33,286 nt of DNA, from NCBI GenBank assembly GCA_944323195.1, contig CALURR010000106.1, positions 1-33,286 on the forward strand, in the 5' to 3' direction. The stretch is from Candidatus Gastranaerophilales bacterium. GTDB lineage: Bacteria > Cyanobacteriota > Vampirovibrionia > Gastranaerophilales > Gastranaerophilaceae. Below the pieces are notes generated by a model. The model saw only the letters and a list, made by a program, of their open reading frames with translations. It was not told the origin of the DNA and did no database searches. Below are positions 1 to 33,286 of the stretch, piece by piece (position 1 is the first letter of the stretch; every line of letters begins with the position of its first letter). The position numbers and the translations under genes are program-made.

Positions 1-15
1 TAAAATTATACTGTT

Positions 16-747
16 ATGCCACATTTTTTAATAAAAAAAGAAGAAATAAAAGACTCTTTTGTCGAACTACTAGATAATGAAAATTTATTTCATATTTCTA
101 AAGTTCTAAGAATGAAAGAAAAAGAAAAAATTAAATTTATTGACGAAAATCAAACTGTCTACTTTTGCGAAATTGAACAAATTTCAAAAAATTACCTAAA
201 GGCGTTAATCTTAAAAAAAGAAAAGTCAAACCGAATTTTGCCTTTTAAACTTAATCTAATTCAATCTATACTTTCAAATGACGCTCAAAATCTAGCCATT
301 GCTAATGCTACTCAAACAGGAGTTAAAATAATATATCCTGTGATTTCAGATAACTCAAGCGTAAAAATTAAAAATATTGAAGATAAAGTTGAAAAATGGC
401 AAAAAATTGCAAATGAAAATTTTAAACAATGCGAAAGAGCCGATGTTGCAAAAATTGCACCTGTTCAAAATTTAAAAGAAGCTCTTTTGAACTACAAAAA
501 AGAAAATGTTTTAATTTTTGCCGAAAAATACGAAAATTCAACCTTGAATACGTGTTTAAATGATATTGATAAAAACGCAGAAATAGCTATTGTAATTGGA
601 CCTGAGGGCGGTTTTTCGGAAAATGAATTTGAATACTTTAAAGAAAACAACTACAAACTAATTACATTGGGTTCAATGATATATAAAGCCCCAAATGCAA
701 TTACAGCTGCTATTTCAAATATAATTTCAAGGATGGAACAATGTTGA
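16..747 (+). CDS. rsmE: 16S rRNA (uracil1498-N3)-methyltransferase RsmE
   Basis: Predicted SPOUT-fold enzyme that methylates U1498 of 16S rRNA in the cytoplasm using S-adenosylmethionine. The 243 residues match the family length. An N-terminal PUA-like half (about 1-70) precedes the knotted SPOUT half, where the SAM-loop motif IVIGPEGGFS lies with GPEGG at 195-199. The second conserved loop, normally of the type LGxRILRxETA, is here LGSMIYKAPNAITAA (218-232), which keeps LG and the TAA-like end but loses the central arginines. The gene overlaps cca by 7 nt, with a cca ribosome site (AAGG) inside its last codons, so the two are probably translationally coupled. Only 15 bases precede the ATG, so its promoter is outside the window. 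Family assignment is secure; the altered loop leaves full activity unproven. Confidence 0.93.
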   Translation: MPHFLIKKEEIKDSFVELLDNENLFHISKVLRMKEKEKIKFIDENQTVYFCEIEQISKNYLKALILKKEKSNRILPFKLNLIQSILSNDAQNLAIANATQTGVKIIYPVISDNSSVKIKNIEDKVEKWQKIANENFKQCERADVAKIAPVQNLKEALLNYKKENVLIFAEKYENSTLNTCLNDIDKNAEIAIVIGPEGGFSENEFEYFKENNYKLITLGSMIYKAPNAITAAISNIISRMEQC

Positions 748-2057
748 TACAAGATAAAGTTTTATCTCAAATTGATAATATTATTAAAAACTACAGAGTT
801 TTTCTTGTGGGCGGATATTTAAGAAATTATTTTCTAAACAACGAAATTTCATCTGACAGAGATTTAGTTTGCATACAAGGAGCAATCAACCTTGCTAAGG
901 AATTGGCCGAAAAATTAGATGGAACTTTTATTGAACTGGATAGTGAAAATAAAATTTATAGAGTTGTTCTAAAAGATAAAGAAAATTATTTTGATATATC
1001 TGAAGCCATTGAAAATAATATAGAAAAAGACGCCAAAAGGCGAGATTTTACAATTAATTCAATTTTTTATGACCTAAACAAAAAAGAGCTTTATGACCCT
1101 AATTTTGGATTAGACGACCTTAAAAAAGGGATTATAAAAGCAATTTCACTTGATAATATGCTTGATGATTCTCTTAGATTTTTAAGAATGTACCGCTTTA
1201 GGTCAACAACAGGCTTTAAAATTGATGAAAATTTAAAAAATTTTTCTAAAAAAAACTTCTCCAAAATTCATTCTATTGCAAAAGAAAGAATTAATTATGA
1301 AATCATGCATCTTTTTGAAGGAAAATATTTAGTTGAAACTCTTTTAGAAATGCTTGAAGATGAAACTCTGGAAATAATTTTTCCGTTTATTAAAGAGATT
1401 AAAAAAGTTCCTTCCAACACTCATCACCATCTTGATTTAGTTCATCATTCAATTGAAACTGTAAACAATATCAAATCCAATAACCCTCTTTTAAAAATTG
1501 CAGCACTATACCATGACATAGGAAAACCCTCAACTTGGACAATAGAACCCTCAGGCAGACATCGCTTTATAGGTCATGACTTAAAAGGCGCCCAATTGGC
1601 CAAAAAAGAATTAGAAAATTTAAAATTTTCAAACAAACAAATTTCATACATTTCAGACATGGTTAAATATCATATTTATCCTGCAAGTCTAATTAATTGC
1701 GCCGATAATAAAAAAGCGTACGCTCGATTTATTAGAAAATTAGGCACAAACACTCCCGACATTATAGAACTTTCAAAAGCTGACAGATTAAGCGCAAGAG
1801 GAGTTGATGTAAGCAATGAAATGGTTGAAAAAGCGCTTTTACATCTTGATAATCTGCTTAACTATTATAATGAAGTAGAGTCCATGGCAAAAAATCCAAT
1901 ATGTCTTTTAAATGGCAGAGAAATTATGGAAATTCTAAACATAAAACCATCAAAATTAGTTGGAGATATTACAAATGAACTTCTCGAAATGCAACTAAGC
2001 AAAGAAATTACAACAAAAAAACAAGCCATTAATTTTATTCAAAAATATAAAAAATAA
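741..2057 (+). CDS. cca: CCA-adding tRNA nucleotidyltransferase with HD domain
   Basis: Class II nucleotidyltransferase (polymerase-beta superfamily) of the family that adds or repairs the 3' CCA of tRNAs. FLVGGYLRN (21-29) is the glycine-rich motif and D39-R-D41 the metal-binding carboxylate pair. RRDFTINSIFYD and DDSLRFLRMYRF follow as the nucleotide-recognition motifs of the family. The C-terminal part holds an HD phosphohydrolase domain with HHHLDLVHHS and YHDIGKP (H258-D259). The tRNA-Ala in this window lacks an encoded CCA, so a CCA-adding activity is needed, whereas tRNA-Ile encodes it. The 438-residue length is normal for bacterial CCA/poly(A)-polymerase-like proteins with HD domains. 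The start lies 8-10 nt after AAGG within rsmE. An exclusively poly(A) polymerase or A-adding role cannot be excluded from motifs alone. Confidence 0.93.
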   Translation: MLIQDKVLSQIDNIIKNYRVFLVGGYLRNYFLNNEISSDRDLVCIQGAINLAKELAEKLDGTFIELDSENKIYRVVLKDKENYFDISEAIENNIEKDAKRRDFTINSIFYDLNKKELYDPNFGLDDLKKGIIKAISLDNMLDDSLRFLRMYRFRSTTGFKIDENLKNFSKKNFSKIHSIAKERINYEIMHLFEGKYLVETLLEMLEDETLEIIFPFIKEIKKVPSNTHHHLDLVHHSIETVNNIKSNNPLLKIAALYHDIGKPSTWTIEPSGRHRFIGHDLKGAQLAKKELENLKFSNKQISYISDMVKYHIYPASLINCADNKKAYARFIRKLGTNTPDIIELSKADRLSARGVDVSNEMVEKALLHLDNLLNYYNEVESMAKNPICLLNGREIMEILNIKPSKLVGDITNELLEMQLSKEITTKKQAINFIQKYKK

Positions 2058-2081
2058 GCCGTTAAAGACTTCTTTAACGGC
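2058..2081 (-). terminator. Intrinsic terminator of the reverse-strand gene at 2129-2515
   Basis: Perfect 10-bp inverted repeat GCCGTTAAAG / CTTTAACGGC with a 4-nt loop. Read on the reverse strand it is followed by a T-rich run (the complement of the A-rich 3' end of cca), as expected for a rho-independent terminator. On the forward strand there is no T tract, so termination of cca here is less certain. Confidence 0.75.
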
Positions 2082-2128
2082 GCTAAAAATTAAACAATAG
2101 AGGAGAATAAGGAAAAACTTCTCATTAC

Positions 2129-2515
2129 TTACTCAGCTGCATAAATATTTGCTGCTAAAGCAAGCTTATCTTGTTGCGACAATGCATTTGGAAATTCTGC
2201 TTCTATAACATCTGCAACTTGATTAACTCCGTTTTCAAATTTACCCATCATGGCTTCGATGTCTTTAATCCTATCTTCGCTCAAATAATCAGCAGGATTA
2301 ATTTCTGCTCTAGAGTTAATATTAATCTGAGCTTTATTTTGTAAGCCTGCGATGTTCATAGCATTAAACATTTCTTCAGCGCTTACTTCCTTTTTTACAC
2401 CTTCACTTTTTGCTTCAATTGGGGCTTCTTGTTTTGCTTTTCCTTCACTTTTTTTTGCACAAATTCCTGAATTTCCTATTGAATAGCTTCCAAATCTAAC
2501 TTGATTAATATCCAT
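2129..2515 (-). CDS. Hypothetical protein with N-terminal VRFG signature
   Basis: A 128-residue protein without a recognisable enzymatic domain. The N-terminus MDINQVRFGSYSIGN resembles the short 'x-V/I-x-FG-x-Y' openings seen on other hypothetical proteins of this lineage (compare NTISFG upstream of the gene at 8270-8977); this comparison rests on sequence seen here and on general recollection. Residues 20-50 are Lys/Glu/Ala-rich and probably disordered. Residues 45-128 look helical and end in a small alpha-helical segment, LSQQDKLALAANIYAAE. There is no signal peptide or membrane helix. AAGGAG lies about 8 nt upstream of the ATG, supporting this start. It is a single-gene transcript by appearance, with its own terminator at 2058-2081. 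Function unknown. Confidence 0.75.
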   Translation of the reverse strand: MDINQVRFGSYSIGNSGICAKKSEGKAKQEAPIEAKSEGVKKEVSAEEMFNAMNIAGLQNKAQININSRAEINPADYLSEDRIKDIEAMMGKFENGVNQVADVIEAEFPNALSQQDKLALAANIYAAE

Positions 2516-2625
2516 AACTTATTGCTCCTTATTGTCTATTGTTTATTGTCTACATAATGAATATCGACAAGCCGGCAATCAAACTTTAGGATTTAAGGTT
2601 TTATTTTTACAAAAGTTAACATAAA

Positions 2626-2652
2626 AAAATACCCTTTTTAAAAGGGTATTTT
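2626..2652 (-). terminator. Intrinsic terminator of the reverse-strand gene at 2661-3404
   Basis: Inverted repeat AAAATACCC...GGGTATTTT around a T4/A4 centre. On the reverse strand the stem is followed by seven T residues. It lies 8 nt beyond the stop codon of the 2661-3404 gene. Confidence 0.85.
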
Positions 2653-2660
2653 GCTGTTTT

Positions 2661-3404
2661 TTACTCTTCTTTTATTTCTTTTACAACTTCAATTCCGTCG
2701 TCAATTTCAGTTTGCAATATAGTTTCGCGTGTTTCGGTTTTTCCTATATTTTCTTCTTTTTGAACATCTTCTTGAACTTCATCTTCTTCAATAATATCTG
2801 TATCTTCATTTTTTACTTTATATGGCTTAACAACCAGATAGAAAACGTTGCCTTCTTTTATAGTAACTTCATTTCCATATTCGACCATAGACAAAAAAGA
2901 ATCTTTATACACTTGTTTTGCGCCTGATTTAAGTCTATTTCCCTCAGGGTTTGTTGCAACACCATCAGCAAAAGATACGCAATATGAAAAACCTTTCATA
3001 AAAAAATTGCCAACTGCGCCCGCTGCGGTTTTTGCTATTTTTTTAGGCGGAGTTTTTTTGATTTCTTCTTTATTTAAAACAGTTTTTGCATACCTTGCAA
3101 CTAAAGGTTCTTGAACACCATGCACCCCTTTTGAATCTTCATAGCTCTCAACAGTAAAATAAATTTTAGCATCTCTTTTTGCTCTGGTTGGATCTGTTAC
3201 TTTTTTTAGAACACAATTTAAAATATCACCTTTTAGCATATAAATATCATTCATTGTACCGTCTTCAACTAGTTTAACACTAAAATTAAAGCCCGCTTCA
3301 ACATCCTCACTCGAAAACCCCTTTAGCGCCTCAACATGTAATTTATCTGCCGCAAAAGCACAAGAAGCAAGCAATAGCATTAATACAGATAATAACTTTT
3401 TCAT
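2661..3404 (-). CDS. Exported hypothetical protein, possible lipoprotein
   Basis: A 247-residue protein starting with a clear signal peptide: positive MKK, hydrophobic core SVLMLLLAS and then CAFAAD. Two cleavage readings are possible. LASC (13-16) fits a lipobox, which would give a lipoprotein, and AFA-A (17-20) fits signal peptidase I. Residues 20-105 appear beta-rich. A glycine/alanine stretch, AKTAAGAVGNFFMKG, could be a short membrane-associating helix. The C-terminal ~50 residues are very acidic (DTDIIEEDEVQEDVQKEEN) and probably disordered. I recognise no family. A possible -10 box (TATAAT on the reverse strand, 3450-3455) lies about 45 nt upstream of the ATG. Transcription ends at the strong terminator at 2626-2652. 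Confidence 0.75.
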   Translation of the reverse strand: MKKLLSVLMLLLASCAFAADKLHVEALKGFSSEDVEAGFNFSVKLVEDGTMNDIYMLKGDILNCVLKKVTDPTRAKRDAKIYFTVESYEDSKGVHGVQEPLVARYAKTVLNKEEIKKTPPKKIAKTAAGAVGNFFMKGFSYCVSFADGVATNPEGNRLKSGAKQVYKDSFLSMVEYGNEVTIKEGNVFYLVVKPYKVKNEDTDIIEEDEVQEDVQKEENIGKTETRETILQTEIDDGIEVVKEIKEE

Positions 3405-3539
3405 ACCGAACCAACTCTCTATTTTAAACTATTCCAAATACTTTATAACATTATACAATATTTATTAAAATAGAATATGCGAAGTATTATTTCACTAAAA
3501 AATAAAAAATTTGGAGATAATGTCCGTAAAATCGAACTA

Positions 3540-3688
3540 TGCTCCTGTGAAATCAAAGATTTCTACGTCGCCTTCGTCCAGTTTCGTCCTGTCCGCCGAA
3601 ACTCATCGTTTCGCCGCCACGGACTCACATCCGTATGCTTTTTCGTTTTCGCCTACTCCGTCGGAGTACGGCTCAAACTTCAAAAGTA
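3540..3688 (-). other. Hairpin-rich GC-elevated element downstream of tRNA-Ala
   Basis: This gene-free stretch is much richer in G+C than its surroundings and holds four perfect small inverted repeats in a row: GAAATC/GATTTC (3549-3563), CGAAAC/GTTTCG (3597-3613), ACGGA/TCCGT (3619-3634) and TACTCCG/CGGAGTA (3654-3668). It begins directly at the 3' end of the reverse-strand tRNA-Ala. On the reverse strand one frame reads like protein C-terminus fragments split by stops (for example TKLDEGDVEIFDFTGA then stop), so it could be a decayed coding fragment. It could also be a structured RNA trailer or a dispersed repeat. No second copy was seen in the window. Confidence 0.5.
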
Positions 3689-3761
3689 TGGAGTGTAGGG
3701 GATTCGAACCCCTGACCCCAACGCTGCCAGCGTTGTGCGCTACCAACTGCGCTAACACCCC
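3689..3761 (-). tRNA. tRNA-Ala (anticodon GGC)
   Basis: A 73-nt cloverleaf on the reverse strand. The acceptor stem GGGGTGT pairs with ACACTCC and contains the G3:U70 wobble pair that identifies alanine tRNAs. The D-arm is GCGC...GCGC. The anticodon stem CAACG/CGTTG encloses loop CTGGCAG with anticodon GGC. The T-arm GGGGTTCGAATCCCC is perfect. The discriminator is A and the CCA end is not encoded, so it must be added by Cca. Confidence 0.96.
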
Positions 3762-3804
3762 AACTACATAGGATTATACAACAAAAAAATATTTATCAAA
3801 GAGC

Positions 3805-3830
3805 TTGATTATATTTTTTTGTGTTAGAAT
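3805..3830 (+). promoter_or_regulatory. Putative pckA promoter (extended -10)
   Basis: TGtTAGAAT (3822-3830) is a good extended -10 element about 26 nt before the pckA start. A weak -35-like TTGATT lies at 3805-3810, but the 14-nt spacer is short, so recognition would rely on the extended -10. Confidence 0.4.
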
Positions 3831-3855
3831 AATATTTGATAAAAGGAGAAAATAT

Positions 3856-5454
3856 ATGGAAACATTCGGAATTGAAAAATTGGGTATTATCGGCCCAAAA
3901 GCAGTGTATCGTAATTTGACACCTGCTCAACTAACTGAAGCTGCACTACGTTTAGGTGAAGGTTCTTTATCTAACAAGGGTGCTTTGGTTGTAACAACCG
4001 GAAAATATACCGGACGTTCACCTAAAGACAAATTTATCGTTGATACAGAAGGAGTTCACAATGAAATCGCATGGGGAAAAGTTAATAAACCCATCTCTAA
4101 AGAAAAATTTGACGCTATCAAAGGTAAAATAGCTGCTTATCTACAAAATAGAGAAGTATTTATTTTTGATGGTTTTGCTGGTGCAGACAACAACTACACT
4201 CAAAACTTCAGAGTTATTAACGAAATGGCAAGCCAAAATTTATTTATTCACCAATTGTTAATCAGACCTACTGCTGAAGAATTGGCTCAATATGGCGAAC
4301 CTGATTATACAATTTTATGTGCTCCAGGGTTCAAATGTGATCCTGAAGTTGATTGTGTAAATTCTGAAGCATGTATAGCTATTGACTATGAAGCACACTT
4401 AATTATCATTTGCGGTTCACAATATTCTGGCGAAATTAAAAAATCTGTATTTGCTACAATGAACTACATTATGACTAAGAAAAATGTTCTTCCAATGCAC
4501 TGCAGTGCTAACATGGATCCTGAAACTAATGAAACAGCAGTATTCTTTGGTTTATCAGGTACAGGTAAAACAACTCTATCAGCTGACCCATCTCGTAAGT
4601 TAATCGGTGACGATGAACACGGTTGGTCTCCAGATGGTATTTTCAACTTCGAAGGTGGTTGCTATGCAAAATGTATCAACTTAACTGAAGAAAATGAACC
4701 TGATATTTATAATGCAATTAAATTTGGTTCATTAGTTGAAAATGTAGTAATGGATCCAAATACTCGTGAATTTGACTTTAATGACGGCAGCTTAACTGAA
4801 AACACTCGTGTTGGTTATCCTATCAACTATATTAATAATGCTCAAATTCCATCTAAAGGCGGAATTCCAAAAGTTGTTATTTTCTTAACTGCTGACGCAT
4901 TTGGTGTATTACCTCCAATTTCAAGATTGGATAAAAATGCTGCTATGTATCACTTTGTTACAGGCTTTACTTCTAAATTAGCAGGTACTGAACGTGGTAT
5001 TACTGAACCTCAACCAACATTCTCAACATTGTTTGGTGAACCATTCATGCCAATGGATGCTTCAGTTTATGCTAAAATGCTTGGTGACAAACTAGAACAA
5101 TACGGTACAAAAGTATATTTAGTAAATACCGGATGGGCTGGCGGTTCAGCTTCATCAGGTGCTAAACGTATGAAATTAGCTTATACTCGTGCAATGGTTA
5201 GCGCTGCACTTAATGGCTCTTTTGATAACGTTGAATTTAAACACCATGATGTATTCAATGTTGATTATCCAACATCTTGTCCAAATGTTCCTGATGAAAA
5301 ACTTGATGCTAGAGGAATGTGGGAAGACAAAAAAGCATACGATGAACAAGCAAATAAACTTGCTCAAATGTTTGCTGATAATTTTGCAGCTAAATATCCA
5401 AATATGCCTGCTGACATTGTTGCAGCTGGTCCAAAACCAAAAGTTACAGTTTAA
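3856..5454 (+). CDS. pckA: Phosphoenolpyruvate carboxykinase (ATP)
   Basis: ATP-dependent PEP carboxykinase, which interconverts oxaloacetate + ATP and phosphoenolpyruvate + CO2 + ADP. It links the C4-acid pool to glycolysis or gluconeogenesis in the cytoplasm and in fermenters often runs toward oxaloacetate. The kinase P-loop GLSGTGKTT starts at residue 232, and the PEPCK signature GDDEHGWSPDGIFNFEGG follows. The ATP-type opening GIEKLGI...VYRNL and TGKYTGRSPKDKF are also present. The start is taken at 3856, because AAAAGGAGAA ends about 5 nt before it. The in-frame ATG at 3805 would add 17 residues that overlap the likely promoter. The 532-residue product has the family's usual length. Codon use is richer in T-ending preferred codons than its neighbours, as for a highly expressed gene. 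It is monocistronic, closed by the terminator at 5471-5500. Confidence 0.97.
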   Translation: METFGIEKLGIIGPKAVYRNLTPAQLTEAALRLGEGSLSNKGALVVTTGKYTGRSPKDKFIVDTEGVHNEIAWGKVNKPISKEKFDAIKGKIAAYLQNREVFIFDGFAGADNNYTQNFRVINEMASQNLFIHQLLIRPTAEELAQYGEPDYTILCAPGFKCDPEVDCVNSEACIAIDYEAHLIIICGSQYSGEIKKSVFATMNYIMTKKNVLPMHCSANMDPETNETAVFFGLSGTGKTTLSADPSRKLIGDDEHGWSPDGIFNFEGGCYAKCINLTEENEPDIYNAIKFGSLVENVVMDPNTREFDFNDGSLTENTRVGYPINYINNAQIPSKGGIPKVVIFLTADAFGVLPPISRLDKNAAMYHFVTGFTSKLAGTERGITEPQPTFSTLFGEPFMPMDASVYAKMLGDKLEQYGTKVYLVNTGWAGGSASSGAKRMKLAYTRAMVSAALNGSFDNVEFKHHDVFNVDYPTSCPNVPDEKLDARGMWEDKKAYDEQANKLAQMFADNFAAKYPNMPADIVAAGPKPKVTV

Positions 5455-5470
5455 TTGAATATATATACTG

Positions 5471-5500
5471 AAATGCACTCCTTATTTAAGGGGTGCATTT
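5471..5500 (+). terminator. Intrinsic terminator of pckA
   Basis: A 13-bp stem (AAATGCACTCCTT / AAGGGGTGCATTT, one G-T pair) with a 4-nt loop, followed by TTTTATT. It lies 17 nt after the pckA stop codon. Confidence 0.93.
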
Positions 5501-5514
5501 TTTATTGTTAGTTC

Positions 5515-5545
5515 TTGACTGATAGTTACTCTAATCTTGTATGAT
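5515..5545 (+). promoter_or_regulatory. Putative promoter of the CMD gene and ogt
   Basis: TTGACT (5515-5520) and TATGAT (5540-5545) are good -35 and -10 matches. The spacer is 19 nt, slightly long, and the ATG at 5564 lies 18 nt after the -10. Confidence 0.5.
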
Positions 5546-5563
5546 TTGAAAAAGGATGTATAA

Positions 5564-6400
5564 ATGAAGAGAATATTAATATCATTTTTAGCAATTTTAC
5601 TATTTCAGCCTTGTTTTGCTTTTAATTTTGAAAAGGAGGAAAATATTATGACAAGAGAAGATGTAAGTAATAAAAATTATGAAATATTGTTTCATGCAAA
5701 ACCAAGCGAAACTGATTTTGGAACTGACTCTGAATTTATGGCAATTTTAAGAAAATATATTTTTTGTGATATTTTTTCGCTTGGTGATTTAGATATTAAA
5801 ACAAGAGAGCTTATAACTGTTACATCTTTATCGGTTCAACAAACCTTGCCTCAATTAAAAGCGCATATAAATGCTGCGCTAAATGTCGGGGTTGAGCCTG
5901 ATGAATTAATTGAGGCAATATATCAGTGTGCTCCTTTTATTGGTTTTCCTAAAACCTTAAACGCTGTTAGTGTTTTAAATCAAGTTTTAAATGAAAGAGG
6001 GCTTGAATTTGAAAATAAATATAGAGCAACAACAAATGACGAAAACAGATATAAAAAAGGATTGGAAATTCAAAATCCTTTGTATGGCGATGAAATAGCG
6101 CAAACTTTTAAGGGGTTGCCTAATAATATGGGTCAGGATGTTGCAAGATTTTTGACGGAATTTTGTTTTGGGGATATTTATACAAGAAATGGCTTGGATG
6201 TTAAAACAAGAGAATTGCTTTCGATTGTAATTTTGACAACAGCAGGAAATTTTGAACAACTAAAAAGCCATGTAATTGGTGCAAAAAAGGCAAATAATAC
6301 AATAGAAGAAATAACAGCAGCCATTGTGCAATGTATGCCTTATGTTGGTTTTCCAAATGCATTTGAGGCATTGAAAATTGTAAAAAATTCCGTAAAATAG
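5564..6400 (+). CDS. Carboxymuconolactone decarboxylase (CMD/AhpD-like) family protein, tandem domains
   Basis: The 278 residues contain two homologous CMD domains. The first (about 60-140) has DIKTRELITVTSL...QLKAHINAALNVG...EAIYQCAPFIGFP; the second (about 180-275) has DVKTRELLSIVIL...QLKSHVIGAKKAN...AAIVQCMPYVGFP. Each keeps the family's T-R-E-L, H and G-x-P positions but only one cysteine, so the CxxC thiol pair of AhpD is absent. The substrate cannot be told. The N-terminus MKRILISFLAILLFQPCFA is a good signal peptide, with AAAGGA upstream of its ATG. A second in-frame ATG at 5648 (residue 29) follows a much stronger AGGAGG, so an unexported form is likely as well. ogt starts 4 nt after the stop, suggesting one operon. 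Confidence 0.85.
   Translation: MKRILISFLAILLFQPCFAFNFEKEENIMTREDVSNKNYEILFHAKPSETDFGTDSEFMAILRKYIFCDIFSLGDLDIKTRELITVTSLSVQQTLPQLKAHINAALNVGVEPDELIEAIYQCAPFIGFPKTLNAVSVLNQVLNERGLEFENKYRATTNDENRYKKGLEIQNPLYGDEIAQTFKGLPNNMGQDVARFLTEFCFGDIYTRNGLDVKTRELLSIVILTTAGNFEQLKSHVIGAKKANNTIEEITAAIVQCMPYVGFPNAFEALKIVKNSVK
5634..5650 (+). promoter_or_regulatory. Strong internal ribosome-binding site and second start of the CMD gene
   Basis: AGGAGG (5634-5639) sits 8 nt before an in-frame ATG (5648-5650), just after the signal-peptide codons. It is a better ribosome site than that of the first ATG. Initiation here would yield a 250-residue cytoplasmic protein beginning MTREDVSNKN. Confidence 0.65.
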
Positions 6401-6404
6401 TTTT

Positions 6405-6938
6405 ATGAATGTGTTTTATAAATCAAAATATGTTTCACCTTTAGGAAAAATTATTCTTGTTTCGGATAATGAAAGTTTAGTTGGATTGTATTTTGAAGAT
6501 AGAAAAACCTATTTTAATTTTAATAAAATTAGATTGGAAGAAAATAGCAATCTTCCAATCTTTTTTGATATTAAAAATTGGCTTGATGATTATTTTGGCG
6601 GGAAAAATCCTGATGTATCAAAATTATCTTTAAAGTTTATTAATGGCACAGATTTTCAAAAGGAAGTTTGGAAGATTTTATTAACTATACCATATTCTAG
6701 AGTTTTGACTTATAAAGATGTAACAGCTAAGTTGATTTTAAAATTAGGTTTAAAATCAATGTCCAATCAGGCAGTAGCTAATGCAATAGCAAAAAATCCA
6801 ATTTTGATAATTGTTCCTTGTCATAGGGTTATTGCCTCAAACGGAACTTTAAGAGGTTATGTTGCAGGGCTTGATATTAAGGAAAAATTGTTAAAACTTG
6901 AAGATTATAATAATTCGTCTTCGATTAATTTATCATGA
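6405..6938 (+). CDS. ogt: Methylated-DNA--[protein]-cysteine S-methyltransferase
   Basis: Suicide DNA-repair protein that moves the methyl group of O6-methylguanine to its own cysteine. The active-site motif IIVPCHRVI carries the acceptor C139. FQKEVWKILLTIPYSRVLTYKDV is the DNA-binding helix-turn-helix region, and LRGYVAGLDIKEKLLKLE matches the family's GYxxGLxxKxxLLxxE ending. The N-terminal ribonuclease-like domain (1-80) is short, as in Ogt rather than Ada. The gene begins 4 nt after the CMD-family gene, probably in the same transcript, and has only a weak ribosome site. Its last 34 nt overlap the 3' end of the convergent TolC-family gene. After the usual end (LLKLE) it has a short tail, DYNNSSSINLS, within that overlap. 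Confidence 0.95.
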   Translation: MNVFYKSKYVSPLGKIILVSDNESLVGLYFEDRKTYFNFNKIRLEENSNLPIFFDIKNWLDDYFGGKNPDVSKLSLKFINGTDFQKEVWKILLTIPYSRVLTYKDVTAKLILKLGLKSMSNQAVANAIAKNPILIIVPCHRVIASNGTLRGYVAGLDIKEKLLKLEDYNNSSSINLS

Positions 6939-8167
6939 CCAGCATCTTGCATTAATTCAAGGTAAGAATAAAAGTATCTTGACATTGCACCGAGATATTG
7001 ACTTATGACTTCTTGGTGTCCGTTTTCGTTGATTACTAAATCTGTGTATGAGTTTTTACCTTTGATATATCCTTGTGTTGAAAGTTCAACTATTTTTTTT
7101 GAGTTTTCAAGAATTTTTTTAGAATGAACCATGTTTTCTCTTGAATATTTTAGGTTGTTGTAGTCTTTTTTAAGTTGATATTTCAATTGGTGAATATAAG
7201 CTTTTTTAGAAACCTTGCTTCTTTCTAAGAAAATTTGTGCTTTTTGGATTTCGGGTTTAAATGTGTAAAAAACAGGAATATCTATATTAAGGCCGGCATA
7301 TGCACCACCATATTGATAAGGCACGTTTGGATGAGCTTGCCAAGCATATCCGCCCCCTATTGTAATATCCGGAACTCTGTTTCTTTTCATTGAAGATAGT
7401 TCTGCTTCTGATAGAGCAATATTTCTATCTGAAATTTTAATAACATAACTATATTCAAGGGCGATTTTTTCTAAATATTCATACTGTGGCAATTGCATAT
7501 CTAAAAAAGCCCATTGACCTAATAATGATGGTTCTTTTGTGTCATACATTATTTCTTCATCGTCTGTATTTAAAATTTTATTTAGTTCAAATTGTTTAGC
7601 AAGCATGTTGGACTTTGCTCTGTTAACTTCAATTAGTTGTTGAGCATATTGAATATCTGCTTTTAAGTTATCAATTTCATAGCTTGGATATTTGGGTTTA
7701 TCTGTTGTAATTTTAACAAGGCTTTCAAATAATTTTAGGCGATCTTGCTGGATTTTGTAAACTGATTTGGCATATAAAATATCAAAATATGCTTTCATTA
7801 TTTGCAATTTAAAAGAATGTTCAAATTGTTTTAGTTCTGTTTCTTTAACTTCATAAGCTTTTGTTGCCGCACGTTTTCTTTCAGAGCGTTTGGCTATTTC
7901 GATTGGAATTGCTATTCCTGCTTGAGATGAGTTGCCTAAGGCAACATTACCCATAACAACATTTGATTGAATTTGCGGGTTTTTTAATTTATTTGCAACT
8001 TTAATATCCTTTTTTGCTGCATCAAGTTCAAGACGTTTAATTCTAATATCTTGATTTTTTTCAATACCGATTTTAATAATATCTTCTAATTCGGCATTAA
8101 TTACTTGAGCATATAAAGGAGTTGTTAATGTTATAATTGCAACCAATAAAAGAATAATCTTTTTCAT
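6905..8167 (-). CDS. TolC-family outer-membrane efflux protein
   Basis: Predicted outer-membrane channel component of an efflux pump or type I secretion system. The signal peptide MKKIILLLVAIITLTTPLYA fits the ATG at 8165-8167. A further in-frame ATG six codons upstream (8185) would only prepend MLKSSC, and neither has a clear ribosome site. The mature 400 residues show two TolC repeats: long heptad-rich helices (about 25-70, 95-185, 310-400) and strand segments such as NPQIQSNVVMGNVAL and VPDITIGGGYAWQ...YAGLNIDIPVFY. The latter resembles the second-repeat beta-barrel sequence of CusC/TolC-type proteins. No membrane-fusion or RND gene is adjacent in the window, so the partner and substrate are unknown. 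It converges on ogt with a 34-nt overlap. Confidence 0.88.
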   Translation of the reverse strand: MKKIILLLVAIITLTTPLYAQVINAELEDIIKIGIEKNQDIRIKRLELDAAKKDIKVANKLKNPQIQSNVVMGNVALGNSSQAGIAIPIEIAKRSERKRAATKAYEVKETELKQFEHSFKLQIMKAYFDILYAKSVYKIQQDRLKLFESLVKITTDKPKYPSYEIDNLKADIQYAQQLIEVNRAKSNMLAKQFELNKILNTDDEEIMYDTKEPSLLGQWAFLDMQLPQYEYLEKIALEYSYVIKISDRNIALSEAELSSMKRNRVPDITIGGGYAWQAHPNVPYQYGGAYAGLNIDIPVFYTFKPEIQKAQIFLERSKVSKKAYIHQLKYQLKKDYNNLKYSRENMVHSKKILENSKKIVELSTQGYIKGKNSYTDLVINENGHQEVISQYLGAMSRYFYSYLELMQDAGHDKLIEDELL

Positions 8168-8269
8168 ACAAGATGATTTTAACACGAAAATAAATAATTC
8201 AAAAAGCTGGCGTTGTTATTATTTACTTGATTTGTAAAGAGAGGTTTTAATAATAAATATAATAACTGT

Positions 8270-8977
8270 TTATATAAGTACATTTGGGGGATAAATTCCA
8301 CCTTTTACTTCTTTTAGATTATTATGGTTTTCTATTTTGCACATCATCAAGTATAAATCTCCTCCTACTGTTTCTAAGTTGCCAAAATCTTTTAACTTAG
8401 ATTTTAGGGCTCTTAGGCTTCCGCCTAATTTTCTTAAAGTGCCTAAGTTTTCTATTTCAGAGCGCATTATAGATAAATCACCGCCAATTTCTTCTATTCC
8501 ATTAAGGGTTTTCATTGTTGATTCATCAAGATATGCATCTTTTCCTATGTATTTAAGTGCGCCTAAATCTGTGACTTTTTTGCCAAGTACTGCGTCACCT
8601 TTAATTGCTATTATCTTTTTTGGTAGGTTATTTTCATTTATGCCTAAGTCTGAATATTGAACATCCAGACATTTGCCATTATAATTTGAAATTGTCAAAT
8701 AACCATTTTCATCTTCTTCGCATTCTATTCCTGAGAATTCTAATATGGATTTGACGTCATTATTTCTTATTGCTTCTTCGAGGCTACAATGCATTTTATC
8801 CATAAATAGTTGATGAATTTTTGCGATTTGCATTTGACTTTGGGCTCTTCCCATTGTTATGCAATTAAGGTCTTGTATATATTGTCTTATTTTTATAAAA
8901 TCTTCTGTTGGAATTTGAAAATCATTTTTGACACTTTGTATTTCTTCGACATTGTTGTTTTTGATTTTTATTGCCAT
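8270..8977 (-). CDS. Leucine-rich-repeat-like (beta-solenoid) protein, ATG-initiated portion of a longer frame
   Basis: A 235-residue frame whose C-terminal ~100 residues form repeats with a 20-residue period around a glycine pair: YIGKDAYL, EIGGDLSIM, KLGGSLRAL, TVGGDLYLM, VKGGIY, each preceded by LGxL or similar (LGALKYI, LGTLRKL, FGNLETV). This matches the style of repeat proteins with 'VTNLGxLxSIGGxAxF' units that I recall from gut bacteria, which form leucine-rich or receptor-L-domain-like solenoids. Residues 30-100 carry a helical segment then ENGYLTISNYNG, typical of the linker in that family. The ATG at 8977 has no ribosome site, and the same frame runs on upstream with protein-like sequence (next entry), so this ATG is probably internal. 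The gene is reverse-strand, about 100 nt ahead of the TolC-family gene. Cellular role unknown. Confidence 0.7.
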   Translation of the reverse strand: MAIKIKNNNVEEIQSVKNDFQIPTEDFIKIRQYIQDLNCITMGRAQSQMQIAKIHQLFMDKMHCSLEEAIRNNDVKSILEFSGIECEEDENGYLTISNYNGKCLDVQYSDLGINENNLPKKIIAIKGDAVLGKKVTDLGALKYIGKDAYLDESTMKTLNGIEEIGGDLSIMRSEIENLGTLRKLGGSLRALKSKLKDFGNLETVGGDLYLMMCKIENHNNLKEVKGGIYPPNVLI

Positions 8978-9412
8978 TGCAGGTGTTTCGTTTTTAAAGA
9001 GAATATGAAAATCACAATCTAATAAAAATCTATTACCGCTTGGACCTCTTGTGTACCAAGTTTTTGCTGAAAGTGCTTTTAATTTTTCCAGATTGTTTTC
9101 AAAATTGGCAGGGTCGCTTAATCGAGATGGAATTACTACCCAGTCGATATTTTTATTTACTCCATAATATTCAATTAATTTTTTTTCATATAGTTTGTTA
9201 AAATCAAAATTGTATCCATTATTTATGCCTGTATTGTTATTTATTTCATTTATTGCATTTTCAAAGGCTGTTTGATTAACTATTGGAGGTATTTTGTTGT
9301 CTTGCGGCGATAAATTTCCAAATGATATAGTGTTATATTTTAGGGGAGATAAATTTATATATTTTCTTGTTGTTTTATTATTTATAATGCTTGTTATGTT
9401 TCGAATTGTTAA
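8978..9412 (-). pseudogene. Upstream in-frame coding extension without a standard start codon
   Basis: The frame of the repeat protein remains open for 145 codons above its first ATG, up to a TAA at 9413-9415. The translation looks like real protein: NLSPLKYNTISFGNL near the top, then IDWVVIPSRLSDP, LEKLKALSAKTWYTRGP and FLLDCDFHILFKN joining directly to MAIKIKNNN. The 'LKxLSAKTWxT' and 'DFHxxxxN' stretches belong to the N-terminal domain that precedes such repeats in related proteins (recollection, not searched). I read every codon: there is no ATG, GTG or TTG, only one mid-frame CTG and several ATT/ATA codons near the top. Either an unusual ATT/ATA start is used, or the start codon has been lost and the gene is a recent pseudogene expressed only in part. 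Confidence 0.65.
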
Positions 9413-9478
9413 TTATTTTTTTTCTTTTATCAATTTTCTAAGTGTTTTTACTTAGATAAATAAGATAAGGAGAAAACC

Positions 9479-10342
9479 ATGATAGGAAAAATTAACTTTA
9501 CTACCCCTTTGCGTTTTATGAGCAGCAATAAAAATTATTCTGATTTACCAACAAGAACTTTAAAATGCGATGAGTTTGTAAGAAGTCAAGAACCTTGTGA
9601 TAAAAAAATGCAAGCCTATACTTATGCAAAAAATCGAATAATAAAGGAACTTCTTGATACAGGTTATGAATATCAAGTTGTGATTTCTCCAGATGGTGAT
9701 ATATTGGATGAAGGTGTTGGTGATGATAATTTTTGTAGTGTAAATGTTAATAAAATTGTTCCAAACTCCGAACTCTTTCATGGACATCCAAAGTCTTGGC
9801 CTCTCTCTGTGGAGGATGTTGCTATGCTTTTGTATACCGATGCAATAAGTGAAAAAGTTTTATCTGTTGATGGTAGATATTCTAAAATGATAAAAAAAAC
9901 TCCCTTTAAATTGAGTTTACAACAAGCTGCAAAAGAACTTTCTGAATATAAAAAACAAATGGGGCTTGCTGCTCTAGATAAGCTTGGAATTAGCTACGAG
10001 ATAACTATGGATGATGTTCTTGAGATGGCAAGACAATATTTTGATTATACTATGTGTGCTAAATGCTCATATTCTGATGAGGACTTGTTGTGTCAATTAA
10101 AACAAATGGGCATAGATGTTTCTCAGACTCCCGAAAGCATAGCGCAAGAGTTTGCTGACATTATGCCTTTTGATGCAAGGGCTAGATTTGATATTAGTGG
10201 TAAGGCTGATAAGTTGTTAGATGAGAAAAGCAATGATATTAAAGCTTTTTTAGAAACTCCCGAGGGAGTAAAGGTAAGACATAATATTGACAGAGAAATT
10301 GCAAAAGTGCACGATTTAATTTATGAAACTAATATGGAATAG
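9479..10342 (+). CDS. Hypothetical protein with JAMM-like HxHP...SxxD motif
   Basis: A 287-residue protein. Residues 63-145 read VVISPDGDILDEG, then ELFHGHPKSWPLSVEDVAMLL and SVDGRYSKM. H101-G-H103-P...S110-x-x-D113 closely resembles the zinc ligands of JAB/MPN (JAMM, RadC-like) domains. The spacer between the second His and Ser is six residues rather than the usual seven, and the upstream acidic residue is uncertain, so catalytic activity is only a possibility. The C-terminal 150 residues are helical and unrecognised, with CAKCSYSDEDLLCQL at about 197-211. The N-terminus INFTTPLRFMSSN and DEFVRS (31-36) resemble lineage-type openings; compare DKFVKS in the gene at 22245. AAGGAGAAAACC provides a strong ribosome site. 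A 6-bp inverted repeat (CTAAGT/ACTTAG, 9438-9455) lies in the divergent upstream region. Confidence 0.7.
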   Translation: MIGKINFTTPLRFMSSNKNYSDLPTRTLKCDEFVRSQEPCDKKMQAYTYAKNRIIKELLDTGYEYQVVISPDGDILDEGVGDDNFCSVNVNKIVPNSELFHGHPKSWPLSVEDVAMLLYTDAISEKVLSVDGRYSKMIKKTPFKLSLQQAAKELSEYKKQMGLAALDKLGISYEITMDDVLEMARQYFDYTMCAKCSYSDEDLLCQLKQMGIDVSQTPESIAQEFADIMPFDARARFDISGKADKLLDEKSNDIKAFLETPEGVKVRHNIDREIAKVHDLIYETNME

Positions 10343-10391
10343 CTTAAAGGCTAAAATTGAAATAAAGAAAATAATTAAACTTGTCTGCATA

Positions 10392-10430
10392 ATAAAAGAG
10401 AGTACCATTTAATTCGATACTCTCTTTTAT
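10392..10430 (-). terminator. Hairpin terminator after the decayed tRNA-Ile
   Basis: A 13-bp perfect stem (ATAAAAGAGAGTA / TACTCTCTTTTAT) with a 13-nt loop. It abuts the 3' end of the tRNA-like block on the reverse strand. The T-rich descending arm fits an intrinsic terminator, and its near symmetry could also stop forward transcription from the JAMM-like gene. Confidence 0.7.
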
Positions 10431-10543
10431 GGTGGGCCATCCTAGGACGAGAGCCCCAAGGGAGCCTTGGCGACCTTGTGCGGTATCGCACTTTATCTCA
10501 CCCTTATCTGTGGGTGCGTTTTGTCACCTTGAGCTAATAGCCC
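10430..10543 (-). pseudogene. Decayed tRNA-Ile-like pseudogene
   Basis: On the reverse strand the block begins GGGCTATTAGCTCA and ends GGATGGCCCACCA, exactly as the intact tRNA-Ile does, so the acceptor stem and CCA are kept. The interior is 114 nt long instead of 77. The D-arm is altered and the anticodon loop has eight bases (CACCC-ACAGATAA-GGGTG). Two additional small hairpins (GTGCGATACCGCAC; CCAAGG...CCTTGG) are inserted before a T-arm whose loop has lost TTCGA. A functional tRNA is unlikely. It is best read as a pseudogene, or possibly a tRNA-like small RNA. Confidence 0.7.
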
Positions 10544-10601
10544 TTATGTTTTATTAAACTTATTTAATTGTTACTTTGACTTTGTTGAACTTTCACCCGT
10601 T

Positions 10602-10641
10602 GGTCTGGAGGCCCACCCAGAGCCACCTGAGCTAATAGCCC
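10602..10641 (-). pseudogene. tRNA-Ile 5'-end fragment (unit 1)
   Basis: The first 21 bases on the reverse strand (GGGCTATTAGCTCAGGTGGCT) equal the 5' end of the intact tRNA-Ile, then the sequence departs into a small hairpin (TCTGG...CCAGA). No anticodon or T-arm follows. Confidence 0.65.
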
Positions 10642-10654
10642 TTAGATTTATACA

Positions 10655-10693
10655 ATAAAAGAGAGTACCATTTAATTCGATACTCTCTTTTAT
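10655..10693 (-). terminator. Hairpin terminator after tRNA-Ile
   Basis: Second copy of the 13-bp stem hairpin, starting at the last base of the encoded CCA of tRNA-Ile on the reverse strand. It is identical in the stem to the copy at 10392-10430. Confidence 0.75.
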
Positions 10694-10769
10694 GGTGGGC
10701 CATCCTGGACTCGAACCAGGGACCTCACCCTTATCAGGGGTGCGCTCTAGCCACCTGAGCTAATAGCCC
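10693..10769 (-). tRNA. tRNA-Ile (anticodon GAT)
   Basis: A 77-nt cloverleaf including encoded CCA on the reverse strand. Acceptor GGGCTAT/ATGGCCC, D-arm GCTC...GAGC, anticodon stem CACCC/GGGTG with loop CTGATAA (anticodon GAU), T-arm CCTGGTTCGAGTCCAGG, discriminator A. No rRNA genes or tRNA-Ala(TGC) flank it, so it is outside the usual rRNA-spacer context. Confidence 0.96.
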
Positions 10770-10828
10770 TTATGTTTTATTAAACTTTATTTAATTGTTA
10801 CTTTGACTTTGTTGAACTTTTACCCGTT

Positions 10829-10868
10829 GGTCTGGAGTCCCACCCAGAGCCACCTGAGCTAATAGCCC
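10829..10868 (-). pseudogene. tRNA-Ile 5'-end fragment (unit 2)
   Basis: Near-identical to the fragment at 10602-10641. It shares 21 bases with the tRNA-Ile 5' end and then breaks off into unrelated AT-rich sequence. It lies upstream of the intact tRNA on the reverse strand. Confidence 0.65.
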
Positions 10869-10912
10869 TTAGTCTGTAAGAATAATTTATCATGAACAAA
10901 AATTAAAATCAA

Positions 10913-12604
10913 CTACATTTTTTCTGGGGCACTAACTCCCATCAAATTAAGCATTTTTGCCATAATAATTCTAAAACAATTTACTAAAGATAATTTCATT
11001 AAGCTATCTTTTTTATCATCAGATAAAACTCTTGTAAAGTTATAGAAATGATGAAATGAATTTGCCAGTTCCATTAAATACTTGCAAACCATATATGGTG
11101 CTCTATATTTAACAGCATTAGCTAAAAGAGCTTTTCCTTCTTCGAGTTTTAAAATTAATGCTTTAGTAGCCTCTTTCGATTCGTCTGATAAATTATCAAA
11201 TAAATTAATTATATTTGGATTTTGATAAAATTCATCAATTTCGTTTTGTTTAAATAAAGGCTCTAATTGGGTTTTATTGTCAATATCAATTCTTTTTTCA
11301 ACCGCTTTTCTTAAAATTGAGCAAGCTCTGGCATGGGCATACTGAACATAAAATACCGGATTTTTATCTGATTGCGATTTTGCTAAATCAATATCAAAAT
11401 CAATAGTTGTATCACTGGAGCGCATCAACATCCAAAATCTTGTTGCATCAACCCCAACTTCATCAACTAAATCATCAAGGGTTACCATTTTTTTGCGTTT
11501 ACCCATACGTTGTTGTTCGCCGTCTTGAATTAAATTAACAAGCTGACCCAATATAACCTCAAGTTTGTTGCTGTCATATCCGAGAGCTTCTATCGCGGCT
11601 TTCATTCTTGGAATGTAGCCATGGTGGTCTGCTCCCCAAATATTGATAAGTCTTTCAAAACCTCTGTCGAGTTTGTTTTTATGATATGCAATGTCGGCTG
11701 TTAGATATGTATTTTTGCCATCTGTTTTAACTAACACCCTGTCTTGATCATCGCCATATTCGGAGCTTTTAAACCAAACGGCTCCATCTTTTTCGTATAT
11801 TTTTCCTCTTGAGCGCAGAGTTTCCATACAATTTTCAACTTCGTTATCTTGATATAGGCTTAATTCAGAGAAAAATAAATCAAAATGAGTGCCAAATTTT
11901 TCTAATAATTCCTTTTGCAGTCTAAGCATATCTTGTTTTGCAAAATCTACATAAGATAAGCCCTTATTATCTTCAAGATACCTTTTAGCACAATCAATCA
12001 AATAATCTCCGGGATATAAACCTTCTTCCATTTCAATATTTTCGCCTTTTAATTGACGAACTCTTATTTCAAGAGATTTTCCAAGTTTATTTATTTGATT
12101 ACCTGCATCATTAATATAAAATTCTTGAAAAACATTATAATTACAATATTTCATTATATTAGCTAAAGCAGAACCCAATGCTGCCCATCTGCCATGACCA
12201 ATATGGAAAGGTCCTGTCGGATTGGCACTAACATATTCAATATTAACTTTTTCGCCTTTTCCGATGTCTGATTTAAGATAATTATCTTTTTTAGCTAAAA
12301 TATCAACAATAATTTGGTTTAAAAAATCTTTTTCGAGTTTAAAGTTAATAAAACCTGCTACAACATTAACAGTAAAATTTTCTTGCTTAATGTGTTCAAC
12401 TATTGTTTTGGCAATGAGCGGCGGAGCCATTTTAGCAGTTCTTGCTAACACTGATACATTAATTGCAAAATCGCCAAAATCTTTATTTTTTGGCTTGTCG
12501 CAAACAAGTTCGATTGTATTTTCTTTTGTTTCGCCTAGTTCTTGGGCTTTAATCGCTTCATTTATAGCGTTTTTTGTAATTTCAATAAAATAATTCTTTA
12601 ACAT
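10913..12604 (-). CDS. argS: Arginyl-tRNA synthetase
   Basis: Class I aminoacyl-tRNA synthetase that charges tRNA-Arg. The 563 residues include the N-terminal ArgRS additional domain (1-110, with NKDFGDFAINVSVLA). The HIGH motif is in ANPTGPFHIGHGRW (HIGH at 134-137). The catalytic core has NIWGADHHGYIPRMKAA. The KMSKS-loop counterpart is QQRMGKRKKMVTLDDL, a degenerate form usual in ArgRS. The C-terminal DALR-type anticodon-binding helix bundle ends LNLMGVSAPEKM, like other ArgRS ends. A TATAAT-like box on the reverse strand lies about 12 nt before the ATG and there is no good ribosome site, so a very short leader is possible. It stands alone, between the tRNA-Ile repeats and a divergent small gene. 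Confidence 0.97.
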   Translation of the reverse strand: MLKNYFIEITKNAINEAIKAQELGETKENTIELVCDKPKNKDFGDFAINVSVLARTAKMAPPLIAKTIVEHIKQENFTVNVVAGFINFKLEKDFLNQIIVDILAKKDNYLKSDIGKGEKVNIEYVSANPTGPFHIGHGRWAALGSALANIMKYCNYNVFQEFYINDAGNQINKLGKSLEIRVRQLKGENIEMEEGLYPGDYLIDCAKRYLEDNKGLSYVDFAKQDMLRLQKELLEKFGTHFDLFFSELSLYQDNEVENCMETLRSRGKIYEKDGAVWFKSSEYGDDQDRVLVKTDGKNTYLTADIAYHKNKLDRGFERLINIWGADHHGYIPRMKAAIEALGYDSNKLEVILGQLVNLIQDGEQQRMGKRKKMVTLDDLVDEVGVDATRFWMLMRSSDTTIDFDIDLAKSQSDKNPVFYVQYAHARACSILRKAVEKRIDIDNKTQLEPLFKQNEIDEFYQNPNIINLFDNLSDESKEATKALILKLEEGKALLANAVKYRAPYMVCKYLMELANSFHHFYNFTRVLSDDKKDSLMKLSLVNCFRIIMAKMLNLMGVSAPEKM

Positions 12605-12686
12605 AGTAAATTAATTATAATACAAAAACTAAAAAAAATTAAGAAATGTAAATAAATATATACATTATGTTTGTAGTATGTAAATC

Positions 12687-12714
12687 TTGACTTTTCAGCT
12701 GTTTTCAGTATAAT
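12687..12714 (+). promoter_or_regulatory. Sigma70-type promoter of the small gene at 12746
   Basis: TTGACT (12687-12692), a 16-nt spacer and TATAAT (12709-12714) form a near-consensus promoter. The -10 overlaps the first ATG of the longer frame (12713), so that ATG cannot be used from this promoter. The downstream ATG at 12746 is therefore preferred. Confidence 0.7.
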
Positions 12715-12745
12715 GGATAATGCGCCGAAAAATAGAGAACAACAT

Positions 12746-12955
12746 ATGACTAGAATCAATGGAATCCACTATAGCGTAACAAACGACGGTATAAATCTTT
12801 ATACAAAGCGCACTTGCTCTGATAATTCAGAGATGTACATAACCTCAAAATTGAATATGTTATATCAACAAGCATTATCTAGCAAGAATTTGTATAACAG
12901 CAGAAGAAACCTAAGAAAAATGGTTGAAGGTAATCATCTTGATGAAACTGTTTAA
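12746..12955 (+). CDS. Small hypothetical protein
   Basis: A 69-residue product beginning MTRINGIHYSVTNDG and ending GNHLDETV. It is basic and mostly helical in its second half (SKLNMLYQQALSSKNLYNSRRNLRKM), with no signal peptide, membrane helix or family I recognise. The frame also has an ATG at 12713, but that one lies within the -10 box of a near-consensus promoter, so the start at 12746 is chosen. A nine-codon reading frame (ATG at 12720) begins near the predicted transcription start and ends in TGA overlapping this ATG as ATGA, which might couple translation. The gene converges on the next gene with a 4-nt overlap. Confidence 0.6.
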   Translation: MTRINGIHYSVTNDGINLYTKRTCSDNSEMYITSKLNMLYQQALSSKNLYNSRRNLRKMVEGNHLDETV

Positions 12956-13521
12956 TTAATTTTCTTCTTGAGTCTTGTTTGTATTTCGTTAGCAAAATTT
13001 AAATATTTAATTAAATCCCCGTATCGTGCTTCTCCTTCCCCATAAGGAATGGTTTTGTCGAGCAGAGTTTTTGTGTCAATGTTTAATTCCAGAAGTTTTG
13101 ACATTGATTCTTTGATGAGCTTTGCTTTATATAATTTAGGAAAAAATTTGTATAAAAAAATTTCTAAATTATTTCCTGAACCGTTGTTAAGCATAGCTTC
13201 TTTGATGTTTAAAAATCTTTTAACTATATCAAAGATTGCGATACTGTGTTTTGAAGAAATATCTTGATTTGAATTTTGTAGTAATTCTAAATCGTATTGA
13301 TTTATTCTTTTTCTTGGCTTTTCTTCTTTTTTTGTTTCTTTTTTGATTGAGTTAACGCTAAAAGGTGAATGGCTCATATCTTTATCAGGCTCAATTCCAA
13401 ACATATTATTAATGTCGTTTGGTGAGTCAATTTTATTTTCTTGTGATGACAATATACCGTTTTGGATTAATTTTTCGGTTAATGAATTATATTGTTGATT
13501 ATCCATAATATAATTATGCAC
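12952..13521 (-). CDS. Hypothetical cytoplasmic protein
   Basis: 189 residues from ATG 13521, or 184 from a second ATG at 13506 (MDNQQYNSLTEKL); neither has a clear ribosome site. Residues 20-75 are polar and lysine-rich (KKETKKEEKPRKRINQ) and probably disordered. Residues 80-189 are helical: DIVKRFLNIKEAML, EIFLYKFFPKLYKAKLIKESMSKLLELNI and LIKYLNFANEIQTRLKKKIN. There is no signal peptide or membrane span. Family not recognised. It is transcribed divergently from nifU with about 80 nt between, and its 3' end overlaps the small gene at 12746-12955 by 4 nt. Confidence 0.7.
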   Translation of the reverse strand: MHNYIMDNQQYNSLTEKLIQNGILSSQENKIDSPNDINNMFGIEPDKDMSHSPFSVNSIKKETKKEEKPRKRINQYDLELLQNSNQDISSKHSIAIFDIVKRFLNIKEAMLNNGSGNNLEIFLYKFFPKLYKAKLIKESMSKLLELNIDTKTLLDKTIPYGEGEARYGDLIKYLNFANEIQTRLKKKIN

Positions 13522-13602
13522 TTAAAATTAAAAAAAATTGCCATATAGCAGTATGATTTTTAAGTGATATAATTTTTTTGTGTATTACTAAGGAAATAAT
13601 TT

Positions 13603-14433
13603 ATGTGGGAATATTCGTCTAAAGTTAAAGAACATTTTAAAAATCCTAAAAATGTCGGCTCTATTGAAAATGCTGATGCTATTGGTGAAGCAGGGGCATT
13701 GTCTTGCGGAGATAAATTAAAATTATATTTAAAAATAAAAGATAATGTTATCGTTGATGCTAAATTTCAAACTTTTGGCTGCGGGTCTGCTGTTGCAGCG
13801 AGCAGTGTATTAACTGAAATGATTATAGGCAAAACTATTGATGAAGCTAAAAAAATTACAAATAAACAAATAGCTGATGAACTAGATGGTTTGCCGCCTG
13901 AAAAAATGCATTGTTCTGTTATGGGCAGAGAAGCACTGGAAGATGCGCTTAAAAATTATGTAAATGATGAAGATTGGGAAGAGCTAATCGAAGATGAAAG
14001 AATTGAAGGCTCTCAAATAATTTGTCATTGCTTTTCTGTCAGCGAGAAAGATATTATTGATGCAATAAAAAAAAATGGCGCAAAGACTTTTGATGATATT
14101 TCAAAAATTACATCAGCAGGGCTTGCTTGTGGAAGATGTCGAGAAAATATTCAAAATATTTTAAACAAATATGTAAAAAAAGAAGAAAAAATTCCTTTAA
14201 ACCCTGTACAAAAGATAATAAAAATTAATTCAATAATTGAAAATGAAATAGCGCCTGAATTAAGAAAGGATTTCGGCGATATTGAGCTTGTTAATGTAGA
14301 TGGAAATAATGTCTATGTTAAACTGAAAGGACATTGTTCAACTTGTGCTAATGCAAAATTGACTTTGAAAAATTTTGTAGAGCGCAAATTAAAAGAATTG
14401 GTTGATGAGGAAATAGTTGTATATAATGAGTAA
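13603..14433 (+). CDS. nifU: Fe-S cluster assembly scaffold NifU (three-domain)
   Basis: Scaffold on which Fe-S clusters are built from sulfur delivered by NifS. All three domains of full-length NifU are present. The IscU-like domain has C35 (LSCGDK), C60 (FGCGS) and C104 (MHCSV). The central [2Fe-2S] BFD-like domain has C141, C143, C176 and C179 (CHC...CGRC). The C-terminal Nfu domain has C245 and C248 (HCSTC). At 276 residues it has the usual length for NIF-type NifU. nifS overlaps or abuts it at the stop codon. No nitrogenase genes are in the window, so this pair probably serves general Fe-S assembly, as in Helicobacter and other anaerobes or microaerophiles with a NIF system. AAGGAAA gives a moderate ribosome site. 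Confidence 0.96.
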   Translation: MWEYSSKVKEHFKNPKNVGSIENADAIGEAGALSCGDKLKLYLKIKDNVIVDAKFQTFGCGSAVAASSVLTEMIIGKTIDEAKKITNKQIADELDGLPPEKMHCSVMGREALEDALKNYVNDEDWEELIEDERIEGSQIICHCFSVSEKDIIDAIKKNGAKTFDDISKITSAGLACGRCRENIQNILNKYVKKEEKIPLNPVQKIIKINSIIENEIAPELRKDFGDIELVNVDGNNVYVKLKGHCSTCANAKLTLKNFVERKLKELVDEEIVVYNE

Positions 14434-14437
14434 TGTT

Positions 14438-15628
14438 ATGAAAAATGTGTATTTAGATAACAATGCAACAACAAGAATTGATGATAGAGTTGTTGAAAAG
14501 ATGTTGCCATATTTAAAAGAAAATTATGCTAATCCTTCAAGCATGTATGATACGGCACATTTAACCGCAAAAGCCATTGAAAAAGCAAGAGAACAAGTGG
14601 CTGAGTTTTTGGGGTTAAATTCACCTAAGGGGATTATTTTTACATCTTGTGCAACAGAAAGTGCCAATACTGCAATTAAGGGTGTAGTAAATCAATATGG
14701 CAGCGAATCTAAAAAACATATTATAACTACTCAAGTCGAACATCCTTGTGTTTTATCTGTGTATGAAAATCTTGAAAAAAAGGGATATAGAACAACTTAT
14801 GTTGGAGTAAACGAAAATGGTGAATTGAATATTGATAATTTGCTGTCTAAAATTACTCCTGAAACTATTTTATTGTCTGTAATGCATGCAAATAATGAAA
14901 CAGGTGCAATTTATCCTGTTTATGAAATTGCGTCTGAAGCAAAAAAAATAAATAAGGATATAAAAGTTTTTGTTGATGGTGTGCAAGCAGCCGGTAAATT
15001 CCCAATTAAATTAGAAGGTACCGACATTGATTTTTATTCAATATCAGGTCATAAATTTCATGCTCCTAAAGGGGTTGGTGCACTATATGTTAAAAAAGGC
15101 GTTCTTTTTGAGCCATTTATGCTTGGAGGTCATCAAGAGGGTTCTTTAAGAGCAGGTACTCAAAACACTCCATATATTGTTGCGCTGGGAGAAGCTGCTA
15201 AACTTGCAATGGAAAATATGGATTATGAATTAACTGAAGTTAAGCGCCTAAGAGATAAATTTGAAACAAATATTTTAAAAGCTTTGCCTAATGCAAAATT
15301 AAATTCTAAAAGTTCTGAAAGAGTAGTTAATACATCAAATATCGGTTTTGAATATATTGAAGGTGAGCTTATTTTATTGTATTTAAATGATTTAGGAATA
15401 TATGCTTCCTCCGGCAGTGCTTGTACATCGGGAAGTCTTGATCCATCTCACGTTTTAAGAGCACAAAAAGTTCCTTTTACATCTTTACATGGTTCAATTA
15501 GGTTCTCTTTATCTCGCTTTACAACTGAAGATGAGATTGATTATGCGATTGAAAAAGTTCCTGAAGTCATAAGAAAACTTGCAAAAATGTCACCTTTTCA
15601 AGCTGAATTAAATGCAATGGGTTTATAG
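14438..15628 (+). CDS. nifS: Cysteine desulfurase NifS
   Basis: PLP-dependent enzyme that removes sulfur from cysteine and passes it as persulfide to NifU. The start is taken as MKNVYLDNNATT (14438), the normal NifS beginning. In-frame ATGs at 14426 and 14417 overlap the end of nifU and are alternatives. HANNETG is the conserved cofactor-region motif. The PLP lysine is K206 in SGHKFHAPKG. The catalytic cysteine is C329 in SSGSACTSGS, a short-loop type I (NifS/IscS) arrangement. RFSLSRFTTEDEIDYA near the end is also typical. At about 396 residues it is full length. It sits directly behind nifU, and its stop is 1 nt from the stop of the convergent AsmA-like gene. Confidence 0.96.
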   Translation: MKNVYLDNNATTRIDDRVVEKMLPYLKENYANPSSMYDTAHLTAKAIEKAREQVAEFLGLNSPKGIIFTSCATESANTAIKGVVNQYGSESKKHIITTQVEHPCVLSVYENLEKKGYRTTYVGVNENGELNIDNLLSKITPETILLSVMHANNETGAIYPVYEIASEAKKINKDIKVFVDGVQAAGKFPIKLEGTDIDFYSISGHKFHAPKGVGALYVKKGVLFEPFMLGGHQEGSLRAGTQNTPYIVALGEAAKLAMENMDYELTEVKRLRDKFETNILKALPNAKLNSKSSERVVNTSNIGFEYIEGELILLYLNDLGIYASSGSACTSGSLDPSHVLRAQKVPFTSLHGSIRFSLSRFTTEDEIDYAIEKVPEVIRKLAKMSPFQAELNAMGL

Positions 15629-15629
15629 C

Positions 15630-18600
15630 CTATTGCCCTAAGTTAGCGCCGCTATCTTGAGTTTCTATTGGAGCTTCTTGGGTTTTGGGCTGCATAGAGT
15701 TTTTTAATTTATCTCTTAAATTGTTTAATTTTTCACTTTGGCTTTGTGTTTTTTCTTTTATTGCATCTTGCAGTTTTTGTGTTGCATTTTGCCTGATTTC
15801 TTGTGTCTTGCTTTGGATTTTTTCTTGCGTTTCAATAACTTTATTGATTGTATTTTCTTTAATATTTTCAGTTGTTATGGAAGGATTTTTGAATATTGTT
15901 TGCAGTGCTTTATCTTTTTTTGATTGAAGATAGTTATTTTTTATTTTATCTGCTTCATTCATTTCATCTTTTAAAACAAGCCATTTGAAAGATTTTACAA
16001 GATTAGTTGGTTTTTGAAGGTTGCCTTGTAGAAGAATTTGGAATTTTGTTGTTTTGTTTTTGTCGTAATCAGATGTAAAGGTTGGAATTTTGCTGTACGT
16101 TTTTTCATCTATTACTTGAGAAAAAAGAGTATACAAATTAATGTAAGTAAGATTTATGCTTTGAGGATTATTTATAAAATATTTCGGGTTTGTTTGGGCT
16201 AAAATTCCTATTTTGTCGAATAAATCATAATTAAGATTAGAATTTATTGTTGCGTTAATGTTGTTGTTTAATAAGTTTAAATTACCATTAATCAATAAAC
16301 ACAATATATCTCCTTGAGATGTTATGGGATCTAATTTTGCAATTCCATTGTTAAAATTGAGTTTTCCTGATAGTTTTTTAAAGCGTGTTGTATCTATTGC
16401 CTTTAGAGGAGTTAAAATTGTAGATGTTGCAGTTTTTAAAAGTGGGTTTTTTGTGATATTTTCGGCTAAAAAGAAATTTTCTAATTTTGCGAATGGCCCA
16501 TAAGTTCCATTTTCAATTTCAAAATTAAGATTTCCTTTTAGAGATTTTATTTGTTCTAAGTATGTTGCACCACAAAGAGAAAGTTGGGTGTCAAATTTTA
16601 ATAATCCTGAAATTGTATTTTTCAAATTAGCACTATCTGCTAACAGTTTATTTGTGTCAATATTTTGTCCTTTTAGATTTATTTTTATAAGTTGAGATAT
16701 TAAATTCATTGTAATTGAACCTTTAATATCTCCATTAAAAGCATTGCAATTTAAACTGTTTAAATATAAGTTATTATTTTTAATTGATAAATCGCTTTTT
16801 ATGTTGTTTATAAAAATTGAATCTGAAATAAGCTCGGATATATCGATTTTACCTGTTAGATATAAAGGAATATTGGCTTTAGCTGTTGTTTTTTTAGATG
16901 TTGAAGGTTGAGTGGATGTATATTTTGAAAGATTATCTAAAACAGCTGTTAATTTAGCAACATTGATTGTATCTGATTTTAGGTTGAAATCAGATATGTT
17001 TATAGTTGGTATAGATGCTAAATTTGTTTTAAAAGATAAGTCTAATAAAGATGAATTTATATCAGCCTTTTGAATATCTATTAAAGTTGTTGTGTTGTTT
17101 AGGTTTAAGTTAATTAATTCTGCTTTTAAAAGAAGTTCAGGAATGGAGATGTTTTTTATTTTTAAATCTCCTTTATAGTTGAGATTGTTTAAAAAACCAT
17201 CTATTATTAATTTTCCTTTTAAAATCATTGAGGAATTTTTAAAGATAGAAATTTTAGCATTTTGTTCTTTGGGAATTTCAAGAGAAATTTGTTTTACATG
17301 GTCATTTTCTATATTGGCGCTAAAATCTGCAATTTTTTCAAGATTATTTGAATAATCAGATGTTGTTTTAAATAATCCGGAATTTTTGATTTTGATTTTA
17401 TTGTTTTCAATAGAAATATCAGCTTGCATTACACTTGGATTGTTTAGCAACGAATTAAAATCAATAAATGTTATGTAATTATCTTTATTTGCATATATTT
17501 GAGCTAAAATATTTTGTTTTTTGTCATTTCCTTTTATTGAGATTTTAAGAGGAATTGAGCCTTTTGAATTTAAATAATGAGAAAGCTCTTTTCCTAAGGT
17601 TTGATTAATGTTATTTATTGAGATTTTTCCATCTAAGAGTATGTCTATAGAAGGTTTTTCAAGATAATTTAAAATTGAGCCCTTTATATTGATTTTAGAT
17701 AAATCATTGTAGATTAAATCAAAAGGAGTCAGGGTTATGTTTTTATTATCAATGCTAACAGAAGCGGAATTTATTGATAATTTTGTTTTTAAGTTTGGCA
17801 TTGAATATAAAAACCCATTGTTCAGTAAATTTCCTTTGATTTCTTTTGAATTTGCCAAAAGATTAAATTGGGTTTCGTTATTTACTAAAAACATTGTTTT
17901 TTGAATGTCGTTTAGTTTTAGGTTTTTTAATTTTGTTTTTAATTCGGTATTTAAATTGTCGAGTTTGCCTTTGATGTTAATATGAGCCGATAAATTAGCA
18001 GATGTAATTTCGTAAGATTTTTTTAGTTTTTTGGGTGCAAAAGTTTGATATAGCGAAGGTAGATTTAGTTCATCAAAATCAAGTTTAATATCAGTATTGG
18101 AATTATTGTCTATGCCTCCTGAAATGGTTAAATTTGAACTATTTACCGTTGCTTTTGTATCTATAATATTTAGAGCATTATTGTCTAAAATTAAATTAAC
18201 GATAATATTGTTGATTTTTAATTTTGAGATTAGTTCTTCAAAAGAGGCACTTTTAATTATAATTGAACCATTTGAGGTTAATTTTTTAAAATCAGTTTTA
18301 ATAAAAGCGTTAGCGTTTAGAAAGCCTTTTGCTTTTATTGAATCTAAAATAGTTATATTAAAGCTATCTAGTGCTCCTTTTAATAAGTTTAGAATATTTT
18401 CAATGTGAATTTCGGTTGATTTTATTGTTGTTTCAAGATATGGGTTTTTGCCTTTTTTAAAGATACCAACTATGTTGATGTTTTCATTTTGGCTTAGGTT
18501 GATATTGGTATCATATTTAATTTGTTTTTTGTCAAAGCTGGCATGTAAATAGCTTTTTGGCAAGTGTGAATTAGCTAATTTAATTGTAAAATCATCAATG

Positions 18601-19454
18601 TCTATATTTCCCCAAATTAATATGTCGTCTTTTTTTGTTTGTTTAATTTTCAGTTTTGAATTAATTGAGGTTTTAAGGTCGTATGTTTGATATATTTTAA
18701 CTAAATTAACAAAAGGCATGGTGATTTTCTCTGTTTGATTTTTGTTTTTTGCCTTTTGGATAGGTAAAAACGATGTATTTAAATCAATATTGGCTAGAAT
18801 ATTTTCATTCTCGTCGGATAAAAGTTTTGAATTTGTTTTTATTTTGATTGAGTTATTTTTGCTATTATAGCCAAGAATTAACTCCTCTGCTTTTAGTTTT
18901 AAATTATGGGAGTTTTTAATGTCGTTAACTAAGATTTCGTAGTTTAGTACTTTTATTGATGGAATTTTAACTTTTAAGTTATTGATTACCCATTGACTAA
19001 ATGGATTTAAGGGTTTATTTTGTGTTTTTTGATTTAGTATATTTTCGTTGATAATCTCTTCGATAAGTTTAATTATTTTATATTCTTTATCGTCAATTAT
19101 ATCAAGATTTATAGATGGATTTTTAATTTCAGTTTTTGCTGTTTTAATTGTTAGAGTTAATAAGGATGGAAGCGCTATACCTGTTTTTATTTGTTGAGAA
19201 TAAAAGAGTTTAGAATTATCAGCAAATGTTATTTTAGGGTTTTCGATTTTGATTTTTAGGGAAAGTAGAGGTGTTGAATAAAGTTTCAATTTTGAATAGT
19301 TAAGGTTGAGTTTTGAATTGTCTAAAATCATTTTTTGAATTGCAGGTTTATATTTATCAAGATTGATAAAATGAGGAACAATTAAAAATGCTAAATAAAT
19401 TAGTGTTAAAATCGAAATAATTGTTATGGATGAAATTCTAAGAAACGTTTTCAT
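15630..19454 (-). CDS. AsmA-like large envelope protein
   Basis: A 1274-residue protein with a single N-terminal membrane anchor (ISSITIISILTLIYLAFLIV) followed by an AsmA-type opening: INLDKYKPAIQKMILDNSKLNLNY, then repeated beta-strand sequence (LKIKIENPKITFADN...). The body is a long series of amphipathic beta segments, as expected of a periplasmic beta-groove. Near 1040-1110, KKLSGKLNFNNGIAKLDP and LLINGNLNLLNNNINATI resemble the C-terminal AsmA domain. AsmA/TamB/YhdP-type proteins are thought to move phospholipids between inner and outer membranes, and that role is inferred here. The last ~120 residues form a charged, Gln-rich helical tail (NKVIETQEKIQSKTQEIRQN) not usual for the family. 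GGGAG lies close to the ATG, and a 15-bp inverted repeat stands just upstream. Confidence 0.85.
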   Translation of the reverse strand: MKTFLRISSITIISILTLIYLAFLIVPHFINLDKYKPAIQKMILDNSKLNLNYSKLKLYSTPLLSLKIKIENPKITFADNSKLFYSQQIKTGIALPSLLTLTIKTAKTEIKNPSINLDIIDDKEYKIIKLIEEIINENILNQKTQNKPLNPFSQWVINNLKVKIPSIKVLNYEILVNDIKNSHNLKLKAEELILGYNSKNNSIKIKTNSKLLSDENENILANIDLNTSFLPIQKAKNKNQTEKITMPFVNLVKIYQTYDLKTSINSKLKIKQTKKDDILIWGNIDIDDFTIKLANSHLPKSYLHASFDKKQIKYDTNINLSQNENINIVGIFKKGKNPYLETTIKSTEIHIENILNLLKGALDSFNITILDSIKAKGFLNANAFIKTDFKKLTSNGSIIIKSASFEELISKLKINNIIVNLILDNNALNIIDTKATVNSSNLTISGGIDNNSNTDIKLDFDELNLPSLYQTFAPKKLKKSYEITSANLSAHINIKGKLDNLNTELKTKLKNLKLNDIQKTMFLVNNETQFNLLANSKEIKGNLLNNGFLYSMPNLKTKLSINSASVSIDNKNITLTPFDLIYNDLSKINIKGSILNYLEKPSIDILLDGKISINNINQTLGKELSHYLNSKGSIPLKISIKGNDKKQNILAQIYANKDNYITFIDFNSLLNNPSVMQADISIENNKIKIKNSGLFKTTSDYSNNLEKIADFSANIENDHVKQISLEIPKEQNAKISIFKNSSMILKGKLIIDGFLNNLNYKGDLKIKNISIPELLLKAELINLNLNNTTTLIDIQKADINSSLLDLSFKTNLASIPTINISDFNLKSDTINVAKLTAVLDNLSKYTSTQPSTSKKTTAKANIPLYLTGKIDISELISDSIFINNIKSDLSIKNNNLYLNSLNCNAFNGDIKGSITMNLISQLIKINLKGQNIDTNKLLADSANLKNTISGLLKFDTQLSLCGATYLEQIKSLKGNLNFEIENGTYGPFAKLENFFLAENITKNPLLKTATSTILTPLKAIDTTRFKKLSGKLNFNNGIAKLDPITSQGDILCLLINGNLNLLNNNINATINSNLNYDLFDKIGILAQTNPKYFINNPQSINLTYINLYTLFSQVIDEKTYSKIPTFTSDYDKNKTTKFQILLQGNLQKPTNLVKSFKWLVLKDEMNEADKIKNNYLQSKKDKALQTIFKNPSITTENIKENTINKVIETQEKIQSKTQEIRQNATQKLQDAIKEKTQSQSEKLNNLRDKLKNSMQPKTQEAPIETQDSGANLGQ

Positions 19455-19465
19455 GATACTCTCCC

Positions 19466-19502
19466 AAGATAAATTTATTTCATTATAAAATAAATTTATC
19501 TT
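19466..19502 (-). promoter_or_regulatory. 15-bp perfect inverted repeat before the AsmA-like gene
   Basis: AAGATAAATTTATTT and its exact complement are separated by 7 nt. It falls between the stop of the membrane-protein gene (19521) and the ribosome site GGGAG of the AsmA-like gene. No T run follows on either strand, so it is not a classical terminator. It may be a transcript-processing or translational-control hairpin, or a weak terminator. Confidence 0.6.
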
Positions 19503-19520
19503 AAAGGAGCTAAATTTACA

Positions 19521-21023
19521 TTAGTTAATCCAGTCAATAGAAGTATTAAATTTTGTTTTGTTGTAATAGTTTTGATCTTTTGTTGGTAATTTAAATTTTT
19601 TATTTTTATATTTTTTATCTAAAAATAAACTAAAGTTTTCATCTTCGTATGCCAAAAACCAGTTTTTATTATTTTTCATGTTTTTAACAATAGGGTATGA
19701 TTTATCCAGTATTAAAATATCGGTGTGATATTTTTTTAAAAAAGTATCTTGGTTTTTTGACAAAAATACTCCTGCCATTTCATTTATCAGGTTATTATCA
19801 TAAACTTCTTCATATCTTCCATCCATGAATACTTGATTGTTTGGATAAAGTTTATATGAGGCATAGCTTCCATAATGAAAATTTATAAAAAGATTGCCTT
19901 TAATTGAATTTTGTTTAATAAATTCGACGCAATAGATTGGATAATCAAGCGTGGTTATTAAAAAATTTTTATTTTGAAAATGCGAAATTGTAGAAATTAA
20001 AATTAAGAAGCATATTATTATTTCTTTTAAATTGTCATAAATTTCAGGTAGTTTTTTGTTAAAAATGTTATAAAAATCATTATAGCATAATGCCATTACG
20101 CAATATGTGAAAAATACGTGAAATCTTAGTGATTTAAGAGAAATTATTAAAGTAAAAAACAAAATAAGATATTTTGTTTTATCTATTTTTTTATAAAAAT
20201 CTTTAGTTTTAATGTTTTTAAATATTGAATAGATAAAAAATAAATTAGTGATTATAAAAAATATTTTAAATTTGATTAAAAAATATTTAAAATTTGCATT
20301 AAAAAATATACTTTGCCATTCTGTTATATGAATTCGATTTAAGCTCAATGCGCTAAAAATATAATAGATATATTCAATTCCATATGGGTTAATTAATGAT
20401 GTAAATAAGCTAGCTAAAAAGCAATAAAGATAGGGTTTATATTTTTCTTTGTTTAAAAATTCACCTAGAGTAAATAAACCTATTAAAACTAAACCAATGC
20501 TAAACCCTCCATGGCAATTTGCCCAAATTATGTTTAATACGGGCAGGCACCATAAAACTCTGTAGTTATTTTTAACTTTGGCATATTTTAGAGTATAAAG
20601 ATATATAATAAAAAATAAAAAAGAAAAAGTCTGACATCTTATTGTTGAAAAAATATTATAGGAAATTGAATGTAGGCAAAAGAAGAAAAACAAAAAATGC
20701 AATTTTGAATTTTTATTATCCAGCCTGATTATTTTAGTAATGACGAATAAAGTTAAAAATATAATCAAAGATTTAAATATGTATAAACCAATATCGCTAA
20801 AATTATTTTGTATTAAATAAAAAATTAAACTTGAACCCCATTCATGGTCAATGAATTGATGAGTTGCACCATAGGATTGAAAATCAAAATTAAACAATTC
20901 TCCTGTTTGAAAAAAGTTTTTCCCAACAATTAATCTTGCCCAAAAGTCATAGTCTATGTTGCAATCAATTAGCCCAAACAAAAGAACAAATAGAAATAAT
21001 GTTAAATAAAATATAAAATCCAT
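19521..21023 (-). CDS. Multi-spanning membrane protein, GT-C glycosyltransferase-like
   Basis: A 500-residue integral membrane protein with about ten hydrophobic segments in the first 350 residues and a soluble C-terminal part (about 360-500). The first loop reads CNIDYDFWARLIVGKNFFQ and DHEWGSS. This resembles the 'D-x-W/F-W/A...G...D-x-x-S...HEW' arrangement of a large family of GT-C-like membrane proteins, and ANCHGGFSIGL matches their 'AN-x-HGGF' motif. In GT-C enzymes acidic residues of the first loop bind the lipid-phosphate sugar donor, so lipid-linked sugar transfer is plausible, but no substrate can be assigned. The reverse-strand TATAAT lies only about 7 nt before the ATG and there is no ribosome site, suggesting a leaderless or near-leaderless transcript. 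It is upstream of and co-directional with the AsmA-like gene. Confidence 0.7.
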   Translation of the reverse strand: MDFIFYLTLFLFVLLFGLIDCNIDYDFWARLIVGKNFFQTGELFNFDFQSYGATHQFIDHEWGSSLIFYLIQNNFSDIGLYIFKSLIIFLTLFVITKIIRLDNKNSKLHFLFFFFCLHSISYNIFSTIRCQTFSFLFFIIYLYTLKYAKVKNNYRVLWCLPVLNIIWANCHGGFSIGLVLIGLFTLGEFLNKEKYKPYLYCFLASLFTSLINPYGIEYIYYIFSALSLNRIHITEWQSIFFNANFKYFLIKFKIFFIITNLFFIYSIFKNIKTKDFYKKIDKTKYLILFFTLIISLKSLRFHVFFTYCVMALCYNDFYNIFNKKLPEIYDNLKEIIICFLILISTISHFQNKNFLITTLDYPIYCVEFIKQNSIKGNLFINFHYGSYASYKLYPNNQVFMDGRYEEVYDNNLINEMAGVFLSKNQDTFLKKYHTDILILDKSYPIVKNMKNNKNWFLAYEDENFSLFLDKKYKNKKFKLPTKDQNYYNKTKFNTSIDWIN

Positions 21024-21084
21024 GGGAAATATTATAGTATAAATTTTTTGTTTAAGCTATTATTAACAAAGGAGAATGATTAAA

Positions 21085-22119
21085 ATGGAAAATAAAATTC
21101 AACAAATTAAAGAAGAAGCTTTAAAAGAGATTAACAATGCCGCTGACTTAAAAAGTCTTGAGGCCGTTAAAAATACATATTTATCAAGAAATTCTGAATT
21201 TAATAACCTAAAAAAAGGTATGAAGGATTTGGCTCCTGAGCAAAAGCCTATTATAGGTGCCTTATTGAATAAGGTTTCAAATGAGCTAACTTCTTTAATT
21301 GAAGAAAAAAAAGATATTTTTTATAAAAAAGAATTAAATGAAAAACTTTTAAAAGAAAAAATTGATGTTACTTTAGATGGTGATTATATCCCAACAGGAA
21401 AGGTGCATCCTTTAACTCAAACAGTAAATGAAATTGTTGAAATATTTAATCTTTTAGGTTTTTCTGTTGCACAAGCTCAATATTCTCCGGAAGTTGAAGT
21501 TGAAAAATATAATTTTGATTTGTTAAATGTTCCAAAAGAACATCCTGCAAGAGATGTTCAAGATACATTTTATTGCGAGAGCGCAAAAAATGTTGTATTA
21601 AGAAGTCAAACTTCAAATTCTCAAGTTCGCCAGATGTTGAACTCAAGACCTCCTATTAAAATTATTTCTCCGGGCAGAGTCTATAGAAATGAAAATGTAT
21701 CAGCAAGGAAAAATAACTTGTTTCACCAAATTGAAGGTTTATATGTTGACAAAAATGTTAATATTGCTCAACTAAAAGGTGTTCTAAATGAGTTTATCAG
21801 ATTATATTTTGGTCAAGCTCGACCAACAAGATATAGAAGCAGTTTTTTCCCTTTTACAGAGCCATCTGTCGAAATTGATGTGCAATGTATAATGTGCCAA
21901 GGAAAAGGCTGTCCTGTTTGTTCTAATCTTGGATGGTTGGAAATTTTAGGGGCAGGCATGGTTGATCCTAATGTATTAAAAGATGTTGGAATTGATCCAA
22001 ATGTATATTCAGGATTTGCTTTTGGCATGGGGGTTGAAAGACTTGCAATGCTAAAATATGCCGTAGATGATATTAGGTTATTTTTTAATAATGACGAAAG
22101 ATTTTTAAAACAATTCTAA
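21085..22119 (+). CDS. pheS: Phenylalanyl-tRNA synthetase alpha subunit
   Basis: Catalytic subunit of the class II synthetase for tRNA-Phe. The start at 21085 (MENKIQQIKEEA) is chosen because GGAG lies 10 nt before it; the ATG at 21076 is only 1 nt from that site. The N-terminal coiled coil (1-80) binds tRNA. SPGRVYRNENVSARKNNLFHQIEG is class II motif 2, and FGMGVERLAMLKYAVDDIRLF is motif 3. A CxxC...CxxC insertion (CIMCQGKGCPVC) sits before GWLEILGAGMVDP, a cysteine-rich loop present in a subset of bacterial PheS. The 344-residue length is normal. pheT does not follow, so the beta subunit is encoded elsewhere. Confidence 0.96.
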   Translation: MENKIQQIKEEALKEINNAADLKSLEAVKNTYLSRNSEFNNLKKGMKDLAPEQKPIIGALLNKVSNELTSLIEEKKDIFYKKELNEKLLKEKIDVTLDGDYIPTGKVHPLTQTVNEIVEIFNLLGFSVAQAQYSPEVEVEKYNFDLLNVPKEHPARDVQDTFYCESAKNVVLRSQTSNSQVRQMLNSRPPIKIISPGRVYRNENVSARKNNLFHQIEGLYVDKNVNIAQLKGVLNEFIRLYFGQARPTRYRSSFFPFTEPSVEIDVQCIMCQGKGCPVCSNLGWLEILGAGMVDPNVLKDVGIDPNVYSGFAFGMGVERLAMLKYAVDDIRLFFNNDERFLKQF

Positions 22120-22244
22120 ATGAATATTTATTCTAATGATATTTATATAATTGATGTTAGTTTTTTTTAAAGACTTTTTATCTAAATTAGCAATAAATTT
22201 TTGTTTTATGTTTTTATAATTATATAAATATTTAGGAAAGAATC

Positions 22245-23345
22245 ATGACTACTATATCACCAATGTTGGCTCAAAAATTAAATAATAATCAAAAAACATC
22301 TACCACTACAAGCAATTATAATCAAGTATCAACTAAATCAATGCCAAGTGACAAGTTTGTAAAGTCAAATAAATCAAAAAAAGGTTTGATTATTGCAGCT
22401 TCCATTGGCTCTGGCCTAGTGGCTTTTGGTGGTTTCATGGTACTTGCTAAAAAAGGTAAACTAGGTAATGGTTGTAAAGAGTTTGTTGAGAACTTATTTA
22501 AATTTGGCAAAAAAAATACAGATATAAACACTGAAAAGTTATTAAAACCAGAAACAATGCCAAGTGTAACACCGATAGAAATAAAAAAAGCAACAACCAC
22601 GCTGTATTCTATACCCGAGATAAATAATACCGATAAATTTGAGCCAATAAATGCTAAATTAAATGATGATGTAGCAGAAGACGTACATGAGTGGATAGAG
22701 TATAGAAAAAAATTACCTATATTTAATGATGATTTTGCTAAGAATGGTCGTAAATTCCGAAATAATTCCGAGTTTAGCGAGTTTGAAATTATTCCTCACA
22801 CATACTCTGATAACAATACCGTTATTGCCTCAATTCGCGGAAATTCTCGTGTGCAAACAACCACATGTAAATATAATGGCTACAATCGTTGGCGCTACAA
22901 AGATGGAAAAATGTATCGTGTTGATAATTTAGCAGAAGTAGGTGTTAATGTTTTTGATTTAAATTCTGGAAAAGTTGGAGAAATAGGTGTTGGCTATAGT
23001 AAGGATGGTAGACGAGTAGTAAGTTTTAAATTCTATGTTGGTTCGCAGGATACAACATTTAGATCGGCACCAATGGAAATAGATTTGGTATCAGACAATG
23101 GAGAATTTACACAAGCTCAAAAAGATGTAATAAAAATATATTCACAAGCAGATACTAAATACGCATCTCAAGATGGAAACAATCCTTTATCGCTTTGCTG
23201 GGGGCAAGAGTCAGAGGCTGTTGGAGATTCACCAAAACAATTTGGCTTTAATTTAAATACGCTTTTATCGGCAATTCAAACTTGGGCAAATAAACTAGAT
23301 GATAATTTTGATTTTGATAAAGCTGTAGAAAATTTTTCAGCTTAA
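22245..23345 (+). CDS. Hypothetical membrane-anchored protein
   Basis: 366 residues. A polar Asn/Thr/Ser-rich N-terminus (1-45, with PSDKFVKSNKSKK) precedes one hydrophobic helix, GLIIAASIGSGLVAFGGFMVL (about 47-67), bounded by lysines. No signal-peptidase site is obvious. The rest is soluble: a Thr/Pro linker to about 150, then a mixed alpha/beta domain with FEIIPHTYSDNNTVIASIRGN, YNGYNRWRYKDGKMYRVDN and GVGYSKDGRRVVSFKFYVG, which suggests a beta-sheet sandwich or wedge. Family not recognised. 'DKFVKS' resembles 'DEFVRS' in the gene at 9479, perhaps a lineage-specific N-terminal signature. AGGAAAG supports the start. It follows pheS by 125 nt and probably has its own promoter. Confidence 0.7.
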   Translation: MTTISPMLAQKLNNNQKTSTTTSNYNQVSTKSMPSDKFVKSNKSKKGLIIAASIGSGLVAFGGFMVLAKKGKLGNGCKEFVENLFKFGKKNTDINTEKLLKPETMPSVTPIEIKKATTTLYSIPEINNTDKFEPINAKLNDDVAEDVHEWIEYRKKLPIFNDDFAKNGRKFRNNSEFSEFEIIPHTYSDNNTVIASIRGNSRVQTTTCKYNGYNRWRYKDGKMYRVDNLAEVGVNVFDLNSGKVGEIGVGYSKDGRRVVSFKFYVGSQDTTFRSAPMEIDLVSDNGEFTQAQKDVIKIYSQADTKYASQDGNNPLSLCWGQESEAVGDSPKQFGFNLNTLLSAIQTWANKLDDNFDFDKAVENFSA

Positions 23346-23370
23346 GATTGAATGCGTAGTTATTATTAAT

Positions 23371-23994
23371 TTACTTTTCTTCAATTAAATTATACAATTT
23401 CTTTTTCTTTATATATTTAACAGATTTCATATCTGCTTTTGCACCTTTTGCGATTAATTGCGCTGAAATGTCATACATTTTATTTTTTAAGGACATATAC
23501 AATATTGTATTATTGGTAACAGAGTCTTGATAATTTACTCTTGACCCATTATCAATTAAAAACTGCGCCATTTCAGGGTTATTATTTTTTACAGCCTCAT
23601 AAAGTTCACTATAAAATCCTCTATCTAATTTTGCGCCATATTCATATAAAAGTTTTACTATTTCAAAACTATTCACTTTTGCAGCTGTGTATATGGGGTA
23701 TTCGCTATAATATGAGTTGTTTGGATTTGTTTTTGCTTCTAGCAGCAATTTTACATTTTCAACATTCCCTTTTTTTATTTGTTGATTAAGACATTCTGGA
23801 TTTGGGAAAAGTTTTTTTGAAATAAGCAATTCTTTTTGCTCTTGAGAAATACCTTGCGTGTTGTTCATTTTGTTCATAATCAATGAACGAGTTGAAAAAT
23901 CGCTATATTCATTTGTATCTAATGCTAAAGCCGGCAGCATTATAAAAACCACCGGCAATAGCAAAAATATAATCTTATTGTTCATATGTTTCAT
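23371..23994 (-). CDS. Exported ankyrin-repeat protein
   Basis: 207 residues with a signal peptide (MNNKIIFLLLPVVFIMLPALALD, counting from the second ATG at residue 4, 23985). After a helical lead (30-70) come ankyrin repeats: IKKGNVENVKLLLEAKTNPN, AKVNSFEIVKLLYEYGAKLD, AVKNNNPEMAQFLIDNGSRVN and SLKNKMYDISAQLIAKGAKAD. Each carries the typical helix pair and loop, though the TPLH signature is degenerate (YPIYTAA, NTILYMSL). Ankyrin repeats bind proteins; the partner is unknown. The gene begins 7 nt after the fabG stop without a visible ribosome site, so it probably depends on coupling to fabG. Alternatively it has been attached to the fatty-acid operon by chance. Confidence 0.83.
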   Translation of the reverse strand: MKHMNNKIIFLLLPVVFIMLPALALDTNEYSDFSTRSLIMNKMNNTQGISQEQKELLISKKLFPNPECLNQQIKKGNVENVKLLLEAKTNPNNSYYSEYPIYTAAKVNSFEIVKLLYEYGAKLDRGFYSELYEAVKNNNPEMAQFLIDNGSRVNYQDSVTNNTILYMSLKNKMYDISAQLIAKGAKADMKSVKYIKKKKLYNLIEEK

Positions 23995-24001
23995 AATTAA
24001 A

Positions 24002-24730
24002 TTATATAATCATTCCACCATCAACTTCAAGAACTTGACCAGTCATATAAGTTGTATCAAGCGCTAGGAATTTAACAACGTCTGCTATATCACTAGCTTC
24101 ACCAAGTCTTCTTAGAGAAATTAATTTTAACATTTCGTCTAAGTTTGGCAAATCTTTTGTCATATCTGTTGCAATAAACCCTGGGGCTACTGCATTAACT
24201 CTGATGTTTCTTGAGCCCAACTCTTTTGCTAATGATTTTGTAAAACCAATTAAACCGGCTTTTGCTGAAGCATAATTTGCTTGGCCAATATTGCCATATA
24301 CGCCAACTACGCTTGTTGTATTGATTATCGCGCCAGAGCGTTGTTTCATCATTAATTTAACAACGGGTTTTGATACGTAAAATGCTGAATTTAGGTTTGT
24401 GTTAATAACAGCGTTCCATTTGTCTTCTGTCATTCTGATGAATAAATCATCTCTAGTAATGCCTGCATTATTAACTAAAATATCTATTCTTTTGAAATCT
24501 TCGATAATTTTAGCAATATTTTCATCAACCTCAGCTTGGTTTGAAACATCAAATTTATATGCTTTAGCATTTACATTAAGCGCTTTTAATTCTTCAATAG
24601 TTTTATTTGCAGCTTCGTCATTTCCTGCATAAGTAATGGCTATGTCACAGCCTTCTTTTGCTAATCTTAGAGCGCATGCTTTTCCTATGCCTCTTGATGC
24701 ACCTGTAATTAGAGCAACTTTATTTTCCAT
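24002..24730 (-). CDS. fabG: 3-oxoacyl-[acyl-carrier-protein] reductase
   Basis: NADPH-dependent short-chain dehydrogenase that performs the first reduction of each fatty-acid elongation cycle. TGASRGIG (9-16) is the dinucleotide-binding motif and NNAG lies at 87-90. The catalytic tetrad is N112, S140, Y153 and K157 (SVVGVYGNIGQANYASAKAG). The ending DTTYMTGQVLEVDGGMII is standard for FabG. The 242 residues match the family. It lies 2 nt after the fabD stop, in the conserved order plsX-fabD-fabG. An ACP gene (acpP), which often follows fabG, is replaced here by the ankyrin gene. Confidence 0.97.
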   Translation of the reverse strand: MENKVALITGASRGIGKACALRLAKEGCDIAITYAGNDEAANKTIEELKALNVNAKAYKFDVSNQAEVDENIAKIIEDFKRIDILVNNAGITRDDLFIRMTEDKWNAVINTNLNSAFYVSKPVVKLMMKQRSGAIINTTSVVGVYGNIGQANYASAKAGLIGFTKSLAKELGSRNIRVNAVAPGFIATDMTKDLPNLDEMLKLISLRRLGEASDIADVVKFLALDTTYMTGQVLEVDGGMII

Positions 24731-24732
24731 TT

Positions 24733-25680
24733 TTAAACTCCTACCATTAATTCTTCAACTACTGCTTTTAAGCTAATTGAATCTGATACATTGTATGTTT
24801 TAATTTCAGATGAAATTTTACGATTTAATCCTGCTAGAACTTTTCCGTTTCCAAATTCAATAAATGTATCAACCCCTTGTTCAATTGCATTTTGAATTGA
24901 TTGAACCCACATAACAGATGAATTAATTTGTGCGGGCATCTTTTCTCTAAAATCGTTTTTATCAACTGTTAATTTAGCGTCAACATTTGTTATTACAGGA
25001 ATTTGAGCATTGTTTAAATCAAGTGTTTTAACAAAATCAACAAATGCGTCAGCTGCGCTTGTCATAAGTTTAGAGTGAAATCCTCCTGAAACTGCAAGAG
25101 GCACAACTCTTTTAGCACCTTTTTCTTTAATTAAATCACAAGCTTTTTCAACTGCTTCAATTTCTCCTGTGATTACAACTTGAGTTGGGTCGTTATAGTT
25201 TGCAACTTGAACCAAACCTGCTTTTGAAGCCTCTTCGATTGATGAGTTAATATCTTCAATTTTTGCTCCAAGAATTGCAGCCATTGTACCTTTTGTTGTT
25301 TTTGTTGCTTCATCCATAAGTTCAGAGCGTTTTTGAATAGCTTTCATTGTTGTTGCTAAATCCATAACACCAGAGCAATACATAGCGCAATATTCACCTA
25401 ATGAATGACCAAGAGTTAAACTTGGTTTAATATTAGGACATTGAGATTTAAATGCTTCAAGAGCTGCAATTGAAGTCGCAACAATTGCACTTTGAGCGTT
25501 AATTGTTTGTTTTAGATTCTCATCAGGGCCATTAAAACAAATTTGTGATATTTTTTTGCTTAAAACTTCGTCAGCTTTATTGTAAACTTCTTTTGCTTTT
25601 TCAAAATTATTATATAAATCTAAACCCATGCCTGTGGTTTGCGAACCTTGTCCTGGGAATATAAATGCAATTTTTTTCAT
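24733..25680 (-). CDS. fabD: Malonyl-CoA--ACP transacylase
   Basis: Transfers malonyl groups from CoA to acyl carrier protein, supplying the elongation units of fatty-acid synthesis. GQGSQ (10-14) begins the acyltransferase fold. The nucleophile is S93 in LGHSLGEY, R119 follows in IQKRSELM, and H203 in SGGFHSKLM completes the catalytic pair. The C-terminal FIEFGNGKVLAGLNRKI is also typical. 315 residues, full length. AGGAGAAAA lies just before the ATG. It is between plsX (26 nt upstream) and fabG (2 nt downstream). Confidence 0.97.
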   Translation of the reverse strand: MKKIAFIFPGQGSQTTGMGLDLYNNFEKAKEVYNKADEVLSKKISQICFNGPDENLKQTINAQSAIVATSIAALEAFKSQCPNIKPSLTLGHSLGEYCAMYCSGVMDLATTMKAIQKRSELMDEATKTTKGTMAAILGAKIEDINSSIEEASKAGLVQVANYNDPTQVVITGEIEAVEKACDLIKEKGAKRVVPLAVSGGFHSKLMTSAADAFVDFVKTLDLNNAQIPVITNVDAKLTVDKNDFREKMPAQINSSVMWVQSIQNAIEQGVDTFIEFGNGKVLAGLNRKISSEIKTYNVSDSISLKAVVEELMVGV

Positions 25681-25706
25681 TTTCTCCTCTTTGTTGTCTA
25701 TAATTA

Positions 25707-26756
25707 TTAATTAATTATTTCTGCAATTTTTTTGTTAACACCTGATTCTACAGCTTCTTTTGCAACTCTTACAGCGTTTTTAATTGCATAAGATGAGCTT
25801 CTGCCATGGGAAATAACGGTAATTCCTTTTACACCCAAAAGCAAAGCTCCGCCAAATTCTTCATAGTTTATTCTTTTGTAAATTCTTTTCATAAAAGGCT
25901 TAGCTAATAAACCAACAATTTTAGAAATTAAATCGCTTCTAAATTCTTGTTGAATTAATTTGAATAACATCATAGAGCAGCCTTCAATTGTTTTAAGCGC
26001 AACATTTCCAACAAAACCATCGCACACAACAACATCTACATCCCCTTGGAAAAGTTCTTTGCCTTCAATATTTCCAATGAAATTTAGGCCTATAGTGTTT
26101 TCTTTAAGGAGCTTGTGAGTGTCTTTAACTAGTTGGTTGCCTTTTTCTTCTTCTTCTCCAATATTCATGACGCCAATTCTGGGATTTTCTCTGTTGTATA
26201 CATTTTTAACAAATGTAGCACCCATTGTGGCAAATTGAAATAACATTTCAGGAGTACAAGAGCTATTTGCTCCTGCGTCAATTAAAATAACAGGCTCTTT
26301 TTTTGTTGGAAGTGTGGCAGCAATAGCGGGACGTTCAATACCTTTTAAACGTCCTAAGCCAAATAAAGAGCTTGCCATTGCAGCTCCTGTTGAGCCTGCG
26401 GCAACAACAGCATCAGAGCTCCCTTTTGCAACAGCATCAACTGCTAAAACAATTGAAGATTTTTTCTTTTTACGTATTGCAACACCGGGAGCTTCGCCCA
26501 TTTCTATAATTTCATCAGCTTGGGTGATTTTAATATCAAGTTTAGACAGGTCAACTTTGATGTTTTTAACAAAATAACCGCCCCTGTTTGATCTTATGCC
26601 CTTCTTTGCTATTTCATCCAGTACTTCTTGGATTTTATCTGTTTGACCAACAAGTTCAATTGGTATGTTGTAATCTTGTGCTGCCCAAACAGCACCTTTA
26701 ACTATTTCAGATGGAGCATAATCTCCGCCCATTGCATCTATTGCAATTCTTGTCAT
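25707..26756 (-). CDS. plsX: Phosphate acyltransferase PlsX
   Basis: Converts acyl-ACP to acyl-phosphate, the first committed step of phosphatidic-acid synthesis in the PlsX-PlsY route. It begins with the family signature IAIDAMGGDYAP and carries GEAPGVAIRKKKKSSI, AGSTGA and DAGANSSCTPEMLFQFA. The C-terminal ...FGGALLLGVKGITVISHGRSS is strongly conserved in PlsX. 349 residues, usual length. It follows rpmF by 32 nt, the classical rpmF-plsX pairing. fabH, which commonly lies between plsX and fabD, is absent here. Confidence 0.97.
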   Translation of the reverse strand: MTRIAIDAMGGDYAPSEIVKGAVWAAQDYNIPIELVGQTDKIQEVLDEIAKKGIRSNRGGYFVKNIKVDLSKLDIKITQADEIIEMGEAPGVAIRKKKKSSIVLAVDAVAKGSSDAVVAAGSTGAAMASSLFGLGRLKGIERPAIAATLPTKKEPVILIDAGANSSCTPEMLFQFATMGATFVKNVYNRENPRIGVMNIGEEEEKGNQLVKDTHKLLKENTIGLNFIGNIEGKELFQGDVDVVVCDGFVGNVALKTIEGCSMMLFKLIQQEFRSDLISKIVGLLAKPFMKRIYKRINYEEFGGALLLGVKGITVISHGRSSSYAIKNAVRVAKEAVESGVNKKIAEIIN

Positions 26757-26788
26757 ACTAAATTCCCCAAAATGATGATTATATTTTA

Positions 26789-27103
26789 CTATTCTTTTGT
26801 TTCTTCTGTAGTTGTTTCTTCAACTACTTCTGCTTCAACAGTTTTTTCTTCTGCTTGTTCTTTTTTAGCTCTGGTTTTTTTAGCTTTTTTTGGTTCTTCT
26901 TTTGCTTCTTGAGCTTTCATTTCTTCTTGTTTTTTAATTGAGGCAAAGCCGTTTTTGTAGTATCCGCACTCAGGACAAACTGTATGAGTTAAAATAATAG
27001 CTTTGCAGTTAGGACAAGTTGTTGTTGCCGGAGTTGAACCTTTCCAGTTTGCTCTTCTTGTAGCTTGACTTGCTTTTCCTGTTCTTTTCTTTGGTGTAGC
27101 CAT
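26789..27103 (-). CDS. rpmF: Ribosomal protein bL32 with charged C-terminal extension
   Basis: The first ~58 residues are bL32: MATPKKRTGKASQATRRANW and a zinc ribbon with C30, C33, C43 and C46 (CPNC...CPECGYY). Usual bL32 is 55-60 residues, but this product has 104. The extra ~45 residues alternate Lys and Glu (KKQEEMKAQEAKEEPKKAKK), then become acidic and Thr-rich (EEKTVEAEVVEETTTEETKE). They look like a disordered or single-helix tail. The tail is in one uninterrupted frame with the same base composition, so it is not an obvious frameshift. It heads the rpmF-plsX-fabD-fabG cluster. Confidence 0.94.
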   Translation of the reverse strand: MATPKKRTGKASQATRRANWKGSTPATTTCPNCKAIILTHTVCPECGYYKNGFASIKKQEEMKAQEAKEEPKKAKKTRAKKEQAEEKTVEAEVVEETTTEETKE

Positions 27104-27178
27104 TTTTTATTTCCTTTTCTACATAATCTGCGTCATTTTATCTCATTTATTTTGACATAATACTATTCTCTAAAAAAA

Positions 27179-27211
27179 AGAAATCCTTGTCAATGATTTG
27201 CAAGGATTTCT
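27179..27211 (-). terminator. Intrinsic terminator of the winged-helix gene
   Basis: An 11-bp stem (AGAAATCCTTG / CAAGGATTTCT) with an 11-nt loop, followed by eight T residues on the reverse strand. It lies 25 nt after the stop at 27236. Confidence 0.92.
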
Positions 27212-27235
27212 TTAAAATTAAGTAATTTTTTTTAA

Positions 27236-27433
27236 CTATCTTAAGCTAACTTTTGTGTAAGAACCTTTTTTAGCAAAGTTAACTTTGTCTTCACGAGCTA
27301 ACCAACCTAAACCAAGGCTAGCAAAGTTTTCGTTAAGACCTAGGTCTTTGTTCATTTTTTTAGTTGTTACTTCGCCGTTTTCATTAAGGTATTCCCAAAT
27401 TTTTCCAGCTGTTTCGATAATTGTTTCTTGCAT
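27236..27433 (-). CDS. DUF2582-type winged-helix protein
   Basis: 65 residues from the ATG at 27431-27433, which follows AAAAAGGAGTACAACA, a very good ribosome site. The frame could extend 11 codons further to 27466, but that start has no such site. The sequence ETAGKIWEYLNENGEVTTKKMNKDLGLNENFASLGLGWLAREDKVNF fits the small winged-helix DUF2582 family, which has the length and the 'GWLAREdKV' turn. It is a probable nucleic-acid-binding protein of unknown target; such proteins are often abundant in anaerobes. It is divergent from leuD and has its own terminator. Confidence 0.85.
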   Translation of the reverse strand: MQETIIETAGKIWEYLNENGEVTTKKMNKDLGLNENFASLGLGWLAREDKVNFAKKGSYTKVSLR

Positions 27434-27480
27434 TGTTGTACTCCTTTTTAAATGCTTTGTATACAAGTTACTGCGATGTG

Positions 27481-27498
27481 CGAATTTTTTTAAATTCG
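27481..27498. promoter_or_regulatory. Palindrome in the DUF2582-leuD divergent region
   Basis: CGAATTT-TTTT-AAATTCG, a perfect 7-bp inverted repeat. It lies between the two divergent starts and about 23 nt upstream of a TATAAT (27521-27526) that could serve leuD. It might be an operator for either direction; no regulator is identified. Confidence 0.4.
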
Positions 27499-27548
27499 TA
27501 TTTGCATAATTATCTTAATTTATAATATAGTGGATGTATATAGTTTAA

Positions 27549-28049
27549 ATGGATGAAAAAAGTATGAATAAAAATTGGATATACGGTGATAATGTAGATA
27601 CTGACGTGATTATACCTGCTCGTTATTTAAATACAAAATCAGAAAAAGAACTTGCTCTTCATTGTATGGAAGATATCGATAAATCTTTTAGTAAAGAGGT
27701 TCAAAACGGTGATTTAATTATTGCAGGATATAATTTTGGGTGTGGTTCATCAAGAGAGCATGCTCCTCTTTCGATTAAAGCATGTGGTATTAAAGCTGTC
27801 ATTGCAAAATCTTTTCCGAGAATATTTTATAGAAATGCTATTAATATTGGACTTGTAATTATTGAGAATGATGAAATTCAAGAAGATATAGAAGAAAATG
27901 ATGTAATTGAAATAAATTTATCTGAAGGAAAAATATTAAATAAAACTAAAAATAAAGAGTATTCTTTCAGCGCATTTCCTTCTGAAATCCAAAATTTAAT
28001 TAATAAAGGCGGTTTAATAGAGTATACAAAACAAAAAGTAGGTAAATAA
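27549..28049 (+). CDS. leuD: 3-isopropylmalate dehydratase small subunit
   Basis: Small subunit of isopropylmalate isomerase, which converts 2-isopropylmalate to 3-isopropylmalate in leucine synthesis together with the Fe-S subunit LeuC. It starts [23 protein letters not shown] and carries [13 protein letters not shown], the swivelling-domain signature. At 166 residues it belongs to the short (LeuD-2/archaeal-like) type. The start is either 27549 or the ATG at 27564 (MNKNW), which lies 7 nt after GGATGA. leuB begins at the next base after its stop. leuC and leuA are not in the window. A homoaconitase-type role is possible in this family, but the leuB neighbour favours leucine. Confidence 0.93.
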
Positions 28050-29138
28050 ATGAAAAATATTGCGGTTTTGCTTGGCGACGGAACAGGCGTTGAAATTGTT
28101 TCTTCGGCTATTAAAGTTTTAGATAAGATTGCACTAAAATACAATCTTCAATTCCAATATAATTATGCATCAATTGGCGGGCGTGCTTATGATGAATTTG
28201 GCGTACCGCTTCCTGATAAAACCATACAAACTTGTTTGAAATCTGATGCTGTTTTATTGGGCGCTGTTGGTGATTGGAAATATGATTCTTTAGCTCCGGA
28301 ATTAAGACCTGAAAAGGCATTATTGGGAATAAGAAAAAAACTGAACTTATTTGCAAATTTAAGACCTGTCAAAGTTTTTGATGAATTATTATTTTCATCA
28401 CCCCTTAAAGAAGAAATAGCAAGAAATACAGACATCATGATAGTTAGAGAATTAACCGGTGATGTATATTTTGGTGAACCTAAAGGAATTTCAACAAAAA
28501 AAACTCTTGATGGTAGAGAAATAAAATATGGCTTTAATAACATGATTTATGATGAGGATGAAATCAGAAGAATTGCATCTGTCGCTTTTAAATCAGCTCA
28601 AAGAAGAAAAAAAAGAGTATGTTGCGTTGACAAGGCAAATGTTTTAGATGTTTCAAGATTATTTAGAGAAATAACCAAAGATGTATCAAAAAATTATCCT
28701 GATGTTGAATTATCTTTCATGTATGTAGATAATTGCGCTATGCAATTAATTCAAAACCCGAGACAATTTGATGTTATTTTAACCGGCAATATTTTTGGTG
28801 ATATTTTATCTGATGAAGCTTCAACTATCTGCGGGTCTTTAGGGATGTTGCCTTCAGCTTCATTATCAGATGGAAAAACTCCGTTTATGTATGAACCAAT
28901 ACATGGCTCAGCCCCTGATTTAGCGGGTAAAAATGTTGTAAATCCTATTGCAACAATTTTATCTGTCGCAATGATGCTGGAGTATTCTTTTAATGAAAAA
29001 CTTGCATCAGATACAATCTATAGAGCTGTAAAAGATGTCTTGAAAGAAAACTACAGGACAAAAGATATTGCTCAAAAAGATTCAAAAATTTGCACTACAA
29101 CAAAGATGACCGATTTAATAATTGAAAAAATAATATAA
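28050..29138 (+). CDS. leuB: 3-isopropylmalate dehydrogenase
   Basis: NAD-dependent beta-decarboxylating dehydrogenase that oxidises 3-isopropylmalate in leucine synthesis. Motifs in order: [11 protein letters not shown] at the N-terminus, [19 protein letters not shown] (substrate arginines), [28 protein letters not shown], and the metal site [12 protein letters not shown] followed by [20 protein letters not shown] with ELTGDVYFG is the LeuB rather than the isocitrate-dehydrogenase pattern. 362 residues, normal. It begins directly after the leuD stop (TAAATG) with no space for a separate ribosome site beyond AGTAGG in the leuD end, so translation is coupled. Confidence 0.96.
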
Positions 29139-29202
29139 ATTTGCATATTAATTTTTGTGCTAAAATTACAGTAAATAGTGAAATATTGAGGAAGTATATA
29201 AA

Positions 29203-30981
29203 ATGGAAAAACAAGTAGATGAAAAATTGCAAACACTAAGACATTCTTGTTCTCATATTATGGCGCAAGCTGTTCAAAAGCTTTATCCGCAAGCAAAACT
29301 TGCAATAGGTCCTGCAATTGAAAATGGTTTTTATTATGACTTTGATATAGAAGGCGTTACTTTATCTGATGAAAATTTAAAAGAAATTGAAAAAGTAATG
29401 AAAAAGTTAATTAGTCAAAATCTTACCTTTGAAAAATATACTATTCCTGATGTTGAAGCGCAGATTGCTGAATTTAAAAAAGAGGGTGAAATTTATAAAG
29501 CTGAACTTTTAGAAGAACATAAAAATGATAACCCTACTTTATATTTAACAAAAGATAAAGATGGGAATGTTTTATTTAACGATTTGTGCTCAGGTCCTCA
29601 TATTGAATCTACTAAAGAGATTAAAGCATTTAAATTAATGTCTGTAGCCGGTGCATATTGGAGAGGCGATGAAAAAAATAAAATGCTTCAAAGAATTTAT
29701 GCTACTGCATTTTTAACAAAAGAAGAACTTGATGAGTATATTAAACAATTAGAAGAATCAAAAAGACGTGACCATAGAAAGCTTGGTTCGCAGCTGGATT
29801 TATTCTCTGTTAGAGATGAAATTGGCGGTGGTCTTGTTTTGTGGCATCCTAATTTATATACCGTTAGAGAGCAAATTGAAAATTATTGGAGAGAAGAACA
29901 TAGAAAAAGAGATTACGTAATTGTTCAAACTCCTCAACTTGCTAAATCAAAGCTTTGGGAATTATCAGGTCATATTGACCACTATAAGGAAAATATGTTC
30001 TTTATTCAAAAAGAAGATGATTCAGACGAGCAATACATTGTAAAACCAATGAATTGTCCATTTCATATTTTAATTTATCAATCTCAAAGACATTCTTATC
30101 GTGATTTGCCTTTGAGAATGGCTGAATTAGGTACTGTGTATAGACGTGAAAAATCAGGAGCATTATCCGGTTTGACTCGTGTACAAGGCTTTACTCAAGA
30201 TGATGCTCATATTTTCTGTACGCCTGAACAATTGGTTGATGAAATAAATAATATTATAGATTTTGTTTCAGATACTATGAAAATCTTTAATATGACCTTC
30301 GAGGTAGAATTATCAACTCGCCCTGAAAGTTTTGTTGGTGATATTAAAAACTGGGAGTTAGCAGAAGCCGGATTAAAAGAAGCCATGGATAAACGTGGTA
30401 TGAAATATGAAATCAATGAAGGCGATGGCGCTTTTTATGGTCCAAAGATTGATTTTAAGGTTAAAGATGCACTGAAGAGAACTTGGCAATGTGCAACTAT
30501 TCAACTAGATTTTAATTTACCTGAAAGATTTGATATAAAATATCAAGATAAAGATGGTGTTCTAAAAACACCTGTTATGCTTCACAGGGTTATTTTTGGT
30601 TCAATGGAGAGATTTCATGGTATTTTAATCGAACATTATGCCGGAGCTTTCCCTGCTTGGCTTGCACCTCATCAGGTTGCATTAGTACCTATCGCAGATA
30701 GACACAATGAATACATGGAAGAAATTTATAAAAAATTAAGACAAAAAGGAATAAGAGTAATTTTTGAAGATAAGTCAGAATCAATGAACTATAAAATCAG
30801 AGATTATTTGCAAAACAAAAAGGTGCCTTATGTCCTTGTTGCAGGTGATAAAGAAGTTGAATCTCAAAAAGTTGCGATAAGAAAACGTGGAGTTGGACAG
30901 CTTGGTGAGATGTCAATTGACGAATTTATAGAAAAACTTGAAACTGAAATCCAGACAAAAGGCAGTATTGAAATAAAATAA
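29203..30981 (+). CDS. thrS: Threonyl-tRNA synthetase lacking the TGS domain
   Basis: Class II synthetase that charges tRNA-Thr. The protein starts almost directly at the editing domain (LRHSCSHIMAQ with H14 and H18; LCSGPHIES further on), so the ~60-residue N-terminal TGS domain of E. coli ThrRS is missing. This is the form I know from Cyanobacteria. The catalytic core has KPMNCPFHI (zinc ligand C285), LRMAELGTVYRREKSGALSGLTRVQGF (motif 2) and HRVIFGSMERFHGILIEHYAGAFP (motif 3, zinc-ligand region). The anticodon-binding domain begins VALVPIADRHNEY. 592 residues. GAGGAAG precedes the ATG by about 9 nt. No T-box leader is visible in the 64 nt upstream. Confidence 0.97.
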   Translation: MEKQVDEKLQTLRHSCSHIMAQAVQKLYPQAKLAIGPAIENGFYYDFDIEGVTLSDENLKEIEKVMKKLISQNLTFEKYTIPDVEAQIAEFKKEGEIYKAELLEEHKNDNPTLYLTKDKDGNVLFNDLCSGPHIESTKEIKAFKLMSVAGAYWRGDEKNKMLQRIYATAFLTKEELDEYIKQLEESKRRDHRKLGSQLDLFSVRDEIGGGLVLWHPNLYTVREQIENYWREEHRKRDYVIVQTPQLAKSKLWELSGHIDHYKENMFFIQKEDDSDEQYIVKPMNCPFHILIYQSQRHSYRDLPLRMAELGTVYRREKSGALSGLTRVQGFTQDDAHIFCTPEQLVDEINNIIDFVSDTMKIFNMTFEVELSTRPESFVGDIKNWELAEAGLKEAMDKRGMKYEINEGDGAFYGPKIDFKVKDALKRTWQCATIQLDFNLPERFDIKYQDKDGVLKTPVMLHRVIFGSMERFHGILIEHYAGAFPAWLAPHQVALVPIADRHNEYMEEIYKKLRQKGIRVIFEDKSESMNYKIRDYLQNKKVPYVLVAGDKEVESQKVAIRKRGVGQLGEMSIDEFIEKLETEIQTKGSIEIK

Positions 30982-30997
30982 AATCTTAATTCCGTTT

Positions 30998-31315
30998 TTA
31001 GTTCATAAAACACAATACTAATTTTAGTATTCTGTTTAAGTCTTTATCTGAGGCGCTTTTTAAGATGCCGTTGATTTTATTTAATATGTATGTTCTACTT
31101 TGAAAATGTTGAGTTTTGAAAAATTCCATATATTCAACATTTAAGACATTTGCAAATCTTTCTATTAAGTCTGCTTTAGGAAAACTTCTTCCTGTTTCAA
31201 TGTGACTCATATGTTTTGGATCAATACCAACTTGTTCTGCCAGTTGGTATTGTGTGATGCCTTTTTTGGTTCTAAGTTCTTTTATTCTTAGACCAAAATC
31301 TTTTTTTATGTTCAT
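30998..31315 (-). CDS. XRE-family helix-turn-helix regulator
   Basis: A 105-residue protein with a Cro/CI-type HTH at residues 8-62: LRIKELRTKKGITQYQLAEQVGI, then the recognition helix PKHMSHIETGRSFPKADLIERFANVLNV. The C-terminal 40 residues are helical (ILNKINGILKSASDKDLNRILKLVLCFMN) and may be a dimerisation module. AAAAGGAGGATAA just before the ATG is a near-perfect ribosome site. It faces thrS tail to tail and is divergent from the prepilin-like surface gene at 31483. It may therefore control that gene or itself; an inverted repeat in the shared upstream region (31367-31457) is a candidate operator. Confidence 0.92.
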   Translation of the reverse strand: MNIKKDFGLRIKELRTKKGITQYQLAEQVGIDPKHMSHIETGRSFPKADLIERFANVLNVEYMEFFKTQHFQSRTYILNKINGILKSASDKDLNRILKLVLCFMN

Positions 31316-31366
31316 TTATCCTCCTTTTTCTAGAAGATAATAAGATTTATTATAGATATAAACCGT

Positions 31367-31457
31367 ATTTAAAACATAAATTATATTAATTTTTCTGTAT
31401 TTAATATTGAAATTCTTTGTTAAATATGGTAAATTTTAAATAAATTATGTTTTAAAT
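31367..31457. promoter_or_regulatory. Divergent control region with 13-bp inverted repeat arms
   Basis: ATTTAAAACATAA (31367-31379) and its exact complement TTATGTTTTAAAT (31445-31457) flank the AT-rich region between the XRE gene and the prepilin-like gene, with centres about 78 bp apart. The arms could be two binding sites for the XRE protein. Because the region is extremely AT-rich, chance is a real alternative. Confidence 0.4.
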
Positions 31458-31482
31458 AAAGGATGTTTTAAGTAAGAGTATT

Positions 31483-33286
31483 ATGAAGAAGATTTTTGGG
31501 TTTTCCCTAATCGAGCTATTGATTAGTCTGATTGTGATTAGCTGTATAACTGCAGCTTTCACTCCACTAATCACTAAAAAGTTCTCGTCTGGAGTTTTTG
31601 GCGGCGGCGGTGCCGTATCTGATATCACAACTGAATGTTCTCAATTCACATCAAATTGTACGCTTTGTACAAGCAATTTTTGTATAGCTTGCACAGGTCT
31701 TTCTTGTGCGGCTGATGAGTATAAGGATGATAAGACTTGCAGTTGTAAAAAGTGTTCTGAAAAATATGGATCTGATTGTCATGTTTGTAATGCAAATAAA
31801 TGTTTGACTTGTCCTGATGGACAATATTTGGATGAAAATCAGCAATGTGTATATTGTTCAACTAAATTTAATAATTGTGCAAAATGTAATTCTTCTGAGT
31901 GCACAAGTTGTGCAAGCGGCTATGTGATGGTTGATCCTGATTCTAATAATCCTTGTACAAGTTTCACATGTCCCAGCCCTGATTTTATGCAAATTGATGA
32001 TTTGTGTGTAACTGCTAAAAATATGGGTGATAGTGGTATTTTATCTATTCCTGATTCGATTAATAATGTAAGTGCGGGAACTGAATGCAATACAACAAGC
32101 GAAAAATGTTGTTGGAGCGGTAATACTGCAAATCAGTCGTCTTGTAATGAAAATAATGGAAATTATTCAGGATGCAATAGGACAGTTTGCAATTGGTCGG
32201 CTGCAAATGAAATATGTAAAAATTATAATTATGCAGGATTATCTTGGAGATTGGCAACTGATTCTGAGATGGCAAACTGGGATATTAATTCAATTGATGT
32301 TGGTGCAAATGGACTTCAATTGTGTGATAGTCTTTCAGGGTATTTATCTCCTCAATGCGCTTCATCATCATCTTGTGTTGGCGCATATAACAACGCTTGT
32401 AACATTTATGCTGTTTGGAATAGTATAGGTGGTTCAAATAGTGATGTGTATAATTTAAATAAAGGAGTGTGGAATTTAGTCAATCTTTCAACGCAGTCAG
32501 CTTTATCTGTTCGTTGTGTTGCTAAACACGCTTCAAATTGTAAAATCAAATTTGGTCAATATTGCGAATCTTGTTCAACAAGTTCTTGTGTAACGTGCAG
32601 TAATACTTGTCCATATGGACAATATCTTGACATTGGAAACAAATGTACTTGTACTGATTGTAAGGAAAAGTATGGAGAATATTGTACAAGTTGCAATGCT
32701 AAAGAATGTTTATCTTGCGATACTGATTATAAGTTATCTGATAATCCGTCTTCTTCAAGTGCTTGTGAGCCTGAGTTTTCTTGTTCCGGTAGCGATTTTA
32801 TGCAAATTGGAAATCTTTGTATAACAAGAAGAAATATGGGTGATAGCAGTGCTTTAACTATTCCAAGTGGGGTTAAGGTTGTAAGCACCGGTCAAACTTG
32901 CAATGCTTCAAGCTCAAATAAGTGTTGTTGGAAAGGTAAAACAGCAGGTAGCTGCGACAATGCTAATGGCGGTGGTTACAGTGGTTGTACAAGAACCGTT
33001 TGTGACTGGTATGCTGCTGATTATATTTGTAAGAATTTTAATGCGGGTGGTAAAACTTGGCGCTTAGCGACAACATCTGAAATGTCTAATTGGGCAAATA
33101 ACTCTAAAGGTAAAGGCATTAATGGTCTACAACTTTGCGACAACCGTTCAGGTTACTCTTCAGCTCAGTGTAACGGTACGGGTAGTTGCCCAGGGTCGTA
33201 CGGTAATTGGTGCAACCCGTACGATGTGTGGAGTGGTACTGTTAATGGTTCTTCCTATGCTTACAATTACTACTTGAATAGTGGTG
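31483..33286 (+). CDS. Prepilin-type surface protein with tandem Cys-rich and lectin-like modules (3' truncated by window)
   Basis: 601 complete codons are visible, with no stop before the window end. The N-terminus MKKIFG/FSLIELLISLIVIS is a textbook type IV prepilin leader: cleavage after G6, F7 as +1, E11 as the +5 Glu, then a hydrophobic helix. After a GGGG linker, residues 52-166 are cysteine-rich (about 21 Cys), containing C-x2-C-x4-C-x2-C at 59-70, 99-110 and 132-143. Residues 167-350 form a domain opening DFMQIDDLCVTAKNMGDSG and carrying CNWSAANEICKNY and WRLATDSEM (W255), and ending SVRCVAK. This resembles FISUMP or C-type-lectin/FGE-like folds. A second module follows: Cys-rich 353-437 (motifs at 361-372 and 401-412), then DFMQIGNLC at 438 and WRLATTSEM (W526), exactly 271 residues later. 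Likely secreted or pilus-associated adhesion; function unproven. Confidence 0.88.
   Translation, partial: MKKIFGFSLIELLISLIVISCITAAFTPLITKKFSSGVFGGGGAVSDITTECSQFTSNCTLCTSNFCIACTGLSCAADEYKDDKTCSCKKCSEKYGSDCHVCNANKCLTCPDGQYLDENQQCVYCSTKFNNCAKCNSSECTSCASGYVMVDPDSNNPCTSFTCPSPDFMQIDDLCVTAKNMGDSGILSIPDSINNVSAGTECNTTSEKCCWSGNTANQSSCNENNGNYSGCNRTVCNWSAANEICKNYNYAGLSWRLATDSEMANWDINSIDVGANGLQLCDSLSGYLSPQCASSSSCVGAYNNACNIYAVWNSIGGSNSDVYNLNKGVWNLVNLSTQSALSVRCVAKHASNCKIKFGQYCESCSTSSCVTCSNTCPYGQYLDIGNKCTCTDCKEKYGEYCTSCNAKECLSCDTDYKLSDNPSSSSACEPEFSCSGSDFMQIGNLCITRRNMGDSSALTIPSGVKVVSTGQTCNASSSNKCCWKGKTAGSCDNANGGGYSGCTRTVCDWYAADYICKNFNAGGKTWRLATTSEMSNWANNSKGKGINGLQLCDNRSGYSSAQCNGTGSCPGSYGNWCNPYDVWSGTVNGSSYAYNYYLNSG
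31981..32538 (+). repeat. Lectin-like domain, copy 1
   Basis: Residues 167-352 of the prepilin-type protein. It matches copy 2 in order and spacing of DFMQI, NMGDS, KCCW, SGCxRTVCxW, ICKN, WRLATxSEM, NGLQLCD and SGY. It closes with SALSVRCVAK, a typical last strand of FISUMP/lectin-like domains. Confidence 0.8.
32794..33286 (+). repeat. Lectin-like domain, copy 2 (truncated by window)
   Basis: Begins 813 nt after copy 1 and keeps that offset at WRLAT. At the DNA level it is much diverged. From about 33120 onward the GC content is about half (61 of 120 bases counted over 33121-33240) against about 40% in the matching part of copy 1. In codons 33172-33285 only 1 of 38 ends in A and 29 end in C or T. 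Confidence 0.8.

Follow-up and report, generated by a model that had tools for sequence, protein, structure and literature searches.

The window analyzed here, a stretch of 33,286 nucleotides that makes up the entire contig C106 of a 1.71-Mb genome in 131 contigs, ends within a gene coding for a protein with a type IV prepilin leader, Cys-rich blocks and two C-type-lectin domains, the second of which carries a variable repeat (VR) of a diversity-generating retroelement (DGR) found on another contig. The gene belongs to a large family, whose members are best explained, at a probability of about 0.88, as pilus- or pseudopilus-anchored, disulfide-stiffened, multi-headed adhesins diversified by one DGR.

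The window gene and the regulator next to it are composed as follows:

31483..33286, plus strand: target gene of the DGR, coding for prepilin leader, Cys-rich blocks and a double C-type lectin; 601 codons, 3' end lost at the contig end
31483..31587, plus strand: class III (type IV prepilin) leader and hydrophobic helix; Pfam N_methyl, helix predicted at residues 9-36
31618..31971, plus strand: Cys-rich block 1, three C-x2-C-x4-C-x2-C units, furin-repeat-like
31966..32532, plus strand: C-type-lectin (Lcl_C/FISUMP) domain 1; Lcl_C match, fold match at residues 162-350 including 2y3c
32539..32766, plus strand: Cys-rich block 2, two C-x2-C-x4-C-x2-C units
32800..33286, plus strand: C-type-lectin (Lcl_C) domain 2, lost in part at the contig end; Lcl_C at residues 483-599
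30998..31315, minus strand: XRE-family HTH regulator, divergent from the target gene; equivalent position in the relative G017 (L114)

The leader, MKKIFG followed by FSLIELLISLIVISCITAAF, scores above the cut-off for Pfam N_methyl (E 1.3e-4) and features the motif FSLIE; cleavage is predicted between G6 and F7, Glu being at position +5 of the predicted mature protein. The pattern C-x2-C-x4-C-x2-C is found exactly 5 times, at residues 59, 99, 132, 361 and 401, whereas 2000 composition shuffles contain 0.07 copies on average and never more than 3. Both FISUMP-like domains match the Pfam family Lcl_C (PF07603, formerly DUF1566). The leader with Glu+5, the five Cys motifs and the two FISUMP/C-type-lectin domains named in the original prediction, which had been made from the sequence alone, are thus each borne out by Pfam or by the motif count.

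The genes leuD, leuB and thrS are located upstream of the window gene, and the divergent XRE regulator may control it. In G017 the order leuB-thrS-XRE-prepilin gene is retained, the orthologue being 88% identical over residues 1-204. The rest of the window holds no other feature that explains the prepilin-lectin gene. Three sizeable window ORFs, at 22245-23345 (plus strand), 19521-21023 (minus strand) and 9479-10342 (plus strand), lack a Pfam match.

The window gene has more than ten paralogues in the source genome, where 35 places match it on some 15 contigs, many of them at contig ends. Family members start with a prepilin leader, followed by a unit of Cys-rich block plus lectin domain that is repeated one to three times; about a dozen copies retain the leader with Glu+5. 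Identity among paralogues is high except in a patch of N/Y/D/S/H/R-type substitutions directly before the conserved SVRCV strand, which by its sequence looks like a DGR variable region. At least seven genes carry both a VR and a leader, on contigs C106 (the window), C115, C75 (both ends), C44, C30 and C65. VRs are also present on C47 and C83 in genes whose 5' ends are absent, and which may belong to the truncated N-terminal stubs on C39, C69, C34 and C17. A further family member on C35 (L035, 4838-5514) is split over two frames near the contig end, which probably points to a pseudogene or to misassembly.

A DNA search of the genome with the variable patch of the window gene hit 12 other places, one of them directly after a reverse transcriptase (RT) on contig C47. 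The locus is arranged as follows:

C47, 1-846: 3' end of a target gene
C47, 1059-1487: Avd (PHROG 3206 and Pfam bAvd)
C47, 1502-2647: RT, 381 aa (PF00078)
C47, about 2798-3014: template repeat (TR; L022), directly after the RT

Avd matches PHROG 3206, 'Avd protein of DGR', with an E-value of 2.6e-18, and Pfam bAvd with 7e-9 (36.6 bits, slightly under the cut-off of 40). The closest solved relative of the RT is 8ub7 (E 7e-30), the RT of the Bordetella phage DGR, group II intron and other RTs scoring 1e-6 or weaker; the motif GLPIGNLTSQ and the catalytic YVDD are both present. No Rfam match was found in the locus. The genome therefore holds a DGR-type RT with an adjoining TR and an Avd, and adenine-biased VRs lie within the C-type-lectin folds of many genes, the set of features by which a DGR is recognized. 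A phage origin of this DGR was considered and rejected, as a scan of viral_contigs with the RT gave a single 25% relative, no phage record is as much as 60% identical, and the C47 neighbours resemble housekeeping genes. A second RT, on contig C26 (L037, 1390-2268), was likewise rejected as a DGR, being type VI retron-like (PADLOC RT_VI, E 4.5e-56); a search of L037 with the DGR template turned up no TR-like repeat.

Scanning the window with the TR gave a sole match, at 33131-33286, the end of which is identical to the template:

33131..33286, plus strand: DGR variable repeat (VR) in lectin domain 2, with substitutions at template adenines alone
33224..33286, plus strand: 63-nt block identical to the C47 TR, the last 63 nt of the contig

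Aligned without gaps to the TR, the window VR is substituted at 11 of 45 adenines and at none of 111 other bases (p=4e-7). The equivalent region of lectin domain 1, at about 32311-32520, is degenerate, has lost its TR match, and was left out of the VR count. When the window VR is pooled with ten VRs from elsewhere in the genome, substitutions amount to 223/635 at adenines (35%) and 71/1595 at other bases (4.5%; Fisher odds ratio 11.6, p=1e-74). A comparable bias is absent from the 240 nt upstream of the VRs (14.8% at adenines vs. 11.4%, odds ratio 1.35), and the VR edges are sharp. Copies are 93.1% identical at the non-adenine sites of the VR, 85.9% in the upstream flank, and 56.7% at adenine sites. 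Adenine sites being diverse, and the remaining sites more alike than the flank, the VRs appear to have been overwritten from a common template with adenines randomized. The marks of the retroelement thus fall at the tips of these sugar-binding-type domains. The TR read in the VR frame features 20 AAY codons, at which the 11 copies show a mean of 6.0 residues (1.6 at codons without A). Changing AAY to NNY gives access to 15 amino acids and no stop, so that about 3x10^23 products are possible per VR. VRs other than that of the window also differ from the TR at some non-adenine positions, one of them a base that only the current TR has; part of the variation is therefore older than the present TR, or derives from recombination between copies.

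Since its last 63 nt are identical to a TR on another contig, contig C106 broke in the repeat, and this end of the window VR could be a short chimera, copied from the TR by misassembly. All 11 adenine changes of the window VR lie upstream of the block. The current TR has a T as third base of its codon 30 (VR frame; window position 33225), whereas every VR but that of the window has another base; this reflects either a recent change in the TR, or TR sequence copied into the window contig end by misassembly. As the contig breaks in the VR, a metagenome reader sees a lone odd pilin, an example of the limit noted in the Roux survey, according to which remote targets are undetectable in fragmented assemblies (PMC8144416).

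Ten VRs can be placed within their genes, the window's, cut by the contig end, falling outside this set. Seven are internal (on C115, C83, C75, which has two, C44, C30 and C65), and three C-terminal. Each internal VR is followed by in-frame Cys-rich sequence, and by lectin domains too where the contig continues. Internal VRs are substituted at 35.4% of adenines and 2.9% of other bases (odds ratio 18.5), and C-terminal VRs differ from the TR at 9.3% of non-adenine sites, their adenine rate being 37%. With adenines substituted at much the same rate (35% vs. 37%) and fewer non-template differences, the internal VRs are genuine and apparently recent DGR targets. A GC-rich 3' block, CGGTGCGCTGTGT, is common to internal and C-terminal VRs and encodes the conserved SVRCV core strand; a variant block, TCAGTTCGCTGTGT, is found in two internal copies. 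The block is a putative homing signal (IMH), coded within a structurally fixed strand. In a DGR survey VRs reside at target C-termini, since the homing signal must avoid coding constraints (PMC8144416), and in cyanobacterial DGRs remote targets and VRs are found exclusively near gene 3' ends (PMC7517822), whereas most VRs are internal here. A C-terminal VR is customary in DGR targets but not a strict part of their definition. The C-terminal constraint seems escapable if the signal is coded within the conserved SVRCV strand.

The named genomes with matches are those of Candidatus Gastranaerophilales, a gut group whose sister lineage is the Cyanobacteria. Besides the source genome, 8 genomes out of 58 relatives have a close RT, as do 35 of the 286 sampled from the order. 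In most same-genus relatives the gene family is kept and no DGR RT was detected, so that the family is independent of the DGR RT. Two relatives have their own TR and VRs, with changes at 24/60 adenines vs. 1/156 other bases in G017, and 6/27 vs. 0/70 in G025; in G005 a prepilin target, Avd and RT share one locus, TR and VR differing at 19/56 adenines vs. 1/161 other bases. Downstream of the one DGR RT of G025 (L099) are two TR-like repeats, 5830-6046 and 6267-6480 (minus strand), of which the first alone matches the VRs well, the other perhaps being a former template or an alternative one. Another DGR of the order, in G042 (L104), comprises a FISUMP-like target at 2-970, an Avd, and a TR at 1746-1866 (plus strand), and substitutions there affect 13/46 adenines vs. 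2/75 other bases. A repeat beyond the RT of G010 (L100, 6819-7030, minus strand) was rejected as a TR, differing from the target mainly at non-adenine bases, and in sequence looks like a second VR remnant; no TR was located, and the genome was left out of the VR/TR evidence.

Codon positions in the variable patch set these genomes apart. Entropies of 1.50, 1.52 and 1.49 in G021, which has no RT, make the third position as variable as the first and second. In the source genome (G000) and G025 the third position has an entropy of about 1.0 vs. 1.3-1.5 at the others, and is 78-83% pyrimidine, the pattern expected from AAY mutagenesis. Codon positions do not differ clearly in the G017 patch, for which a wider and more diverged set was compared. 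The patches of RT-less relatives suggest that the RT was lost and that fossil VRs remain, a reading that resembles RT loss in Treponema, strains of which keep target genes after losing the RT (PMC4891356).

Alternatively, paralogues that duplicate in the ordinary way, come under positive selection and exchange sequence by gene conversion might account for the variable lectin domains, with a DGR that is incidental or serves its neighbour only. The large paralogous family would fit, as would the fact that it persists and varies in relatives that lack the RT (in G021, for one, all three codon positions vary to the same extent), and the non-adenine changes of some VRs. Yet this is very improbable in view of an adenine bias (odds ratio 11.6) that extends over many contigs and is absent from the flanks, of sharp VR edges enclosing non-adenine sites more alike than the flanks, and of the third-position conservation and pyrimidine endings in the RT-positive G000 and G025. 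That the DGR is a relic, and the VRs frozen products of past activity, is less far-fetched but still unlikely: the RT was not found in most same-genus genomes and many VRs carry a base unlike the current TR, against which stand the intact open frames of RT and Avd, accompanied by TRs, in G000, G017, G025 and G005, and several VRs with only 0-4 non-adenine differences from the TR. DGR mutagenesis is probably ongoing in the source genome.

In the AlphaFold2 model of the window protein (17 sequences, pLDDT 79), the N-terminus forms a helix, the Cys-rich units are beta structures, and both lectin domains have the C-type fold; no compact pilin alpha/beta globular domain follows the helix in the model, and the junction between helix and Cys-rich region has a low pLDDT. 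The protein (P0001) has no sequence match in the PDB. The top PDB match in Foldseek is the C-terminal domain of Legionella Lcl (8q4e, E 5e-3), a protein with a collagen-like stalk; it has its Pfam family in common with the window lectin domains, no DGR being implied. VIA-align finds C-type lectins at Z 7-9, and the longest alignment (140 residues, Z 8.8, rmsd 3.6) is with the T. denticola DGR variable protein 2y3c, the only DGR variable protein among the fold matches listed. The top matches of the Cys-rich block modelled alone (pLDDT 88) are all R-spondin Fu repeats, and weak (Z up to 4.5, about 49 residues). A genome search found a prepilin peptidase (PF01478), a PilC-type T2SSF protein (PF00482), a secretin (PF00263), and a gene for the disulfide-forming enzyme VKOR.

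These results sort out the original prediction, which is upheld in part. Its prepilin-type anchor, disulfide-rich stalk units and lectin-like binding domains are supported, and the checks proposed along with it recovered C-type-lectin folds by structure prediction and comparison, a large paralogous family with one architecture, relatives in Gastranaerophilales, and, in the genome, PilD, assembly genes and the disulfide-forming enzyme VKOR. The term furin-like is a reasonable description of the modelled Cys-rich block and finds weak structural support in the R-spondin repeats, homology being unproven. The proposed kinship with Giardia VSPs found no support, since complete paralogues stop right after the lectin domain, at ...SVRCVTEL or TKL, without a C-terminal membrane helix or anchor: CxxC-rich units are shared with VSPs as with R-spondin and receptor furin-like repeats, but the VSP-type anchor is absent here. 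Nor is the term giant supported, complete paralogues being about 620-860 residues long. DGR targeting of the lectin domains, and the large paralogous family, were both missed.

Doubt remains chiefly about how the proteins are displayed rather than about the DGR itself. Features of type IV pilins or pseudopilins found here are the class III leader with Glu+5, the hydrophobic helix, and the peptidase and assembly genes; processing by PilD, display on a pilus or pseudopilus, the disulfide pattern, a stalk-like role of the Cys-rich units, and the nature of the ligand are deduced. The DGR targets may not be pilus parts at all, the leader serving as an inner-membrane anchor or for delivery by a T2SS-like pseudopilus, and the proteins being surface-anchored or secreted receptors. 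This alternative is a serious contender, if somewhat short of even odds. It draws on a model devoid of the pilin globular domain, on the large multi-domain cargo (600-860 residues), and on the single secretin and single two-domain PilC-type gene found in the genome, and is countered by the prepilin leader with Glu+5 kept in about a dozen copies, by the prepilin peptidase, and by the existence of large modular minor pilins.

In the preferred reading, that of a pilus- or pseudopilus-anchored adhesin family, the leader would anchor a surface adhesin or recognition protein in the inner membrane; upon cleavage of the leader by the prepilin peptidase, the protein would join a pilus or pseudopilus, its C-type-lectin heads held apart by disulfide-rich furin-like units that act as a rigid stalk. 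TR RNA would be copied, with errors at adenines, by the DGR (Avd, RT and TR) elsewhere on the chromosome, and the cDNA would replace VRs in the window gene and in at least six other leader-bearing paralogues, homing at C-terminal and, unusually, at internal lectin domains under guidance of the CGGTGCGCTGTGT motif. Binding proteins with several heads would thus be borne on pili as a diverse repertoire, each VR offering 20 randomizable AAY codons; they would probably serve to attach the cell to partners that change (glycans of the host, food particles, other microbes), or to evade recognition by phage or host.

DGRs, multi-target DGRs and lectin targets are already known. One TR/RT serves several remote C-type-lectin targets in the Treponema denticola DGR (TvpA family) as here, seven target genes being found in strain ATCC 35405 (PMC4891356); yet the targets in Treponema are for the most part lipoproteins whose domains are FGE-type, whereas those described here have internal VRs and combine a prepilin leader with a Cys-rich stalk and repeated lectin units. 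Cyanobacterial multi-target DGRs similarly have dispersed C-type-lectin paralogues under one DGR, but the N-terminal partners of their targets are mostly kinases, and mostly cytosolic (PMC7517822), unlike the surface-type prepilin targets described here. As cited in PMC12632263, Macadangdang et al. (2024) reported that type V tip pilins are diversified by Bacteroides DGRs; in that account gut bacteria again diversify pilus-linked binding domains, the pilins being type V lipoproteins with another assembly route, in contrast to the type IV prepilin leaders found here. DGR targets of the Lcl_C (DUF1566) lectin family, as here, have been mentioned with 'putative pilin structures' (PMC6642488), a similar hint at pilins. 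In the literature searched, most subscription papers being outside it, no paper was found joining Melainabacteria or Gastranaerophilales to DGRs, or a prepilin to DUF1566, nor any description of the leader-Cys-stalk-repeated-lectin architecture, or of Gastranaerophilales as a DGR case. As far as that literature shows, prepilin-anchored, Cys-stalked, repeated-lectin DGR targets with mostly internal VRs in Gastranaerophilales are new.

These data connect DGRs both with proteins anchored by a type IV prepilin leader and with the Gastranaerophilales, an uncultured gut group related to cyanobacteria. There is perhaps an even chance that multi-headed lectins encoded by many genes are displayed on type IV pilus-like structures, while one DGR rewrites both internal and terminal domains by means of a homing signal embedded in coding sequence. 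If true, this would break the rule of the C-terminal VR in DGR targets, and bacteria would have their own equivalent of combinatorial, hypermutated recognition repertoires. By DGR rewriting of codons, the bacterium appears able to make endlessly new surface binding proteins.
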